Part shown: piece by piece, positions 1-64,000 of the stretch
How positions within the stretch are numbered: position 1 is the first letter of the stretch
How the letters are laid out: the number at the start of each line of letters is the position of its first letter
From: Pedobacter petrophilus
Lineage (GTDB): Bacteria; Bacteroidota; Bacteroidia; Sphingobacteriales; Sphingobacteriaceae
Reading direction: 5' to 3'
Length of the DNA stretch: 64,000 bases
Assembly: GCF_009674725.1 (NCBI RefSeq)
Contig: NZ_WKKH01000019.1
Span: forward strand, 1 to 64,000
Made by a program: the position numbers and the translations under genes
The notes under the pieces: generated by a model
Told to the model about the DNA's origin: nothing
Seen by the model: only the letters and a program-made list of their open reading frames with translations
The model's database searches: none

Positions 1-98
1 TGCTGGATCTTTTATGCTGAACAAAATTATATCCTGTCAGCAATTCTCAAAACCTATTTATACAAACTTACGATGACGAACAATTATAGAATAACATT

Positions 99-1214
99 AT
101 GGCTAAGAAAAAAGACGACGAGAAGAAAAATCATGTTCAGGTAGTTACCGAAAAATCACTGCAGTTTTTAGAAGAATACATTAATAACCCCGCTCCTACC
201 GGTTACGAATGGGAAGGACAAAAACTCTGGTTAAATTATCTAAAGCCATATATCGACGAACATTTTGTAGATAATTATGGAACAGCAGTTGGCGTAATCA
301 ATCCGAAAGCCCCATACAAGGTTGTGATTGAAGCCCATGCCGACGAAATTTCCTGGTATGTAAATTACATCACCAGTGATGGATTAATTTATGTCATCCG
401 CAATGGTGGTTCTGATCATCAGATTGCTCCATCAAAAAGAGTAAACATCCATACGGAAAAAGGTTTGGTGAAAGCCGTTTTCGGCTGGCCGGCGATTCAT
501 ACCCGTCATGGCGAAAAAGAACAGGCACCAGAGTTAAAAAACATCTTTTTAGACTGCGGCTGTACGACCAAAGAAGAAGTAGAAAAATTGGGCATTCACG
601 TAGGCTGCGTAATTACTTACGAAGATGAATTTATGATTTTGAACGATCGTTACTACGTTGGGCGTGCACTGGATAACCGTGTAGGTGGTTTCATGATCGC
701 AGAAGTGGCACGTTTACTAAAAGAAAACAAGAAAAAATTACCATTCGGGTTATACATTGTTAACTCGGTACAAGAGGAAATTGGTTTGCGCGGGGCGGAA
801 ATGATTGCACAACGCATTAAACCAAATGTGGCCATCATAACAGATGTTACACACGATACCACCACCCCGATGATTAATAAAAACATTCAGGGTGATTTAT
901 CAGCAGGAAAAGGTCCGGTGGTTTCTTATGCTCCGGCGGTACAAACCAATTTAAATAAATTATTAATCAGAACTGCTGAGCAAAATGAAATTCCTTTCCA
1001 GCGTCAGGCTTCCTCTCGTTCTACGGGAACGGATACTGATGCCTTTGCTTATTCAAACGGAGGTGTTCCATCAGCATTGATTTCTTTGCCGTTGCGCTAC
1101 ATGCACACCACTGTAGAAATGGTACACAAAGAAGATGTTGACAATGTAATCAGCTTAATTTACCAGAGCTTGTTAAACATTGAAGATGGACAGGACTTTA
1201 GAGAATTTAAATAA
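99..1214 (+). CDS. M42 family metallopeptidase
   Basis: A 371-residue protein of the M42 aminopeptidase/endoglucanase-like family, cytosolic two-metal enzymes that trim N-terminal residues from peptides. The expected metal and catalytic motifs are visible in order: AHADE (H80, D82), ALDNRVGG near residue 190, VQEEIGLRG near 225, TDVTHD near 250 and MHTTVEMVH near 335. There is no signal peptide; the N-terminus is Lys/Asp-rich. Length is normal for the family (about 340-370). The stop codon overlaps the start of the next gene by one base (TAATG), so the two are probably co-transcribed and translationally coupled. The exact peptide substrate cannot be read from the sequence. Confidence 0.9.
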   Translation: MAKKKDDEKKNHVQVVTEKSLQFLEEYINNPAPTGYEWEGQKLWLNYLKPYIDEHFVDNYGTAVGVINPKAPYKVVIEAHADEISWYVNYITSDGLIYVIRNGGSDHQIAPSKRVNIHTEKGLVKAVFGWPAIHTRHGEKEQAPELKNIFLDCGCTTKEEVEKLGIHVGCVITYEDEFMILNDRYYVGRALDNRVGGFMIAEVARLLKENKKKLPFGLYIVNSVQEEIGLRGAEMIAQRIKPNVAIITDVTHDTTTPMINKNIQGDLSAGKGPVVSYAPAVQTNLNKLLIRTAEQNEIPFQRQASSRSTGTDTDAFAYSNGGVPSALISLPLRYMHTTVEMVHKEDVDNVISLIYQSLLNIEDGQDFREFK

Positions 1215-1483
1215 TGGATAGCAAAATTTCGCACCAGAAGATAGCCATCAGAACCTTCTTAAAGGTTTTGTTAATGATTGCAGTTATTTTCATCATTAAT
1301 TCGTGGCCAAGCATAAAGCAAAGCCTGGATGGAAAAACGCCGCCATTTGAATATTGGCTCGACCATAGTTTTAAAATGAGTAATATTCTATTGATTATTG
1401 GCTTTGGTGCCTATTTCTATTATAAAGATTTAACGGATCAAAAAGCGCTCATCGCGCAGCAAAGCGAAATCGAAAAACCATAA
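1214..1483 (+). CDS. Small membrane protein of unknown function
   Basis: 89 residues with two hydrophobic segments (about residues 15-31 and 56-69) separated by a polar stretch, and a charged C-terminal tail. This fits a small inner-membrane protein with two spans. I recognise no family. Its ATG overlaps the stop of the M42 peptidase gene by one base, and a strong terminator follows 4 bases after its own stop, so the two genes form one short operon. The tight coupling supports it being a real gene. A link to peptide processing is only a guess from position. Confidence 0.7.
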   Translation: MDSKISHQKIAIRTFLKVLLMIAVIFIINSWPSIKQSLDGKTPPFEYWLDHSFKMSNILLIIGFGAYFYYKDLTDQKALIAQQSEIEKP

Positions 1484-1486
1484 TTA

Positions 1487-1524
1487 CAGGGCTTAAAGTT
1501 AATTCTTTAAGCCCTGTTGTTTTT
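1487..1524 (+). terminator. Intrinsic terminator of the M42 peptidase operon
   Basis: A perfect 12-base stem (CAGGGCTTAAAG pairing with CTTTAAGCCCTG) around a 6-base loop, followed by TTGTTTTT. It begins 4 bases after the stop of the upstream gene. Confidence 0.9.
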
Positions 1525-1610
1525 AACAGATTTTTTAGCTGAACTCAAACTTTACAATCAGCCTACAGCAATCTAAATCAATTATCAATGCTAATTGTTA
1601 TCAAAGGCAA

Positions 1611-2300
1611 ATGAAAAAAATTGTATTAATCCGCCATGGTCAAAGCATTTATAACCTGGAGAACCGTTTCACCGGGTGGACAGATGTAGACCTTTCTGAA
1701 AATGGCTATCAAGAGGCTAAAAAAGCCGCAGCTATATTAAAGAAACACGATTATAATTTCGATATCGCTTTCACCTCAGTTTTGAAACGGGCCATTAAAA
1801 CCCTTCACATAATTTTAGAAGATCTAGATCACCTCTGGATTCCTGAACATAAAACCTGGCACCTGAACGAGCGTTTCTATGGCGCATTACAAGGATTAAA
1901 CAAAGAAGAAACCGCTAAGAAATATGGGGACGAGCAAGTACACAAATGGCGCCGTGATCCTGATGAAGAACCGCCTCAATTAACAAAAGAGGATGAACGC
2001 TACCCTGGAAACGATTTACGCTACCAGAATTTAACACCGGAACAACTACCATTGAGCGAAAATCTGGCCGATACCATTGCAAGGGTTCTCCCCTATTGGA
2101 ATGAATCGATTGTGCCGGCAATTAGTAAAAATGAAAAAGTAATCATCGCCGCACACGGAAATAGCTTAAGGGCTTTGATTAAATACCTTGATCAGTTATC
2201 GAACGAGGAGGTTACCGCAGTGGAAATTCCAACCGGAATCCCCCTGGTTTATGAATTAGATGATGATTTAAAAAAAATCAGGCACTATTATCTGGAATAA
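1611..2300 (+). CDS. gpmA: 2,3-bisphosphoglycerate-dependent phosphoglycerate mutase
   Basis: Interconverts 3- and 2-phosphoglycerate in glycolysis and gluconeogenesis. The 229-residue protein has the histidine-phosphatase RHG motif (LIRHGQS, phospho-acceptor H9), [10 protein letters not shown], the [12 protein letters not shown] segment with the proton-donor Glu, and [10 protein letters not shown] with the second catalytic His. Length is slightly below the roughly 250 residues of the E. coli enzyme, within the range of the family. It stands alone: a terminator lies upstream and the next gene is convergent. The start is the first ATG and begins directly with the catalytic beta strand ([10 protein letters not shown]). 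Confidence 0.95.
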
Positions 2301-2319
2301 TATATTTTACTGATCAATG

Positions 2320-3078
2320 CTAAACAGCTACAGCCTGTTTATAATAGTTTTGAGCAGACACTATTTCCCTGGCCCTTACTACATCGCCGATTACAATAAT
2401 CGCCGGGTGTGCAAGGCCTGCCCTAATGGCTGTTTCCTGAAGATCTTTAATCTCGCATGTTACTTGTTTTTGCTTTGGCAGGCTTGCATGCTGGATGATT
2501 GCCACAGGCGTAGCGCCTAAACCTGCTTGTTTATATACTGTTGATATTTCAGCGAGCTTTTTCATTCCCATATAAATTACAACAGTAGCAGAACTACTCA
2601 TTGCGCATTTTAAATCTTTTGATAAACTACCATCTTTTTTCGTACCCGTTATTGCCCAAACGCTTTCGCTAATGCCACGATGTGTAAGTGGCACATCTAC
2701 AAAACCTGCTCCTTGCATGCTGCTGATACCGGGAATATAGTGGGATTTAATGCCGTACTTCTCTGCAAAAAGTAATTCTTCAAATCCCCTGCCGAAAATA
2801 AACGGATCACCGCCCTTTAAGCGCACCACAACATTATAGGCTAATGCGTATTTCACAATCAAATCATTTATTTCATCCTGAGGGGTGCATCTGGCATAAG
2901 GTTTTTTACCTACGTATACCATTATACAATCTTTTGGAGCAATTTCCAACAACTTTTCGTTACTTAAATTATCATATAGGATTACTTCTGCCCTTTTCAG
3001 CACATTAAAAGCTTTCATTGTGATTAATTCAGGATCTCCAGGTCCGGCACCCATTATAAATAGTCCAAAATCTTCCAT
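2320..3078 (-). CDS. cobA: Uroporphyrinogen-III C-methyltransferase
   Basis: SAM-dependent methyltransferase that converts uroporphyrinogen III to precorrin-2, the first committed step to siroheme. The 252-residue protein has the glycine-rich GAGPGDPELIT at its N-terminus, the family signature VRLKGGDPFIFGRG and VPLTHRG. It is the stand-alone methyltransferase and lacks the CysG dehydrogenase/ferrochelatase half, so precorrin-2 must be finished elsewhere. It is divergent from nirB, whose product needs siroheme. The 262-base shared intergenic region carries an FNR-like palindrome, which suggests joint control by nitrogen source or oxygen (inference). Confidence 0.93.
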   Translation of the reverse strand: MEDFGLFIMGAGPGDPELITMKAFNVLKRAEVILYDNLSNEKLLEIAPKDCIMVYVGKKPYARCTPQDEINDLIVKYALAYNVVVRLKGGDPFIFGRGFEELLFAEKYGIKSHYIPGISSMQGAGFVDVPLTHRGISESVWAITGTKKDGSLSKDLKCAMSSSATVVIYMGMKKLAEISTVYKQAGLGATPVAIIQHASLPKQKQVTCEIKDLQETAIRAGLAHPAIIVIGDVVRAREIVSAQNYYKQAVAV

Positions 3079-3154
3079 TTTTCAAGGTTAATTTTAATGA
3101 TTTAATTAATTAATGGTAAATATGATTAAATAATATTAAAAATATAAATAAAAT

Positions 3155-3168
3155 ATGATAAAAATCAT
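3155..3168. promoter_or_regulatory. FNR/CRP-type palindrome between cobA and nirB
   Basis: ATGAT-AAAA-ATCAT: a perfect 5-base inverted repeat with a 4-base spacer. It contains the TGAT-N4-ATCA core typical of FNR-family sites. A second palindrome, TATTGATCAATA, lies at 3182-3193. Both are in the shared upstream region of cobA and nirB. The binding protein is not known; the region is very AT-rich, which raises the chance of coincidence. Confidence 0.45.
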
Positions 3169-3340
3169 GTTTATATGAAAATATTGATCAATAAAGCTAT
3201 ATTTGAATATCTTAAATCATATAAAATCTTAGAAAGAATGAATAATTTGATTGATAATATCAATTATTCAATGCAAAAAGGTTTAAAAGAAATAAAAACA
3301 AACAAACACAGGGCAAAAAATCATCAAAAATCAAAAAGTC

Positions 3341-5845
3341 ATGAACAAACTGAAGATAATCGTAATTGGAAATGGAATGGTTGGATATAAATTTTGCGAA
3401 AAATTGACTTCCAGGTCTGATGCCTTTAAATTAATTGTTTTTGGTGAAGAACCGAGAAGAGCTTATGACCGCGTTCACCTGAGCGAATACTTCAACGGCA
3501 AAACGGCAGACGACCTTTCGATGTCTACCGAAAGCTGGTATAAGGAACATGATATTGATCTTTATTTAAATAACCCGGTTATTGGTGTAGACCGCAATTT
3601 AAAAACGGTTAGAACATCCAATAGTGAAACTTATGGCTATGACTTTTTAGTTTTCGCAACAGGCTCTGCTGCATTTGTACCTAATATAGAAGGTATAGAA
3701 AAGGATGGCGTTTTTGTTTACCGCACCATCGATGACCTTGATCTGATTTCAGATTATTCAAAAAAGGCTAAGACAGCCACTGTAATTGGAGGAGGTTTAT
3801 TAGGCCTTGAGGCAGCTAAAGCTTTGATAGATTTAGGAATTGCAGAAACCAGTATTGTAGAGTTTGCACCAAGACTGATGCCGAGACAAATCGATTTGGC
3901 AGGCAGCGAAATGCTCAAATCTATGCTCACCGAGTTAGGTTTGCAAATTCACCTTAATAAAAATACCAGTCGCATTGAAGGCGATAAAAGTATAACAGGT
4001 TTGAAATTCACTGATGATTCGGAACTGGCAGCAGATATGCTCGTTATTTCTGCAGGAATAAAGCCAAGAGATGAACTGGCGAGATTTTGTGGAATTGAGG
4101 TGGGCACAAGGGGCGGAATTCTAGTTGATGATAAAATGCAAACCAACGATCCTTGCATTTTCGCCATTGGCGAATGTGCTTTGCACGCAGAAATGATTTA
4201 CGGTCTGATTGCACCGGGCTATGAAATGGCAGAAGTTTTAGCCACTAACCTCTGCGCAGAGGATAAATCATTTAAGGGCTTTGATATGAGCACCAAACTA
4301 AAACTCATTGGCATTGATGTAGCCAGTTTTGGAGATCCTTTTATTAATGAGCCAGACTGCCGTACCATCGTTTTTGAGAATAAACATAAAGGCATTTATA
4401 AAAGAATTAACATTAGTAATGACGGGCAGTACCTTTTAGGAGGTATTTTAATTGGAGATGCAGCAGCGTACAATATGCTGCTGCAAACCAGTGTAAATAA
4501 AATTGCACTGCCAGAAAACCCGGAAGAACTGATTATAGGTAGCCGGGGTGGCGAAACATCAGCCGGAATTACCTCACTACCAAACGAAGCTTTGATTTGT
4601 AGCTGCGAAGGGGTAACCAAAGGAGATATTTGCAATGCCGTTGCCGAACAGGGCTGCGAAACCATTGATAGCGTAAAAAAATGTACCAAGGCCGGAACAG
4701 GATGTGGTGGTTGTATGCCAATGGTGAAAGATTTAATGCTCCACACCTTAAAGTCGCAGGGAAAGTATGTTCGAAATGTAATCTGCGAACATTTTAGCTA
4801 CAGCAGACAGGAACTTTACGATTTAATTCATATTCATGAGCTAAAATCTTACGATGAAGTGCTGAATAAATTGGGCCAGTCTGACGGTTGCGAAGTTTGC
4901 AAGCCGTTGGTTTCTTCGCTTCTGGCCAGTCTTTGGAATGAAATGATCCTCAAAAAAGGAAATGACACCGCACAAGACAGTAACGATCGCTTCCTGGCAA
5001 ACATTCAAAAAGGCGGTTCCTATTCAGTGGTACCCCGTATTCCAGGCGGAGAAATTACACCTGATAAATTAATTGTAATTGGTGAGGTAGCAAAAAAATA
5101 TAATTTATACACTAAAATAACCGGTGGACAGCGAATTGACCTGTTTGGTGCTCACTTAAACGACCTGCCGGTTATCTGGGAAGAATTAATTGCAGCAGGT
5201 TTTGAAAGTGGTCATGCTTATGGTAAGGGATTAAGAACGGTAAAAAGTTGTGTTGGAAGCACCTGGTGCCGTTTTGGTTTACATGACAGTGTAAGTTTCG
5301 CCATTAGAATTGAAGAGCGATATAGAGGAATCAGGGCACCACATAAGTTTAAATCTGCGGTAAGTGGTTGTATCAGGGAATGTGCAGAGGCTCAAAGTAA
5401 AGATTTCGGAATTATTGCCACAGAAAAAGGCTGGAACCTTTATGTATGTGGTAACGGCGGAAGCAAACCACAGCACGCACAGCTGCTGGCAGCAGATGTA
5501 GACAGCGACACTTGCATTAAATATATCGATCGGTTCTTAATGTTCTACATCCGTACCGGAGACCCACTAACCAGAACAGCAACCTGGCTAAATAAAATGG
5601 ATGGCGGCATGGAATATCTTCGCAATGTGATCATTAACGATAGCCTTGGAATGGCAGAGAAATGGGAAAATGAAATAGAAAGCTTAATTGCAAGTTATAA
5701 ATGTGAGTGGAAAGAAGCGGTAGAGAATCCAGCAATCAGAAAAAGATTTTCACACTTCGTAAATGCACCAGAAGAGAAAGATCCAACAATTGAATTTGTA
5801 GATATGAGAGGTCAGAAAAAGACCCCGGAATGGAAAACAGTCTAA
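3341..5845 (+). CDS. nirB: Nitrite reductase (NADH), large subunit
   Basis: Reduces nitrite to ammonium with NADH in the cytoplasm, using FAD, iron-sulfur and siroheme centres. 834 residues: a pyridine-nucleotide-disulfide oxidoreductase domain (FAD motif VIGNGMVG at the N-terminus, NAD motif VIGGGLLGLEAA near 145), then a BFD-like [2Fe-2S] region (CSCEGVTKGD and CTKAGTGCGGC near residues 420-465), then nitrite/sulfite reductase ferredoxin-like and siroheme domains. The siroheme/4Fe-4S ligands are C637-x5-C643 and C677-x3-C681. Length is typical. The usual small subunit nirD does not follow; the next gene is an unrelated secreted protein 220 bases away. The divergent cobA supplies the siroheme pathway. 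Confidence 0.95.
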   Translation: MNKLKIIVIGNGMVGYKFCEKLTSRSDAFKLIVFGEEPRRAYDRVHLSEYFNGKTADDLSMSTESWYKEHDIDLYLNNPVIGVDRNLKTVRTSNSETYGYDFLVFATGSAAFVPNIEGIEKDGVFVYRTIDDLDLISDYSKKAKTATVIGGGLLGLEAAKALIDLGIAETSIVEFAPRLMPRQIDLAGSEMLKSMLTELGLQIHLNKNTSRIEGDKSITGLKFTDDSELAADMLVISAGIKPRDELARFCGIEVGTRGGILVDDKMQTNDPCIFAIGECALHAEMIYGLIAPGYEMAEVLATNLCAEDKSFKGFDMSTKLKLIGIDVASFGDPFINEPDCRTIVFENKHKGIYKRINISNDGQYLLGGILIGDAAAYNMLLQTSVNKIALPENPEELIIGSRGGETSAGITSLPNEALICSCEGVTKGDICNAVAEQGCETIDSVKKCTKAGTGCGGCMPMVKDLMLHTLKSQGKYVRNVICEHFSYSRQELYDLIHIHELKSYDEVLNKLGQSDGCEVCKPLVSSLLASLWNEMILKKGNDTAQDSNDRFLANIQKGGSYSVVPRIPGGEITPDKLIVIGEVAKKYNLYTKITGGQRIDLFGAHLNDLPVIWEELIAAGFESGHAYGKGLRTVKSCVGSTWCRFGLHDSVSFAIRIEERYRGIRAPHKFKSAVSGCIRECAEAQSKDFGIIATEKGWNLYVCGNGGSKPQHAQLLAADVDSDTCIKYIDRFLMFYIRTGDPLTRTATWLNKMDGGMEYLRNVIINDSLGMAEKWENEIESLIASYKCEWKEAVENPAIRKRFSHFVNAPEEKDPTIEFVDMRGQKKTPEWKTV

Positions 5846-5989
5846 CCAAATATAACCAATTCACAAAGTTTAAACTTTAACTAAAGCTGATGATGAGAAA
5901 AACTGATTAATAAAGGCAATGCAGCCAGCGGGATTGAATTAAATTCAGCGAAGCATTCGCAAAAGTCAAACAATGAGCAATAAGCAGCT

Positions 5990-6014
5990 CGCCCATCCCT
6001 AACCAGGATGGGCG
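5990..6014 (+). terminator. GC-rich hairpin after nirB
   Basis: CGCCCATCC pairs with GGATGGGCG around a 7-base loop, 145 bases after nirB. There is no T-run, so it may be a weak terminator, an mRNA-stabilising hairpin, or a dispersed repeat: a related GGGATGGGC hairpin lies at 11687-11716. Confidence 0.4.
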
Positions 6015-6065
6015 GATTTAAAAACCGAACAAACAAGTAAACCCCACTCAAACCAAACTTAAATT

Positions 6066-6461
6066 ATGAAAAGAAGAAATAATCTCGCGCTTTTAGCCTG
6101 CTTTGCGCTGGCTTTACTTTCTTTTGAAACAAAGGCACAAACTAAAATTGCATTGTTCGATGGAACAATTGTGGGCGGCTATGTTGATCATGGAGGATAT
6201 ATCAACTGTATCGGCCCATCGATCAAATACTTAAAGAAGCCATTTTCAATAAGCGCAGGTTTACTCCCATCGTTAAGAATCAAAGAAGATAAAGTAGCGG
6301 CCGGAGCTACCAAAAACAGTCTGATCACCCCATCTCTGGGTTTAGGATTAACAGCTGTTTTTAACCACATCGCCCTTCAGCTTCCTTTGTATTATAACGC
6401 TAAAACGAGCGCAAAAAATGGTGAATGGAATGTGGGTGTAGGCCTAGGCTATAAACTATAA
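6066..6461 (+). CDS. Small secreted or outer-membrane protein of unknown function
   Basis: 131 residues with a clear Sec signal peptide (basic MKRRNN, hydrophobic ALLACFALALLSF, cleavage near TKAQ at residue 25). The mature part has alternating hydrophobic and polar residues with many Gly, and ends in GVGLGYKL, as seen at the last strand of small beta-barrel or lipid-binding outer-membrane proteins. I recognise no named family. It follows nirB on the same strand but a GC-rich hairpin separates them, so it probably has its own promoter. Role in nitrite assimilation is not supported by the sequence. Confidence 0.65.
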   Translation: MKRRNNLALLACFALALLSFETKAQTKIALFDGTIVGGYVDHGGYINCIGPSIKYLKKPFSISAGLLPSLRIKEDKVAAGATKNSLITPSLGLGLTAVFNHIALQLPLYYNAKTSAKNGEWNVGVGLGYKL

Positions 6462-6505
6462 AACATTAGGACGTGTGTAAGCCACTCGTCCTGATTTACA
6501 CCGCT

Positions 6506-7288
6506 CTATTTTACCTGATCAGCAATTTCTATCCATACCGGACAGTGATCACTTGTTTTTTCCCAGCCTCTTACGTGCTTATCTACACCTCCTTTTAGTA
6601 ACCTGCCATCAAGCTGCGGACTCAACAAAAAATGATCGATCCTTAAACCGGCATCACGACCATATGCATTTCTAAAGTAATCGTAGAAAGTGTACACGGT
6701 CTCTGTTGGGTAGAGTTTTCTGATCGCATCTGTCCAGCCTTGATCCACCAGATTTTTAAAAGCTTCCCTAACCTCTGGCTTAAACAAAGCATCATTTACC
6801 CAACGTTCTGGTTTGTAAACATCCTTTTCGGTTGGCATTACATTGTAATCGCCCGCCAATACAACAGGCACCTTATATTCCAGCAATTTTGCAGCATGAT
6901 CCGTTAATCGTTCAAACCAGGCCATTTTATAATCAAATTTTGGTCCGGGCGCTGGGTTCCCATTCGGGAGATACAAGCAGCCGATTACTACATCGTTGAT
7001 TAACGCTTCTAAATAGCGGCTATGTAAATCTTCAGGATCGCCCGGCAAACCCCGTTTAAGTTCTTTTATTTCGTAACCGCGGGATAGGATAGCTACGCCG
7101 TTCCAGCTTTTTTGTCCGTGCCAAATGGCATGATAACCAGCATCTGAAATGGCTTGCTCAGGAAATTTTTCCTGGGGGGCTTTTAACTCCTGAAGGCAAA
7201 CCACATCAGGTTTAGTTTCTTCAAGCCATTGTAACAGAACAGGTAAACGACCATTAACACCGTTAACATTATAGGTTGCAATTCTCAT
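6506..7288 (-). CDS. xth: Exodeoxyribonuclease III
   Basis: 260-residue AP endonuclease/3'-exonuclease of the Xth/exodeoxyribonuclease III family, acting in base-excision repair. Motifs in order: IATYNVNGVNGR (metal-binding Asn), CLQELK (catalytic Glu), GCLYLPNG, LAGDYNVMPTEKD (Asp and Asn of the active site), LRIDHFLLS and TSDHCPVWIEI (terminal Asp-His). Length and motif order are normal. It is a single-gene unit, convergent with the small secreted protein at 6066 and divergent from the sigma-like gene at 7399. Confidence 0.94.
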   Translation of the reverse strand: MRIATYNVNGVNGRLPVLLQWLEETKPDVVCLQELKAPQEKFPEQAISDAGYHAIWHGQKSWNGVAILSRGYEIKELKRGLPGDPEDLHSRYLEALINDVVIGCLYLPNGNPAPGPKFDYKMAWFERLTDHAAKLLEYKVPVVLAGDYNVMPTEKDVYKPERWVNDALFKPEVREAFKNLVDQGWTDAIRKLYPTETVYTFYDYFRNAYGRDAGLRIDHFLLSPQLDGRLLKGGVDKHVRGWEKTSDHCPVWIEIADQVK

Positions 7289-7398
7289 GATAAATTAAAG
7301 TGACTAAAGCAGTTAGTGATAAAAATTTTTCTTTTTGTAAATGTAAATCAAAATTTTGGCCTTATCTTGCAATTTTATTTAACTAGCCCCGTTAATTA

Positions 7399-7869
7399 AT
7401 GTCTAACGCTATTTTAAATATTCCAAAAGAGGCATCAAAAAATATCCGGCAATTTTACGATAAATATGCAGGTATGCTTTTAGGCTTTATCCAAGGCACC
7501 GTTCCGGATGCTAAAAAGTCTGAGGAGCTGTTGATAAAAATAATAACATCTTTTGTATTGAAAACGAAATTAAATTCTGACAGCAACATTAGCACGTGGA
7601 TACACCTTAGGCGGCATGCACAACAAATCCTGTCGCAACAGAATTTTAACGATCGTCCGGCATCAATCGTTAACCCGGATCTAAACAATATTCCTTCAGA
7701 AGATCACCAAAATGCTTTAACAGCACAAGAAAATATGATTTTCAAAGCAGTTTATTATCAGGGCAGATCAATTGCCTGCGTAGCAGAATCACTTGCCGAA
7801 GAGGAAAATAGCATACGCATTCAACTGAAATCATCCATAGATAAAATGAGGAGGTTACGTGAAAATTAA
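7399..7869 (+). CDS. ECF sigma-70-like protein
   Basis: 156 residues with the layout of an extracytoplasmic-function sigma factor. A region-2-like helix set spans about residues 15-75 (FYDKYAGMLLGFI, then SEELLIKIITSFVL, then STWIHLRRHAQQIL). A region-4-like helix-turn-helix spans about 105-155 (LTAQENMIFKAVYYQGRSIACVAESL). Both are diverged from the consensus, and the DNA-contacting segment is weak. The next gene overlaps by 11 bases and encodes an RskA-like membrane protein, the usual cognate anti-sigma factor. Such pairs usually autoregulate. Activity as a sigma factor is inferred. Confidence 0.7.
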   Translation: MSNAILNIPKEASKNIRQFYDKYAGMLLGFIQGTVPDAKKSEELLIKIITSFVLKTKLNSDSNISTWIHLRRHAQQILSQQNFNDRPASIVNPDLNNIPSEDHQNALTAQENMIFKAVYYQGRSIACVAESLAEEENSIRIQLKSSIDKMRRLREN

Positions 7870-8353
7870 GGAAATAATGGAAAGTGGCATCATGGAAACC
7901 TATGTTATGGGGGTCGCCACCGAACAAGAAATTGAACAAGTATCAGTACTTCGAAAACAATTTCCGGAATTTGAGCAGGAACTTAGAAACCTGGAGTATG
8001 ATATGGAAGTTCTTGCACATCGCATGGCCATACCTCCGCCCCCCGGAGTTTTAGCGAAAATTGAACACGAGGTGCATGAAATTCAACTGAGAGAGCAGAA
8101 AGTAAAAAAATATGCTGAACCTGAACCTACCACAAACCACGAGCAGGCTAAGAAAGACCGGTATATTGAGGTAGAATCAGCATCTAGCCATATGCGGATT
8201 CATAAAGCATGGCGTTGGGTTTTCGCAGCTGTTTTTGTTTTAGGAAAAATATTTTTAGGTTTTGCTATTTACTTTTATCTGGCAAACAAACAGGCGCAAG
8301 AGCAAATTCTGGAGCTTAAAACCGAGATTAGGCAAAATGCACCGTTCCGTTAA
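7859..8353 (+). CDS. RskA-like anti-sigma factor
   Basis: 164 residues, starting at GTG inside the upstream sigma-like gene (11-base overlap). That start is preferred over the ATG at 7877 because anti-sigma factors of this type begin with a helix before SGIMETYVMG. An N-terminal cytoplasmic domain resembles RskA/anti-sigma N-termini (ESGIMETYVMGVATEQEIEQV, shown here across about residues 7-27). A linker leads to one membrane span near residues 118-140 (WVFAAVFVLGKIFLGFAIYF). Only a short tail follows, predicted helical. The large periplasmic sensing domain of RskA is absent. Likely holds the upstream sigma factor at the membrane. Confidence 0.72.
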   Translation: MKIKEIMESGIMETYVMGVATEQEIEQVSVLRKQFPEFEQELRNLEYDMEVLAHRMAIPPPPGVLAKIEHEVHEIQLREQKVKKYAEPEPTTNHEQAKKDRYIEVESASSHMRIHKAWRWVFAAVFVLGKIFLGFAIYFYLANKQAQEQILELKTEIRQNAPFR

Positions 8354-8409
8354 TTCTGATTTTTTTTAAACTATAGCCTCGTTAAGGCGTTGTTATAAAA
8401 AAATTAAAA

Positions 8410-8991
8410 ATGAGCGAAGATTTAAATCCTATTAATCAACCGAAATTATACATGCTTTTACTGGGCTCGAAAGCACCCAGGAGAAATGTAGAACAGCACG
8501 ACTATTTCTTTGGAATAGCCACATCATTGAAAGAACTTGTTCCAGAAATTAAAGCTTTCTGGCCGGAAGCCGGAGCAAGTATTCATGTTGATGGCTGGAG
8601 AGAAGTAAACCAGGTAGATGGTTATGAAATTAAAATCCTCCCAAGGGAAGCCGCAAATGAAGATTCCCTGCATAAATTATTCTTCACAAATTTAGGCGGT
8701 TATCAGTCGGGCAAATTAGCCGAACAGCATTATATCGTATTAAGCGTAAAGGACGATCGCGCTTCGGCCATTCAGGAAGCTAAAAAAACAGTCTTTTTCA
8801 AAACCAATTCTATAAAAGGTGCAAATGCGCATATTGATGAAAAATACGGCATTGATATCGACGATATTTATCGTGTGGAAGAGATCTTAAGTCCGGTTTT
8901 TAAAGAGAAATATCATATCCAGATTTCGCCAGGCAGTGCTTTGCCGGAAGATGAAATTCATTTAGGTTATTTCAAACTCGATAAATTATAA
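8410..8991 (+). CDS. DUF1543 domain-containing protein
   Basis: 193-residue soluble protein with two similar halves. Each begins with a beta strand and a GxY/F-type motif (LYMLLLGSKAPRRNVEQHD in the first; KLFFTNLGGYQSG in the second), followed by the conserved helix pattern of DUF1543. No catalytic motif or signal peptide is seen, and no biochemical role is known to me for the family. It sits alone, 56 bases after the anti-sigma gene on the same strand, so read-through is possible. Confidence 0.75.
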   Translation: MSEDLNPINQPKLYMLLLGSKAPRRNVEQHDYFFGIATSLKELVPEIKAFWPEAGASIHVDGWREVNQVDGYEIKILPREAANEDSLHKLFFTNLGGYQSGKLAEQHYIVLSVKDDRASAIQEAKKTVFFKTNSIKGANAHIDEKYGIDIDDIYRVEEILSPVFKEKYHIQISPGSALPEDEIHLGYFKLDKL

Positions 8992-9076
8992 TATTCTAAA
9001 ATCGTTTACGCCTCAGCATTCTCCAAACCATTCTGTAAATAACATGTTATTAGTGATACAACAAAAAACCAATAGT

Positions 9077-9664
9077 ATGAAAAAGTTAATTTATGTAATG
9101 GCAATTTCTGCTTCAGCATTAGCATTTCAAGCCTGCAGTGGCGAAAACAAAGATGCTAAAGAAAGCGCAGACAGTTTAAACCAGGCGAAAGACACGACTA
9201 CAAACGAAGCCGCAACGGGCGGAATCGCCGTTGATGATGCAGATTCTAAATTTGCAACAACCGCAGCTGTAGGCGGAATGGCTGAAGTGGAGTTAGGCAA
9301 GTTAGCCCTTCAAAAAAGCAGTAATGCGCAGGTTAAAGAATTTGCAACAATGATGGTTACAGATCATGGCAACGCAAACATGGAGTTAATGACGATTGCA
9401 AAAACCAAAAACATCACGCTTCCAACAACTCTTGATGCAGATCACCAGAAAAAATTAGATGATTTAAGTAAAAAATCTGGCGCAGATTTCGACAAAGCAT
9501 ATGTGAGTGATATGATCGACGGACACAAATCTACCTTAAAGTTAATGGAAGATGAATCGAAAAACGCTAAAGATGTTGAATTAAAGGGTTTTGCTACCAA
9601 AACTGCACCTATTGTTCAAAGTCATTTAGTTATGATTAATAAAATTAACGATTCGATGAAATAG
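9077..9664 (+). CDS. DUF4142 lipoprotein
   Basis: 195-residue lipoprotein. I place the start at the internal ATG at 9077 rather than 9044, because it gives a clean lipoprotein signal (MKKLIYVMAISASALAFQAC, lipobox Cys at residue 20). The mature part has a low-complexity Ala/Asp/Lys linker. A helical domain follows, from about residue 65 to the end, with the DUF4142 pattern EVELGKLALQKSSNAQVKEF, DHGNANMELM and KAYVSDMIDGHKSTLKLMED. Members are predicted ferritin-like periplasmic helical bundles; function is not established. A bidirectional terminator follows. Confidence 0.85.
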   Translation: MKKLIYVMAISASALAFQACSGENKDAKESADSLNQAKDTTTNEAATGGIAVDDADSKFATTAAVGGMAEVELGKLALQKSSNAQVKEFATMMVTDHGNANMELMTIAKTKNITLPTTLDADHQKKLDDLSKKSGADFDKAYVSDMIDGHKSTLKLMEDESKNAKDVELKGFATKTAPIVQSHLVMINKINDSMK

Positions 9665-9690
9665 TTGATCGAACCGCTTCAAACAACAGA

Positions 9691-9724
9691 AAAAATCCTG
9701 GAATTAAGTTCCGGGATTTTTTTT
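9691..9724. terminator. Bidirectional terminator between convergent genes
   Basis: AATCCTGGAA pairs with TTCCGGGATT (one T-G pair) around TTAAG, flanked by A-rich sequence on the left and eight T on the right. It can stop transcription from both sides. It overlaps the last codons of the minus-strand oxidoreductase gene. Confidence 0.85.
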
Positions 9725-11440
9725 GCTTTGAATTTGTTTAAGTATTTCCATCGAGGCCATTTCACTAAAATCTATGCCTGAATAATCGGGATTGTAACCA
9801 CCAATATAAGGCACAGCCATCATAGAAATTCGATCATTTGCTTCTTCAGAATCATCTAAAACCTGAAAGGAATCATTAATTTTAATTCCGGGAACGCGTA
9901 AAAAATACTCTCCTTGCTTATCCTTTTCCACCAGTTTGTTTCCATCCTCAACTTCTTTCTTGCCTTTTGCCTTGGATTTAAAATTTAACGTAGCCGGGCT
10001 AATGGTTCCGCCTTCCACTAAACCTTTAAAAGGAAAATCTTCATACGATAAATGTGGCTGGCCAATGCAGTTAACAAACGTTTTGTATACAACAGAAATT
10101 TCTTCACCATGCTCATTTGTATAGGTGTATTTTGCACCGCCTTTCTCTTCAGGATCTACCACACCATTTTCGCCAACAGAAACTATTTCGAGTACGCCGG
10201 CATCATGTAAGGCCATTAAATCCCTACAAGAACTTTGTGGTACAAACGCAATCACAATAGAAATAAGCGGCATCAACGCTTTTTGTAGGCGCTGCATATC
10301 TTCTGCACATAGATATTTAGCGGGGTAATTCATTGCGAAACTCAAAACGGCTAATGCCTCTTTCCAATAAATAGATTCTTCGCGATTAATCGACTTCTCG
10401 GCTTCTTCATATTCTTTTTTAAATAAATCGAATGCCGGAACATTTTCCCGGTAAGACATCATGGCATCCACAAAGTCTTCCAAATCCAGGTCCTTTATTT
10501 TTTTATAAAATGCAGGATCTTTTTTCTTAAACTGATCTTTAAAGTTTTTCTCAAATACATAATCGAGCGAGATGAAACCACCGTTATCTTTAATATATTT
10601 CTGAATTTGAGCCTTACTTAACGTTGCGTCTTTTCCTAAATGAGAATCTTCCAGGTGAAAGCGAATGGCAGGGAGCAAGCCATTTCTGGAATGCATAACA
10701 ATCTTAAACTGATCATTATCTTTATCAAGAACAAATTTATATTTCCCATCTTTCTCTTCGCGAAAAACACCATTGTTTCTGGCCAGGGTCCTAATCGCAT
10801 CGATTGCCGTAAGCGAAGAGCCCATTAAAGCGATAGGATGATTAAATTTCTTAGCCAGTTTTTGCGGAGGATATGGAGAATCAAAATAGTTTTTGATTTT
10901 GCCTTCATATTTCTTCGGCCAGTTGTGCCCAACACATACAATTACATGATTAAAAACGATAACCTGTTTACCATCAACTACTACACTGACTTCATCGTTT
11001 TTTGCATCATCAATGATATCTGTTACCTGCGTATTAAGGTGAATATTGGTGACGATGCCATTATCATCTGCAACTTTTTTAAGTAAATCAAACTGTGCAG
11101 ACAAGTATTCCCCAAAAAACAGCCTGGGTAAAACTTTATATTCGTTAAAGCTATCTGCGTTGATATTGAATTTAGTTAAGATCGATTTAGGTGCAATTTT
11201 AACCCAATCTTCAATAGAATTAAAAATAACCGGAATCTCATTATCCGATACATTTGTAATGTGTTCTTTATTGGCACCTTCTGTGCTATAGGGCATTCCG
11301 GATCCAAGCGAATTTTTTCGTTCAAAAATATCGATCTCAAGATTTTCAATCCCGGATTCGACCAGTCTTTTGTACATAAAAAGCCCGCTCGGGCCACCGC
11401 CAAGTACGGCTATTTTTTGTTGGTTAGCGCTTTTAGTCAT
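9704..11440 (-). CDS. FAD/NAD(P)-binding protein
   Basis: 578 residues of the FAD-NAD(P)-binding family related to HpyO/NAD_binding_9 (PF13454) proteins. The dinucleotide motif VLGGGPSGLFMYKRL is at residues 12-26, followed by FERKNSLGSGMPYS. VIVCVGHNWPKKY near residue 165 and ALMGSSLTAIDAIRTL near 205 fit a second nucleotide-binding segment. It is soluble, with no signal peptide. The substrate cannot be predicted. It is a single gene, divergently or independently transcribed from its neighbours, and ends in the shared terminator at 9691. Confidence 0.82.
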   Translation of the reverse strand: MTKSANQQKIAVLGGGPSGLFMYKRLVESGIENLEIDIFERKNSLGSGMPYSTEGANKEHITNVSDNEIPVIFNSIEDWVKIAPKSILTKFNINADSFNEYKVLPRLFFGEYLSAQFDLLKKVADDNGIVTNIHLNTQVTDIIDDAKNDEVSVVVDGKQVIVFNHVIVCVGHNWPKKYEGKIKNYFDSPYPPQKLAKKFNHPIALMGSSLTAIDAIRTLARNNGVFREEKDGKYKFVLDKDNDQFKIVMHSRNGLLPAIRFHLEDSHLGKDATLSKAQIQKYIKDNGGFISLDYVFEKNFKDQFKKKDPAFYKKIKDLDLEDFVDAMMSYRENVPAFDLFKKEYEEAEKSINREESIYWKEALAVLSFAMNYPAKYLCAEDMQRLQKALMPLISIVIAFVPQSSCRDLMALHDAGVLEIVSVGENGVVDPEEKGGAKYTYTNEHGEEISVVYKTFVNCIGQPHLSYEDFPFKGLVEGGTISPATLNFKSKAKGKKEVEDGNKLVEKDKQGEYFLRVPGIKINDSFQVLDDSEEANDRISMMAVPYIGGYNPDYSGIDFSEMASMEILKQIQSKKNPGT

Positions 11441-11686
11441 TTAATAATCGATGATCTTTTAATAGGAATTACAACAACGAATACAGGTCGCAGTTCACGT
11501 AGAAATCACTGTTTACACAATCTTAAAAAAAGAAAATTGTTTTGCTGAACGTTAAAAATAGCTGCTGCTAACAGGGAATTAACTGACGTGGAAAATAAAA
11601 AAATGCACTAATCCAAAACCAATACAACTTAAAGTTGTTTTTAGTTCGATTCATTCATGTTTGAGCGCGTGTTTGGGTTTAGATAT

Positions 11687-11716
11687 AGGGATGGGCTTTA
11701 GCCTGTCCCTTTTTTA
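11687..11716. terminator. Hairpin with T-run next to the kinase gene
   Basis: AGGGATGGGC/GCCTGTCCCT stem (two mismatches) around TTTA, followed on the plus strand by six T. No plus-strand gene lies upstream, so it may end an unannotated plus-strand RNA, act downstream of the minus-strand kinase gene, or be a dispersed repeat. A CAACTTAAAGTTG palindrome lies about 60 bases to its left. Confidence 0.45.
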
Positions 11717-11719
11717 TTT

Positions 11720-14215
11720 CTAATTGATTGGCAGGGAAAAATAGAAAGCAGAACCCATTTCCCCATCACTTTCTACCCAAATCTTTCCGTTATGGCGTTG
11801 AATAATCTCGGCACTGAGATATAATCCAATTCCAAAACCAGATATGGTATGATTACTTTGTACGCGGTAATAACGATCGAAAAGTTTCTTCGCATCTTCA
11901 CCGGAAATCCCTATGCCCTGATCTTTAACACTCACAATTACCTCATTTCCTTTAATCTCACAATTAATCCGGATATCGCTTCCATTAGATGAATATTTGT
12001 GTGCATTGCTTAAAAGATTGGAAATGACATTGCCAATTTTATCTCGATCGGCGTATACAACAACCTCGCAGGATAGCGCAAGAATAATTTCATGAGTGGA
12101 AGGAGATATGAAAGTCTCATCTACCGTTTCCTGAAGCAGTTCATCTAACCTGAAAGATGTTTTATCTATCATTAACTTGCCAGATTCTAACCTGGAAACG
12201 TTTAAGAATCCGTTGATCATGGCCGTCATTTTTCTGATCTGGATATGGGTTTTTTCTAATGCATTGCTCGAATATTCATCAGCTTCTAACCTGGATTTCC
12301 GTTGCAATACCTGTACAAAACCATTTATAGCTGTTAAAGGCGTTTTCAACTCGTGACTCACCATCCCAATGAAATCATTTTTCCGAAGTTCATCAAGTTT
12401 ACGCTCCGTAATATCCATGAACATTCCGGAGTATTCAGTTACGTTCCCCGCTTCATTTAAAAACACTTTACCAGTAGCCCTGATCCATTTTTCTTCACCA
12501 GTTTTTAAGTTATTGATCTGGTATTCGGTATCGCTCGAGGTATGGTGGTTCAATGCATCTTCCATAGCGTTCACAATTAGTTCATGATAATCTTTATGAA
12601 TTGCTTTAAAAATCTGCTTTAAAGAAATGTCATGCTCATCCTCCAGGCCTAACAACTCGCGAACGAAACCAGATATAGTAACTTTAAATGTTTGAGGTTC
12701 TACGCTCCAGGTACCCATTTTTCCAGTTTCGATGGCCTGAAGCAATTTTTCTTCGCTATCGGATAATTTCCTGATGTATTGTACCAGATTATTATGGGCT
12801 TGAGCCAACTCTTCGTTTGTGGCAGCAAGTTCTTCGTTTGTTGCGGCGAGTTCCTCATTTGCCACAGCCATTTCTTCATTAATATTTTGCAGTTCTTCCT
12901 GATGCGATTTCCTTTCCGTTACATCTGGCCCTACGGTTGCCAATGCAATAAACTCATTCGAGATCGGGTCTTTTATGGAAATACCATTCCACTCTATCCA
13001 GAAAGGCTTTTGAGTTTTCTCATTCCAATAACGGATTTCTTGGCGGAAGTTTCCGTACTCAACTAAATTACTCAACGCTTTTCTTGCAAAATCCCTGTCC
13101 TGAGGATAGACGCAATCTAATATGGTTCTGTTTGCTACAGAATCCCATCCGAGCTTTTTTAAAGCGATAGGATTTGCATACGTCATCTCGTGATTCAAAT
13201 TTGCGAGAGAGATAAATTCAGAGCTTGCATCAACCAGCGCAGTTAAGTTTTGCCTTTCAAGCTCTGCTAATTTACGCTCCGTAATGTCTACGCAAGAACT
13301 GATATATCCGGCAAAAGTACCATCTGTATTTAAACGTGGCGGACCACTCGCTAAAAGCCAGCGATAATCTCCCTTTTCACTTAATATCCTGAATTCGCCT
13401 GCAAAAGCAATCTTGCTTTCCAAAGCCGAAAGATAGATCCCTACAAAACGATCGCGGTCTTCCGGATGAATAAGATCTGCCCAACCAAAAGCAAGAAGAT
13501 CACTCATTGATCTACCTGTTAAATTCATCCAGGGCTTATTGAAATAAATTGCATTTCCAGTTTCATCACCAACAGCGATATAAATATCAGTGCCTTCGGC
13601 CATTGTTCTAAAACGCTCCTCGCTTTCTGAAAGCGCTTTTACACGCTCAGCCACGCGGTCTTCTAATTCGGTATTTAAAATATGTAAACGGTGTTGTGCC
13701 TTTTGTAATTCTTTATTAGTTACAGAAAGCGCTTCGTTGGTTGTGGCGAGTTCTTCATTTAAGGCTTGTTCCCTGTCTAATGCGGCCTGCCGTTCTGCAG
13801 CAAGCTCCATTGCCTCTCTTTTTAAAACCCTTTCCGTAACATCAATCGCTGTATGCAAAATACAGATTACTTTATCAGATTTATCTTTTACCGCCCGGTA
13901 TTCAAAATCAAAATAAAAGGTTTGTATTTCTCCGTTAATTTCGAGCTGCGCCGCGGTATCTTTCCCGGAAATTATGAGTCCTTCGTTCCATACCCTTTTA
14001 AACATATCTACAAAGGGCTGGCCTTTAAGCTCTGGCAAGGCATCCTCCAAAGATTTTCCAATTACACTTCTATCCTTACCCCAGATGGTAAGCATGGCAT
14101 CATTAGCCTCTTGGATAATGGCATCTTCAGTTACATGTATTGCTGTGGCAGTATGGGTGAGGTTAAAAACCCCGAGTAATTCCTCGCTACTTAAAAGATA
14201 TGATGGACGGCTCAT
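11720..14215 (-). CDS. Soluble multi-PAS sensor histidine kinase
   Basis: 831 residues without membrane spans, so a cytoplasmic sensor kinase. Four PAS domains are seen, near residues 10-130, 205-320, 325-440 and 490-608, the later ones ending in typical PAC segments (ITERK). Two coiled-coil linkers lie between them; the one near 445-490 repeats ANEELAATNEEL. A HisKA domain follows with phospho-acceptor H621 in MVSHELKTPL, then an HATPase domain (N box NLLSNAHKYSS, G1 DQGIGIS, F and G2 boxes FGIGLYLS). There is no receiver domain and no response regulator nearby, so the partner is encoded elsewhere. Ligand or cofactor is unknown. Confidence 0.92.
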   Translation of the reverse strand: MSRPSYLLSSEELLGVFNLTHTATAIHVTEDAIIQEANDAMLTIWGKDRSVIGKSLEDALPELKGQPFVDMFKRVWNEGLIISGKDTAAQLEINGEIQTFYFDFEYRAVKDKSDKVICILHTAIDVTERVLKREAMELAAERQAALDREQALNEELATTNEALSVTNKELQKAQHRLHILNTELEDRVAERVKALSESEERFRTMAEGTDIYIAVGDETGNAIYFNKPWMNLTGRSMSDLLAFGWADLIHPEDRDRFVGIYLSALESKIAFAGEFRILSEKGDYRWLLASGPPRLNTDGTFAGYISSCVDITERKLAELERQNLTALVDASSEFISLANLNHEMTYANPIALKKLGWDSVANRTILDCVYPQDRDFARKALSNLVEYGNFRQEIRYWNEKTQKPFWIEWNGISIKDPISNEFIALATVGPDVTERKSHQEELQNINEEMAVANEELAATNEELAATNEELAQAHNNLVQYIRKLSDSEEKLLQAIETGKMGTWSVEPQTFKVTISGFVRELLGLEDEHDISLKQIFKAIHKDYHELIVNAMEDALNHHTSSDTEYQINNLKTGEEKWIRATGKVFLNEAGNVTEYSGMFMDITERKLDELRKNDFIGMVSHELKTPLTAINGFVQVLQRKSRLEADEYSSNALEKTHIQIRKMTAMINGFLNVSRLESGKLMIDKTSFRLDELLQETVDETFISPSTHEIILALSCEVVVYADRDKIGNVISNLLSNAHKYSSNGSDIRINCEIKGNEVIVSVKDQGIGISGEDAKKLFDRYYRVQSNHTISGFGIGLYLSAEIIQRHNGKIWVESDGEMGSAFYFSLPIN

Positions 14216-14392
14216 TCTACATTTTACGGTGAAAGGTGAAAATTATGTTTTTTTAAGATTTCGTGGAAGAAAATTTTCAAAATAAACAACTCCTATTTTC
14301 TCTACAAATATGGTGATGAAACTCAATTATTTTAATATCTCGATTTACAAAACCCACATTTATAGTAAATGTTTGAGTTACTAATTTTTTAG

Positions 14393-14410
14393 TTATTCAC
14401 ATTATCCACA
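14393..14410 (+). promoter_or_regulatory. Two abutting DnaA-box-like 9-mers
   Basis: TTATTCACA (14393-14401) is followed without a gap by TTATCCACA (14402-14410). The second equals the E. coli DnaA box consensus; the first differs by one base. Both point the same way, in AT-rich DNA. Function is not shown by sequence alone. Confidence 0.4.
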
Positions 14411-14487
14411 GGATGTGTAAAATTTTTTCATGGAATGAAACCAAGATTTCACTAAATTGTTTTTCATAAACAAAGCGACAAAAAAGT

Positions 14488-14580
14488 CCTGTGAGCGGGT
14501 GATCCGCGGAGGGCAGGCACACCATAAAAGGCTAACGCCTTGAAAAGTATAGCCACTTATTTTTGATAAGTGGCTATATT
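14488..14580 (+). ncRNA. Possible structured small RNA ending in a strong terminator
   Basis: Within a 627-base gap without genes there are three successive foldable elements. The first is a nested hairpin (CCTG 14488-14491 with CAGG 14514-14517, enclosing GCGG/CCGC). The second is a hairpin AAGGC-TAAC-GCCTT (14528-14541). The third has a perfect 12-base stem, ATAGCCACTTAT/ATAAGTGGCTAT (14549-14577), followed by a T-rich stretch. The GC content of the first part is above its surroundings. No neighbouring plus-strand gene needs this terminator. No promoter could be assigned and no known RNA family was recognised. The alternative is a dispersed repeat, or a terminator for the HTH gene on the minus strand. 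Confidence 0.35.
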
Positions 14581-14842
14581 TGTTTTGTCAGAAACTGAAT
14601 AAGTAACAGATTAGGTCTTATTCATTTAGATAGTGACCATCTCGGCTATATCTGGTTTGGTTGTTAGAATTATATCAAATTCTTTGTAAGACTTCCCTAA
14701 TATTTAAAATGATTTTTTGCACCGTTATTTGAGATATATATTCCTTATTATGCGGAAATATCAACTTTTCCTTTGCCTTAATCTTTTTTAACTAAAGGTA
14801 TTTTACATCGATTTAGATTCTTTGCAGTAATAGCTAAAGCTT

Positions 14843-15265
14843 TTACTGATACACGAACGTTTCCGTTCTTCTGTTTCTTAGGGGCATAGATTTATGCTGG
14901 TCTTCAGCATGCGCCTGCTCCTCTTCCACACTCAACAAACTGTTGTACTTTTCTAATAAATGAATGTATTTATTCATCCAGAAATATACTGAATTTGAGT
15001 CGCCGGCTGGTTTTGCAGTGGCTTCGACAGGGCGTGCTGTCTCGGGATTGCTTTTGGGAAAAACATCAGGAAAAGAAACTGAAAGATCCTGTCCTAATGA
15101 ATGCCCAATCTGCCAAATGATTTCCTGGTGAAGCCGATCTTGGCCGAACCAATTGTAGATTGTTCTCCTGCTTACATTCAGCTTTCTTGAAAGCTCACTA
15201 ATTCCCATTCGATTTCGGCGTACTACACGCTCTAAAATCTCACCATGTTTTTCTTTTGTTGTCAT
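14843..15265 (-). CDS. Small helix-turn-helix protein
   Basis: 140 residues. The N-terminal 50 form a helix-turn-helix of the Fis/transposase-like or Cro-like type (GISELSRKLNVSRRTIYNWF), preceded by a helical arm. The middle is a Pro/Ala-rich linker, and residues 90-120 (YFWMNKYIHLLEKYNSLLSV) may form an oligomerising coiled coil. I recognise no named regulator. It stands alone on its strand, with 430 bases of gene-free DNA upstream. That DNA contains overlapping GTGCA palindromes in the likely promoter, which suggests autoregulation (inference). Confidence 0.75.
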   Translation of the reverse strand: MTTKEKHGEILERVVRRNRMGISELSRKLNVSRRTIYNWFGQDRLHQEIIWQIGHSLGQDLSVSFPDVFPKSNPETARPVEATAKPAGDSNSVYFWMNKYIHLLEKYNSLLSVEEEQAHAEDQHKSMPLRNRRTETFVYQ

Positions 15266-15328
15266 CGAGATAATTAATTTTTAAGTTTAAAAATTCAATT
15301 AAATCAATATCGGGGACGATTGACGGGA

Positions 15329-15371
15329 CGAAAGTAGAAAAAAGTGCAATATATTGCACAAAACTTGTGCA
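15329..15371 (-). promoter_or_regulatory. Overlapping palindromic operator in the HTH-gene promoter
   Basis: A perfect 16-base palindrome GTGCAATATATTGCAC (15344-15359) overlaps a second inverted repeat TGCACAA-AAC-TTGTGCA (15355-15371), giving three GTGCA half-sites. On the minus strand a near-consensus -7 element (TACTTTCG, 15329-15336) lies just downstream, with a TTG 22 bases before it, so the palindromes fill the spacer and -33 region. The likely ligand is the HTH protein encoded 64 bases downstream. Confidence 0.55.
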
Positions 15372-15695
15372 TTTTTTGACATAGATCAACATTTTGAGAC
15401 CTTTTTAACCGAAAATGCCGTCAAAATAGTAATTAAAGCTGCTTAGCTTGTAATTCAAAAGCTACATCCATAACACTATTTGTCCGGGATTTAATAAGTC
15501 TCCGATCAATCCAATACTTCAAATTATACAAAAAATAAAACGGGATTATAAATTTTGATATTTATGAATACTTACCTAAAAAAGATGTTGGCAATACCAG
15601 GCTATAGTATTGTACTGTAAATAAGAAGTTACCCTACGATATCTTTAAATTTCCAATCTTTGAATATTCTTTTTATCAACCAACTCACTTAAAAA

Positions 15696-18113
15696 ATGAT
15701 TAAAAATTTCTACTCTTATTTATTGATTGCGGGTTCTTTTGTTTCGCTAAATGCAACTGCTCAGGATGCTATTGGCTATCAAACGCCTCCCAAAGAAATT
15801 GCAGATTTATTGCTGGCCAAGCCTACGCCCGGAGTAAGCATTGATGGAAAAGCAGAATGGATCTTATTTAGTGAACGTAATTCTTATCCATCAGTAGAAG
15901 AACTGGCCATGCCAGAGTACCGCATTGCAGGCTTGAGATTAAACCCTAACAACTATTCTCCAAGCAGACAGAATTATATTAATAATTTTAGTCTGAAGAA
16001 TATTAAATCTAACCAAACTACTCAGGTTACAGGCTTGCCTAGCCCGCTATATGCCGGAAACCTTAGCTGGAACCCGGCGGAAACAAAAATTGCATTTACC
16101 AACACCACTCAAAAAGGTGTTGATTTATATATTATTGATATTGCAACAAAAAAGGCAGTAAAAACAAATAAAGCATTTTTAAATGTTGTTTTAGGTAGTG
16201 GCTTAACCTGGTTAAATGATAATACAATAATTTATCGCACCGCTACCAAACCGGCAAGCGCTGCACCTACCAAACCTTTAATGCCTAAAGGGCCAACCAT
16301 TCAGCAAAACTTAGGTAAGGCTGCGCCAAGCGCCACCTATCAGGATTTAATTAAATCTCCCTTTGATGAACAATTGTTCGAGTTTTTTGCTACCTCCCAA
16401 CTGGTAAAAAACACTGCCGGCGTAGAAACGCCAATTGGCAAGCCGGCAATTTACGGTACGGTGAGTTTATCTCCAGATAAAAATTATTTAATGATAGAAA
16501 CCATCCGCAAACCTTTTTCTTACCTGGTTTCTGCCTATGGCTTTCCATCAACCGTTAGCATTACAGATTTAGCTGGCAAAACAGTAAAAGTAGTAGCAGA
16601 ATTACCATCATCAGAAGGTACACCATCTGGCTATGATAACACACAAAACGTGGCCCGCAGCTTTGATTGGAGAGATGATGAGCCAGCTACCTTAGTTTAG
16701 GCTAAGCCTTTAGATAGTGGTTTAATTAAAAAAAATGTTCCCTTTCATGATGCTGTTTATGCTTTAAGCGCACCATTTACCGGAAGCGAAAAAGAATTAT
16801 TTAAAACCCAAACCCGTTACCGTGGCGTACAATGGGGAGATGCAAACCTCGCCCTTGTAATGGAAGGCTTACGAAGCAAGCAAACCAGTAAAGTAAGCAG
16901 ATACAATCCAGCCACTGGCGCAGTAGAAGAACTTTATACCCGCAACCAAACAGATGCCTATGGTAATCCAGGCACTCCGGTAACTACTAAAAACAAATAT
17001 GGTCGCCAGGTAATAAAAACAGTAGATAATGGCACTAAATTATTAATGAATAACCCTATAGGTTCTTCAGAAAAAGGCGATTTACCTTTCCTGGCAAAGT
17101 TCGACCTTGCATCTAAAAAAAATGAAATTATCTGGCGAAGTGCTGAGGGTATATTCGAATATGTTACCGATGTGATCAATCCTGATAAATTGATTTTACT
17201 AACGCGTAAAGAGAGCCAAAAAATCGTTCCAAATTATTTCATCAAAAACCTGGTGCTTCGCATGGCTGATCAGCCAATTACTGATTTCGCTAACCCTTAC
17301 CCATCACTGGATGGCATCACTAAAGAAAAGATTTCTTATAAACGTGCCGATGGGGTTGATCTAACCGGCGATTTGTACCTGCCGAAAGGTTATGACAAAG
17401 TGAAGGATGGTCCGTTACCCACACTGATTTGGGCTTACCCTCGTGAATTCAACTCTGCTGCAGATGCTGCACAAATTCGCGGTTCGAAAGACAAATTTAC
17501 AACCATTAGCTGGGGATCGCCAATTTATTGGGTTACCCGCGGTTATGCCATTTTAGATAATGCAGAAATGCCTATTGTGGCTAAAGATGGCAAAAAACCG
17601 AACGATACTTTTATTGAACAACTTAAACTAAACGCAGAAGCTGCAATTAACAAACTTTCTGATTTAGGCGTTGGTGATAAGAAGAGAATGGCTGTTGGCG
17701 GTCACAGTTATGGCGCCTTCATGACGGCTAATTTACTTGCACATACCGATCTTTTTGCTGCAGGCATTGCCCGTAGCGGAGCCTACAACCGTACCTTAAC
17801 GCCATTTGGTTTCCAAAATGAAGAACGCACCTATTGGCAGGTTCCCCAACTCTATTATGAAATGAGTCCGTTTAGCTATGCTGATAAAATTAAAACGCCA
17901 TTGCTTTTAATTCATGGAGATTCTGACGATAACCCAGGTACTTTCCCAATTAATAGTGAGCGATTATTTAATGCCATTAAAGGCGCTGGTGGCACAACCC
18001 GTTTTGTGTTTTTGCCTTATGAAGCGCACGGATACCGTGGTAAAGAAAACATCCTTCACACCCTATGGGAAGAAGATCAATGGCTGGAAAAGTACGTAAA
18101 AGGAAAAAAATAA
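15696..18113 (+). pseudogene. S9 family peptidase interrupted by one in-frame TAG
   Basis: One continuous frame of 805 codons is broken only by TAG at 16698-16700. Frame and sequence type continue unchanged across it (…EPATLV-stop-AKPLDSG…). A signal peptide covers residues 1-23 (cleavage near ATAQ). The first half is a beta-propeller; the C-terminal part is a prolyl-oligopeptidase-type hydrolase with GGHSYGAFM (nucleophile Ser), HGDSDDNPGTF (Asp) and YEAHGYRG (His). Members are secreted serine peptidases (glutamyl/acylaminoacyl types). At this position I would expect Trp, and TGG to TAG is a single change. It is either a recent pseudogene or a sequencing error; the catalytic half alone is unlikely to work. 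Confidence 0.88.
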
Positions 18114-18134
18114 ATCATCCCTATTGTTATCTAT

Positions 18135-18165
18135 AAAAATGCCTCCAATTGGGGGCATTTTTTTT
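18135..18165 (+). terminator. Terminator after the S9 peptidase gene
   Basis: ATGCCTCC-AATT-GGGGGCAT stem-loop followed by eight T, 22 bases after the stop codon. It can work in both directions because A residues precede it. Confidence 0.9.
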
Positions 18166-18250
18166 GACACTAAAATTTAGGATTGTCTTCGCTTTATGAT
18201 AAACTAAAGCCCCTTCGATTGCCTAAAAATCTAATGGAATTGCTTTTACA

Positions 18251-18888
18251 TTTCTTCTATTCGCCATTGGTTGAAACCAATGGCAATGAATCATAACCAA
18301 ATCGCTATACGAAGCATCCATTCATCGCGGCTTGCTTCAGCTGGCCGCCATAAAAACTAAATCATATATTTCTTCTATTCGCCCTTGGTTGAAACCAATG
18401 GTAATGAATCTATAACCAAATCCCTATACGAAGCATCCATTCATCGCGGCTTGCTTCAGCTGGCCGCCATAAAAACTAAATCATATATTTCTTCTATTCG
18501 CCCTTGGTTGAAACCAATGGTAATGAATCTATAACCAAATCCCTATACGAAGCATCCATTCATCGCGGCTTGCTTCAGCTGGCCGCCATAAAAACTAAAT
18601 CATATATTTCTTCTATTCGCCCTTCGTTGAAACTAATAGCAATGAATTTATAACCATATCGCTATACGAAGCATCCATTCATCGCGGCTTGCTTCAGCTG
18701 GCCGCCAATACTAAATCATATATTTTCTTCTATTCGCCATTGGTTGAAACCAAAGGCATGAATCTATAACCAGATCGCTATACGAAGCATCCATTTCATC
18801 GCGGCCTGCTTCAGCTGGCCGCCATAAAAACTAATCATATATTTCCTTCTATTCGCCATTGGTTGAAACCAATGGCAATGAATCTATA
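18251..18888. repeat. Tandem array of ~119-base units with two hairpins each
   Basis: Five complete units and one partial unit start at 18251, 18369, 18488, 18607, 18724 and 18842 (unit lengths 118, 119, 119, 117, 118). Units 2 and 3 are identical over 119 bases. Each unit holds the palindrome CCATTGGTTGAAACCAATGG or a decayed form, and a second GC-rich hairpin (GCGGCTTGC-TTCA-GCTGGCCGC). Outer units keep the first palindrome intact; units 2-4 have mismatches. No open frame runs through it. The GC-rich part resembles a single element at 23911. Confidence 0.93.
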
Positions 18889-18899
18889 GTTAAGAGAAT

Positions 18900-18908
18900 T
18901 TATCCACA
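18900..18908 (+). promoter_or_regulatory. Single DnaA-box-like 9-mer
   Basis: TTATCCACA, identical to the E. coli consensus box, lies just after the tandem array and about 90 bases before the cbpA start. A single 9-mer may be chance. Confidence 0.25.
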
Positions 18909-18999
18909 AATTTCAGCACGAAACATAGACCTGAAATATTAACAGTAAATTTATCCGCGAGGCATTTGAACATTAGCCTCAATAATTTGTTAACAGCAT

Positions 19000-19881
19000 A
19001 TGGACTACATAGATTACTATAAAATCCTCGATTTAAAGACAAGTGCATCAATTGATGATATAAAAAAAGCTTATCGGAAATTAGCCAGGAAATATCACCC
19101 GGATTTAAACCCGAATAATGAGGAGGCGAATAAAAAATTTCAGCAGATTAATGAGGCTAATGAAGTTTTAAGTGATCCGGACAAGCGAAAGAAATACGAT
19201 AAATATGGCAAAGACTGGCAGCATGCAGATCAGCTGGATGCTCAGCAAAGGCAACGTTCTCAATCTCAAGGCGGTGGTAGTGGCTACTCAGGCGGATTTG
19301 GTGGAGATGATTTCTCAGATTTTTTCTCTTCCATGTTTGGTGGTGGAGCTGGCAGAAGCAGCAGACAATCACCTTTTAAAGGTCAGGATTACAATGCAGA
19401 TTTACAGCTAAACTTAAAAGATGCCTACACCACCCATAAACAAACGCTAACTGTTAACGGTCGTCAGGTGCGGATTACCATTCCGGCAGGTGTAGAAAAT
19501 GGACAGAAAATAAAACTTTCTGGTTATGGAGCGCCGGGTGCAAACAATGGTCAGCCGGGAGATTTATACATCAAGTTTAATATTAGTGAAGACCCTAAAT
19601 TTAAAAGAAAGGGTAATGATATTTATATTCAGGAAGAAATAGATGTATATACCGCCATTTTAGGGGGCGAAAAAATTGTAGATACACTCAATGGAAAAGT
19701 AAAGCTACAAGTTCCGGCAGGTACACAGCCAGATGCCACTTTACGTTTAAAAGGAAAAGGCTTTCCTGTTTATAAAAAAGATAATCAGTTTGGCGACCTC
19801 TATATTAAGTGGCAGGTAAAACTGCCAACAAACCTGAACGAAGCGCAAAAAGAATTATTCGAAAAACTTTCTAAAAGCTAA
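19000..19881 (+). CDS. cbpA: CbpA-type DnaJ co-chaperone
   Basis: 293-residue J-domain protein that stimulates DnaK ATPase and may bind curved DNA. The J domain covers residues 3-68 with the HPD motif in KYHPDLNP. A Gly/Phe/Ser-rich linker spans about 85-125 ([15 protein letters not shown]). Two DnaJ C-terminal substrate-binding domains follow ([11 protein letters not shown], and [21 protein letters not shown]). The zinc-finger domain of classical DnaJ is absent, which fits the CbpA class. The next gene, 6 bases on, encodes a CbpM-like modulator. dnaK lies 4 kb downstream on the other strand. Confidence 0.92.
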
Positions 19882-19887
19882 ACTACA

Positions 19888-20184
19888 ATGAGAAATAATT
19901 TAATAGCTGTTAGTGATATTTGTACCTATCACCATTTGGAAATTGATTTTATTCAATCACTCGAAGAATTTGGTCTAATCAAAACAACCACTCAAAAGCA
20001 ATCCAGTTTTCTCTCGTCTGATGAACTTTCAAAGCTTGAGCGTTATGTTCGGTTAGCGAAAGATCTTGATATTAACCTGGAAGGCTTACATGCTATCGCG
20101 CATTTATTAACTCAGGTAGAAACCATGCAAAAAGAAATAAATAGTTTAAAAGCTGATTTGATCCATAGTAAACACTTTAATTAA
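19888..20184 (+). CDS. cbpM: CbpM-like chaperone modulator
   Basis: 98-residue helical protein with a MerR-like start (VSDICTYHHLEIDFIQSLEEFGLI) and a C-terminal helix, the pattern of CbpM, which binds the J domain of CbpA and limits its activity. Length fits (E. coli CbpM is 101). It starts 6 bases after cbpA, so the two are co-transcribed as in the E. coli cbpAM operon. Sequence identity to E. coli CbpM appears low, so the name rests on gene context as well as pattern. Confidence 0.8.
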   Translation: MRNNLIAVSDICTYHHLEIDFIQSLEEFGLIKTTTQKQSSFLSSDELSKLERYVRLAKDLDINLEGLHAIAHLLTQVETMQKEINSLKADLIHSKHFN

Positions 20185-20281
20185 ACAGCAACCGAAATTG
20201 TGCAATAAATTGAACCGATTGGTAAGGTAAATGCGCATTTATTATAAAATTAGTTTCTTAAATTGCATTTATATAAACAAT

Positions 20282-21850
20282 ATGAGCGAGTCATCAACAT
20301 TCATTGAAAAGATAAAGGCATCCTATGCTCCAACTGGCTCATATATCTATTTAGGTGCAGGTATTTTAGATGGACAGGTGTACAGCGATGCTGAGGTGAA
20401 TTTATCTTTAAAGATGATGAACAGGCACGGCTTAATAGCTGGTGCAACGGGAACAGGTAAAACCAGAACGTTGCAACTTCTGGCCGAACAGCTTTCTGAT
20501 GCTGGTGTACCTGTATTTTTGTTGGATGTTAAAGGCGATTTATCCGGATTAAACCAACCAGGCGAGGTAAATCCTAAAATTGAAGAACGTGCCCGGGAAT
20601 TAAGTAAACCATTTTCACCTGCCGCTTTTCCGCTGGAAATTTATTCTTTATCTGGCAAACTGGGTGCTCAAATGAGGGCAACCATACTTGAGTTTGGCCC
20701 AACGCTTTTATCAAAAGTTCTGGATTTGAACGATACGCAATCAGGCGTAATGGCTGTCATTTTTAAATATGCTGATGATAACAAAATGCCTGTTATCGAT
20801 TTGAACGATTTAAAAAAACTGGTATCTTATTTATCGGAGGGTGCCGGAGCAGCAGAAATTAAAAGCAGTTACGGCAGTATTTCAAGTTCTACATCTGGCA
20901 CAATACTGAGAAAAATTGTAGCAATTGAGCAACAGGGTTTAGGCGGCATATTTGGCGAAAAATCTTTTGATATTGAAGATTTATTCGAACGGGTAGACGG
21001 TAAAGGAACCATCAGTTTACTCAATATCGCTGATGTTCAGAATCAGCCTGTCCTGTATTCTACTTTTCTATTAAGCCTGTTAGCTGAGTTGTTTAGTTCC
21101 ATGCCTGAAGTTGGCGACTTAGAAAAACCGAAGTTGGTTTTCTTTTTTGATGAAGCACATTTATTATTCAAAAACTCTTCCAAGGCATTTCTAGAGCAAA
21201 TTGAAACCATCATCAGGTTAATCAGATCAAAAGGAATCGGCGTATTTTTCTGTACCCAGTCTCCAACTGATGTACCTGAAAGTGTATTGGGGCAATTGGG
21301 AAACCGCGTGCAACATGCACTCCGGGCATTTACACCAAATGACGTAGATGCGCTAAAGAAAACGGTGAATACCTATCCAAAATCGGACTTTTACCAAATA
21401 GACAAAGTTTTAACCTCATTAGGTACTGGCCAGGCGCTGATTACGGTTCTTAATGAGAAAGGAATACCAACAGCGGTTTCTGCTACCATGCTTGCACCAC
21501 CTCGCTCGGTAATGGGCCCATTAAGTGCTGTGGATTTTGAGAAATTGGTAAATAGCAGCCCGATGTATGCAAAATATAAAGATGCAATAGACCCTGAAAG
21601 TGCTTATGAAATTTTAACAAAAAAAATTAACGATCAGGTTGAAGTAGCAGAACAAGAGAAACAACAGAAAGAATTACAGAAGCAGGAAGCACAGGATAAC
21701 AAGCCTAAGCCAGGAGAAAAGAGTCTGGTAGAGCAAGTAATGGGCGCAACAATAACTCGCCAAATTGGCAAAGAAATTGTTAGAGGTATATTCGGAATGC
21801 TAACAGGAAAGAAAACAAGATCTAAAACCGGAGGCCTTTTTGGTTTCTGA
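20282..21850 (+). CDS. HerA-like/DUF853 ATPase
   Basis: 522 residues when started at the ATG at 20282 (MSESSTFIEKI). The upstream ATG at 20231 would add a stretch unlike the family. A P-loop of the HerA/FtsK type (GATGTGKT) is near residue 53, a Walker B-like strand LVFFFDEAHLLF near 295, and a sensor/arginine region follows (FFCTQSP). The C-terminus is a charged, Gln/Lys-rich helix and a Gly-rich tail. These DUF853 proteins are predicted hexameric DNA translocases; a physiological role is not established. Monocistronic as far as can be seen. Confidence 0.85.
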   Translation: MSESSTFIEKIKASYAPTGSYIYLGAGILDGQVYSDAEVNLSLKMMNRHGLIAGATGTGKTRTLQLLAEQLSDAGVPVFLLDVKGDLSGLNQPGEVNPKIEERARELSKPFSPAAFPLEIYSLSGKLGAQMRATILEFGPTLLSKVLDLNDTQSGVMAVIFKYADDNKMPVIDLNDLKKLVSYLSEGAGAAEIKSSYGSISSSTSGTILRKIVAIEQQGLGGIFGEKSFDIEDLFERVDGKGTISLLNIADVQNQPVLYSTFLLSLLAELFSSMPEVGDLEKPKLVFFFDEAHLLFKNSSKAFLEQIETIIRLIRSKGIGVFFCTQSPTDVPESVLGQLGNRVQHALRAFTPNDVDALKKTVNTYPKSDFYQIDKVLTSLGTGQALITVLNEKGIPTAVSATMLAPPRSVMGPLSAVDFEKLVNSSPMYAKYKDAIDPESAYEILTKKINDQVEVAEQEKQQKELQKQEAQDNKPKPGEKSLVEQVMGATITRQIGKEIVRGIFGMLTGKKTRSKTGGLFGF

Positions 21851-21906
21851 AAAAAATCTTCACAATAATTTAATACAATAAAAGAAACGCTCGATTAATA
21901 TTTTAA

Positions 21907-22809
21907 ATGATGAAACCTACACTATTAATATTGGCCGCTGGAATGGCGAGCCGTTATGGAAGTATGAAACAAATCGATGGCTTCGGTCCGAATGGCGAAA
22001 CCATCATCGATTATTCGATATATGACGCAATTAATGCTGGTTTTGGCAAGGTTGTGTTTATCATTAAAGAAGAATTTGTAGACAATTTTAAATCTATTTT
22101 TGAGCCAAAATTAAATGGTAGAATAGAAACAGAATATGTTTTTCAAAATTTCGACCTTAAACAGTTTGGAATCGATGAAGAAATATACAGAGAAAAACCA
22201 TGGGGAACTGCCCATGCCATTTTATCTGGAAGAAATGTAATTAAAGAGCCTTTCTGTGTAATTAATGCAGATGATTATTATGGATTTGATGCCTTCAAAA
22301 AAATGGCAGATTTCTTAAATACAGAGGCAACAGATAGCAATTATTCAATTATCGGATACGAAATCGGAAAAACACTTTCTGAATTTGGTTCGGTATCCAG
22401 AGGGGTTTGTAAAGTTGATGAATCTGGCAACCTATCAGAGATTATTGAGCGCACAAAAGTTTATCCAAAAGATGGAAAAATTTTTTACGAAGAAGATGGT
22501 GAAGAGTTTCCTTTAGATTTTAGCACACCAGTATCCATGAATTTCTGGGGTTTTACTCCTGCTGTTTTCGAAATCACTGAGGGCTTATTTAAAGAGTTTG
22601 CAATGGCAAATAAAGATAAACCCAAAGCAGAATTTTTCATTCCGCTTATTGGTGAAAACCTGGTAAAAAACAATACGGCTACATTTAAAGTGGTTCCAAC
22701 TTCTAATAAATGGTTTGGCGTAACTTATAAAGAAGATAAGCCATATGTTCAGGATTCTATTGACCAACTGGTTAAAAACGGAACGTATCCTGAAAAATTA
22801 TGGAACTAA
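21907..22809 (+). CDS. Sugar-phosphate nucleotidyltransferase
   Basis: 300-residue enzyme of the NTP-transferase (GT-A fold) family. The N-terminal signature LAAGMASRYGSMKQIDGFGPNG binds the nucleotide (read across residues 8-29), and INADDYYG near residue 120 carries the metal-binding Asp. The family transfers a nucleotidyl group to a sugar 1-phosphate to make an NDP-sugar. Its stop overlaps the next gene, a sugar-kinase-like protein, by 10 bases. The two probably act in sequence: kinase makes sugar 1-phosphate, this enzyme activates it. The sugar and nucleotide cannot be told from the sequence. Confidence 0.85.
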   Translation: MMKPTLLILAAGMASRYGSMKQIDGFGPNGETIIDYSIYDAINAGFGKVVFIIKEEFVDNFKSIFEPKLNGRIETEYVFQNFDLKQFGIDEEIYREKPWGTAHAILSGRNVIKEPFCVINADDYYGFDAFKKMADFLNTEATDSNYSIIGYEIGKTLSEFGSVSRGVCKVDESGNLSEIIERTKVYPKDGKIFYEEDGEEFPLDFSTPVSMNFWGFTPAVFEITEGLFKEFAMANKDKPKAEFFIPLIGENLVKNNTATFKVVPTSNKWFGVTYKEDKPYVQDSIDQLVKNGTYPEKLWN

Positions 22810-23879
22810 ATTTAGCATCCGAAGTATTAAAAACTTACGGATTTACTAAAGAAAATACAATAATCACACAAATAGGTACGGGCTTAATTAACCGTACCTA
22901 TTTGCTTTCGCCACTGGCTGAGCAGAAGAAATATATTCTTCAGCAAATTAACACTACAGTTTTTAAATCGCCCTGGGCAATTGCCTGGAATTTAAAGGCA
23001 ATTTCAGATTACCTCTCTCAACACTTTCCTGATTACCTTTTCATTAAACCCATTCCTACAATAGAAGGTGAGGAAATGGCTCAACTTAATGAGGAGTTCT
23101 GGAGGTTATTGCCATTCGTGCCCGATACCGTTTCTCTTGATGTTTTAACTGATTCCAGGCAGGCTTTTGAAGCTGCTAAACAATTCGGTAAACTTAGCAG
23201 GTTACTAAATAATTTCGATGCGAGCACCCTTAAGCCTACTATACCGGGCTTCCACGATTTAGCATGGCGATATGAACAATTTATAAAGGCATTAAGCGGA
23301 AGTTCTGAATCAATAAAAGCACAAGCTGAAGCGCAGATTGAAGATGCCCTGAATCATAAACATATTTTAGATTATTATATTTCCTACACTCATAGAAGTG
23401 ATTTTCCAGACCGGGTGATGCATCATGACACCAAAATCAGCAATGTGCTCTTAGAGGAAGAAACTTTTGACGGTATTTGTGTGATTGATTTAGATACCAT
23501 TATGCCAGGAAAATTCATCTCCGATCTTGGCGATATGATGCGAACTTACCTGTGTGCTTTCTCTGAAAATGAAAAGGAGCTAAACAGAATCAAAATCAGA
23601 ATCCCTTATTTCGAAGCGATGATTAAAGGCTATCTTTCAGAAATGAAAGCAATTTTAACGGAAACCGAAAAAGAGTTAATCTTATTTTCAGGGCGCTATA
23701 TGATTTACATGCAGGCTTTGCGCTTCCTGACAGACTTCCTGAATGGCAACCCATATTATCCAATAAGTTATCCCATTCAAAATTTAGATCGGGCTAAAAA
23801 CCAATTTAAATTACTTAATGAAATTGCTGTAAACGAAAAAGAATTGCAGGATATTATCGAGGAAAACTTGATGTATTAA
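22800..23879 (+). CDS. Aminoglycoside-phosphotransferase-fold sugar kinase
   Basis: 359 residues with the APH/choline-kinase fold. The Brenner motif is HHDTKISN (H209, D210, N215) and the metal-binding DFG-like strand is VIDLDTIMPG (D230, D232). The N-terminal lobe has KYILQQINTTVF with a likely ATP-binding Lys/Gln strand. The family includes N-acetylhexosamine 1-kinases, which fits the overlapping upstream nucleotidyltransferase gene (10 bases, ATGGAACTAA). Assignment to a hexosamine salvage route is inference. It ends 32 bases before a REP-like hairpin. Confidence 0.8.
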   Translation: MELNLASEVLKTYGFTKENTIITQIGTGLINRTYLLSPLAEQKKYILQQINTTVFKSPWAIAWNLKAISDYLSQHFPDYLFIKPIPTIEGEEMAQLNEEFWRLLPFVPDTVSLDVLTDSRQAFEAAKQFGKLSRLLNNFDASTLKPTIPGFHDLAWRYEQFIKALSGSSESIKAQAEAQIEDALNHKHILDYYISYTHRSDFPDRVMHHDTKISNVLLEEETFDGICVIDLDTIMPGKFISDLGDMMRTYLCAFSENEKELNRIKIRIPYFEAMIKGYLSEMKAILTETEKELILFSGRYMIYMQALRFLTDFLNGNPYYPISYPIQNLDRAKNQFKLLNEIAVNEKELQDIIEENLMY

Positions 23880-23910
23880 AGAGAGTTAGGAGATTAGAAT
23901 TTTTTGTATT

Positions 23911-23945
23911 GCAGTCGGCTGAAGCCGGACTGCGATGAATGGATT
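23911..23945. repeat. REP-like hairpin related to the 18.2-kb array
   Basis: GCAGTC-GGC-TGAA-GCC-G-GACTGC forms a hairpin with one bulge, followed by GATGAATGGAT. The reverse complement of the array units at 18251-18888 contains GCTGAAGC and then GCGATGAATGGAT in the same order and spacing, so this is a solitary relative of the array element. Confidence 0.6.
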
Positions 23946-23990
23946 ACACAAACTATTTGTTGTTCCTACCCATATCGAACTATACTACAT

Positions 23991-24150
23991 AAAAAAGCAC
24001 TCCTGAACTTAATCAGGAACACCTGCTATTTCCGTCCAAACGCTCGACTCAAAACTTCAGACTCTAAACTAAAAAAGCGCTCCTGAACTTAATCAGAAAC
24101 GCTTTTATATCTTCCCAAGACTCTCGACTCAGGACTTCAGACTCAAGACT
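23991..24150. repeat. 80-base tandem duplication carrying the dnaK terminator
   Basis: Two 80-base units, 23991-24070 and 24071-24150, share AAAAAAGC-CTCCTGAACTTAATCAG at the left and CTCGACTCA--ACTTCAGACTC at the right, at an exact offset of 80. The right unit ends on the dnaK stop codon. Only the second keeps the fully complementary terminator arms. Confidence 0.8.
24071..24107 (-). terminator. dnaK terminator
   Basis: On the minus strand AAAAGCG…CGCTTTTTT forms the stem ends around an inner CTGA/TCAG pair, 43 bases after the dnaK stop. A second, partly decayed copy lies 80 bases further on with a perfect TCCTGA/TCAGGA inner stem. Confidence 0.8.
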
Positions 24151-26060
24151 TATTTCTTATCGTCTTCTTTTACTTCTTCAAAATCAACGTCAGTAACGTT
24201 ATCGCCACCGCCTTGAGGTTGACCATCAGCTTGCGGTTGTTCACCACCCTGAGGCTGACCGCCATCTTTGTACATTTCCTCAGAAGCTACGTTCCATGCA
24301 GCTTGCAATTCAGCTTGTGCTGCATCGATATCTGCAAAGTTACGAGACAAGTGAGCTGCTTTTAATTTCTCTAAGCTTGATTCAATTGGCGCTTTTTTAT
24401 CAGCTGATAATTTATCACCAAACTCTTTCAATTGTTTTTCTGTAGAGAAAATTAAGGCATCAGCACCATTAATTTTATCAGCTTCTTCTTTTTGCTTAGC
24501 ATCATCTGCCGCATTAGCTTCCGCTTCTTCTTTCATTTTTTTGATCTCAGCATCAGTTAAACCTGAAGATGCCTCGATACGGATTTTTTGCTCCTTACCA
24601 GTTGCTTTATCTTTTGCACTTACATGTAAGATACCGTTAGCATCAATATCGAAAGATACTTCTACCTGAGGCACACCACGAGGCGATGGTGGAATACCAT
24701 CTAAAATAAAACGACCAATTGTACGGTTTTGACCAGCCATTGGGCGCTCGCCTTGTAAAATATGAATTTCTACTGATGGCTGGTTATCAGCTGCAGTGGA
24801 GAAAGTTTCCGATTTTTTAGTTGGGATAGTGGTATTAGACTCGATTAATTTAGTCATTACACCACCCATAGTTTCAATACCTAGTGATAAAGGCGTAACA
24901 TCTAATAATAATACATCCTTAACATCGCCTGATAAAACACCACCTTGAATAGCAGCACCGATAGCTACAACCTCATCAGGGTTAACACCTTTACTTGGCT
25001 CTTTACCAAAGAAAGCTTTAACAGCATCCTGAATTGCCGGAATACGGGTTGAACCACCAACTAAGATAATTTCATCGATATCACTTGTACTTAAACCAGC
25101 ATTTTTCAAAGCCGATTTACATGGATCGATCGTACGTTTAATTAAATCGCCAGCTAATTGCTCAAATTTAGCACGACTTAATGTACGTACTAAGTGTTTC
25201 GGGCCGCTTGCATCAGCAGTAATGTATGGTAAGTTAATTTCAGTAGAAGTTGTGCTTGATAACTCTATTTTAGCTTTTTCAGCAGCTTCCTTTAAACGTT
25301 GTAAAGCCATTGGGTCTTTAGCCAAGTCCATGCTGTTTTCAGCTTTAAACTCGTCAGTTAACCAATCAATAATAATGTGATCAAAGTCATCACCACCTAA
25401 GTGTGTATCACCATCAGTAGATTTTACTTCGAAAACGCCATCACCTAATTCTAAAACAGAAACATCATGCGTACCACCACCACAATCAAAAACAACAATT
25501 TTCATGTCTTTGTGTGCTTTATCTAATCCATAAGCTAAAGCAGCCGCAGTTGGTTCATTAATGATCCGTTTAACACTTAACCCAGCAATTTCGCCTGCTT
25601 CTTTCGTAGCCTGACGTTGTGCATCGTTAAAATAAGCAGGTACAGTAATAACTGCTTCAGTAACTTCGTAACCTAAGAAATCTTCGGCAGTTTTTTTCAT
25701 TTTCTGCAAAACCATTGCAGAGATCTCTTGTGGAGTATATTTTCTGTCGTCGATTTCAACACGTGGTGTATTGTTATCACCTTTAACAACTTTATATGGT
25801 ACACGCCCAGCTTCTTTCGCACTTTCGTCGTAGCTGCTACCCATAAAGCGTTTAATCGAATATATCGTTTTTGTTGGGTTGGTTATAGCCTGACGTTTAG
25901 CAGGCTCGCCAACTTTACGCTCACCGTTTTCTGCAAAAGCAACAATAGACGGTGTAGTACGTTTACCCTCACTGTTCGCGATAACTACAGGCTCATTGCC
26001 CTCCATTACGCTCACGCAAGAGTTTGTTGTTCCTAAGTCTATTCCAATAATTTTTCCCAT
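24150..26060 (-). CDS. dnaK: Molecular chaperone DnaK (Hsp70)
   Basis: 636-residue Hsp70 that folds proteins in ATP-driven cycles with J-domain and GrpE partners. It opens with [13 protein letters not shown] (phosphate 1 loop), then [16 protein letters not shown] (phosphate 2), [10 protein letters not shown] (adenosine), the [14 protein letters not shown] linker, the substrate-binding domain, and an acidic Gly/Gln-rich C-terminal tail ending in EEVKEDDKK. The length is normal. grpE and dnaJ are not adjacent, but cbpA-cbpM lie 4 kb away. A sigma-54-like element lies 51 bases upstream of the ATG. Confidence 0.98.
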
Positions 26061-26110
26061 TGTATTTGTATTTTCTCTTTTTAAAAGTATTATAATTTCT
26101 ACACTTGTTA

Positions 26111-26127
26111 AACAATGCTTGTGCCAA
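26111..26127 (-). promoter_or_regulatory. Sigma-54-like -24/-12 element before dnaK
   Basis: On the minus strand TTGGCACA-AGCA-TTGTT, compared with the consensus TTGGCACG-N4-TTGCT. The -24 GG and the spacing fit; the -12 dinucleotide is GT instead of GC. It would start transcription about 40 bases before the dnaK ATG. An inverted repeat TGCCAA…TTGGCA overlaps its upstream edge. Confidence 0.45.
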
Positions 26128-26281
26128 TTGAATTTTGGCAGAAAATATCGTCAAAAGACTGATAAAATGTAAAAAACGTGGTCATAGAGTACTGACAGCA
26201 TGACAGAAGGAAGACTGAAGATTAAAACTGAAGACCAAAGCAAAGAATGATTTTTAAAAATGATTAGAAAATGAAAGCCAG

Positions 26282-26365
26282 AAGTTCTTCGGCAACACCT
26301 GCCCCGCTATCCGCTTTACTTCGCTACACTCCGTGCCCGCTTCTATCGGGTTTAAGAACGCAGGT
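26282..26365. repeat. GC-rich element with pseudoknot-compatible pairing
   Basis: An island richer in GC than its surroundings. GTTCTT (26284-26289) can pair with AAGAAC (26354-26359), and ACCTGC (26297-26302) with the directly following GCAGGT (26360-26365), in the order 1-2-1'-2'. A CCCG/CGGG hairpin (26336-26350) lies between. No convincing protein is encoded: the open frame here has no recognisable features. It may be a dispersed repeat or a structured RNA. Confidence 0.4.
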
Positions 26366-26523
26366 TGGTACTTTTTGGAGAAAATTAGCAGATTATAAAA
26401 ACTTTATCAGAAATTTATCATCATCCGCAATTTATCCCCGTTGGTTTAGACTGAAAGCCCAGGAAGTTATATCTCAAAAAAGATCTCAAATAATTGTATC
26501 TTCAGCTAATAAACAAAATCGAA

Positions 26524-26883
26524 ATGCAATTAGCAGCACAAATCTTAATCGGGATTATAGCCATCCTTCATCTATACATTCTATGGCTGGAAATGTTCGC
26601 CTGGACTACCAAAGCGCCAAATGTTTTTAAAACCATTCCGAAAGAATTATTTCCACAAACTAAAACATTAGCTGCAAATCAAGGCTTGTACAATGGTTTT
26701 TTGGCGGCCGGTCTAATCTGGTCATTATGCATCAGCGACCACCAATGGAAAATGTATGTAGCCATCTTTTTCTTATGCTGTATAATCGTTGCCGGTATTT
26801 ATGGTGCCGCAACAGCAAGTAAAAAAATTCTTTATATACAATCTATTCCGGCACTAATCGCTTTGATTCTATTACACCTCTAA
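26524..26883 (+). CDS. DUF1304 family membrane protein
   Basis: 119-residue membrane protein with four predicted spans (residues 3-22, 48-66, 71-92 and 97-117). The family pattern is clear: AILHLYILWLEMFAW at the N-terminus, then the conserved NQGLYNGFLAAGLIWSL and AGIYGAATA. I start it at the ATG at 26524 (MQLAAQILIGI), since the upstream part is polar and unlike DUF1304. No function is known to me for the family. It stands alone between two minus-strand genes. Confidence 0.88.
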   Translation: MQLAAQILIGIIAILHLYILWLEMFAWTTKAPNVFKTIPKELFPQTKTLAANQGLYNGFLAAGLIWSLCISDHQWKMYVAIFFLCCIIVAGIYGAATASKKILYIQSIPALIALILLHL

Positions 26884-27050
26884 AAGGGGAACATTTCAGA
26901 TTAGCACCTGGTAATCACGTCAATTTGAAAACCTTATAGTATATACCGTTAAATATTAGCATTGCAGGATAATATAAAAGTGCTTATTCAGCTATTTATT
27001 AAATTAAATGCTGACTCAGAAATTAGCTAAAGTATAATAAGCAGAATAAA

Positions 27051-28241
27051 CTACAATTCTAACAGTCGCTCCAGGTGGTGATAACCGATTCCGAAATAGT
27101 CTTTGCTCGCTTTGATTTTCTGTAAAATCTCTTCTTTTTTCTCTGCTCCGTGCGCTTTGCTTTTCACGCCCACAACCAGCACATTCTTCGGCGTATGCGC
27201 ATCAGAAATAAATTCGAAAACCTTGGTTTTATAGCCAAAATACTCAAGGATTAATGCACGAATTCCATCAGTCACCATCTCTGCCTGGCGTTCTAAAAAG
27301 ATTCCGTATTTAGTTAAAAAAGAGACGTCGTTTTTCACTTTATGATGTTCAATCTCTCTTCTAATTTGTTTATGGCAGCAAGGTGCTACCACGATCAATT
27401 CTGCGTTTGCTTTAATGCCTTTGAAAATAGCATCATCAGTGGCAGTATCGCAAGCATGAAGCGCGATTAATAAATTAACCTGCTCTGCATTATAATCTTC
27501 AATTGTGCCCTGAACAAAACTTAATTGATCAAAATTAGCATTACCAGCAACAGTATTACATAAATCAACCATATCCTGACGATATTCCACGCCCACAACT
27601 TCCGAATCCAACTTCAAAACCGAATGTAAATAATCGTACAAAGCAAAGGTTAGGTAACCTTTACCAGACCCCATATCAGCAACTTTTTTAATAGTCCCTT
27701 CGGGTAATTCTTTTATCAATGAACTTAAAATTTCAATGTAATGGTTAATCTGACGAAATTTATCCTGAGCATTCTTGAACACCTTACCATCAGCATCAGT
27801 AATTTTCAAGTCAGTTAAATAAGCTTTAGCATCAGCCTTGATTAATCTCGCTTTCTCCTGATCATGCTGAGCCGCCGGAACATCTTTGGTAGATGCGTTA
27901 ATTTCTCTTAAAACAACTTTACCATTATTTAATTCTTCAAAAATTAAATCCTTTTCAGTCGTAAAAAGCGTCGCTATTTTGAAACCGGACTGCAAATATT
28001 CTGAAATCAGCTTAACGGCTTCTTTTTCAATAAAATTTTTTACGATATCACGGGTTTTATAGCGAAAAGTTAAAGCCAGTTTAGCTTCTCTTTTAATTAA
28101 AACTTTTCTAACTAATATCTGCTTCAACCCTTCATCCAAACCCTTATAATTCCCCAAAGAAATTTTCACAAATTGTTGTAAGCTCAAGCTTTCTTCAAAA
28201 GCAGATATAAATTGTTCTACGTGTGCTGAAAATACCATCAA
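27051..28241 (-). CDS. SAM-dependent methyltransferase
   Basis: About 396 residues. The C-terminal half is a class I methyltransferase (Methyltransf_32-like): motif I VADMGSGKGYLTFALYDYL near residue 195, an acidic VVGVEYRQDMVDLC, then LLIALHACDTATDDAI and VVAPCCHKQIRRE, a PCCH segment typical of this group. The N-terminal half is less conserved and may bind substrate; related eukaryotic proteins act on RNA or protein, but the target here is unknown. Either the first or the second Met (28238) may start it. A TAnnTTTG promoter element lies 15 bases upstream. Confidence 0.82.
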   Translation of the reverse strand: MMVFSAHVEQFISAFEESLSLQQFVKISLGNYKGLDEGLKQILVRKVLIKREAKLALTFRYKTRDIVKNFIEKEAVKLISEYLQSGFKIATLFTTEKDLIFEELNNGKVVLREINASTKDVPAAQHDQEKARLIKADAKAYLTDLKITDADGKVFKNAQDKFRQINHYIEILSSLIKELPEGTIKKVADMGSGKGYLTFALYDYLHSVLKLDSEVVGVEYRQDMVDLCNTVAGNANFDQLSFVQGTIEDYNAEQVNLLIALHACDTATDDAIFKGIKANAELIVVAPCCHKQIRREIEHHKVKNDVSFLTKYGIFLERQAEMVTDGIRALILEYFGYKTKVFEFISDAHTPKNVLVVGVKSKAHGAEKKEEILQKIKASKDYFGIGYHHLERLLEL

Positions 28242-28255
28242 TCAAATTTAAAGCA

Positions 28256-28263
28256 CAAAGATA
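28256..28263 (-). promoter_or_regulatory. Promoter -7 element of the methyltransferase gene
   Basis: Minus-strand TATCTTTG, a perfect TAnnTTTG, 15 bases before the ATG. No good -33 TTG is seen at the usual distance, only TTC. Confidence 0.5.
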
Positions 28264-28380
28264 AACCAATTTCTTTGAAGAAGTGTCGGGGGCAAATCAT
28301 GTAACAATGAAGCGATGCTTGCATTCTTACAAATGTTATTGAACTGATGGATCGCTATAAAGATTGTTGTACCATTGAAG

Positions 28381-28407
28381 AATCGTATTTCGCGAGGTAA
28401 TACGATT
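28381..28407. other. Hairpin in the methyltransferase/GMC intergenic region
   Basis: A perfect 9-base inverted repeat, AATCGTATT and AATACGATT, around a 9-base loop. It is about 110 bases upstream of the GMC gene and has no T-run; its role is unknown. Confidence 0.5.
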
Positions 28408-28486
28408 TAGAAAACTTAGAAAAGACATTATCTGTAATCCTTCCAAAATGATTAAAGGTTTTTATTTAATAAAAAATAGCGTTAGA

Positions 28487-28507
28487 TTAGATAAATAGTT
28501 TATCTAA
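28487..28507 (+). promoter_or_regulatory. 21-base palindrome just before the GMC oxidoreductase start
   Basis: TTAGATAAA-TAG-TTTATCTAA has perfect 9-base arms with a 3-base centre. It ends 9 bases before the ATG at 28517, so it is either an operator or an mRNA hairpin that would cover the ribosome-binding region. Confidence 0.5.
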
Positions 28508-28516
28508 CCAATACAA

Positions 28517-30253
28517 ATGAGTGAATTTCAGATTAAAAAATCGCCAACTGTTTATGACGTGATTATCGTTGGTTCTGGTGCAGGTGGCGGTATGAGTGCT
28601 TACGTTTTAGCGAATGCCGGACAAAAAGTTTTAATGCTCGAAGCTGGTCAGTATTTTGATCCGAGAATAGATGCACATCAATTAAAATGGCCATGGGAAT
28701 CTCCGCGACGCGGGGCATCAACTACCAGGCCTTTCGGCGACTTTGATGCTTCTTACGGTGGCTGGGAACTGGAAGGTGAGCCTTATACTACAAAAGACAA
28801 AACTGAATTTGAGTGGTTCAGGTCACGCATGTTAGGGGGTCGCACCAATCACTGGGGAAGAATCTCCCTCAGGATGGGTCCGCTTGATTTTCAAGCCAAA
28901 GATGGTTTAACTGATGACTGGCCGATTACCTACGATGAAGTAAAGCCTTTTTATGATAAAGTTGACCGCATGATCGGCATCTATGGCACCAAAGAGGGTT
29001 TGCCAAACGAACCAGACGGCATTTTCATGAAACCGCCTAAACCACGTTTAACGGAACTGTTTATCAAAAAGGGTGCTGATAAAGCTGGTGTAAAAGTAAT
29101 TCCCGGCAGGGGTTCTGTACTAACTGAACCATTACCAAATAATACAGATCGGGCACCTTGCTTTTACTGTGGTCAATGTGGTAGAAGCTGTAAAATTTAC
29201 GGTGATTTCTCCTCATCATCCTGCCTCGTGATTCCTGCAGTAAAGACAGGAAACTTAACCGTAATTACCGATGCAATGGTCCGTGAAGTCATTACAGATA
29301 AAGATGGAACCGCCAAAGGTGTATCTTACGTAAACCGGAAAAATTTGCAGGAATATCAGGTAAATGGCAAAATCATTATTTTAGGTGCCAGTGCCTGCGA
29401 ATCTGCAAGGATTCTTTTAAACTCGAAATCTTCATCACATCCCAATGGCTTAGCCAATAGCAGTGGCATTGTTGGTAAATATCTTCATGATTCAACCGGT
29501 GTAAGTGTTTCTGGTTTCCTTCCTCAGTTAATGGATCGGAAGCGTTATAACGAAGATGGGCTGGGGAGTGTTCACATTTATTCCCCATGGTGGCTGGATA
29601 ATAAAAAACTTAACTTCCCCCGGGGATACCACATTGAATATTGGGGTGGAATGGGAATGCCAGCCTATGGTTTTGGCGCTGGTGTACCAGAAATGAATGG
29701 AATGGTGCCAGGCAGAGACGGTAAAATGAAAGAAGCTGGAGGATATGGAAAATCATTAAAGGATGATTATCGCCGTTTTTATGGTACTACTGTAGGTATG
29801 GCTGGCCGGGGAACCGCAATTGCCCGCGAAGATAATTATTGTGAAATTGATCCAAATACGGTTGATAAATACGGTATTCCGGTTTTAAGATTCCATTACA
29901 AATGGGCAAAAGAAGAAATTTTGCAGGCCAAACACATGCAGGATACTTTTCTCACAATGATGAAAGAAATGGGTGGTGTGGTAACTTCCAAAATTCAGGG
30001 ACCAGAAACGAATTATGGATTGCTCCCTCCGGGAAAAATTATCCATGAAGTAGGTACAATCCGCATGGGCGATGATCCAAAAAAATCTGCATTAAATAAA
30101 TATTGTCAGGCACACGATTGCAAAAATCTTTTCGTGGTTGATGCAGGGCCATTTGTTCAACAAGGTGATAAAAACGCAACGTGGACAATTCTTGCGCTCT
30201 CCATGCGTACCGCAGAATACATTTTAGCGCAAAAGAAAAAACATAACATTTAA
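28517..30253 (+). CDS. GMC family oxidoreductase with Cys cluster
   Basis: 578-residue FAD enzyme of the glucose-methanol-choline family. The FAD motif GSGAGGG is at residues 19-25, LGGRTNHWGR near 106, and the C-terminal segment VDAGPFVQQGDKNATWT holds the active-site His-poor, Asn-containing strand. C215, C218, C221 and C225 (CFYCGQCGRSC) form a cluster like the iron-sulfur site of FAD-dependent glucose and glucoside 3-dehydrogenases. There is no signal peptide; export may depend on the Tat signal of its partner, encoded 11 bases downstream. Likely oxidises a sugar or sugar derivative; the exact substrate is not determinable. Confidence 0.87.
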   Translation: MSEFQIKKSPTVYDVIIVGSGAGGGMSAYVLANAGQKVLMLEAGQYFDPRIDAHQLKWPWESPRRGASTTRPFGDFDASYGGWELEGEPYTTKDKTEFEWFRSRMLGGRTNHWGRISLRMGPLDFQAKDGLTDDWPITYDEVKPFYDKVDRMIGIYGTKEGLPNEPDGIFMKPPKPRLTELFIKKGADKAGVKVIPGRGSVLTEPLPNNTDRAPCFYCGQCGRSCKIYGDFSSSSCLVIPAVKTGNLTVITDAMVREVITDKDGTAKGVSYVNRKNLQEYQVNGKIIILGASACESARILLNSKSSSHPNGLANSSGIVGKYLHDSTGVSVSGFLPQLMDRKRYNEDGLGSVHIYSPWWLDNKKLNFPRGYHIEYWGGMGMPAYGFGAGVPEMNGMVPGRDGKMKEAGGYGKSLKDDYRRFYGTTVGMAGRGTAIAREDNYCEIDPNTVDKYGIPVLRFHYKWAKEEILQAKHMQDTFLTMMKEMGGVVTSKIQGPETNYGLLPPGKIIHEVGTIRMGDDPKKSALNKYCQAHDCKNLFVVDAGPFVQQGDKNATWTILALSMRTAEYILAQKKKHNI

Positions 30254-30264
30254 AGAATTACAAC

Positions 30265-30903
30265 ATGAACAGACGTGATTCCATAAAAGCATTAGGCCTT
30301 ACGGCCATTAGTACGGCCGTAATATTAGATGCCTGCAAGCAACCAGAAACTAAAACATCAGATGTTGTTGTACCGAAAGAAGAACCCGCATCAGAAGCCG
30401 GAAGAGAACAGTGGGAAATTGATCGGAATAAAAAACTGAAAGCAGAAACGTTTTTTGATAAACATGAAATGGCTACGATTACAGTTCTTGCGGATATTAT
30501 CATTCCAAAAGATAATGTTTCAGGAAGTGCATCGGACGCCAAAGTACCCGAATTTATTGAGTTTATTGTTAAAGACATACCAGAACATAAAACCCCCATG
30601 CGAGGTGGCTTAAAATGGCTGGACGTTTACTGCTTTAATAAATTTGGTAAATCATTTATAGATGCTTCATCAAATCAGCAAATTTCTATAATTGACGAAA
30701 TTGCTTACCCTAAAAAAGCGAAGCCGGAAGTTCAGGCAGGCGTTACTTTTTTCAATAGGATGCGAAGCCTGACGGCTTCAGGATTCTACACTACTGAGAT
30801 TGGTGTTAAAGATATCGGTTATGCCGGAAATGCACCAAACCAGTGGACAGGTGTTCCAGATGATGTATTGAAGCAATATGGCATGCAAAACGTGAAAGTT
30901 TAA
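30265..30903 (+). CDS. Gluconate 2-dehydrogenase subunit 3 family protein
   Basis: 212-residue small subunit of a membrane-associated sugar dehydrogenase. The N-terminus has a Tat-like twin-Arg start (MNRRDSIKALGL) followed by a lipobox (ILDAC), so it is probably exported folded and lipid-anchored. The Gluconate_2-dh3 core has FFDKHEMATITVLADIIIP and a conserved TFFNRMR-type helix. It follows the GMC gene by 11 bases and very likely forms a complex with it, carrying it through the Tat system. No cytochrome c gene follows, so the electron acceptor is encoded elsewhere. Confidence 0.88.
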   Translation: MNRRDSIKALGLTAISTAVILDACKQPETKTSDVVVPKEEPASEAGREQWEIDRNKKLKAETFFDKHEMATITVLADIIIPKDNVSGSASDAKVPEFIEFIVKDIPEHKTPMRGGLKWLDVYCFNKFGKSFIDASSNQQISIIDEIAYPKKAKPEVQAGVTFFNRMRSLTASGFYTTEIGVKDIGYAGNAPNQWTGVPDDVLKQYGMQNVKV

Positions 30904-30915
30904 TTTCATAAATCG

Positions 30916-30993
30916 TCATTTCGAGATACGAAGCAATCCTAAAACTATCGCTATAATATGAGCTTATTAAGATTGCTTCGTGCCTCGCAATGA
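30916..30993. repeat. Dispersed inverted repeat between convergent genes
   Basis: TCATTTCGAGATACGAAGC…(30916-30938) and GATTGCTTCGTGCCTCGC…(30971-30993) pair at 20 of 23 positions around a 32-base loop. From memory, very similar elements (CATTGCGAGGCACGAAGCAATC type, abridged) are common in Bacteroidota genomes. It may act as a terminator for both flanking genes. Confidence 0.7.
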
Positions 30994-31003
30994 AATTTTC
31001 AGG

Positions 31004-33976
31004 CTATTCCACAATCAGAATCAGCCCCTTCCCTTTTTGCACAGGAATAGATTTTCCTGCAGGATAATTTCCTTCTTGTTGAAACTGATCAATAGCAGGT
31101 GCAATAATTTTCACCTGAGCAGCATCCAAACCCAATTTAGCCCAATCAATGGTTAAGTCAATTTTAATATCGGTCGCTGCCCAGCTTGCCAAAGCAATCA
31201 TTGTTTTACCTTTTTGTTTGTAAACAGTCGCTAAAACACTTGGATTATTCGTTTTAACGGGACAGTTTTCGCTCCAGTAACCAATCAGTTCAGAGCCTTT
31301 TATTCCAAAATTATCCCATGCCTTCCAAAGTGGCTTTGGATCACTTTTATCAGACCAGCCTAACCTGCTGGTCATTCCATAAATCATCCCACGCCATGGA
31401 TTTCCATCATCCTGCAACATTTCTCCTATTAAACCAAAGGGAATACCGCTCACTTCACTAAGATAGAAATCCGGATTATTTTTCTCGTAATCAAAATATT
31501 CGCCGAACCATAACCTGTTTAGATAAGGGAAATGCTCCATATACAAAATGGCACTGTTGTTAAATCCGTCATTTTTATTAAACTGATTTGCTGAGTGTAA
31601 ATCGATAATTCCCGGATGATTATTTTGCGTTAAAACACGTTTAATGCGTTTCATCGTAACCCGATCAAAAGCAACATCATCCAGATAAACACCATCAATC
31701 CCTACGTTATTAACCAGCCAGTTCATTCCTTCAACATAATAGTTATGCCAGCGGTTCATGCCACTATTCACAATTGCTGCATCTTTAATTTCGGGAACAA
31801 ACCATGCTGCAATATAATTAGAATCCAGATGCTCCTGTAACCAGCTAAAGCCACCACCCTTCCCCGGAGAATATACCTCAGTGCCTAAACTTCTCAAGGC
31901 CGGCCACTCATATGCATGATTAGAAAGCTCCCGGACGGTGTTATAAATCTTAACCTTTAGTCCTTTCGTATGCGCCTCATCAACATAATTTTTCATCTTT
32001 TTCCATTCAATAAAAGGATAATTAATCCAAGGGTTAATTGGCGTGGCGTGATGAATGTTCACAACGGTTGCACCAGTAGCCTTAATAGAATCCAGGCTTC
32101 CATATTTATGATAGAAACGATTATCCCATTGGAAATCGGTATCAAGCAAGTGAAATGGCGTAATGAGCAAATTAAAATTATAATAAAGTACCTCGCCTTT
32201 TTTCATGCTCCTTGCGCCCGTAAAACTATCCGCCAGCATAGAACTGCCTTTTACATTCACCTGAATTCCGCCTTTGTTATCATTTCCCCACGATTTTGGC
32301 AAGACTAATGGTTTCTGGAGGTAAAAATTAGTATTCAACGGGCGAACATAATTCTCATCCCTTAGATTGAAGTATAAGCCTGCATTTACGTTCCCGATCC
32401 ATACCGCATCCTGATTTTTATTGGCAACATCCCATTTCCACTTTACCGTATCTGGTCTGATCCCTCCTTTTTCACCCAGCCCCATCAGGTATTTTGTAGA
32501 AGATTTTTCAAATGGAATATGAAAATCAACATTGCTAAATTCCACATCCTTCAAAGCCGTAACCTTCACCACGTAATGCACATAGCCGTCAAATTCTAAC
32601 GTACCATCTACATCCATTGTAAGGTTTTGTGAGGTATTGGTTACTTTCCATTTCACCGTTCCGGCTTCTTTGCTTGTAATCTGTAAATTACCAGGAATAA
32701 ATTTCTCTTGCGTTTTGGGTGTATCGTAAAAATGAAAATGAATGGGTTCGTATAAAAGGTTATTGGGTTTATCGCTATAACCAGTCATTTCCGTATTAAA
32801 AAAAGTTTGGATTTGTTTTGGAAAACCGTCTGCGTTAATTTCAAATTTTCGTCCCAGAAGCGAGATTACATTTCCGTCAACGGTAAGCGGAGTATAGGGT
32901 GCAATAACTGTATTCGCCTGCGCCAGGTTAGAATTTAACCAGGTCAGGCGGGTTTGTTTATTTGGCGTTCCAACACCGGCATCGGCCAAAACCTCGTTAC
33001 CAACGGTAATTTTTGCATTAATTACTTTAGATTCTCCATTGGCTTTTACAGTAAATTTCCCAGCATAAATACCTGCTGTTGTATTTTTAGGGATGTTAAC
33101 GGTGATCCACATCGGCTGAATCTTTCCTGAAGCAACGTTTACCGTTTCAACCAAAGGCTTGTTATCGTAAGTTGTACCATTGATATTTAAACAGTTGATA
33201 TATTTTGAAGGAATTACTTTTCCTGTTGAGGTTTTTAAATCGCCGAAACTCACTTCTACGTGCTGCAAATCTTTTAAAGCAAAAACACCTAACTGAAATG
33301 TATAATTTTCTCCCCTATTAGCAACGCCAGAAAATATCTTCGAAGCACCTTTCTGTATCCAAAGGTAAGGCAGATCATGCTGCATCTTAATAGGATACAT
33401 TCTATCCTCGGGGAAGATAATAAACGAGTGGCCCGCATATTTGGCTTTTATCGCATTGGTTTCCGCTTTGGTAGCGATGACTTCCATTGGATAGAAAGAA
33501 TTAAAAGCATCTATAGACTGGATTTCGGAAACGGTTGAATTTACTTTAACCTGTTTTGCTTTTGATAGCCAATTTTGGTCAACATGGTTTGGTTGTAAGT
33601 AAACGCCTTTAGGATAGCTACTCCTACCCTCGTTTTTGTAAGGAAGAAAGTAGACATAATATTTTCCAGCCCCGGAAGACGGCTCAAAATAGAGATCAGC
33701 GCTTTCTCTTGAAAACTTATCTAATCCAAAAACAGCAATAAGTTTACCGTTCACGTCCTGGATAATGATTCCTTTAGACGATGGATTTTCATCTCTCCTG
33801 CGCCAGATGATCTTCGCATGCGCAATCTTGCCAGTGCCGGCAAACTGAAGTATAACCCGATGATTTCCCAATGAATCAGGGTTCCAGGCATTGTTGCCAT
33901 TGGTATATCTTGGGGTTTGGGCCAGAAGCGTTAGCTGGCAAAATAGACAACATAATAAAATTAGCCTGAATTTCAT
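31004..33976 (-). CDS. Secreted glycoside-hydrolase-like protein (DUF6067 type)
   Basis: 990 residues with a signal peptide (cleavage after LLAQ, residue 20). The N-terminal half has beta-sandwich-like stretches. The C-terminal half looks like a TIM-barrel hydrolase: VVNIHHATPINPWINYPF, then GVYLDDVAFDR near residues 762-772 with an Asp pair as candidate catalytic residues, IDLHSANQFN and YMEHFPYLNRLWFGEYFD. It resembles the DUF6067/glycoside-hydrolase-domain proteins frequent in Bacteroidota. Probably periplasmic or surface, acting on an oligosaccharide; the substrate is unknown. No SusC/SusD pair is next to it, so it is not in an obvious polysaccharide locus. Confidence 0.75.
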   Translation of the reverse strand: MKFRLILLCCLFCQLTLLAQTPRYTNGNNAWNPDSLGNHRVILQFAGTGKIAHAKIIWRRRDENPSSKGIIIQDVNGKLIAVFGLDKFSRESADLYFEPSSGAGKYYVYFLPYKNEGRSSYPKGVYLQPNHVDQNWLSKAKQVKVNSTVSEIQSIDAFNSFYPMEVIATKAETNAIKAKYAGHSFIIFPEDRMYPIKMQHDLPYLWIQKGASKIFSGVANRGENYTFQLGVFALKDLQHVEVSFGDLKTSTGKVIPSKYINCLNINGTTYDNKPLVETVNVASGKIQPMWITVNIPKNTTAGIYAGKFTVKANGESKVINAKITVGNEVLADAGVGTPNKQTRLTWLNSNLAQANTVIAPYTPLTVDGNVISLLGRKFEINADGFPKQIQTFFNTEMTGYSDKPNNLLYEPIHFHFYDTPKTQEKFIPGNLQITSKEAGTVKWKVTNTSQNLTMDVDGTLEFDGYVHYVVKVTALKDVEFSNVDFHIPFEKSSTKYLMGLGEKGGIRPDTVKWKWDVANKNQDAVWIGNVNAGLYFNLRDENYVRPLNTNFYLQKPLVLPKSWGNDNKGGIQVNVKGSSMLADSFTGARSMKKGEVLYYNFNLLITPFHLLDTDFQWDNRFYHKYGSLDSIKATGATVVNIHHATPINPWINYPFIEWKKMKNYVDEAHTKGLKVKIYNTVRELSNHAYEWPALRSLGTEVYSPGKGGGFSWLQEHLDSNYIAAWFVPEIKDAAIVNSGMNRWHNYYVEGMNWLVNNVGIDGVYLDDVAFDRVTMKRIKRVLTQNNHPGIIDLHSANQFNKNDGFNNSAILYMEHFPYLNRLWFGEYFDYEKNNPDFYLSEVSGIPFGLIGEMLQDDGNPWRGMIYGMTSRLGWSDKSDPKPLWKAWDNFGIKGSELIGYWSENCPVKTNNPSVLATVYKQKGKTMIALASWAATDIKIDLTIDWAKLGLDAAQVKIIAPAIDQFQQEGNYPAGKSIPVQKGKGLILIVE

Positions 33977-34277
33977 TTCACATTTGTTTGAAGCTAATTT
34001 ATAGATACCGGATTGAATTTCTGCTATTTTATAAAAAAAGGAATTCGAATTGGTTTATGCCTTCATAAATTGTGAATTTAAAATCGATAAGCCGTCACCT
34101 TAATTTTTTCTACATAAAATTTCAAATCAAATGTCACCGAAGATCCTGATTCGAATGTTCGCGGTTACCGATGGAATCAAAATGAAAACATTGATCGAAA
34201 AGAGAACTTACACAAAGCTTGATCGCAGGAAAAAAACTTAACAAGAAATAGGAATAAAACCGGAAAATCAGAGGCAC
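33977..34277. other. Gene-free gap
   Basis: AT-rich upstream region of the glycoside-hydrolase-like gene and downstream region of rplQ. The only open frames are antisense or out-of-frame shadows. I see no clear promoter or repeat here; the rplQ terminator lies at its right edge. Confidence 0.5.
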
Positions 34278-34313
34278 AAAAAAAGTCCGGCTCTTTCGAA
34301 CAGGACTTTTTTT
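34278..34313 (-). terminator. Terminator of the S10-spc-alpha cluster
   Basis: On the minus strand AAAAAGTCC…GGACTTTTTTT encloses a GTTC-GAAA-GAGC inner stem with a GNRA-type loop, 20 bases after rplQ. A long T-run follows. Confidence 0.88.
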
Positions 34314-34332
34314 AATCTTAAGGTGAATGAAA

Positions 34333-34866
34333 CTATTCTCCTTTTGGTTCTTCTGTAGCAGGAGCTTCTTCAGCAGCAGGCGCTTCAGTTGCAGCTTTTT
34401 CGGCAGTTTCAGCTTTCGCATCATCAGCTTTAGGAGCAGCAGCTTTACTTCTACCACGACGAGTAGTTTTCTTCTCTTCTTTTGCTTCTACATCTTTACC
34501 GTAAACTTCGTTATAATCTACCAATTCAATTAAAGCCATCTCAGCATTATCACCAGGACGGTTGTTTAATTTAATGATACGAGTGTAACCACCTGGACGA
34601 GTTGCAACTTTCTCAGCAATTTCGCGGAATAAAATAGTTACTACTTCTTTATCTTGTAAATAAGCAAATACTGTACGACGGGAGTGAGTAGTATCATTTT
34701 TTGATTTAGTGATAATAGGCTCAACATAAGTACGTAAAGCTTTTGCTTTAGCTAAAGTTGTTGTAATTCTTTTGTGCAAAATAAGTGATGAAGCCATGTT
34801 AGCTAACATCGCCTTTCTGTGGCTTGCGGTTCTACCTAAGTGGTTTACTTTTTTACCGTGTCTCAT
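34333..34866 (-). CDS. rplQ: 50S ribosomal protein L17
   Basis: Large-subunit protein near the tunnel exit. The core is standard ([20 protein letters not shown], then [25 protein letters not shown], described as landmarks at residues 1-20 and about 92-116). From about residue 126 to 177 it carries a 52-residue Ala/Glu/Lys-rich low-complexity tail, absent from the 127-residue E. coli protein. It is the last gene of the cluster, after rpoA, with a terminator behind it. The 134-base gap to rpoA contains distant AGTGTATA/TATACACT arms (34880-34924). Confidence 0.97.
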
Positions 34867-35000
34867 TGTTTTTTAATTGAGTGTATACCGTCTCTTTGCA
34901 ATTAAGCTGAGGGAATTATACACTGTGAAAAATTATTTATTTTAGTTAAGCCTTTAGAAAGGATGACTTACGACTCCAGACTAAAGATTCAGGACTAATC

Positions 35001-35993
35001 TTACTCTTCGTCTAATTTAAATTTAGACAGGTTCATACCGAATGATAAACCTTTTGATTTTACTAATTCTTGAATTTCTGTTAATGATTTTTTACCAAAG
35101 TTTCTGAACTTTAACATATCAGCTACATCGTAAGAAACCAAATCAGCTAAAGTGCGGATATCGGCAGCTTTTAAGCAGTTTAATGCTCTAACTGAAAGAT
35201 CCATATCCACTAATTCAGTTTTAAGGATTTTACGCATATGCAAAATTTCCTCATCAACTTCTTTAGTTTCTTCTTTAGCTTGAGATTCTAATACTAAATT
35301 CTCATCAGAGAATAACATAAAGTGTTGGATAAGAATCTTAGCCGCTTCTTTTAATGCTTCTTCAGGATGAATTGAACCGTCAGTAGAGATATCTAAAACC
35401 AATTTTTCATAATCCGTTTTTTGTTCAACACGAAAGTTTTCAATCGTGTATTTTACATTTTTCATTGGAGTATAAATCGAATCTATTGCAATAACACCTA
35501 CAACAGCATCAGCAACTTTATTTTCTTCAGCAGGTACATAACCACGTCCTTTATTGATGGTCAATTCCACCTCCAAAGTAACAGATTTATCCATATTGCA
35601 AATTACATGCTCAGGGTTTAAAACTGTAAAGTTATTAGAGAATTTAGTAATATCACCAGCTTTAAACTGATCCTGACCATTAACGATGATGAAAACTTTT
35701 TCAGAATCACCTGAATCACCTGTTTTCTTAAAACGAACTTGTTTTAAGTTTAAGATAATATCAGTTAAATCTTCTACAACACCTTTCATGGTAGAAAACT
35801 CATGAGAAACACCTGAAAAACGAATAGTAGTAATAGCATAACCTTCTAATGAAGAAAGTAAAATTCTTCTTAAGGCATTACCAATTGTTACACCGAAACC
35901 GGGCTCTAAAGGACGAAATTCAAATGTGCCATCGAAATCGGTTGATTTCTGCATGATCACTTTGTCTGGTTTCTGAAATGCTAAAATTGCCAT
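35001..35993 (-). CDS. rpoA: RNA polymerase subunit alpha
   Basis: 330-residue alpha subunit: an N-terminal dimerisation and assembly domain ([20 protein letters not shown] near residue 25-45), a linker near 230-250, and a C-terminal domain with helix-hairpin-helix segments ([34 protein letters not shown]). Length is normal. It lies between rpsD and rplQ as in most bacteria. An intrinsic terminator-like hairpin in the rpsD-rpoA gap suggests that rpoA expression is set below that of the upstream ribosomal genes, or from another start. Confidence 0.98.
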
Positions 35994-36039
35994 TTATAAT
36001 TTTTTAAATTCGTTATTGAATATATAGTAACAAGAAAAA

Positions 36040-36068
36040 AGTTAATTACCCTTTTGAGGTAATTAACT
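36040..36068 (-). terminator. Intrinsic terminator or attenuator between rpsD and rpoA
   Basis: A perfect 11-base stem AGTTAATTACC/GGTAATTAACT with a 7-base loop. On the minus strand it is followed at once by TTTTTTC, the layout of an intrinsic terminator, yet it sits inside a conserved operon, 10 bases after rpsD. Confidence 0.75.
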
Positions 36069-36078
36069 ATCTTATTTA

Positions 36079-36687
36079 TTACTTTGAGTATAACTCGATG
36101 ATTAAGTTTTCCTTAATGTTTTCAGGAATCTCATCACGTTGTGGGTAGGTTAAGAATTTACCGGTTAATTCACCAGCATTCCACTCTAACCAGGCAAATT
36201 TATTAATTGTTCTGCCTGCAACTGAGTTACTAATTGATTCTAAAGATTTCGATTTTTCACGAACAGCAACCACATCACCAGCTTTTAACTGATATGAAGG
36301 GATATTTACAACTTCACCATTCACGGTAACGTGTTTATGGCTAACTAACTGGCGTGCACCAGAACGGGTTGTTGAAATACCTAAACGGTAAACTGTATTA
36401 TCTAAACGCGCTTCTAATAACTGAAGTAAGTTATCACCGGTAATACCAGCACGTGAAGATGCTTTTTTAAACAAGTTACTGAACTGTTTTTCTAATACAC
36501 CATAAGTGTATTTTACTTTTTGTTTCTCCATTAACTGGATAGCATATTCAGATTGTTTTCCTCTTCTTTTTGATGAGCCATGTTGCCCAGGAGGATAATT
36601 TTTTCTGTCTAACACCTTATCAGGACCGAAAATTGGTTCTCTGAATTTACGGGCGATTTTTGATTTGGGGCCTGTATATCTTGCCAT
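36079..36687 (-). CDS. rpsD: 30S ribosomal protein S4
   Basis: 202-residue primary 16S rRNA-binding protein and, in many bacteria, an autogenous regulator of its operon. Landmarks: [27 protein letters not shown], and the S4 RNA-binding domain [20 protein letters not shown] with [14 protein letters not shown]. It lacks zinc-binding Cys near the N-terminus, so it is the metal-free form. Located between rpsK and rpoA as usual. Confidence 0.98.
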
Positions 36688-36749
36688 TCTTTTTTCTGTT
36701 TTAAAGTATCATTCGGCCTGTAACCGAAGATTCTTAGCTTTAAAATTAA

Positions 36750-37139
36750 TTAAACTCTTCTCTTTTTAGGAGGACGACATCCGTTGTGAGGAAGTGGAGT
36801 GATATCTTTAATAGACATTACTTCGATCCCTGCTACTTGCAAAGTTCTGATTGCAGATTCACGACCTGAACCCGGACCTTTTACAAATACTTCAACTTTA
36901 CGTAAACCTAAATCAAATGCAACTTTACCGCAATCTGAAGCTGCTTGACCAGCTGCATACGGCGTGTTCTTTTTAGAACCTTTAAAGCCCATTTTACCAG
37001 CAGAAGACCATGAAATGGTTTGTCCGCCGTTGTTTGTTAAGGTAACGATAATGTTGTTGAAGGTAGCATTGATATGTGCCTGACCAACAGACTCAATTAC
37101 AACGATACGTTTTTTTGTTACTTTTTTACTCTTAGCCAT
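36750..37139 (-). CDS. rpsK: 30S ribosomal protein S11
   Basis: 129-residue small-subunit platform protein. Landmarks: [34 protein letters not shown], and the C-terminal [18 protein letters not shown]. Normal length and position between rpsM and rpsD. A 100-base gap separates it from rpsM and holds one of the imperfect word-repeat hairpins (37155-37231). Confidence 0.98.
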
Positions 37140-37154
37140 GTTTTATATTACTAT

Positions 37155-37231
37155 AATGAAAGAATGTTTGAGTGTTGAATGAGAGAATGTATAAACATTC
37201 AATAATCCAGTCATGCTATCATTCGATCATT
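37155..37231. repeat. Word-repeat hairpin, rpsM-rpsK gap
   Basis: A left arm of GAATG-type words (37155-37190) and a right arm that reads as their inverse (37195-37231) pair loosely, at roughly two thirds of positions, around a tight GAATGT-ATAA-ACATTC core. It belongs to the same class as the elements at 40742, 50976 and 61553, but is the most diverged. Confidence 0.6.
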
Positions 37232-37239
37232 AATTTTTT

Positions 37240-37617
37240 CTACTTAGTAGCTTTTTTCTTGTTAGCAACTGTTTTTCTCTTACCCTTACGAGTACGTGAG
37301 TTGTTTTTAGTACGCTGACCACGAGAAGGTAAACCTTTTCTGTGACGTAAACCGCGGTAACAACCAATATCCATTAAACGTTTGATGTTTAACTGAACCT
37401 CTGAACGTAAAGCACCTTCTACTTTAATTTCATCGTTAATCATTGTACGGATCGCTGATAACTCATCATCAGACCAGTCTTGTACTTTTTTGTTTAAGTC
37501 GATACCTGCAGTAGTTAAAATACGTTGTGCAGTAGTTCTTCCTATTCCGTAGATATAAGTTAAACCAATCTCTCCTCTTTTGTTTCTTGGTAAGTCAATA
37601 CCTGAAATCCTTGCCAT
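37240..37617 (-). CDS. rpsM: 30S ribosomal protein S13
   Basis: 125-residue protein of the small-subunit head that contacts the P-site tRNA and L5. Landmarks: [25 protein letters not shown] at the N-terminus (H2TH fold) and [21 protein letters not shown] basic C-terminal tail contacts tRNA. Normal length and position after rpmJ. Confidence 0.98.
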
Positions 37618-37687
37618 ATTTGTTTATGTTTTTACGTAATTCCGAACGGCGGGCCACCGTTGTGCGGATCATTACAATATTTTAAAA

Positions 37688-37804
37688 TTACCCTTGACGT
37701 TGCTTGTATTTAGGATTTTTCTTGTTGATAACGTAAAGTTTACCTTTACGGCGAATAATCTTGCAATCAGCGCTACGTTTTTTAATTGATGATCTAACTT
37801 TCAT
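37688..37804 (-). CDS. rpmJ: 50S ribosomal protein L36, zinc-free form
   Basis: A 38-residue gene that is easily missed because of its size. Translation begins [19 protein letters not shown] and ends NPKYKQRQG. Only one Cys (residue 14) is present and the four-ligand Cys/His zinc site is missing, so this is the C-minus paralogue type. It starts one base after the infA stop and lies before rpsM, the standard place. Confidence 0.95.
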
Positions 37805-37805
37805 T

Positions 37806-38024
37806 TTATTTATATCTATAAGTGATGCGTCCCTTTGTTAAATCATAAGGAGACATCTCTAATTTTACTTTGTCGCCAGGAAGGATTTTGATGTAGTGCA
37901 TCCTCATCTTACCTGAAATGTGGGCAATAATCTCATGTCCGTTTTCAAGTTCTACCCGGAACATTGCATTAGACAATGCTTCTCTGATTACTCCGTCTTG
38001 TTCAATTGAGGCTTGTTTAGCCAT
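37806..38024 (-). CDS. infA: Translation initiation factor IF-1
   Basis: 72-residue S1/OB-fold protein that occupies the ribosomal A site during initiation. Landmarks: [39 protein letters not shown], and [12 protein letters not shown]. Normal length. It has 71 bases upstream, with a TAnnTTTGC element at 38069, so it may start an internal transcript infA-rpmJ-rpsM and onward. Confidence 0.98.
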
Positions 38025-38068
38025 ATTTTGTTGATTGTTACTTAATTAGCTGCTTCTAAACAGGGTTG

Positions 38069-38076
38069 CAAAATTA
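38069..38076 (-). promoter_or_regulatory. Possible internal promoter before infA
   Basis: Minus-strand TAATTTTG followed by C, a perfect TAnnTTTG -7 element, 45 bases before the infA ATG. No TTG is seen at -33, only AT-rich DNA. Confidence 0.45.
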
Positions 38077-38095
38077 AATAAAAAATTTTAATTAT

Positions 38096-38881
38096 TTATT
38101 TTTTTTGTTGTAAAACTTCTTCTATAATAGAAAAGGTGGATAAAACATCTGCATTGCCCCTTTTTATGGCCACTGTGTGTTCAAAATGTGCCGATGGTTT
38201 ATTGTCTTTACTGGTTACCGTCCATCCATCGTTATGGAATTTAACACCGGCAACGCCTGCATTAATCATGGGCTCGATGGCAATAACCATTCCTTCTTCA
38301 AGTTTTGGGCCCGCTCCGCGCTTTCCATAATTAGGAACTTCAGGTTTCTCGTGAAGTTTTACACCAACGCCATGCCCAACAAGTTCTCTTACTACGCCGA
38401 AACCATTAGCTTCAGCATATTGCTGAACTGCAAAACCAACATCACCAATGCGCATCCCTACCACAGCTTTTTCTATCCCTAATTCCAGGCAACGTTTAGT
38501 AACTTCAACCAGCTTTTGCTTTTCTGCATCAATCTCTCCGATAGAAAAAGTATAAGCCGAATCGCCGAAGTAGTTATTTTTAATTACACCACAATCAACC
38601 GAAATTAAATCACCTTCTTTTATCACGTATTCGCTCGGAAAACCATGAACAACCTGCTCATTTGGCGAGATACACAAAGAATTTGGGAAACCGTTATAGT
38701 TTAAAAACGCTGGAATTGCACCGTGATCACTTATGAACTCATAAGCCAGTTTATCCAGTTCAATAGTAGTCATGCCTGCCTTTATCACTTTAGCCACTTC
38801 AGCTAAGGTCTTAGAAACAAGCATGGAACTTTCTCTTATTAACTCGATCTCCTCAAGAGATTTGTAATAAATTTTAGACAT
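38096..38881 (-). CDS. map: Methionine aminopeptidase, type I
   Basis: 261-residue dinuclear metalloprotease that removes the initiator Met from new proteins. Landmarks: FLNYNGFPNSLCISPNEQVVHG (His), SVDCGVIKNNYFGDSAYTF with two metal-binding Asp, GHGVGVKLHEKPEVPN (His) and IAIEPMINAG (Glu), with the last Glu in HFEHTVAI. Length is normal for type Ia. It follows secY by 9 bases; adk, which lies between them in many bacteria, is absent here as in other Bacteroidota. Confidence 0.97.
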   Translation of the reverse strand: MSKIYYKSLEEIELIRESSMLVSKTLAEVAKVIKAGMTTIELDKLAYEFISDHGAIPAFLNYNGFPNSLCISPNEQVVHGFPSEYVIKEGDLISVDCGVIKNNYFGDSAYTFSIGEIDAEKQKLVEVTKRCLELGIEKAVVGMRIGDVGFAVQQYAEANGFGVVRELVGHGVGVKLHEKPEVPNYGKRGAGPKLEEGMVIAIEPMINAGVAGVKFHNDGWTVTSKDNKPSAHFEHTVAIKRGNADVLSTFSIIEEVLQQKK

Positions 38882-38890
38882 TCTTCAGAA

Positions 38891-40231
38891 CTACAACGCT
38901 GCATTACTACTGGCAGCAGGAACACCTGTTCTACCGGTAACTCTGCCTGTTTTCATTAAACCATCATAGTGACGCATTAACAGATAACTTTCAATTTGTT
39001 GTAAAGTATCCAAAACTACACCAACTAAAATCAATAATGAAGTACCACCAAAGAAGTGTGCAAACTCTTGTTTAATACCGAATTTAACGGCCAAAGAAGG
39101 TAAGATTGCAATGATTGCTAAAAATACTGCTCCCGGGAAAGTGATTTTAGAAATTACATCATCAATAAAAGTTGATGTTGCAAAACCTGGTTTAACACCT
39201 GGAATAAAACCACCATTTTTCTTCATATCGTCACTCATTTGAGTTGGATTTACTGTAATTGCAGTATAGAAGAATGTAAATGCGATAATTAAAAAAGCGA
39301 ATGTTAAGCTATATGCTAATGATGTTGTATTGCTGAATTGAACTAACCATGAACCTTGTAATGAAGGAACAAACTGCATTAAAGCGCCAGGAATGAACAT
39401 CAATGCCTGAGCAAAGATAATTGGCATTACACCAGCTGCATTTACTTTTAACGGAATGTATTGACGAACACCACCAAACTGACGGTTACCTACAATTTTT
39501 TTAGCGTATTGTACAGGTACCTTACGCACACCTTGAACAATTAAAATAGTAAACATTACAACAGCGAATAAAGCAACAATCTCTAAAACAAGTGCTACCG
39601 GACCTCCACCTTCACTGGCAGAACCCACACGGGCACTAAATTCCTGGCTAATGGCCTGCGGTAAGCGGGCGATAATACCAGTCATAATAATTAAAGATGT
39701 TCCGTTACCAATTCCTTTATCAGTAATTTTTTCCCCTAACCACATTACAAATAATGTACCTGCTGTTAATACAAACGTAGATAACACTAAGAATAAGGTA
39801 TTGGGTAATAAAATAGCTTCTGCCGGAACCTGTGTTTTAACGTAACCTACAGATTGAACGATTGTAATCGCTACCGTAAGGTAACGAGTGATCTGGTTCA
39901 TTTTCTTTCTACCACTTTCGCCCTCTTTCTGCATTTTTTGGAAAGATGGAACAGCAATACCTAATAGTTGTACCACGATAGACGCGGAGATATAAGGCAT
40001 TACGCCCAACGCTAAAATAGACACACGAGAGAACGAACCTCCGGCAAACATATCTAGTATGCCTAAAAGTCCTGATTTTTCGTTAGCGTCTAAAGCAGTT
40101 GGATCCACACCTGGTAAAACCACGTGAGATACGAAACGGTATACCAGAAGAATTAAGAGCGTAAACAAGATACGCTCTTTTAATTCTTGAATTTTCCAGA
40201 TATTACTTAAAGTAGTAAATAGCTTCTTCAT
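38891..40231 (-). CDS. secY: Preprotein translocase subunit SecY
   Basis: 446-residue channel subunit of the Sec translocon in the inner membrane, with ten predicted spans. Landmarks: the plug region after VLPGVDPTAL, GVMPYISASIVVQLL, GIGNGTSLIIMTGI, and the cytoplasmic loop ending in SDDMKKNGGFIPGVKPG. It lies between rplO and map, the standard spc-cluster place. The gap to rplO is only 7 bases, so translation is probably coupled. Confidence 0.98.
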   Translation of the reverse strand: MKKLFTTLSNIWKIQELKERILFTLLILLVYRFVSHVVLPGVDPTALDANEKSGLLGILDMFAGGSFSRVSILALGVMPYISASIVVQLLGIAVPSFQKMQKEGESGRKKMNQITRYLTVAITIVQSVGYVKTQVPAEAILLPNTLFLVLSTFVLTAGTLFVMWLGEKITDKGIGNGTSLIIMTGIIARLPQAISQEFSARVGSASEGGGPVALVLEIVALFAVVMFTILIVQGVRKVPVQYAKKIVGNRQFGGVRQYIPLKVNAAGVMPIIFAQALMFIPGALMQFVPSLQGSWLVQFSNTTSLAYSLTFAFLIIAFTFFYTAITVNPTQMSDDMKKNGGFIPGVKPGFATSTFIDDVISKITFPGAVFLAIIAILPSLAVKFGIKQEFAHFFGGTSLLILVGVVLDTLQQIESYLLMRHYDGLMKTGRVTGRTGVPAASSNAAL

Positions 40232-40238
40232 TTAATAA

Positions 40239-40685
40239 TTACAATTTTACGATAGAACCACCTGCAGCTTCAATAGCTTTTTGTGCGGTTGCAGAAAACG
40301 CATGTGCAGTAATCTCTAATTTTGCTTTCACTTCACCACGACCTAAAATTTTAACTAAGTCATTTTTTGAAGCTAAACCATGCGCTTGGAGAGCAGCGAA
40401 ATCGATTGTTGTTAAGCTGTGTTTTTCAGCTAAAGTTTGTAATACATCTAAGTTTACACCAACATATTCTGTACGGTTAATTGGTTTGAAACCAACTTTA
40501 GGCACACGACGTTGTAAAGGCATCTGACCACCTTCAAAACCGATTTTGGTTTTATGACCAGAACGAGAACCCGCACCTTTGTGACCACGAGTTGAAGTAC
40601 CACCACGACCAGAACCTGTACCACGACCAATTCTTTTGCTGTTTTTTGTAGAACCTTTTGCAGGTTTTAAATTACTTAAATTCAT
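40239..40685 (-). CDS. rplO: 50S ribosomal protein L15
   Basis: 148 residues from the ATG at 40685 ([20 protein letters not shown]). A longer frame to 40730 exists but adds residues unlike L15. Landmarks: the Gly/Arg-rich [18 protein letters not shown] that reaches into 23S rRNA, and [17 protein letters not shown]. Normal length. The 135-base space to rpmD contains an imperfect inverted repeat. Confidence 0.97.
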
Positions 40686-40741
40686 TTTTTTGAATTTGTG
40701 TTGCCCTTCGCTTTCACTAAACAGGTACAACGATAAATAAT

Positions 40742-40809
40742 AATGATTGAATTTTGAATGATTGAAGGTTTTATGTTATGCCCATTCGCTCACTCAAAAC
40801 TCATTCATT
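40742..40809. repeat. Word-repeat hairpin, rpmD-rplO gap
   Basis: Left arm 40742-40768 (AATGATTGAATTTTGAATG and on) and right arm 40782-40809 pair at about 80 percent of positions around a 13-base loop. The left arm matches the inverse of the right arm of the fusA-rpsG element (61592-61619) with one difference over 27 bases, so the two are the same element in opposite orientation. Confidence 0.85.
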
Positions 40810-40820
40810 TAATAATTCTC

Positions 40821-41000
40821 TTAAATTGCTTCGATTGCTATCAGGTGGTTCACTTTGCGAACCATACCAATAATTTGTGGCGTAGCCTCAACCTCAACAC
40901 TTTGGTTCATTTTAGATAATCCCAAAGCTTGAACAGTTCTTTTTTGGCGCTCGCTTCTATCGATAACGCTTTTTACTTGTGTTATTTTGATCTTAGCCAT
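40821..41000 (-). CDS. rpmD: 50S ribosomal protein L30
   Basis: A 59-residue gene, too short to be picked up easily. It begins MAKIKITQVKSVIDRSERQK and contains the family pattern TVQALGLSKMNQSV with VNHLIAIE at the C-terminus. It lies between rpsE and rplO, its standard place, and starts 4 bases after the rpsE stop. Confidence 0.95.
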   Translation of the reverse strand: MAKIKITQVKSVIDRSERQKRTVQALGLSKMNQSVEVEATPQIIGMVRKVNHLIAIEAI

Positions 41001-41004
41001 GATA

Positions 41005-41523
41005 TTATCCGTTAAATACTTTGTTTAAATCTATACCACGAGTTTGAGCTACTGTATAAGCATCACGCATTTTTGTTAATGCATCAACAGTTGCTTTTAC
41101 CACGTTGTGTGGGTTTGATGAACCTTTAGATTTTGCCAATACGTTATGCACGCCAGCACTTTCTAATACAGCACGCATTGCACCACCAGCAATTACTCCG
41201 GTACCTACTGCAGCAGGTTTAATTAAAACAAAACCACCTGAAAATTTACCGATTTGTTCGTGAGGAACAGTACCGTTTAAAATTGGCACTTTAACTAAGT
41301 TCTTTTTAGCATCATCCACACCCTTAGCGATTGCTTCAGTTACTTCTTTCGCTTTACCTAAACCGAAACCAACAACACCGTTCTCATCTCCAACAACAAC
41401 AATTGCTGAGAAGCTGAAAGTACGACCACCTTTGGTTACTTTGGCAACACGTTGTATACTAACCAAACGATCCTTTAATTCGATATCGGTGGTTTTAACT
41501 CTTTTTATATTGATAGTTGACAT
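41005..41523 (-). CDS. rpsE: 30S ribosomal protein S5
   Basis: 172-residue small-subunit protein important for decoding accuracy and mRNA unwinding. Landmarks: the double-stranded RNA-binding-like N-terminal part ([17 protein letters not shown]), [14 protein letters not shown], and [19 protein letters not shown] near residue 110. Normal length and position between rplR and rpmD. Confidence 0.98.
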
Positions 41524-41540
41524 CTTACTTTTTCTTCAGA

Positions 41541-41894
41541 TTAAAATACTAAACCAGCCTCGCGAGCACCTTCTGCCAACGATTTCACACGACCGTGGTA
41601 TAAGTAGCCGTTTCTATCGAAAACAACTTCTTTAACACCAGCAGCAATTGCTTTTTCAGCAACTAATTTGCCAACTGCAACTGACTGATCGCTTTTGTTA
41701 CCTGTTCCAGAAAAATCTTTAGACAAAGATGATGCTGAAGCTATTGTTGTACCGGTTACATCGTTAATTACCTGCGCATAAATCCCTTTATTGCTTCTAT
41801 ATACAGATAACCTTGGACGTTCTTCTGAACCGGTAAGTCTTTTTCTGATCCCTTTTTTAATACGATCTCTTCTTGATAATTTTTTACCTGCCAT
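41541..41894 (-). CDS. rplR: 50S ribosomal protein L18
   Basis: 117-residue 5S rRNA-binding protein. Landmarks: [35 protein letters not shown], and [20 protein letters not shown] at the C-terminus. Normal length; starts 5 bases after the rplF stop region and is followed by rpsE. Confidence 0.98.
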
Positions 41895-41899
41895 GATTA

Positions 41900-42457
41900 C
41901 TATTTTTTAGACGCTGATTTACCTGCTTTTCTTCTTAACACTTCACCTACAAACTTGATACCTTTACCTTTATATGGTTCTGGTGCACGTAACGAACGGA
42001 TTTTCGCTGCTACCTGGCCAATCAATTGTTTGTCTATACTTTCTAAAATGATTTTAGGAGTCTGACCTTTTTCTGATGATGTAGTTACTTTAATTTCTTC
42101 CGGTAACTGGAATACATAATGGTGAGAGTAACCTAAAACCAAGTCTAATGTATTACCAGTATTTGTAGCACGGTAACCAACACCTACTAATTCTTGAGTT
42201 AATTTGTAACCTTCTGTAACACCAATAACCATGTTATTAAGCAAAGAGCGATATAAACCGTGTAAAGCTTTGTGTTTCTTTTGTTCTGAAGGACGGGAAA
42301 CTGTTAAGATTCCATCTTCCTGACTTACAGTGATATCTGAATCTACTGTTTGTGTTAATTCACCTTTAGGGCCTTTTACACTTACAACGTTATCGTTAGA
42401 TACGGTAATGGTAACACCTGAAGGGATTGTAATTGGGGCTTTTCCTATTCTTGACAT
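41900..42457 (-). CDS. rplF: 50S ribosomal protein L6
   Basis: 185 residues with the two repeated L6 domains. Landmarks: [35 protein letters not shown], and the C-terminal [14 protein letters not shown]-type signature (here [18 protein letters not shown]). It lies near the factor-binding site of the large subunit. Position between rpsH and rplR is standard. Confidence 0.98.
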
Positions 42458-42476
42458 TGTGCTGTTCTCCTAATAA

Positions 42477-42875
42477 TTAATAAACGTGACACAATACCTC
42501 ACCACCAATATTTAATTTGGCTGCTTCTTTATCAGTCATTACACCTTTAGAAGTAGATAAGATTGCGATACCTAAACCGTTTAATACTCTTGGCATATTT
42601 TCAACACCAGCATAGTTTCTCAAACCTGGTTTACTAATTCGCATCAAAGTACGAATAGCAGGAACTTTTGTAATCGGATTGTATTTCAAAGCGATTTTGA
42701 TTGTGCCTTGAACAGTGGTATCTTCAAACTTGTAGTTCGCGATGTAACCTTTATCGAAAAGAACTTTTGTAATTTCTTTTTTAAGGTTTGATGCAGGAAT
42801 TTCTACAACACGGTGGTTGGCCTTAATGGCATTCCTTACTCTTGTTAAATAATCTGCTATTGGATCTGTATTCAT
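42477..42875 (-). CDS. rpsH: 30S ribosomal protein S8
   Basis: 132-residue primary 16S rRNA-binding protein; in E. coli it also represses the spc operon. Landmarks: [20 protein letters not shown] and the C-terminal [19 protein letters not shown]. Normal length. The 153-base gap to rpsN upstream holds an inverted repeat built of AAAGACTAAAGC-type words (42951-43025). Confidence 0.98.
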
Positions 42876-42950
42876 TTTTTATTGTTTTTGATAGTGGTTT
42901 CCTTCTGCTACTCAGCTGTGGGACCTGCTATCGGTTAAAATTCTTTATAA

Positions 42951-43025
42951 AAGCAAAAAGACTAAAGCACAAAGACTAAAGCGATATCACTATTGCTTTA
43001 GACTTTGAACTTTCAGCTTTAAGCT
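42951..43025. repeat. Word-repeat hairpin, rpsN-rpsH gap
   Basis: Left arm 42951-42982 repeats AAAGACTAAAGC; right arm 42995-43025 reads as its inverse (GCTTTAGACTTTGAACTTTC and on). About 25 of 31 positions pair around a 12-base loop. The word differs from the GAATGA elements, but the construction is the same: a short tandem word, a loop and the inverse of the word. Confidence 0.8.
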
Positions 43026-43028
43026 ATA

Positions 43029-43298
43029 CTACCAGGATGCTTTTTTAACACCCGGTATTTTACCGTCTAGTGCCATTTGGCGAAATGTTACCCTTGAAAT
43101 ACCAAAGGTACGCATATAACCACGTGGACGACCAGTTAATTTACAACGGTTGTGTAAACGTACCGGAGATGAATTTTTAGGTAATTTATCTAAACCTTCG
43201 AAATCTCCTGCAGCTTTTAATACTGCACGTTTTTCAGCGTATCTAGCTACCAATTTTTGGCGCTTAACTTCGCGTGCTTTTACACCTTCTTTTGCCAT
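43029..43298 (-). CDS. rpsN: 30S ribosomal protein S14, zinc-free form
   Basis: 89 residues, the longer form without the CxxC zinc finger. Landmarks: [20 protein letters not shown] and [19 protein letters not shown]. Its start codon overlaps the rplE stop, so the two are coupled. Together with the C-minus L36 it shows a preference for zinc-independent ribosomal proteins. Confidence 0.97.
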
Positions 43299-43861
43299 TA
43301 TTCTGCTGTTTTTTGATTTTTAAATGGTAATCCGAATTGTTTCAATAACTCAAGTGCTTCAACATCAGATTTCGCCGAAGTTACGAAAGTTATATCCATC
43401 CCTAAAATTTTATTGATTTTATCTATATTAATCTCTGGGAAGATGATTTGTTCAGTAACACCTAAAGTGTAGTTACCTTTTCCATCAAAACCTTTATCGT
43501 TAATACCTTTGAAATCACGAATACGTGGCAAAGCTACAGAGATCAAACGATCTAAGAACTCGTACATATTGTTGTCACGTAATGTTACGCGTACACCAAC
43601 CGGCATACCTTTACGCAATTTAAAGTTCGAAATATCTTTCTTAGAGTTAGCCGGAACCGCTTGTTGACCAGTGATAGTAGACAATTCAACAATTGTCGTA
43701 TCCATAATCTTTTTATCAGTTACAGAAAAACGACCTACACCCTGATTGATACAGATTTTTTCCAATTTAGGAACCTGCATTACAGTTTTATACTGAAATT
43801 TTTCTTTTAATGCATTTACAACTTCTTCTTTGTATTTGCTTTTTAATCTAGGTGTAGCCAT
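43298..43861 (-). CDS. rplE: 50S ribosomal protein L5
   Basis: 187-residue 5S rRNA-binding protein that contacts P-site tRNA. Landmarks: [36 protein letters not shown] (read as residues ~87-111) and [21 protein letters not shown]. Start and stop overlap both neighbours by one base (rplX upstream, rpsN downstream), showing tight coupling. Confidence 0.98.
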
Positions 43862-44202
43862 TATTTAATTTCCTCCCCTGAAATTTTAGCAACTCTAACT
43901 ATTTTACCATCCGCGTTTAGTTTACGACCAACACGTGTAGCTTTACCAGATTTTGGATCAACCAACATCAGGTTAGAAATATGAAGAGCAGCTTCTTTTT
44001 TAATAATACCACCGTTTGGATTTGCAGCATTTGGTTTAGTATGTTTAGATACTAAGTTAACGCCTTCTACAATGGCTCTGTTTTTATCTATTTGTACTGA
44101 AAGTACTTTTCCTTGTTGACCTTTTGAATCGCCAGCAATTACTTTAACTAAATCTCCTGTGCGGATTTTAAGTTTTGATGGTGTATTTACTTTGTTTCCC
44201 AT
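43861..44202 (-). CDS. rplX: 50S ribosomal protein L24
   Basis: 113-residue early assembly protein with an N-terminal KOW motif ([20 protein letters not shown]) and [14 protein letters not shown]. Normal length, between rplN and rplE, and overlapping rplE by one base. Confidence 0.98.
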
Positions 44203-44203
44203 T

Positions 44204-44572
44204 TTATAATACCTCCGGTGCTAATGATACAATTTTCATGAATTGTTTTTCACGTAGTTCTCTCGCAACCGGGCCAAAGATACGTGTACCTCTTGGCTCA
44301 TCCTGTGCGTTCAATAATACAGCTGCATTATCGTCAAAACGGATATAAGAACCATCTTTACGACGAATTTCTTTTTTAGTTCTTACAACAACTGCTTTAG
44401 AAACTGTACCTTTTTTAATATTACCTGACGGTAATGCGCTTTTTACGGTAACAACTACTTTATCACCAATTGAAGCATAACGTTTGCCGGTTCCACCTAG
44501 CACGCGAATTACTAATACTTCTTTTGCGCCGCTGTTATCAGCAACGTTTAATCTTGATTCCTGTTGTACCAT
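44204..44572 (-). CDS. rplN: 50S ribosomal protein L14
   Basis: 122-residue highly conserved protein at the subunit interface. Landmarks: [19 protein letters not shown] and the signature [19 protein letters not shown] with [16 protein letters not shown]. Standard length and position; spacing to rplX is one base. Confidence 0.98.
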
Positions 44573-44573
44573 C

Positions 44574-44828
44574 TTATTTAGCTCTTTCTAAAATTTGTAC
44601 CAATCTCCAGTTCTTGTTTTTACTCAAAGGACGAGTTTCCATGATCAATACTGTATCACCGATACCGCATTCGTTCTTCTCGTCGTGAGCCATAAATTTG
44701 GTAGTTTTCTTAACGAACTTACCATAAATCGGGTGCTTTACTTTACGCTCAACGCTCACTACAACAGATTTATCCATCTTGTTGCTCACTACTAATCCCG
44801 TTCTTGTTTTTCTTAATTGTCTTTCCAT
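44574..44828 (-). CDS. rpsQ: 30S ribosomal protein S17
   Basis: 84 residues from the ATG at 44828 ([20 protein letters not shown]); a frame opening 12 bases earlier exists but the second Met fits the family start. Landmarks: the OB-fold [20 protein letters not shown] and [17 protein letters not shown]. Between rpmC and rplN as usual. Confidence 0.97.
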
Positions 44829-44841
44829 GTCGACTCTCAAA

Positions 44842-45054
44842 TTATTTAGTTTCAGTAGCTGACTCAGTGTTTTTCACTTTAGTCAACTCAGTGTTTAAAC
44901 GGGCTATGTCTTTCCTTACTTTCGCAATACGCGAAGGATTTTCGATAGCTGAAATAGTGTGTGCGAACTTTAATTTTGATAAGCTCTCTTTTTCTTCCGC
45001 AATCTTAGCTACTAATTCTTCTTTTGAAAGCCCTGTGATTTCTGAATTTTTCAT
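44842..45054 (-). CDS. rpmC: 50S ribosomal protein L29
   Basis: 70-residue, two-helix protein at the tunnel exit. It begins [20 protein letters not shown] and has the [11 protein letters not shown] helix of the family. Length is usual. It is followed by rpsQ and preceded by rplP after a 73-base gap. Confidence 0.96.
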
Positions 45055-45127
45055 TTTTCTTTTTCTTTTACGTTGAGTGTAGCGGTTATAATAAACAAGT
45101 ATTTACAACATTCACCTCAACACTTTA

Positions 45128-45550
45128 CTATGCTTCTACGTAATCTCTACGTACTACGAACTTGGTTTGGATTGGTAATTTCTGAGCGGCTAAACGCAAT
45201 GCTTCTTTAGCTACTTCTAAAGGCACACCTTCAGCTTCGAAAATTACGCGTCCAGGTCTTACAACTGCTACCCAATACTCAGGAGCACCTTTACCTTTAC
45301 CCATACGTACCTCAGCAGGTTTTTTAGTTACCGGTTTGTCCGGGAATATCCTGATCCATACCTGGCCTTCACGTTTCATGAAACGTGTTACCGCGATACG
45401 GGCAGCCTCTATCTGCCGACTTGTAATCCAAGTTGCTTCTAAAGATTTGATACCGAAAGATCCGAATGCTAATTCAGCTCCACGAGAAGCTAAACCCTTC
45501 ATTCTGCCTTTTTGCATCTTCCTGAACTTCGTTCTTTTTGGCTGTAACAT
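45128..45550 (-). CDS. rplP: 50S ribosomal protein L16
   Basis: 140-residue protein near the A site. Landmarks: [27 protein letters not shown]-type segment ([20 protein letters not shown]) and [20 protein letters not shown]. The Arg of the hydroxylation motif region is present. Normal length; after rpsC. Confidence 0.98.
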
Positions 45551-45590
45551 TTTATTTTGTTCTAATCGTTAAACGATGTTAATAAATCAA

Positions 45591-46451
45591 TTATTTACGA
45601 GGACCTCTGTTAGCGCCTGCGCCACCACCTCTATTTGCTCCGGGACCACCTTGACCTTGACCTGGACCACGACCACCACCTTGGTTTCCACCACGTCTGT
45701 CGTTGTTACCACCGCCACGGCTATCTCTTCCACCGCCTCTGTTGTCTCTTCCACCAAAAGCTGGTTTGTCTGATGCGCCTTTTGGACCGTTGTTTGTCGA
45801 ACCGATGTTTGGAGACAAATCACGTTTTCCATAAACTTCACCTTTACAAATCCAAACTTTAACACCGATTTTACCATAAGTGGTTAAAGCTTCAGCTAAA
45901 GCGTAGTCGATATCAGCACGGAATGTATGCAAAGGCACTCTTCCTTCTTTGTACTGCTCGGTACGCGCCATCTCAGCACCACCTAAACGACCAGAAGTCA
46001 TGATTTTAATACCTTCAGCACCCATACGCATGGTTGATGCGATAGAAGATTTCATTGCTCTACGGAATGAGATCCTTGCTTCTAATTGTTTTGCAACACC
46101 TTCTGCAACTAATTGTGCATCAAGTTCAGGGCGTTTAATTTCAAAGATGTTAATTTGAATTTCCTTTTTAGTCAGTTTCTTTAACTCTTCTTTGATTTTA
46201 TCAACCTCAGCACCTGCTTTACCGATTACGATACCTGGGCGAGCTGTGTGGATTGTTACCGTGATACGTTTTAACGTACGCTCAATAACAACTTTAGCAA
46301 CACCACCTTTAGCAATACGGGCAGAAAGGTATTTTCTTATTTTCTCATCTTCAACTAATTTATCGGAGTAGTTGTTGCCACCGAACCAGTTAGAATCCCA
46401 TCCTTTGATGATACCTAACCTGTTACCTATTGGATTTGCTTTTTGTCCCAT
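45591..46451 (-). CDS. rpsC: 30S ribosomal protein S3 with RGG-rich tail
   Basis: 286 residues. The S3 core (residues 1-212) has the KH domain ([20 protein letters not shown]) and the C-terminal domain ending GEVYGKRDL. From residue 213 a 74-residue tail of Gly, Arg, Asn and Gln follows ([14 protein letters not shown] and similar), with several RGG boxes. E. coli S3 has 233 residues. The tail is probably disordered and RNA-binding; S3 is part of the helicase at the mRNA entry tunnel. Position between rplV and rplP is standard. Confidence 0.97.
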
Positions 46452-46460
46452 TTCCTAAAA

Positions 46461-46823
46461 TTAGTTTTGAGTTGTTTCTGTATTTTTACTATCTACAATC
46501 AGCGTTACGTGGTTAGAACGTTTACGAATTCTATATCCACGGCCTTGAGGAGCTGGACGTAAGCGTTTTAACTGACGGCCTCCATCAACCATAATTGTTT
46601 TAACAAAAAGTTGATTTTCTTCAGGACGAGCACCTTCATTTTTAGATTCCCAGTTTTTGATCGCAGATAATAATAATTTCTCAACTCTTATTGCTGCTTC
46701 TTTATTGGTAAACTTTAAAATGCTTAATGCTTTCTCTACACGTTCACCTCTGATAAGATCTACAACCAAACGCATCTTACGCGGTGAGGTTGGACAATTG
46801 TTTAATTTTGCTATTGCTTCCAT
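46461..46823 (-). CDS. rplV: 50S ribosomal protein L22
   Basis: 120-residue protein that lines the exit tunnel through its beta hairpin (residues ~85-105, [20 protein letters not shown]). Other landmarks: [20 protein letters not shown]-like start ([18 protein letters not shown]). Between rpsS and rpsC. Confidence 0.98.
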
Positions 46824-46830
46824 TGTCTAA

Positions 46831-47097
46831 TTATTTTTTCTTTTCAGCGTGTCCTCTGAATGTTCTGGTTGGAGCAAATTCTCCCAACTTGTGACCAACC
46901 ATGTTTTCTGTAACATACACGGGAATAAATTTATTTCCGTTGTGTACTGCAAATGTATGATTAACGAAATCTGGTGAGATCATTGATCTACGTGACCAAG
47001 TTTTGATTACAGACTTTTTGCCTGAATCATTCATAGAGTTTACTTTTTTCTCTACGTTATGGTCAATATACGGTCCTTTTTTTATCGAACGAGCCAT
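46831..47097 (-). CDS. rpsS: 30S ribosomal protein S19
   Basis: 88-residue head protein. Landmarks: [39 protein letters not shown] and [16 protein letters not shown]. Its start overlaps the rplB stop by one base. Confidence 0.98.
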
Positions 47098-47921
47098 TAT
47101 TTCTTCCTTCTCTCTATGATGTAACGATTAGAATATTTTTTAAGTTCTCTGGTTTTAAAGCCTTTAGCTAAAACGCCATTTCTTGAACGTGGGTGACCAC
47201 CTGATGATCTACCTTCACCACCACCCATTGGGTGATCGACAGGGTTCATCGCTACCGGTCTAGTTCTCGGACGACGGCCCAACCAACGTTTACGACCTGC
47301 TTTACCTAATACTTCGTTTGCGTGATCTGAGTTAGATACCGCACCGATAGTAGCAAGACAAGTAGTCAGGATTAAACGGGTTTCGCCTGAAGGCATTTTC
47401 AAAGTAGCATATTTACCATCGCGGGCAGCTAATTGTGCGTAAGCACCTGCACTACGAGCCAATTGTGCTCCTTTTCCAGGGTGAATCTCCACATTGTGGA
47501 TGATAGAACCTAATGGAATGTTCGATAATTTTAAAGTGTTACCTACTTCTGGTGCTGCAGTTTCGCCCGATAATAATACCGAACCAACTTGCAATCCTTC
47601 AGGAGCAATGATATAACGCTTCTCGCCATCTGCATAATGTAATAATGCAATGCGGGCAGTACGGTTTGGATCGTATTCAACAGTAGCTACTGTTGCAGGA
47701 ATATCAAATTTATCGCGTTTGAAATCGATCAAACGGTATGATTTTTTATGACCACCACCCATGTAGCGCATAGTCATCTTTCCTGTGTTGTTACGTCCAC
47801 CAGACTTTTTTGATGATACAACCAATGATTTTTCGGGCGTGGTTGCTGTAATCTCCGTAAAACTAGCACCAACTCTGAAGCGGGTACCTGGAGTAACTGG
47901 TTTAAATTTTCTTAAGCCCAT
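47097..47921 (-). CDS. rplB: 50S ribosomal protein L2
   Basis: 274-residue primary 23S rRNA-binding protein needed for peptidyl-transfer. Landmarks: [20 protein letters not shown], the conserved peptidyl-transferase segment [20 protein letters not shown] near residue 224, and the basic C-terminus. Normal length; between rplW and rpsS. Confidence 0.98.
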
Positions 47922-47941
47922 AGTTATAATGAATTATTAAA

Positions 47942-48232
47942 TTAAAGGGTTGCGTAATAATCTATTGTTTCGCCGTCTTTCAACGTTACGATTGCTTTTT
48001 TGTATTTCGGGCTACGGCCAGATACAAAACCTGCTTTAGTGTAACGTGATTTAGCTTTTCCATCAACAACCATTGTGTTAACTGCAACGATAGTTACACC
48101 GTACAATTTTTCAATAGCTGCTTTAATCTGGATTTTGTTAGCCTTGTGGTTAACGCTAAAGGTGAAACGGTTAGATTTCTCAGTTAAAGCTGAAGCTTTT
48201 TCGGTTAATATTGGTTTTTTTAAAATTTCCAT
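47942..48232 (-). CDS. rplW: 50S ribosomal protein L23
   Basis: 96 residues from the ATG at 48232 (MEILKKPILTEKASALTEKS), which avoids the overlap with rplD that the earlier in-frame ATG would need. Landmarks: TFSVNHKANKIQIKAAIEKL and VNTMVVDGKAKSR. It lies at the tunnel exit and docks trigger factor and SRP. Confidence 0.97.
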   Translation of the reverse strand: MEILKKPILTEKASALTEKSNRFTFSVNHKANKIQIKAAIEKLYGVTIVAVNTMVVDGKAKSRYTKAGFVSGRSPKYKKAIVTLKDGETIDYYATL

Positions 48233-48233
48233 A

Positions 48234-48863
48234 TTATTTGGCAAATGCCTCCTCCAAAGTTTTTACAGAATCAGCAGTTAACACAAGCACACCAGCATTT
48301 AATACATCATAGGTATTTAAATCTGCTGCAGAGATTACTTTTGTTTTCTGAACGTTTCTGCTTGATAAATAGATATTATTATTTTGTGCAGGTAAAACCA
48401 ATAAAGTTTTTTGAGTACCTACGTTTAACGCAGCCAATAAACTTGTGTAGTTTTTAGTTTTAGCTGTATCGAAGTTGAAATCTTCTAAAATTACCACGTT
48501 GTTATCTTTTGCTTTATAAGCTAAAGCAGATTTACGTGCCAATGATTTTAATTTCTTGTTCAATTTAAAGCTATAGTCACGAGGTTGAGGACCGAAAACA
48601 CGACCACCACCGTTAAATAACGGAGATTTAATGCTACCAGCACGTGCACCACCTGTACCTTTTTGTTTGTATAGTTTACGGGTCGAACCAGCAATCTCAT
48701 TACGTTGTTTAGATTTGTGAGTACCCTGACGCTGATTAGCCAAATACTGTTTTACATCTAAATAAATCGCGTGGTCGTTAGGCTCGATACCAAATACCGA
48801 TTCAGGAAGTTGCACCTTGGCACCTGTTTCTTTACCTGAAATGTTTAATACTTTAACTTCCAT
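48234..48863 (-). CDS. rplD: 50S ribosomal protein L4
   Basis: 209-residue protein with a tunnel-lining loop ([20 protein letters not shown], residues ~67-86) and the [20 protein letters not shown] segment. In E. coli L4 also represses its own operon; whether it does here is unknown. Starts 4 bases after the rplC stop. Confidence 0.98.
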
Positions 48864-48867
48864 CTGA

Positions 48868-49485
48868 TTACTTGTCTAAGATTACGTAAGAACCTTTAGC
48901 TCCTGGAATGGAACCACTAACTACTAATAAGTTTTGCTCAGCATAAACTTTCAAAACCTGTAAGTTCTGAACTTTTACCCTGTCTCCACCTGTTCTTCCA
49001 GCCATGCGCATTCCTTTGAATACACGTGAAGGGAATGACGATGCTCCCAATGATCCCGGGGCACGTAAACGGTTATGCTGACCGTGAGTCTGCATACCAA
49101 CACCGGCAAATCCGTGGCGTTTTACAACACCTTGAAAACCTTTACCTTTTGAGGTACCTACAACATCAACAAAATCGCCTTCTGCGAAAGAATCAACCGT
49201 TACTACATCACCTAAATTAAGTGAAGTTGTAAACGAATCAAATTCTACCAGCTTGCGTTTCGGAGTTGTGTTTGCTTTCGCGAAATGGCCTTTCAATGGT
49301 TGAGTTGTGTTTTTCTCTTTTTTCTCATCGTAACCCAACTGGATTGATGAATAACCATCTACTTCTTCGGTTTTTACCTGTGTAACTACACAAGGTCCAG
49401 CCTCGATTACCGTACAAGGAATGTTTCTTCCTTCGGCATCAAAGATACTGGTCATTCCTACTTTTTTTCCAATAATTCCTGACAT
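48868..49485 (-). CDS. rplC: 50S ribosomal protein L3
   Basis: 205 residues from the ATG at 49485 ([20 protein letters not shown]). A frame opening at 49575 would begin upstream of the promoter-proximal transcription start and adds unrelated sequence, so it is rejected. Landmarks: [19 protein letters not shown] and [20 protein letters not shown]. It is the first gene of this part of the S10 cluster; rpsJ, its usual upstream neighbour, lies 9.5 kb away. It has its own promoter and a 70-base leader. Confidence 0.97.
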
Positions 49486-49510
49486 TTTATCTTTTAATTT
49501 TAACACCCAT

Positions 49511-49528
49511 CGAAGCAGTAGGGCTTCG
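49511..49528 (-). other. Hairpin in the rplC leader
   Basis: CGAAGC and GCTTCG form a 6-base stem with a 6-base loop in the untranslated leader of rplC, 26 bases before the ATG. It could be part of an autogenous control site, but no family match was recognised. Confidence 0.4.
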
Positions 49529-49562
49529 TTCAAGGTGGTTGTACATCCCCCGAAAGGGACGG

Positions 49563-49593
49563 CAAAGATAGGCAAGAAATATTAATTTTCAAA
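49563..49593 (-). promoter_or_regulatory. Promoter of the rplC-rplQ cluster
   Basis: On the minus strand TTTG, 19 bases, TATCTTTG: an exact match to the Bacteroidetes -33/-7 pattern. Expected start of transcription is near 49557, giving a leader of about 70 bases before rplC. Confidence 0.8.
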
Positions 49594-49657
49594 TAGTTAG
49601 CGAATTATTTTTTCAAATAAATTGCTGATATGATGGGATTTAACTAAAAAAGAGATG

Positions 49658-50053
49658 TTAATGTGCCAAACCACCATTTAAACTGATGGTTATGATCGCT
49701 AAAATGATAAATCCAATAAGTACATATAGGTAATCCCGCTCGATTAAAAAGCTAAAAATAGCGAAAACAATGCGTGCAATCGGCGTAAAAATTAACATCA
49801 GGATACCAAACTGCACAATGGCATCGCCCTGAAAAGTAGATACCCCTTTAAATATGGCTATTATGGAAGAAAACTTGCTTAACTCAGGTTTAAAAACTTT
49901 ATAGTTGGTAATAGCGCCTTTGTTATGGATCAGAAAAATTGTACCACCTATTAATACAATACTCATCGAAATGATTACACCTGCACGCAAAAGCGTACCC
50001 AGAATCACCTGAATATCTCTGTCGTTCATTTTTTCTTTTTCCAGTGTATTCAT
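49658..50053 (-). CDS. DUF1634 family membrane protein
   Basis: 131 residues with three predicted membrane spans (about 27-45, 75-97 and 108-126), fitting DUF1634. These proteins are often encoded next to TauE/SafE-type transporters, as here: the start overlaps the transporter stop by one base (TAATG). It may be an accessory subunit of that transporter; no biochemical role is known to me. Confidence 0.82.
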   Translation of the reverse strand: MNTLEKEKMNDRDIQVILGTLLRAGVIISMSIVLIGGTIFLIHNKGAITNYKVFKPELSKFSSIIAIFKGVSTFQGDAIVQFGILMLIFTPIARIVFAIFSFLIERDYLYVLIGFIILAIITISLNGGLAH

Positions 50054-50886
50054 TATAATCCGCTTATTCCTTTATAGATCATTTGCAGTGCTAAAAAAGC
50101 AACCACTACAGCAAATACAATTTTAAGTTTACCGGTATTGGCCTTTAATAAAACTTTAGAGCCAACTGTTGCACCCGTTAAAACACCTATGCAAACCGGC
50201 ATGGCAATCCCGGGGTCGATCTGGCCGCGGTGTAAATAAACCACCGCACTGGCTGCTGCCGTAACGCCCATCATAAAATTACTGGTTGTAGTTGATACCT
50301 TAAAGGGTAAACGCATAATGTTATCCATTGCGATTACTTTTAATGCTCCGCTCCCAATGCCGAGTAAACCAGAAAGTGTGCCGGCGAAAAGCATCATTAA
50401 GAAACCGCCCGGAATGTTTTTAACGGCATATTGATGATCTACCCCTTTATCTGGATAAGATCCATTTAATTTAAAGAATTTTGCCCATTTATCGGTATTA
50501 TCTAATGTGCTATGATCTACCTTCTTCTTTAAAGTCATGATGGCCGAAAAGATTAGGATGCAACCAAAAAGAATAGCAATATAGTTCGCATTAAGATAAA
50601 CAGCTACAATGGCACCACTAATGGCACCAACAGTTGTTGCAATTTCGAGAAACATCCCAATTCTAATATTGGTGATTCCCTCTTTTACATAAGCCGCCGC
50701 TGAGCCCGATGAGGTGGCAATTACCGAAACAATAGACGCGCCAATGGCATAATGAATGTCTACGCCGAGGGCTAGCGTAAGCAATGGGATAATAATTACA
50801 CCGCCACCCAAACCCGTTAGCGAGCCTAATAAACCAGCTAAAAAAGCGCCTAATAAAACGATTATGGTAAATAACAATACCGACAT
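50053..50886 (-). CDS. TauE/SafE family anion exporter
   Basis: 277-residue inner-membrane protein with about eight spans in two related halves, each starting with a Gly-rich helix (GLLGSLTGLGGGVIIIPLL; LSGLLGIGSGALKVIAM). This is the pattern of the TauE/SafE family, which moves sulfite, sulfoacetate or other small organic anions. The substrate here is not known. It is co-transcribed with the DUF1634 gene. A word-repeat hairpin lies about 90 bases upstream. Confidence 0.88.
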   Translation of the reverse strand: MSVLLFTIIVLLGAFLAGLLGSLTGLGGGVIIIPLLTLALGVDIHYAIGASIVSVIATSSGSAAAYVKEGITNIRIGMFLEIATTVGAISGAIVAVYLNANYIAILFGCILIFSAIMTLKKKVDHSTLDNTDKWAKFFKLNGSYPDKGVDHQYAVKNIPGGFLMMLFAGTLSGLLGIGSGALKVIAMDNIMRLPFKVSTTTSNFMMGVTAAASAVVYLHRGQIDPGIAMPVCIGVLTGATVGSKVLLKANTGKLKIVFAVVVAFLALQMIYKGISGL

Positions 50887-50975
50887 GCGGGCAAATATAA
50901 GTGACTTGTTTTGGGGAAACGAAGGATTTAGGGAATAAAATAAAGTCTATATGTTAAGGGGATAAAATAGAATTT

Positions 50976-51045
50976 GATTGATTAAGTTTTGAATGACTGA
51001 ATGCTATAGGCGAAGGTTATTCTCTCATTCAAAAATCACTCATTC
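50976..51045. repeat. Word-repeat hairpin, upstream of the TauE gene
   Basis: Left arm 50976-51003 (GATTGATTAAGTTTTGAATG and on) and right arm 51022-51045 pair at about three quarters of 24 positions around an 18-base loop. It uses the same GAATGA words as the elements at 40742 and 61553. It ends on the stop codon of the next gene. Confidence 0.7.
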
Positions 51046-51638
51046 TATAATTTATAATGCAATTTACTTTCCTGATTCAAATCAACATGCTCAAAACTCT
51101 CCAACAGTTCAAAAGCAATTTGTCTCACCGTTTCAGGGATTGGGTTAATGGTCGATTTATTGCCTTCAGTATCTTTTACCGTCCAGCCTGATGTATTTAA
51201 CACCAAAGGCTCGGCATTGGCCAACGATTTAATTATTTTGCCTCTTGCAAAAGCAATACCATCCGAATCGATAATCACCTTTTTATTGTTCCACCAGTTT
51301 TCTTGTGATACCGTTGTTAAAACAGAACGATCTAACTTGGCAGTATAGTCCCAACCCTTCCCCACCTTATGCATTAATTTTAATAAACCGATAAAATTGG
51401 TGAGACTTTTAGGATTATAAACTTCCGAACTGCAATACATTTCGAGGTGGCTTAGTTTAAGTTGTCCCAACAATGCTTTCGAATGATCAGTATTATGAAA
51501 AATCACCATTATTCTTTCAGCAATTAAAGAAATAACCGCTTCGTTTCCCTGATCATATTCACCACAAAGTATTTCGATATCTTTTAATTGTTGCTGCAAC
51601 ATCGAAACCAGTTCAGGTTTATTCAAAATGGTTTTCAT
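51045..51638 (-). CDS. Conserved-looking cytosolic protein of unknown function
   Basis: 197 residues, soluble, no signal peptide or membrane span. The N-terminal half is predicted helical; the C-terminal half contains DSDGIAFARGKIIKSLANAE and NTSGWTVKDTEGNKSTINPI, mixed alpha/beta. I recognise no family. It is 9 bases downstream of the prephenate-dehydrogenase-like gene on the same strand, so they share a transcript. A role linked to aromatic amino acids cannot be claimed from this alone. Confidence 0.7.
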   Translation of the reverse strand: MKTILNKPELVSMLQQQLKDIEILCGEYDQGNEAVISLIAERIMVIFHNTDHSKALLGQLKLSHLEMYCSSEVYNPKSLTNFIGLLKLMHKVGKGWDYTAKLDRSVLTTVSQENWWNNKKVIIDSDGIAFARGKIIKSLANAEPLVLNTSGWTVKDTEGNKSTINPIPETVRQIAFELLESFEHVDLNQESKLHYKL

Positions 51639-51647
51639 ATAGAATAA

Positions 51648-52904
51648 TTACTTGCCCAGCCTTTTAATCATTTCGGCACTTAAATCTCTTCCATCATTTA
51701 AACGGTTGGCGAAGAATGATTTGGCCGCTTCGAAATGTTCTTTGTAACCTTTTAAATCGCCATAGCCAATAATCGATGCCCACTCATGCACCGCCGTGTG
51801 AAATTCCAAATCATCTCCACGAATAGATTTATCATATAAAGCAGTATTAATCGACTCCTCTAACATTTCTTCATTCTTGAAAAGATATTCGGCAATGCCC
51901 AACCTCAATTTAAAAGGTGGCGTTTGGCAGATCAGGTTATCGTAAGGGTTTACGCCCATTTTATACCAGGCATAAACCATGCTTAATAAACTTAAATGAG
52001 AATTTGGTTTTTGTTTATGATTAGCATCAGAAAGACTAAATTCTTTCATAATGTTATCATCCAAAAGTAAAAGGGTACGGCTTTCATGAAACACAAAATC
52101 TCTGGCTGCGTAAATTTTCGCCCTGAATTCCGTTTCATTTTCGCAAATCATTAATTTATAAAGCTCAGATTCTGCCTGCGCATAATATTTAACCTGCTTT
52201 TGAGCATAAGGATTTAAAATGGCCAAGCCTGCATAAATGTGAGATTTATAGCTAAAAATTCTCAGTGTAGTTAAAATTTTGACATTGTCTATTCCTCCGG
52301 AATAAGCTGGATTATCCCATGGAAAAAAGCCTGCATTTTTCCAGGCAGACCCCATACTTTCAAAACCCATATGGGTTACCGCCTGCGTGTCGGCAACAAT
52401 TCTATCGTGTTCACGATAATCATCCATCTCAATGATGTTCGATTTTAATGACTTGTAAATTTCCAGTGCCTGCCCATAAACTTCGTCTGTAGCACGGTGA
52501 CGAACCACTACAAGCGTTTGCCCTTCGGGACTAAATGCCGGGCCATGTAAAGAGTGACAGGTTACAATCTGTGTATCGGCTGGTAAATGTTTTTCGAATG
52601 CTGCAATTTCAGGGTGTTTAACTGAGGTTTGGCCGGAAACGATTGCACCGAACTTTGTCGACCGGGCGAAGGTTGCCACCACTTCATCTATTTTCTCTGC
52701 TTCTACACAATAAATGATAAAGTCTGATTTTCTTGCTACCTCATGTCCGTCTAATAAAACTTCAACACCTTTTGGTTCGAGTTCACTTTTTAATTCGGCA
52801 AAACGCAAGGGCATATCTGCTCCACATACTCTATAACCAGCACCTGCAAACGATACGGCATACAATTTACCCATATCGCCTAAACCGATAATTCCTATTT
52901 GCAT
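51648..52904 (-). CDS. Prephenate dehydrogenase, fungal Tyr1-like
   Basis: 418 residues from the ATG at 52904 (MQIGIIGLGDMGKLYA), which starts directly with the NAD(P)-binding Rossmann motif GLGDMG. An earlier ATG at 52925 would add seven residues. Oxidative decarboxylation of prephenate in tyrosine synthesis is the expected activity. Segments HSLHGP, ADTQAVTH, SMGSAW, PNSHLSLL and DDLEF match, from memory, the yeast Tyr1 protein rather than the shorter bacterial TyrA. A TACATTTG element 5 bases before the ATG would give an almost leaderless mRNA. No other aromatic-pathway gene is adjacent. Confidence 0.75.
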   Translation of the reverse strand: MQIGIIGLGDMGKLYAVSFAGAGYRVCGADMPLRFAELKSELEPKGVEVLLDGHEVARKSDFIIYCVEAEKIDEVVATFARSTKFGAIVSGQTSVKHPEIAAFEKHLPADTQIVTCHSLHGPAFSPEGQTLVVVRHRATDEVYGQALEIYKSLKSNIIEMDDYREHDRIVADTQAVTHMGFESMGSAWKNAGFFPWDNPAYSGGIDNVKILTTLRIFSYKSHIYAGLAILNPYAQKQVKYYAQAESELYKLMICENETEFRAKIYAARDFVFHESRTLLLLDDNIMKEFSLSDANHKQKPNSHLSLLSMVYAWYKMGVNPYDNLICQTPPFKLRLGIAEYLFKNEEMLEESINTALYDKSIRGDDLEFHTAVHEWASIIGYGDLKGYKEHFEAAKSFFANRLNDGRDLSAEMIKRLGK

Positions 52905-53076
52905 GCAGCAAATGTAATCTATCACGATTAATTTATAATAAAACCCAGATAAAATTGTTAATTTATAAATCAGATAAAATCAATTTTGTTAGAACTACAG
53001 GGCAAAAAGTAAAATTAGATTGCCTTGTAATTGTATAAAAATGTAGTTTTACACTTTAACACCTATTATTTAAACT

Positions 53077-53688
53077 ATGCAGAAACTTAAACCAACCCTA
53101 TTGTTTTTAGCGGTTATGCTATTCGTAAACATTGCATTTGGGCAAACTAAACAAGACACTTCAAGAAATACGGACCCTTCTTTAAGTGGCCAGTACAATT
53201 TTATGTTGAAAAAATCTAAAAGTTTATATGGTGCAAAATTGATTAATCCATCCAAATTAGCGTCATTTTGGAAAAGCGTTAACGATACTTTGAGAAAAGA
53301 GCGGAAACAACTCGGTGAAGCCAGACAGGAAATTAAATCACAAAGTGAAAATATAGCCAGTTTAAAAGGTGAAGTAACTGGTAAGGAAAGTTCATTGGCA
53401 AATGCAACCGCATCTGTAAATGAAATCAGTTTTCTGGGCATTTCTTTCAATAAAGGAACATACAATACCCTTGTTTGGGCAATTATTATCTTTTTAAGCG
53501 CTGGCTTGGCGATCGTAATATTCCAGTCTGGAAAATACCGTAAAGAAGCTGCTTACCGGACTCAACTTTACCAGGAAGTTGCAGATGAATTTCAAACACA
53601 CAAGGTGAAGGCAAAAGATAAGGAAATGAGGCTCGCCAGGGAATTGCAAGATGAAAGGAATAAATGGGACGATGCAAGAGGCAGGTAA
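53077..53688 (+). CDS. Membrane protein with coiled coil
   Basis: 203 residues: signal peptide (cleavage near FGQ, residue 23), a coiled-coil stretch (about residues 68-105, ERKQLGEARQEIKSQ), one membrane span near 128-146 (LVWAIIIFLSAGLAIVIFQ), then a charged cytoplasmic helix to the end. From memory, similar Bacteroidota proteins are sometimes labelled as tRNA methyltransferases, but nothing here supports that: there is no SAM-binding motif. Function unknown. Two CAGATAAAAT repeats lie upstream at 52946 and 52971. Confidence 0.7.
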   Translation: MQKLKPTLLFLAVMLFVNIAFGQTKQDTSRNTDPSLSGQYNFMLKKSKSLYGAKLINPSKLASFWKSVNDTLRKERKQLGEARQEIKSQSENIASLKGEVTGKESSLANATASVNEISFLGISFNKGTYNTLVWAIIIFLSAGLAIVIFQSGKYRKEAAYRTQLYQEVADEFQTHKVKAKDKEMRLARELQDERNKWDDARGR

Positions 53689-53720
53689 CCGCTTATCCAG
53701 TTTTATCAATTAGCTGAACG

Positions 53721-54359
53721 TTAATTGATAAAATTACCTAATAACATCAACTTATTACTGGCAGCTAAGCCATTCGGATTACAACCGAGTTTACCTTCCG
53801 GAACTTCAAGGTTCTGTTTTTTGTAAAAGTTAATCCAAAAATCGTCAGTTTTTCCGGTTTTTGGATTAATAAAAGTCATGGGCTCCAATACAAAAATGTG
53901 ATCTTTTCTAAACGACCGCTCAATAAAATCGGAACAATAATAAGAATCCTCATTCAGAATATAGGTCCAGTTGTAAGGCTTTCCAAGCATTCTCTTAGCC
54001 GATGCTAAAGCCGCTGGAATAGCACTTTGAAAACTGTCTTTTAAGCGGTAGAGCATTATTTTATTGTCTGCCGTTTTTTGTGTCTGATAAAACTGCTGAA
54101 TACTTTCCTTTACCGAACCTTTTTTGGAGGATGCGTGCAAAACAAATGTCGAGTCTGGCTGCTTTTCGATAATCCCAATATGATCAAAAGCAATAGCATC
54201 CCTTTTTTGCGTAACCCGGTTAATGGCACCGGAAAGATTGTCTTTTTCGGCACCAACAAAGATTAAATCGCCATTTTTCAATTCAGCTACCTGAAGCGTT
54301 TGTGAATTGGCAAGATGAAAAAACAGTAAAAAACCGCTTATAAAAATAAAAAATCTCAT
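53721..54359 (-). CDS. YiiX/YebB-like NlpC/P60 cysteine hydrolase
   Basis: 212 residues with a signal peptide (cleavage after NSQ, residue 20). The permuted NlpC/P60 pattern is visible: AIAFDHIGII with H60 and SYYCSDFIERSF with the candidate nucleophile C142, near a KPYNWTYIL strand. The related families act on peptidoglycan peptides or lipids; the substrate here is not known. It ends the dgt transcription unit, starting 11 bases after the dgt stop. Confidence 0.8.
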   Translation of the reverse strand: MRFFIFISGFLLFFHLANSQTLQVAELKNGDLIFVGAEKDNLSGAINRVTQKRDAIAFDHIGIIEKQPDSTFVLHASSKKGSVKESIQQFYQTQKTADNKIMLYRLKDSFQSAIPAALASAKRMLGKPYNWTYILNEDSYYCSDFIERSFRKDHIFVLEPMTFINPKTGKTDDFWINFYKKQNLEVPEGKLGCNPNGLAASNKLMLLGNFIN

Positions 54360-54370
54360 AAAATTAATCC

Positions 54371-55714
54371 TTAGGTTTCTGATGGAAATGATATTCCTTT
54401 AATGTTGCGATATAAATCAACCGCATACAAATCAGTCATGCCCGAAACAAAATCTAAAACACTTTGTGTACGGGAGTAAATATCGGTTAAGTCGGTATGG
54501 TATTGCTTTGGAATAAGCTTTACCAGTTTTTGATAATAGTGTGTATTATTATTAATCAGTGCTGGAACAAATTCTTCCAGTAAACCAGCCATAATTTTAT
54601 AGCCTGCAACCTCTTTTTGTATTACTGATGAGAAGTTATAGATTCGCTCTATGGATACCGTCTCTATTGCTTTCCACGAGGTTAAATAAGGCTCTGGCAA
54701 AAGGTCGGTAAGGCTATAATTCAATTCACCTTTTAACAAAGCTTCCTGCTGATCAAAAAAGATACCAGCGCAAATATTAGTAAGCGTATTAATCGCCTTT
54801 GCCCTGAGTAAACCTATTTTTGCATCATCGTCTTCGTAATCATTTTTTAACCTGTCTTCTATTGTGTTAGAATTGGAGAAAGGCAATAAATAGTTTTTTA
54901 CTTCTTCGTAAGATAAAATTTTTAAACGGTGTGCATCTTCCAAATCAATAATACTATAACAAATATCATCGGCTGCTTCAACCAAATAAACCAACGGATG
55001 CCTTTTGTAAATCAGGTATTCGTTTTCCTCTCGGGTTAACCTTAGTTCAGTTGCAATCTTTTTGAATGTTTCTTCTTCCGACTGGAAAAAACCATACTTC
55101 TTTCTATGTAAAAGTTTTTTTTGTTTCCCGGCTATTGATGCGCAAGGGTACTTGGCAATGGACGCTAAGGTTGAATAAGTTAAAGCATAAGCATCATTTC
55201 CCTTTCCCTTTAACGGATGTGTAAGGATTCTAATGGCGTTCGCATTCCCTTCAAAATTAGTGAGATCTTGCCACTGCGATGCTTTCATTTCCTTTTCATA
55301 AACGCGACCGTCACCGTCAGTAAAATACCTCGATATTGCGGCTTCGCCTGAATGACCGAATGCGGGGTTGCCAAGATCGTGAGCAAGTGCCGCCGCCGCT
55401 ACAATATTTCCGACTTCATTAATTAAAGGCACTTCCTTAATTAATGAAGGCTGATGTTCTTCGAGGTTATTGAGAAAGATGTTTGCCATTGAACGGGCTA
55501 CACTTGCCACCTCTAAACTATGTGTTAACCGATTATGAACAAAAACGCTTCCTGGCAAGGGAAACACCTGCGTTTTATTTTGCAAGCGCCTGAATGGAGA
55601 AGAAAATATTAAGCGATCATAATCCCTTTGAAAATCTGACCGGGCCTTATCCCGATCACCCGTCCAACTCTCCTGCCCAAATCTTTTATTCGAAAGTAAA
55701 TATTTCCACTCCAT
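54371..55714 (-). CDS. dgt: Deoxyguanosinetriphosphate triphosphohydrolase
   Basis: 447-residue HD-domain enzyme that cleaves dGTP (or other dNTPs) to the nucleoside and triphosphate. HD ligands: H65 (NRLTHSLEV), H112-D113 (AALAHDLGNPAFGHSGE) and the later Asp near 220 (YLVEAADDICYSIID). The N-terminal SPFRRLQNKTQVFPL segment is typical of Dgt. Length fits the group-2 type. It is followed closely by the YiiX-like gene. Confidence 0.92.
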   Translation of the reverse strand: MEWKYLLSNKRFGQESWTGDRDKARSDFQRDYDRLIFSSPFRRLQNKTQVFPLPGSVFVHNRLTHSLEVASVARSMANIFLNNLEEHQPSLIKEVPLINEVGNIVAAAALAHDLGNPAFGHSGEAAISRYFTDGDGRVYEKEMKASQWQDLTNFEGNANAIRILTHPLKGKGNDAYALTYSTLASIAKYPCASIAGKQKKLLHRKKYGFFQSEEETFKKIATELRLTREENEYLIYKRHPLVYLVEAADDICYSIIDLEDAHRLKILSYEEVKNYLLPFSNSNTIEDRLKNDYEDDDAKIGLLRAKAINTLTNICAGIFFDQQEALLKGELNYSLTDLLPEPYLTSWKAIETVSIERIYNFSSVIQKEVAGYKIMAGLLEEFVPALINNNTHYYQKLVKLIPKQYHTDLTDIYSRTQSVLDFVSGMTDLYAVDLYRNIKGISFPSET

Positions 55715-55844
55715 TTAATGTAATCTCTAAAATTTGGCGCAAGTTAAACAAAAGCAGAAAACTCCTATTTAAAATAATCGTTGTAATTATATAACCTATT
55801 TACAGTTAAAAATTTATATTCGTTCCAAAATCAAACAAATTAAA

Positions 55845-56491
55845 ATGAAAAAAATCTTATTAACCCTCACGGTGTTGTTTGCGCTATTGTCAACTGTTCA
55901 GGCACAATTCGAAGGCTCGAAGCAAATTTTTGAAAGTCCTAAATTAAAAGAGGCCGTTAAATTGCAAAAACTGGTTGCTATCTTGCCTTTTGAGGTGAAA
56001 ATTTCTATCGCAAACAGCCTAAGAACTTCAATGCAGATGCTAACAAAGCACAAGAATTGTCAATGGCGAAATCGATACAGGCCAGCATGTACACTTTCCT
56101 GTTAAGAAAAAGTGATGATTACACCGTTGCATTTCAAGATGTAAACAAAACTAATATTTTGTTAAAAAAAGCCGGCGTTTTAGATAAGCTAGATGAAACA
56201 ACCAAGGATGAGCTTGCTAAAATTTTAGGCGTAGATGCTGTAATTGGCGGGAAGTTTGAAACAGAACAGACAAAAACTGAAGCTGGTGCAATTGCATCTG
56301 CAGTATTATTTGGTGGCCTCGGCGGCAAATCCGGAACAGGCACCATGTTCTTAACCATTAATAATGGTACAGATGGAGAATTGTTGTGGCGTTTTTTCAA
56401 AACAATGGATGATAATATTTTGGGTTCTACCGATGATATGGTTGAGCGCATGATGCGGAAAATATCAAGGAATTTCCCTTATAAAAGTTAA
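55845..56491 (+). pseudogene. Secreted protein of unknown function, broken by a one-base deletion
   Basis: The first frame encodes a signal peptide (MKKILLTLTVLFALLSTVQAQ) and continues to VAILPFEVKIS. After 56003-56006 the correct reading moves to another frame, giving YRKQPKNFNADANKAQELSMAKS and then a normal protein to 56491. Inserting one base near 56005 joins both into one protein of about 215 residues. The product contains LGVDAVIGGKFETEQT and GELLWRFFKTMDD, and resembles secreted proteins of the CsgG/DUF-type class, but I name no family. Either a true frameshift or a sequencing error. Confidence 0.8.
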
Positions 56492-56600
56492 AAGGCAGAA
56501 CTTATGCATACGTTTTTAACACACGCTATGAAGGAGCAGTTCAAAGATCAATCAATAGAAACTATTTACGGCCTAATCTGTTTTTCTTAAAACTAAAATT

Positions 56601-56987
56601 ATGAAAACGAGCGTTTATAATAAAGATGAGCATACTGAAGGTTATTTTGGTAAGGGGAAAAGTGAAAAAAAATCTGAGGTTCAAAAGGAATATGAAAAAG
56701 GTAATGACGGAAATGAAGTTACCGCTTTTGGCCGAGCTCCGATTGCTGAAGAAAATGCCAATGGCTTTAATGAAGGTAATATCAAAGCAAAAGATGGACT
56801 GGACAATACCGGTACTCAAGGCAAAGACTCTCTAAGCGACGACACCTATAACAGCTCTGACACCCGGCATACCATAGAAAGCGCAGCAAGCGGAACAGGT
56901 AGCTCATCTGAAGATTTCAAAGATGATCAGGATAAATCTAATATAAAACAACGAGACGAAGACGATGCGCTCAATACAGGGATATAA
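56601..56987 (+). CDS. Hydrophilic, probably disordered protein
   Basis: 128 residues with almost no hydrophobic stretch: very rich in Asp, Glu, Gly, Asn, Lys and Ser, no Cys or Trp. Landmarks: EGYFGKGKSEKKSEVQKEY and a Ser/Asp-rich C-terminal half. No domain is recognised. Such hydrophilin-like proteins often respond to osmotic or desiccation stress, but this is inference. It starts 110 bases after the frameshifted gene and is followed by a 64-residue membrane protein 9 bases on. Confidence 0.65.
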   Translation: MKTSVYNKDEHTEGYFGKGKSEKKSEVQKEYEKGNDGNEVTAFGRAPIAEENANGFNEGNIKAKDGLDNTGTQGKDSLSDDTYNSSDTRHTIESAASGTGSSSEDFKDDQDKSNIKQRDEDDALNTGI

Positions 56988-56996
56988 ATTTAAATT

Positions 56997-57191
56997 ATGG
57001 GACTATCGAAATATATTTTTTGGGGTACAGCTTCTGTTTTTGTACTTCACTATTTAACAAAAAAAAGGTTATCAGACGGGAAATCTGTTATTGACGACAT
57101 TATGGAGAAGGCGCCAAAAATAGTTAAAGAAGTAAATACGATAAAGCGAAATATTAAGATGGATTATGAACAAACTACCGGCTTATATTAA
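56997..57191 (+). CDS. Small single-span membrane protein
   Basis: 64 residues with one N-terminal hydrophobic stretch (YIFWGTASVFVLHYL) followed by a basic helix and an amphipathic C-terminus (KAPKIVKEVNTIKRNI). No family recognised. It lies 9 bases after the hydrophilic-protein gene on the same strand, so both are probably one transcript. YtxH-like small stress proteins have a similar layout, but the match is weak. Confidence 0.6.
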   Translation: MGLSKYIFWGTASVFVLHYLTKKRLSDGKSVIDDIMEKAPKIVKEVNTIKRNIKMDYEQTTGLY

Positions 57192-57353
57192 GCTACACGT
57201 TTATTAATTATTTCTAAGTTACAAACGAAGCAAAGTATTGACAAAAGCCAATAATTGTTTGTGATGACTATTTGATTTCTACGGTTAAGTTATCACTTTT
57301 GATATGCCTAAAATTCGCAACTGTTACAGATTGTAAAACCTACCTAAGAACAT

Positions 57354-57638
57354 CTATGTTTCTGGGTTACCCCCAAGGCCTTTATCTTCATCGCTGTTTC
57401 TATTGGCCAAATCTTCACCTTCACTTAGGTTTGTGTTTGTTAAGTTGCTGTTTACATCCTCTTCAGCATCATTAACTTTAGCAATATGATTTTCATCAGG
57501 AACGTTTTTTCTTTTAAATGGTGAATCGCTGATTGTATGGCCGTAGGTAGCATCAGCATTATCCCACTCTATATTTTGATCAGGCGTTTGATTCTGATGA
57601 TCTCCCTGAGCTCCATGTGCTTTATTATCAGTGTTCAT
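57354..57638 (-). CDS. Hydrophilic, probably disordered protein
   Basis: 94 residues, rich in Asp, Asn, Glu, Gly and Gln, no hydrophobic core (MNTDNKAHGAQGDHQNQ at the start; SEGEDLANRNSDEDKGLGGN near the end, given in part). No domain recognised. Opposite strand to the similar protein at 56601, so it has its own promoter; I see no clear consensus in the 336 bases upstream, which are AT-rich and hold no other gene. Confidence 0.6.
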   Translation of the reverse strand: MNTDNKAHGAQGDHQNQTPDQNIEWDNADATYGHTISDSPFKRKNVPDENHIAKVNDAEEDVNSNLTNTNLSEGEDLANRNSDEDKGLGGNPET

Positions 57639-57974
57639 ATCATATAAATTTTAGTTACTTTATTGTTAACACCACTGTTAATAGAATGTTTATCAATTTG
57701 CCATTTAATTTTGTATGATAGTTAGTATAACAATTTAGTTTTGTTAACTGCCACATCGTAAAATATGAAATAAATTCCTGAAATTTAAAATGGCCACATG
57801 GTTGGTTAAGACTCACTTAACTATTCACAACGACGAAACCTGTATTCAAAATTAAATTTACTAAAATGATTTAAAGGCGTACAAATACCTACATTTTAAG
57901 TATAAACACATATTTTGCACTTTGATATTATTTCGATATTTGGGTTAAACTAGATTGACTAATATCCTACAAAC
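57639..57974. other. Gene-free gap before the response regulator
   Basis: Very AT-rich intergenic DNA between two divergent genes. I see no convincing open frame, repeat or exact TAnnTTTG promoter. It must hold the promoters of both neighbours. Confidence 0.5.
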
Positions 57975-58631
57975 TTGAAGATTCCAATTAAAATTTTAAT
58001 CGTTGACGGACAGGCAACAGTAAGAAATGGAATAATTTCCCGTCTGGAAAGAGAGGTTAATATTAAAGTAATTGGCGAAGCAGCTAATGGAATTGAAGTT
58101 CTTCGCTTACTTCAAAATGGCATCAAGCCAGATATCGTTATCACAGATATTGAAATGAATAAGATGGATGGTTTGGAACTTACTTCGCTGATTAAGTTAA
58201 ATTATCCGGAGATTAAAGTCCTTGTATTTACGACAACTGATAGCAAAAATGATATGATCAGATTGTTTGATGCTGGCGCTGATGGCTACCTGCTAAAAAA
58301 TGTAACCATTGCCGAGGTAGTATTTGCTATCGAACAAACCTATATCGGATACAAACATATTTGTTCGGCAGTTGGAATCAATTTATTAAGGCATTTCAGC
58401 ACGTTGGCAGGTGGTCAGCCAAATTCGAAATCAGATATTCAAATATCAAAAAGAGAGATAGAAATCCTGAGTTTGATTGCCGAAGGTTATACCAATAGTG
58501 AAATTGCTGAAAAGCTTTATACCAGTAAGCGAACAATTGAAGGAAACCGGCAGAATCTCCTGGATAAAACCGGTAAAAAAAACACTGCAGCCTTGATTAA
58601 TTTCGTAGTGAGAAACGGAATAATAGACTAA
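57975..58631 (+). CDS. LuxR/NarL-type response regulator
   Basis: 218 residues, starting at TTG; an in-frame stop lies 15 bases upstream (57960) and no earlier ATG or GTG is possible. The receiver domain spans residues 1-120 with phospho-acceptor D58 (VITDIEM), T87/T88 and K108 (LLKNV). The usual second acidic residue is G12 instead of Asp (IVDGQ). A LuxR helix-turn-helix follows at about 150-215 (EGYTNSEIAEKLYTSKRTIE). No histidine kinase is adjacent, so it is an orphan. It lies among genes for hydrophilic proteins. Confidence 0.9.
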   Translation: MKIPIKILIVDGQATVRNGIISRLEREVNIKVIGEAANGIEVLRLLQNGIKPDIVITDIEMNKMDGLELTSLIKLNYPEIKVLVFTTTDSKNDMIRLFDAGADGYLLKNVTIAEVVFAIEQTYIGYKHICSAVGINLLRHFSTLAGGQPNSKSDIQISKREIEILSLIAEGYTNSEIAEKLYTSKRTIEGNRQNLLDKTGKKNTAALINFVVRNGIID

Positions 58632-58635
58632 TCAG

Positions 58636-58905
58636 TTACTTTACTCCTTTTTGCTGATCTAAACCCGTATCGCTATCTACATCCTTTTTACCTGATCCAT
58701 TTCCCTCTCTATGTTCGGGAGGATTTTCCATTCTGCTTTCCTCTAATTCTGAAAAATCACCGCCTTTTTGATTGGCAACTTCACCATGTGATGAAGGCTT
58801 TTTACCTATTTCATCTTTAGGATCTGCAAAATCCTGACCTTTTACCGGCAAACCTTCTTCTTCTTCCAATGGCTTATTCATGCCTATTAAACCGATAGTG
58901 ATCAT
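58636..58905 (-). CDS. Hydrophilic, probably disordered protein
   Basis: 89 residues (81 if started at the second Met, 58881), rich in Glu, Gly, Lys and Asp. Landmarks: NKPLEEEEGLPVKGQDF and the C-terminal GSGKKDVDSDTGLDQQ. No domain recognised. It converges with the response regulator gene, with 4 bases between stops, and is the third protein of this type within 2.3 kb. It lies immediately downstream of the rpsJ terminator. Confidence 0.6.
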   Translation of the reverse strand: MITIGLIGMNKPLEEEEGLPVKGQDFADPKDEIGKKPSSHGEVANQKGGDFSELEESRMENPPEHREGNGSGKKDVDSDTGLDQQKGVK

Positions 58906-58930
58906 TTTTGTTTGAAAAGATAGTACATAA

Positions 58931-58959
58931 AAAAAGTCGTGATTTTCATCACGACTTTT
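58931..58959 (-). terminator. Terminator after rpsJ
   Basis: GTCGTGAT-TTTC-ATCACGAC, a perfect 8-base stem extended by A/T pairs. On the minus strand it is followed by seven T, 20 bases after rpsJ. It separates the str genes from the rest of the S10 cluster. Confidence 0.9.
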
Positions 58960-58978
58960 CTTTAATCTTTTAAATCAA

Positions 58979-59284
58979 TTAAACTTTGATTTCTACTTCA
59001 ACACCGCTAGGTAATTCAAGTTTCATTAAAGCATCAACTGTTTTAGAGTTAGAGCTGTAGATATCCAATAAGCGTTTGTAAGCGCATAACTGAAACTGCT
59101 CTCTAGCTTTTTTGTTAACGTGTGGAGAACGTAAAACAGTAAAGATTTTTTTCTCTGTAGGAAGTGGAATTGGTCCACTTACAACTGCACCCGTAGGTTT
59201 AACAGTTTTTACGATTTTCTCAGCAGATTTATCTACTAAGTTGTAATCGTAAGATTTTAATTTAATTCTGATTCTTTGGCTCAT
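58979..59284 (-). CDS. rpsJ: 30S ribosomal protein S10
   Basis: 101-residue head protein, also the NusE component of antitermination complexes. Landmarks: [40 protein letters not shown] and [13 protein letters not shown]. It follows fusA, as in many bacteria, but is not followed by rplC: a terminator and 9.5 kb of other genes intervene. Confidence 0.98.
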
Positions 59285-59354
59285 CTTATTTTTAATTGTG
59301 ATTTCCTGTTAGAGCTATTAACAACAGAAATCGGATTTATCCTTTTTCAGTAAC

Positions 59355-59410
59355 AAGTATTTAGTATCGAGTATCAAGATTCCATGCAGGTCTTGATACT
59401 TGATACTTTT
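59355..59410. repeat. Word-repeat hairpin, fusA-rpsJ gap
   Basis: AGTATCGAGTATCAAGA (59363-59379) and TCTTGATACTTGATACT (59391-59407) pair at 16 of 17 positions around an 11-base loop. The arms are made of the tandem word AGTATCA. Same construction as the other word hairpins but a different word. Confidence 0.85.
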
Positions 59411-59423
59411 ATCTTAATACTAA

Positions 59424-61538
59424 CTAGTCTTCAGATTTTACTCTTCCTTTTGACTTCGCAATTACTTCATCCTGTACATTTTTAGGCGCAGCTTCATAAT
59501 GGTCAAATTCCATTGTAGAAGTTGCACGTCCTGAAGTGATTGTACGTAATTGAGTTACGTAACCGAACATTTCAGAAAGTGGCACAGTTGCTTTAATTAC
59601 CTGAGATCCGTTACGGGTATCCATACCTAATAACTGGCCACGACGACGGTTCATATCACCGATAACATCACCCATGTTTTCTTCAGGTGTTAAGATTTCG
59701 ATTTTCATGATTGGCTCCATCAAAGTTGGCTTACATTTCGGTAAAGCTTCACGATATGCCATTTTAGCTGCAAGTTCAAATGATAAAGCATCTGAATCGA
59801 CTGCGTGGAATGAACCATCCGTTAAACGAACTTTCATATCAGGAAGTGGATAACCTGCCAATACACCATTTGCCATAGAAGCAGCAAAACCTTTTTCTAC
59901 TGAAGGAATAAATTCACGTGGAATTGAACCACCTGTAATTTCGTTTACGAATTGTAAACCACCTTTTTCAAAATCAGCATCAATTGGGGAGATAACTACC
60001 GAAATATCGGCAAATTTACCACGACCACCTGATTGTTTCTTGTATGTTTCACGATGAGTTGTTGTACCGAAAATAGCTTCTTTGTAAGCTACTTGTGGAG
60101 CACCCTGGTTAACCTCTACTTTAAATTCACGTTTTAAACGATCAATCAAGATATCTAAGTGAAGCTCACCCATACCAGAGATTACAGTTTGACCAGTTTC
60201 CTGATCAGTCTGAACTCTAAATGTAGGATCTTCTTCAGCCAATTTACCTAATCCAATACCCAATTTATCAACATCAGCCTGAGTTTTAGGCTCAATAGCT
60301 AAACCGATAACGGGCTCAGGGAAGTTCATTGATTCAAGAACGATTGGATTTTTCTCTTCACAAAGTGTATCTCCTGTTTTGATATCTTTAAATCCAACTA
60401 CTGCAGCAATATCACCAGCAGCCACATTCGGAACCGGGTTTTGCTTGTTCGCGTGCATTTGGAAGATGCGGGAAATACGCTCTTTACTTTCTGAACGTGA
60501 ATTATATACGTAAGAACCTGCTTCTAAGTTACCTGAGTATACACGGATAAAACACAAACGACCTACAAATGGATCGGTTGCAATTTTAAATGCTAAAGCT
60601 GCAAACGGTTCACTAATGCTTGGTTTTAATAAAACTTCCGCACCAGTATCAGGGTTTGTACCAGTAACACCTTCGCTATCCATAGGAGAAGGCAATAATT
60701 CCATCACATAATCCAACATGGTTTGAACACCTTTGTTTTTGAAAGATGAACCACAAACCATAGGTACAATTTTAGCATCTAATACCGCAGCACGTAAAGC
60801 ATCTAAAACTTCGCGTTCTGTAATGGTATCAGGTGCATCGAAGAATTTCTCCATTAAAGACTCATCATAATCAGCAACTGATTCTAACAATTTCTCTCTC
60901 CACTCTGCAACTTCATCAATCATATCTTCAGGAATAGGCACTTCAGTAAAGGTCATTCCTTTATCATGCTCATTCCAAACAATACCACGGTTGTTAATTA
61001 AATCAACCACACCTTTAAATCCGTCTTCAGCACCGATAGGTAATTGCAATGGAACTGCATTACTACCTAACATATCTTTAACCTGCTTAACAACTTTTAA
61101 AAAGTCAGCACCCGAACGATCCATTTTGTTAACGAAACCAATACGTGGTACACTGTAATTATTCGCTAAACGCCAGTTGGTTTCTGATTGAGGCTCAACA
61201 CCATCAACAGCAGAAAACAAAAACACCAATCCGTCTAACACCCGTAACGAACGGTTTACCTCAACGGTAAAATCCACGTGACCTGGTGTATCAATAACGT
61301 TAACATGATATTTTTGACCTCTGTAATTCCAATCAACAGTTGTAGCAGCAGAGGTAATGGTAATACCACGCTCTTGCTCTTGTGCCATCCAATCCATTGT
61401 TGCAGCACCTTCGTGCACTTCACCAATTTTATGACTTACACCAGCATAATAAAGAATACGCTCTGTTGTTGTAGTTTTACCTGCATCAATGTGAGCCGCG
61501 ATTCCAATATTTCTTGTAAATTTTAAATCTCTTGCCAT
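59424..61538 (-). CDS. fusA: Elongation factor G
   Basis: 704-residue translational GTPase that moves tRNAs and mRNA after peptide-bond formation. GTPase motifs: [15 protein letters not shown] (P loop), [11 protein letters not shown] and [13 protein letters not shown] domain IV is marked by RGKFADISV-like [12 protein letters not shown] and the C-terminal [14 protein letters not shown] segment. Length is normal. Located between rpsG and rpsJ. Confidence 0.98.
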
Positions 61539-61552
61539 TGTATTTAATTAGA

Positions 61553-61619
61553 GAATGATTGAATTAGAGAGTGAGCGAATGGTTAAAAAAACCTTCATTC
61601 ATTCAAAATTCAATCATTC
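61553..61619. repeat. Word-repeat hairpin, rpsG-fusA gap
   Basis: Left arm 61553-61582 and right arm 61592-61619 pair with some mismatches around a 9-base A-rich loop. The right arm is the inverse of the left arm of the element at 40742 (one difference in 27 bases) and the left arm shares GAGTGAGCGAATGG with its other arm. Confidence 0.85.
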
Positions 61620-61633
61620 AAACATTTTTATTA

Positions 61634-62101
61634 TTAGAACCTGAAGTGAGAGAACGCTTTGTTAGCTTCAGCCATTTTATGCGTATCTTCTTTCTTCTTA
61701 ACGGCAGCGCCTTCACCTTTAGCAGCAGCAACGATTTCTCCAGCTAATTTCTCTTTCATGGTTTTTTCACCACGACGACGAGCGTATAAAATTAACCATT
61801 TCATACCCAGAGCTGTTTTACGTTCTGGTCTAACCTCAGTTGGAACCTGGAAGTTAGCACCACCAACACGGCGAGATTTAACCTCTACAGCTGGCATAAT
61901 GTTAACTAAAGCACGTTTAAATATTTCTAAACCGTTTTCACCTGCTTTTTTCTCAGCAATTTCAACAGCATCGTAAAAAATATCATAAGCGATAGATTTT
62001 TTTCCATCGTACATCATATTGTTTACAAAACGAGTTACCTGAACATCGTTAAATTTTGGATCAGGAAGAATAATTCTCTTTTTTGGTTTTGACTTTCTCA
62101 T
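61634..62101 (-). CDS. rpsG: 30S ribosomal protein S7
   Basis: 155-residue head-assembly protein. Landmarks: [39 protein letters not shown] and the C-terminal NKAFSHFRF. Normal length; between rpsL and fusA, 17 bases after rpsL. Confidence 0.98.
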
Positions 62102-62118
62102 TTCTTATTTCCTCCCGA

Positions 62119-62532
62119 TTATTTTTTCTTTCCTTTTGCAGGCGCAGCAGCTACTTGACCTGGTTTAGGGCGTTTTGTACCATATTTTGAACGACGTTGG
62201 TTACGACCAGCAACACCTGATGTATCTAATGCACCACGGATGATGTGATAACGTACACCTGGTAAATCTTTAACACGACCACCACGGATCAATACGATTG
62301 AGTGTTCCTGTAAGTTGTGACCTTCTCCAGGAATGTATGCATTCACCTCTTTACCGTTCGTTAAACGAACACGGGCTACTTTACGCATTGCTGAGTTTGG
62401 TTTTTTAGGGGTAGTGGTGTACACACGTGTACATACACCTCTTCGCTGTGGACAGCTGTCCAACGCTGGAGACTTACTCTTGAACTCCAGTGCTACTCTA
62501 CCTTTTCTAACTAATTGTTGAATGGTTGGCAT
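62119..62532 (-). CDS. rpsL: 30S ribosomal protein S12
   Basis: 137-residue decoding-centre protein. Landmarks: [38 protein letters not shown] and [20 protein letters not shown]. The two Lys positions where streptomycin-resistance changes usually arise (in PKKPNS and VKDLPG) are wild type. First gene of the str cluster with a promoter about 75 bases upstream. Confidence 0.98.
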
Positions 62533-62606
62533 TGTGCTTTTTTATGTTTTTATTAAAAAATTACCGCTCCCCCGGCATCTTCGCAGATAGCCTATAAAAC
62601 GGACTG

Positions 62607-62637
62607 CAAAAGTAGAACAATTCTTTTTAAGAATCAA
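62607..62637 (-). promoter_or_regulatory. Promoter of the str cluster
   Basis: On the minus strand TTG, 20 bases, TACTTTTG, an exact match to the Bacteroidetes pattern, followed by CAG. The leader to the rpsL ATG would be about 70 bases. Confidence 0.78.
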
Positions 62638-62818
62638 GGGGTTAGGGGAAAAAGTTTTCAGTTGGCAGTTATTAGTTTACAGTGAAGATTAGGGAGTTGT
62701 AATTTTGTCGTTCATTTTTCTTTTGCCGTTGATCAAGTTACTAGCACTCATTTGCATCATGCCTATAAGCGTTAGTAACTTCATCAAAACAACCTAAACT
62801 CACGTTTCTGCAATGCCA

Positions 62819-64000
62819 TTAATTCACTGTACTCCGCGGATTACTTCTCTCTTTAGATGCTCCGGCTTTACTGATCTTGTAATTTAGCGATAGATAGAAA
62901 TATCTGGTGATGGTATTAAAACGTATATCCTCTATCCTACTCCCATTAATGGTACGATCTATATTCGTATTTTGATTTAAAATATCAAATCCTTTTAAAG
63001 CCAGGGTTATTCTTCTATTCATGAAGTATTGTTCAAAACCGGCATTCAATAGAAACACATTATTATTGAATCCATCGGCCCTGCCAGCTGTACCATTATG
63101 CTGCAATTCACCACTTATACGGGTATTCTTGATAAACTCATAGCTAAGGCTTGCGCTGTTAGAGAAATTAAAATACTTATTATCAATAGCGCCCGGCTGT
63201 GAATTATTTACCCTGCTATATTGTACGCCAATGTAAATGCCGGCATTTATTTTATCATCTATATCATAACTTATATTTGCGTTGGGACCGAAATTGTAGC
63301 GGTTAGTAACATTTTTCTCGTTATTGATAAACGATGTACCATGTGATACAAATAAATTGATCCCATATCCCGTTCTTAAACCTTTAATTTTTGTAGGCTG
63401 ACCGAAATTTGTACCTGTATTGATGTAGTAGTTTCCATCTACATTAACCGGTTGCACAAACTGAACCCCGTCTCTATAGACAATGCTGTTGCCTACATCA
63501 TCTAAACTGTAGTTAATTAAGAAGTAACCATTCCAGTATTTATTATTGTCAGGACTGAATGTATTAAAGTTTACAGATAAGCGATGGCTTTTTCTGGCTT
63601 CCAGATCTGGATTTCCTTCACGACGATACAATGGATTGGTATTGTTTTGAACCGGTTGAAGATCATTCACCGAGGGCAAATTAACGTTGGCATTGTAATT
63701 TAACTGAAGTGTTTGATTAGTAGAATTTCTAAAATTTAAACTAAACCTCGGCAGGATGTTGTAATACTTCCTTTCAATATTATTGATATTGGCACCAAAA
63801 CTATTATAAGCGGATGCATCTAATCCAGTCTCTTGAAAGCCAAAACCTAAATTGTAGGTCCATTGCGTCCGGTTGTAGATCAAACCTATCCTGGCGGTTT
63901 GCGTCCACGTTCTGTTTTCCAGTAAATTGCTTAGATCAGGTACAACGGCATCATATGTATTATTTAACGGGTTATAACTTAAGGTTGATTGTTGGGCATT
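62819..64000 (-). CDS. Outer-membrane beta-barrel protein (partial, 5' end outside window)
   Basis: The C-terminal 393 residues of a larger protein; the frame stays open to the window edge and beyond the TTG at 63883 that could look like a start. The sequence alternates hydrophobic and polar residues with many Asn, Tyr and aromatic strand ends (FSLNFRNSTNQTLQLNYN; RKSHRLSVNFNTFSPDN; ITRYFYLSLNYKIS). This is the pattern of the outer-membrane beta-barrel family PF14905, related to TonB-dependent receptors. The missing N-terminus would hold a signal peptide and carboxypeptidase-like and plug regions. Ligand unknown. Confidence 0.82.
   Translation of the reverse strand, partial: NAQQSTLSYNPLNNTYDAVVPDLSNLLENRTWTQTARIGLIYNRTQWTYNLGFGFQETGLDASAYNSFGANINNIERKYYNILPRFSLNFRNSTNQTLQLNYNANVNLPSVNDLQPVQNNTNPLYRREGNPDLEARKSHRLSVNFNTFSPDNNKYWNGYFLINYSLDDVGNSIVYRDGVQFVQPVNVDGNYYINTGTNFGQPTKIKGLRTGYGINLFVSHGTSFINNEKNVTNRYNFGPNANISYDIDDKINAGIYIGVQYSRVNNSQPGAIDNKYFNFSNSASLSYEFIKNTRISGELQHNGTAGRADGFNNNVFLLNAGFEQYFMNRRITLALKGFDILNQNTNIDRTINGSRIEDIRFNTITRYFYLSLNYKISKAGASKERSNPRSTVN

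Follow-up and report, generated by a model that had tools for sequence, protein, structure and literature searches.

Three neighbouring genes encoding small hydrophilin-like proteins (A, B and C) were found in a soil bacterium of the genus Pedobacter. The interpretation that we favour, and consider reasonably probable, is that these Pedobacter-specific proteins belong to a stress regulon of an ECF sigma factor of the SigK/RskA type, with one ECF promoter for each of them. The genes lie in a window of 64,000 nucleotides (the whole stretch of DNA analysed, positions 1 to 64,000 of contig NZ_WKKH01000019.1 of Pedobacter petrophilus), and the features of the locus are as follows:

56559..56582, + strand: motif AAAC-N17-GTT of gene A, 18 bp 5' of the ATG
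56601..56987, + strand: gene A, 128 aa, disordered, hydrophilin-like
56997..57191, + strand: gene M, 64 aa, a single N-terminal hydrophobic segment (read from the sequence)
57354..57638, - strand: gene B, 94 aa, disordered, hydrophilin-like
57668..57691, - strand: motif AAAC-N17-GTT of gene B, 29 bp 5' of the ATG
57975..58631, + strand: NarL/LuxR-type response regulator, 218 aa, TTG start as listed, domains Response_reg and GerE
58636..58905, - strand: gene C, 89 aa as called, disordered, hydrophilin-like
58890..58913, - strand: motif AAAC-N17-GTT of gene C, 8 bp 5' of the conserved ATG
58932..58959, no strand assigned: hairpin with a T run between rpsJ and C, seen by eye

An earlier, sequence-only reading had described three genes for proteins of 89 to 128 residues with a small membrane protein and a LuxR-type regulator without a kinase among them, and all of these were found in place. 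No kinase could be recognised by reading the ORFs of the 54.4-61.5 kb region, and on this reading the response regulator is an orphan at this locus. Gene M, which starts 9 bp 3' of A and has no motif of its own, is probably in an operon with it. Since the residues that precede Met-9 of C are not conserved, its true start is probably this methionine (position 58881), giving a protein of 81 aa, and its transcript would be leaderless or have a short leader. The hairpin, also visible in the relatives when the region upstream of C was aligned, was read by eye as the fusA-rpsJ terminator.

The residues D, E, G, N, K, S, T and Q accounted for 73% of A, 67% of B and 66% of C, the negative Kyte-Doolittle means were 1.41, 1.48 and 1.18, and the glycine contents were 10.9, 7.4 and 14.6%, respectively. 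Hydrophilins are defined, in the accessible part of PMC4190154, by a hydrophilicity above 1 (GRAVY below -1), taken here from the negative Kyte-Doolittle mean only, and by more than 6% glycine. A, B and C all passed these thresholds and were the only ones to do so among the window ORFs (3/75), with 1 of 366 ORFs passing elsewhere in the same genome (396 kb). The three proteins also fell on the disordered side of the charge-hydropathy relation, as is required of hydrophilins. AlphaFold2, run with alignments of the window plus 32 of the 45 loci for A and 31 of the 45 for C, gave no fold for A (pLDDT 53.0, pTM 0.16) or for C (pLDDT 63.8, pTM 0.19), apart from one short helix in the latter. These results bore out the earlier description of the proteins as disordered, hydrophilic and similar to hydrophilins. 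They also appear to be undescribed, as had been proposed: no Pfam or NCBIfam family covered A, B, C or M (best E values 0.13 and 0.42), a known domain was discarded in all four because no model scored above chance, and no paper on these proteins was among those listed by literature searches.

The co-occurrence of the genes in relatives, expected if they form a module, was observed as a conserved syntenic arrangement. Among the 45 named Pedobacter loci with a full-length A, C was present in 45, B in 40, M in 33 and the response regulator in 17 (46, 41, 34 and 18, respectively, when counted over 46 loci), although these counts are not independent, most loci having a common ancestor. A full or nearly full-length A was detected in 26 of 60 genomes, each full-length copy apparently at one ancestral place, and C was confined to one of the 25 genera sampled; one genome (G008) had A, M and the regulator, and B and C were not found in it. 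The median dN/dS was 0.09 for A (0.093 over 50 pairs), 0.36 for B (two of 88 pairs above 1 were kept), 0.20 for C and 0.24 for M (one 10-aa row left out here, but counted among the 34). Because these values reflect purifying selection, the four frames are genuine genes, and chance low-complexity frames were discarded. Short blocks were almost invariant: DG.DN.GTQG.DSL.DD in A, part of a C-terminal core DG.DN(T/S)GTQG.DSL(S/T)DD...TGSSS.DF; TYGH in B, where the conserved blocks were (E)WDN...TYGH and F(K/R)RK; and F..LE.SRM..PP in C, with the conserved block FSELEESRMENPP and a predicted helix. The A core was reused as stand-alone paralogs and within longer proteins. The objection that homologs might be scattered independently in relatives thus held for this core only, 24 of its 31 scattered copies having the motif in front, and failed for the rest of the cluster.

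The main evidence for a common control came from the upstream regions. Within 85 bp, AAAC-N17/18-GTT was present before A in 46/46 loci, before B in 41/41 (N17 in the window but N18 in 31 of the 41 loci), before C in 43/46 and before M in 0/34, whereas dinucleotide shuffles gave means of 0.4-1.6 and a largest single value of 8. These counts replace earlier ones over 150 bp, in which the N17 matches of C include hits in the rpsJ coding sequence. With the first base left free, AAC-N17/18-GTT preceded A, B and C in all loci (46/46, 41/41 and 46/46), a sigma gene in 28/30, a fourth hydrophilic gene in 29/30 and a glycosyltransferase gene in 21/30 (13/30 only for its AAAC-N17 form), that is, 211 of the 223 upstream regions of the six genes against 31 of 361 background ORFs. 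The controls gave no AAAC match at N17 or N18: dgt 0/39, rpsJ 0/43, fusA 0/4 and the response regulator 0/17. The sites have the composition of a predicted ECF regulon promoter, common and bipartite, with an AAC-type -35, a GT-containing -10 and a fixed spacing. The co-regulation of A, B and C is well supported at this level, and the motif would be an active promoter.

Local control by the LuxR-type regulator, as the sequence-only reading had supposed, did not withstand the comparison of loci and was rejected: the regulator is missing from 28 of 46 loci, its gene carries no motif, and it is not co-conserved with its supposed targets (18/46 against 46/46 for A and C). The motif common to A, B and C suggests an ECF sigma factor encoded elsewhere. 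The most likely controller is the product of an ECF sigma gene (Sigma70_r2 and r4_2; locus L172, G000:C3:70071-70622), which has the motif in front and is directly followed by a gene with an RskA_C domain (E 2.3e-18), a putative anti-sigma gene. The assignment, and with it the identity of the factor, would follow from the position of the motif, the usual sign of autoregulation. In its orthologs the AAAC motif was kept in 27 of 30 loci and absent in three. The sigma has no exclusive tie to the cluster: orthologs or paralogs of it were found in 57 of 60 genomes, a full or nearly full-length A in only 26. A second sigma gene (L170) showed an N18 match near its start, among the 30 of 32 sigma-region hits examined.

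Because each transcription unit has its own ECF-type promoter motif, one alternative sigma could switch on A(-M), B and C together despite their location on both strands. Under envelope or osmotic stress, a membrane anti-sigma would free the sigma factor, and the disordered proteins would build up and might shield cytoplasmic proteins or the inner face of the membrane, where M could be located; the LuxR regulator would be an optional addition. The stimulus that induces the regulon and the protection by its products are both conjectural steps of this scheme, and a stress role is plausible from the composition of the proteins and from some of the co-motif and neighbouring genes. To our knowledge, no general-stress sigma factor has been defined in the Bacteroidota. 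A more far-reaching proposal, offered tentatively and with more doubt than confidence, is that an RskA-type ECF sigma runs the general stress response of Pedobacter and has arrived by convergence at the promoter grammar of EcfG, (A/G)AAC-N17-GTT. Its signature output would be a disordered family in which the new core DG.DN.GTQG.DSL.DD...TGSSS.DF occurs by itself, in fusions or in clusters with further disordered proteins.

The motif was also searched beyond the cluster. Of the seven core paralogs without it, four showed AAAC-N17-GTT about 25-110 bp 5' of a small hydrophilic ORF directly upstream, and three (L123, L128 and L135) had no motif near. The core-only loci also scored at the spacing pair 13/14 (13/31), which was taken to be due to the repeated GTT (GTTTGTT) seen in the sites. 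Spacing 17 stood out upstream of ORFs: for 441 ORFs of the same genome, 17 sites (A and B included) were found at this spacing against a mean of 3.8 at the 14 other spacings (highest 8), and for 666 ORFs of a relative 18 sites (one inside rpsJ) against a mean of 6.1 (highest 9). When 76 ORFs of the window genome were compared with those of a close relative, the conserved matches at spacing 17 (three, one of them inside rpsJ) did not clearly exceed those at other spacings (up to two), so that this comparison did not discriminate. A restricted whole-genome pattern search returned 23 sites, including that of A, against 14 in a backwards control, a result too weak for listing the regulon. The whole window contained 31 matches to AAAC-N17-GTT against 16.8 expected, a number reached in 0 of 100 shuffles, both strands being counted, palindromic sites twice, and many matches lying inside genes. 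Two window genes with the motif in front are candidates for further regulon members:

8368..8991, + strand: DUF1543 gene, AAAC-N17-GTT at 8368-8391
9025..9664, + strand: DUF4142 gene, likely start 9077, AAAC-N17-GTT at 9025-9048

Several other explanations were weighed. A, B and C could be adaptors or signalling proteins that bind through short linear motifs, made under ECF control as specific partners of a cellular machine. This possibility, which we consider rather unlikely but by no means negligible, would account for the near-invariant blocks of the three proteins, the predicted helix in that of C, the low dN/dS of A and the recurrence of its core alone and inside longer proteins; the conservation of A exceeds what a generic protectant needs and counts against the favoured reading. 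Nevertheless, no fold or known partner was found, a PDB sequence search with A gave no match, the composition of the proteins fits hydrophilins, and neither dgt nor rpsJ-fusA, which lie beside the cluster, hints at a functional partner. At the other extreme, the cluster might consist of unremarkable low-complexity genes that synteny has kept together within a single genus and that have no joint function, as the single ancestral place of the full-length copies and the restriction of C to one genus would allow. The purifying selection on A, B, C and M and the presence of one motif type before each transcription unit, and before unlinked paralogs, make this very improbable.

As for the regulation, there is a slim chance that an unlinked kinase acts through the LuxR-type regulator to turn A, B and C on. 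The regulator keeps a constant position between B and C in the 18 loci that have it, and the response regulator BfmR is needed in Acinetobacter baumannii for the expression of a cluster with hydrophilin genes (PMC13232832, in the part available). However, A, C and in most cases B are retained, with the same motif, in the 28 loci without it, its presence follows clades (three Fitch changes, on a tree to which the A and C sequences contributed), and its own gene lacks the motif at both spacings. The motif itself could be the operator of a dimeric transcription factor and not a sigma promoter, since it is palindromic (AAAC...GTTT), its arms lie about two helical turns apart, and the window sites of A and C can also be read, shifted by one base, on the opposite strand. 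As the leading interpretation this was rejected after the bases flanking AAC and GTT had been compared, and we judge it improbable. The base before AAC was A in 200 of 211 sites, whereas that after GTT depended on the gene, being mostly T at gene A (29/46), C at the sigma gene (19/28) and A at the fourth hydrophilic gene (24/29), and this asymmetry across relatives implies a directional site pointing at the gene. Moreover, the gap to the ATG of C leaves no space for a downstream promoter, and the housekeeping -7 box TAnnTTTG occurred in only 1 of the 223 upstream regions against 27 of 361 in the background.

If the favoured interpretation of an ECF stress regulon is true, one common soil and freshwater genus gains a recognisable stress regulon with a searchable promoter, a candidate sigma/anti-sigma pair and new families of disordered proteins are in hand, and it becomes a question how a general stress response is organised in the Bacteroidota. 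Short, strongly conserved disordered proteins can thereby be linked to a regulator from promoter sequence alone.

SigK of the SigK/RskA pairs is mycobacterial, and the Pedobacter genes resemble those pairs, at the level of genes only, in having a Sigma70_r2 and r4_2 gene followed by RskA_C, with the motif before the sigma gene. The EcfG general stress response relies on the partner-switch proteins PhyR/NepR, whereas the candidate Pedobacter sigma adjoins an RskA_C anti-sigma gene. In promoter sequence, GGAAC-N17-20-GTT of EcfG from Sphingomonas melonis resembles the Pedobacter (A/G)AAC-N17/18-GTT, and the EcfG targets tabulated likewise include many hypothetical proteins (PMC6599016, partial text). 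EcfG belongs to another phylum (it is a factor of Alphaproteobacteria), so the similarity may be a property of ECF sigmas at large. Within the Bacteroidota, the ECF promoter class SM6 of Flavobacterium psychrophilum also has a GT-containing -10 box and precedes, among others, a sigma/anti-sigma pair; unlike the Pedobacter motif, its -10 box is CGT, several of its targets are type IX secretion genes, and the part of the source available names no hydrophilins among them (PMC9723704). With hydrophilins of the Garay-Arroyo type, A, B and C share a small size, high hydrophilicity, richness in glycine and disorder, and by this analogy they are probably stress-induced. The grouping of the genes recalls the DtpA/DtpB cluster of A. 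baumannii, which, in the available part of PMC13232832, includes a catalase gene, absent among the Pedobacter A, B and C, and is controlled by a response regulator, whereas the Pedobacter motif would point to an ECF sigma. The near-invariant blocks, finally, are a feature of the Pedobacter proteins that sets them apart from Dtp proteins and hydrophilins alike.

The group of three hydrophilin-like genes (A, B and C) was located between dgt and rpsJ-fusA in the 5.47 Mb genome of Pedobacter petrophilus, in the following layout:

54371-55714, minus strand: dgt, one flank of the group (named by reading of the protein)
56601-56987, plus strand: A, hydrophilin-like
56997-57191, plus strand: M, small membrane protein, between A and B
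57354-57638, minus strand: B, hydrophilin-like
57975-58631, plus strand: NarL/LuxR-type response regulator, between B and C
58636-58905, minus strand: C, hydrophilin-like
58979-61538, minus strand: rpsJ-fusA, the other flank (named by reading of the proteins)

Upstream of A, a signal-peptide-bearing gene (55845-56491, plus strand) was broken across two frames, being either a pseudogene or a sequencing error; relatives carry an intact 215-aa homolog (e.g., L031, L040), and no Pfam family was found for the L031 form.

Under the usual hydrophilin thresholds, applied with the definition as given in PMC4190154, A, B and C were the sole passing ORFs among the 75 of the window. Elsewhere in the genome (396 kb sampled) one of 366 ORFs passed, L147:19170-19556 (plus strand), a protein of 128 aa rich in Glu and Thr. 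AlphaFold2 gave A a pLDDT of 53.0 and a pTM of 0.16 (33-row alignment), and C values of 63.8 and 0.19 with a single helix at 43-52 (32-row alignment). The clustering of three such proteins, proposed in the sequence-only reading, was upheld by these counts and by the gene order kept in relatives. A, B and C are thus a real, conserved hydrophilin-like group without a Pfam or NCBIfam family.

Conservation was analyzed by scanning A against the genome_contigs collection (one genome per species, 84,980 species), which yielded 76 loci. In 45 of these A was complete or nearly so, and in 31 just its conserved C-terminal core was present. The 45 loci contained A and C in all cases, B in 40, M in 33 (in L074 and L080 as a short or split form) and the regulator in 17, and the gene order A-M-B-(regulator)-C was preserved in 45/45. 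The rpsJ gene adjoined C in 43/45, the exceptions being L073, where the contig ends, and L094, where it was not found; dgt lay upstream of A within the flank examined in 39/45 (not in L078, L079, L081, L092, L097 and L107). Median dN/dS values of 0.093 (A, 50 pairs), 0.239 (M, 55 pairs), 0.355 (B, 88 pairs, 2 of them above 1) and 0.198 (C, 136 pairs) indicate that the four frames are real genes under selection. Since the copies appear to go back to a single ancestral location, their joint presence is by itself barely informative about a joint function. In Pedobacter changchengzhani, an additional, incomplete copy of rpsJ (L052:1638-1766; L113) was observed between rpsJ and a short C, and neither M, B nor the regulator was detected.

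Single-protein searches of 60 sampled genomes of the genus detected A in 41 (full or nearly full length in 26) and C in 25, and a profile of C matched 24/201 genomes of the family, all of them from this same genus (1 of 25 genera). The one genome with such an A and lacking C by genome search was G008, in which A, M and the regulator form a group and no B, C or rpsJ was detected within the 6.5 kb examined (L042); the A-C block seems to be broken up there.

Alignment of the upstream regions of 19 loci revealed one common bipartite motif before A, B and C. In the 85 bp preceding the start, AAAC-N17/18-GTT was present in 46/46 (A), 41/41 (B) and 43/46 (C) regions and in 0/34 for M across 46 loci, the dinucleotide-shuffle means for these counts being 0.4-1.6. 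Control genes of the same loci had no motif at N17 or N18 (dgt 0/39, rpsJ 0/43, fusA 0/4, response regulator 0/17). With the first base free, AAC-N17/18-GTT was found in 211/223 regions of six gene sets (A, B, C, and the sigma factor, fourth hydrophilic protein and glycosyltransferase described below) and in 31/361 background ORFs; AAC was preceded by A in 200 of the 211 sites and by G in the other 11, and the base following GTT differed from gene to gene. TAnnTTTG, the Bacteroidota housekeeping box as described in PMC9723704, occurred in only 1/223 regions versus 27/361 background ORFs. The flanking base preferences of AAC and GTT and the rarity of this box indicated that, over the relatives, the site is directional and placed where a -35/-10 pair belongs. 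An AAC -35 element is preferred by ECF sigma factors. For EcfG of Sphingomonas melonis, GGAAC-N17-20-GTT is the form given in PMC6599016. In the upstream rows shown, the motif stood 8-36 bp ahead of the start codon; for C, both in the window and in many relatives, GTT ends 8 bp before a conserved ATG, and its transcript would have a very short leader or none. Co-regulation of A, B and C by a putative ECF-type promoter is well supported by sequence comparison.

Local control by the LuxR-type regulator, as originally suggested, was not supported: it was present in 18/46 loci, window included, and its own upstream regions lacked the motif. Its distribution required 3 changes on the 46-row tree. 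Most relatives do not need it, and it may be a clade-specific added input. The likely sigma factor is L172 (G000:C3:70071-70622), an ECF gene found among the 30 examined of 32 sigma-region-2 matches in the genome, with AAAC-N17-GTT just upstream and a following gene encoding an RskA_C anti-sigma domain; a second match, L170, had an N18 motif near its start. The AAAC motif was retained in 27 of 30 L172 orthologs, the three exceptions having 71-74% identity. Orthologs of at least 89% identity occurred in 26/60 genomes, by reading of both tables the same 26 with full or nearly full-length A, an overlap that traces a single clade and does not count as independent evidence.

Upstream of 441 ORFs of the genome (460 kb), 17 matches were found at spacing 17, two being A and B, and the other 14 spacings (10 to 24) averaged 3.8 (highest 8); roughly a quarter of the 17 would be expected by chance. 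A relative (666 ORFs, 800 kb) gave 18 matches at spacing 17, one inside rpsJ, with an average of 6.1 at other spacings (highest 9). The candidates in the genome itself included a short-chain dehydrogenase, a DinB-like protein, a glycosyltransferase (AAAC-N17 in 13/30) and the following:

8368-9664, plus strand: adjacent DUF1543 and DUF4142 genes, each with AAAC-N17-GTT, both motifs also in a near relative
L148:16101-16508, minus strand: the fourth hydrophilic protein (135 aa), with the same motif in front

The latter had no Pfam match and was present in 30/31 Pedobacter genomes, with the AAAC motif in 29/30 loci, at N17 in the 14 closest and mostly at N18 in those more distant.

Stand-alone paralogs of the core of A, located elsewhere in the genomes, carried the motif in 24/31 cases; of the other seven, in L118, L121, L125 and L146, AAAC-N17-GTT lay about 25-110 bp before a small hydrophilic ORF directly upstream of the core gene, and in L123, L128 and L135 it was not found nearby. 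The L142 record, labelled Flavobacteriaceae bacterium PS02338, contains a core protein with the motif and is possibly a mislabelled Pedobacter. The core was also observed inside longer proteins (L134, L138, L139, L141, L142, L143; L057, L127, L132): one family of 139-141 aa has this disordered module close to its start, another of 168-170 aa has it at its end. An uncontrolled domain survey of the neighbours of eight core-only loci (L053-L060) identified a GT20 family enzyme (trehalose-phosphate synthase family), PPK2, a SelR (methionine sulfoxide reductase) gene, a stretch of DUF4142, pyrophosphatase and DUF2383, and flanking response regulators, at one locus each; the remaining three showed no such neighbours.

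In the proposed mechanism, the ECF sigma factor would be kept inactive by a membrane anti-sigma factor and freed on some envelope or osmotic signal, switching on A(-M), B and C along with further stress genes. Protection of the cell contents would then fall to the disordered proteins, M possibly being located at the membrane. The main doubt about this presumed protective function is that A is conserved beyond the needs of a bulk protectant, so that A might instead have a specific-binding role. Among working systems, a protective A-B-C group would most resemble the Dtp hydrophilin cluster of Acinetobacter baumannii; in the account of PMC13232832, the controlling role there is held by a response regulator, BfmR.
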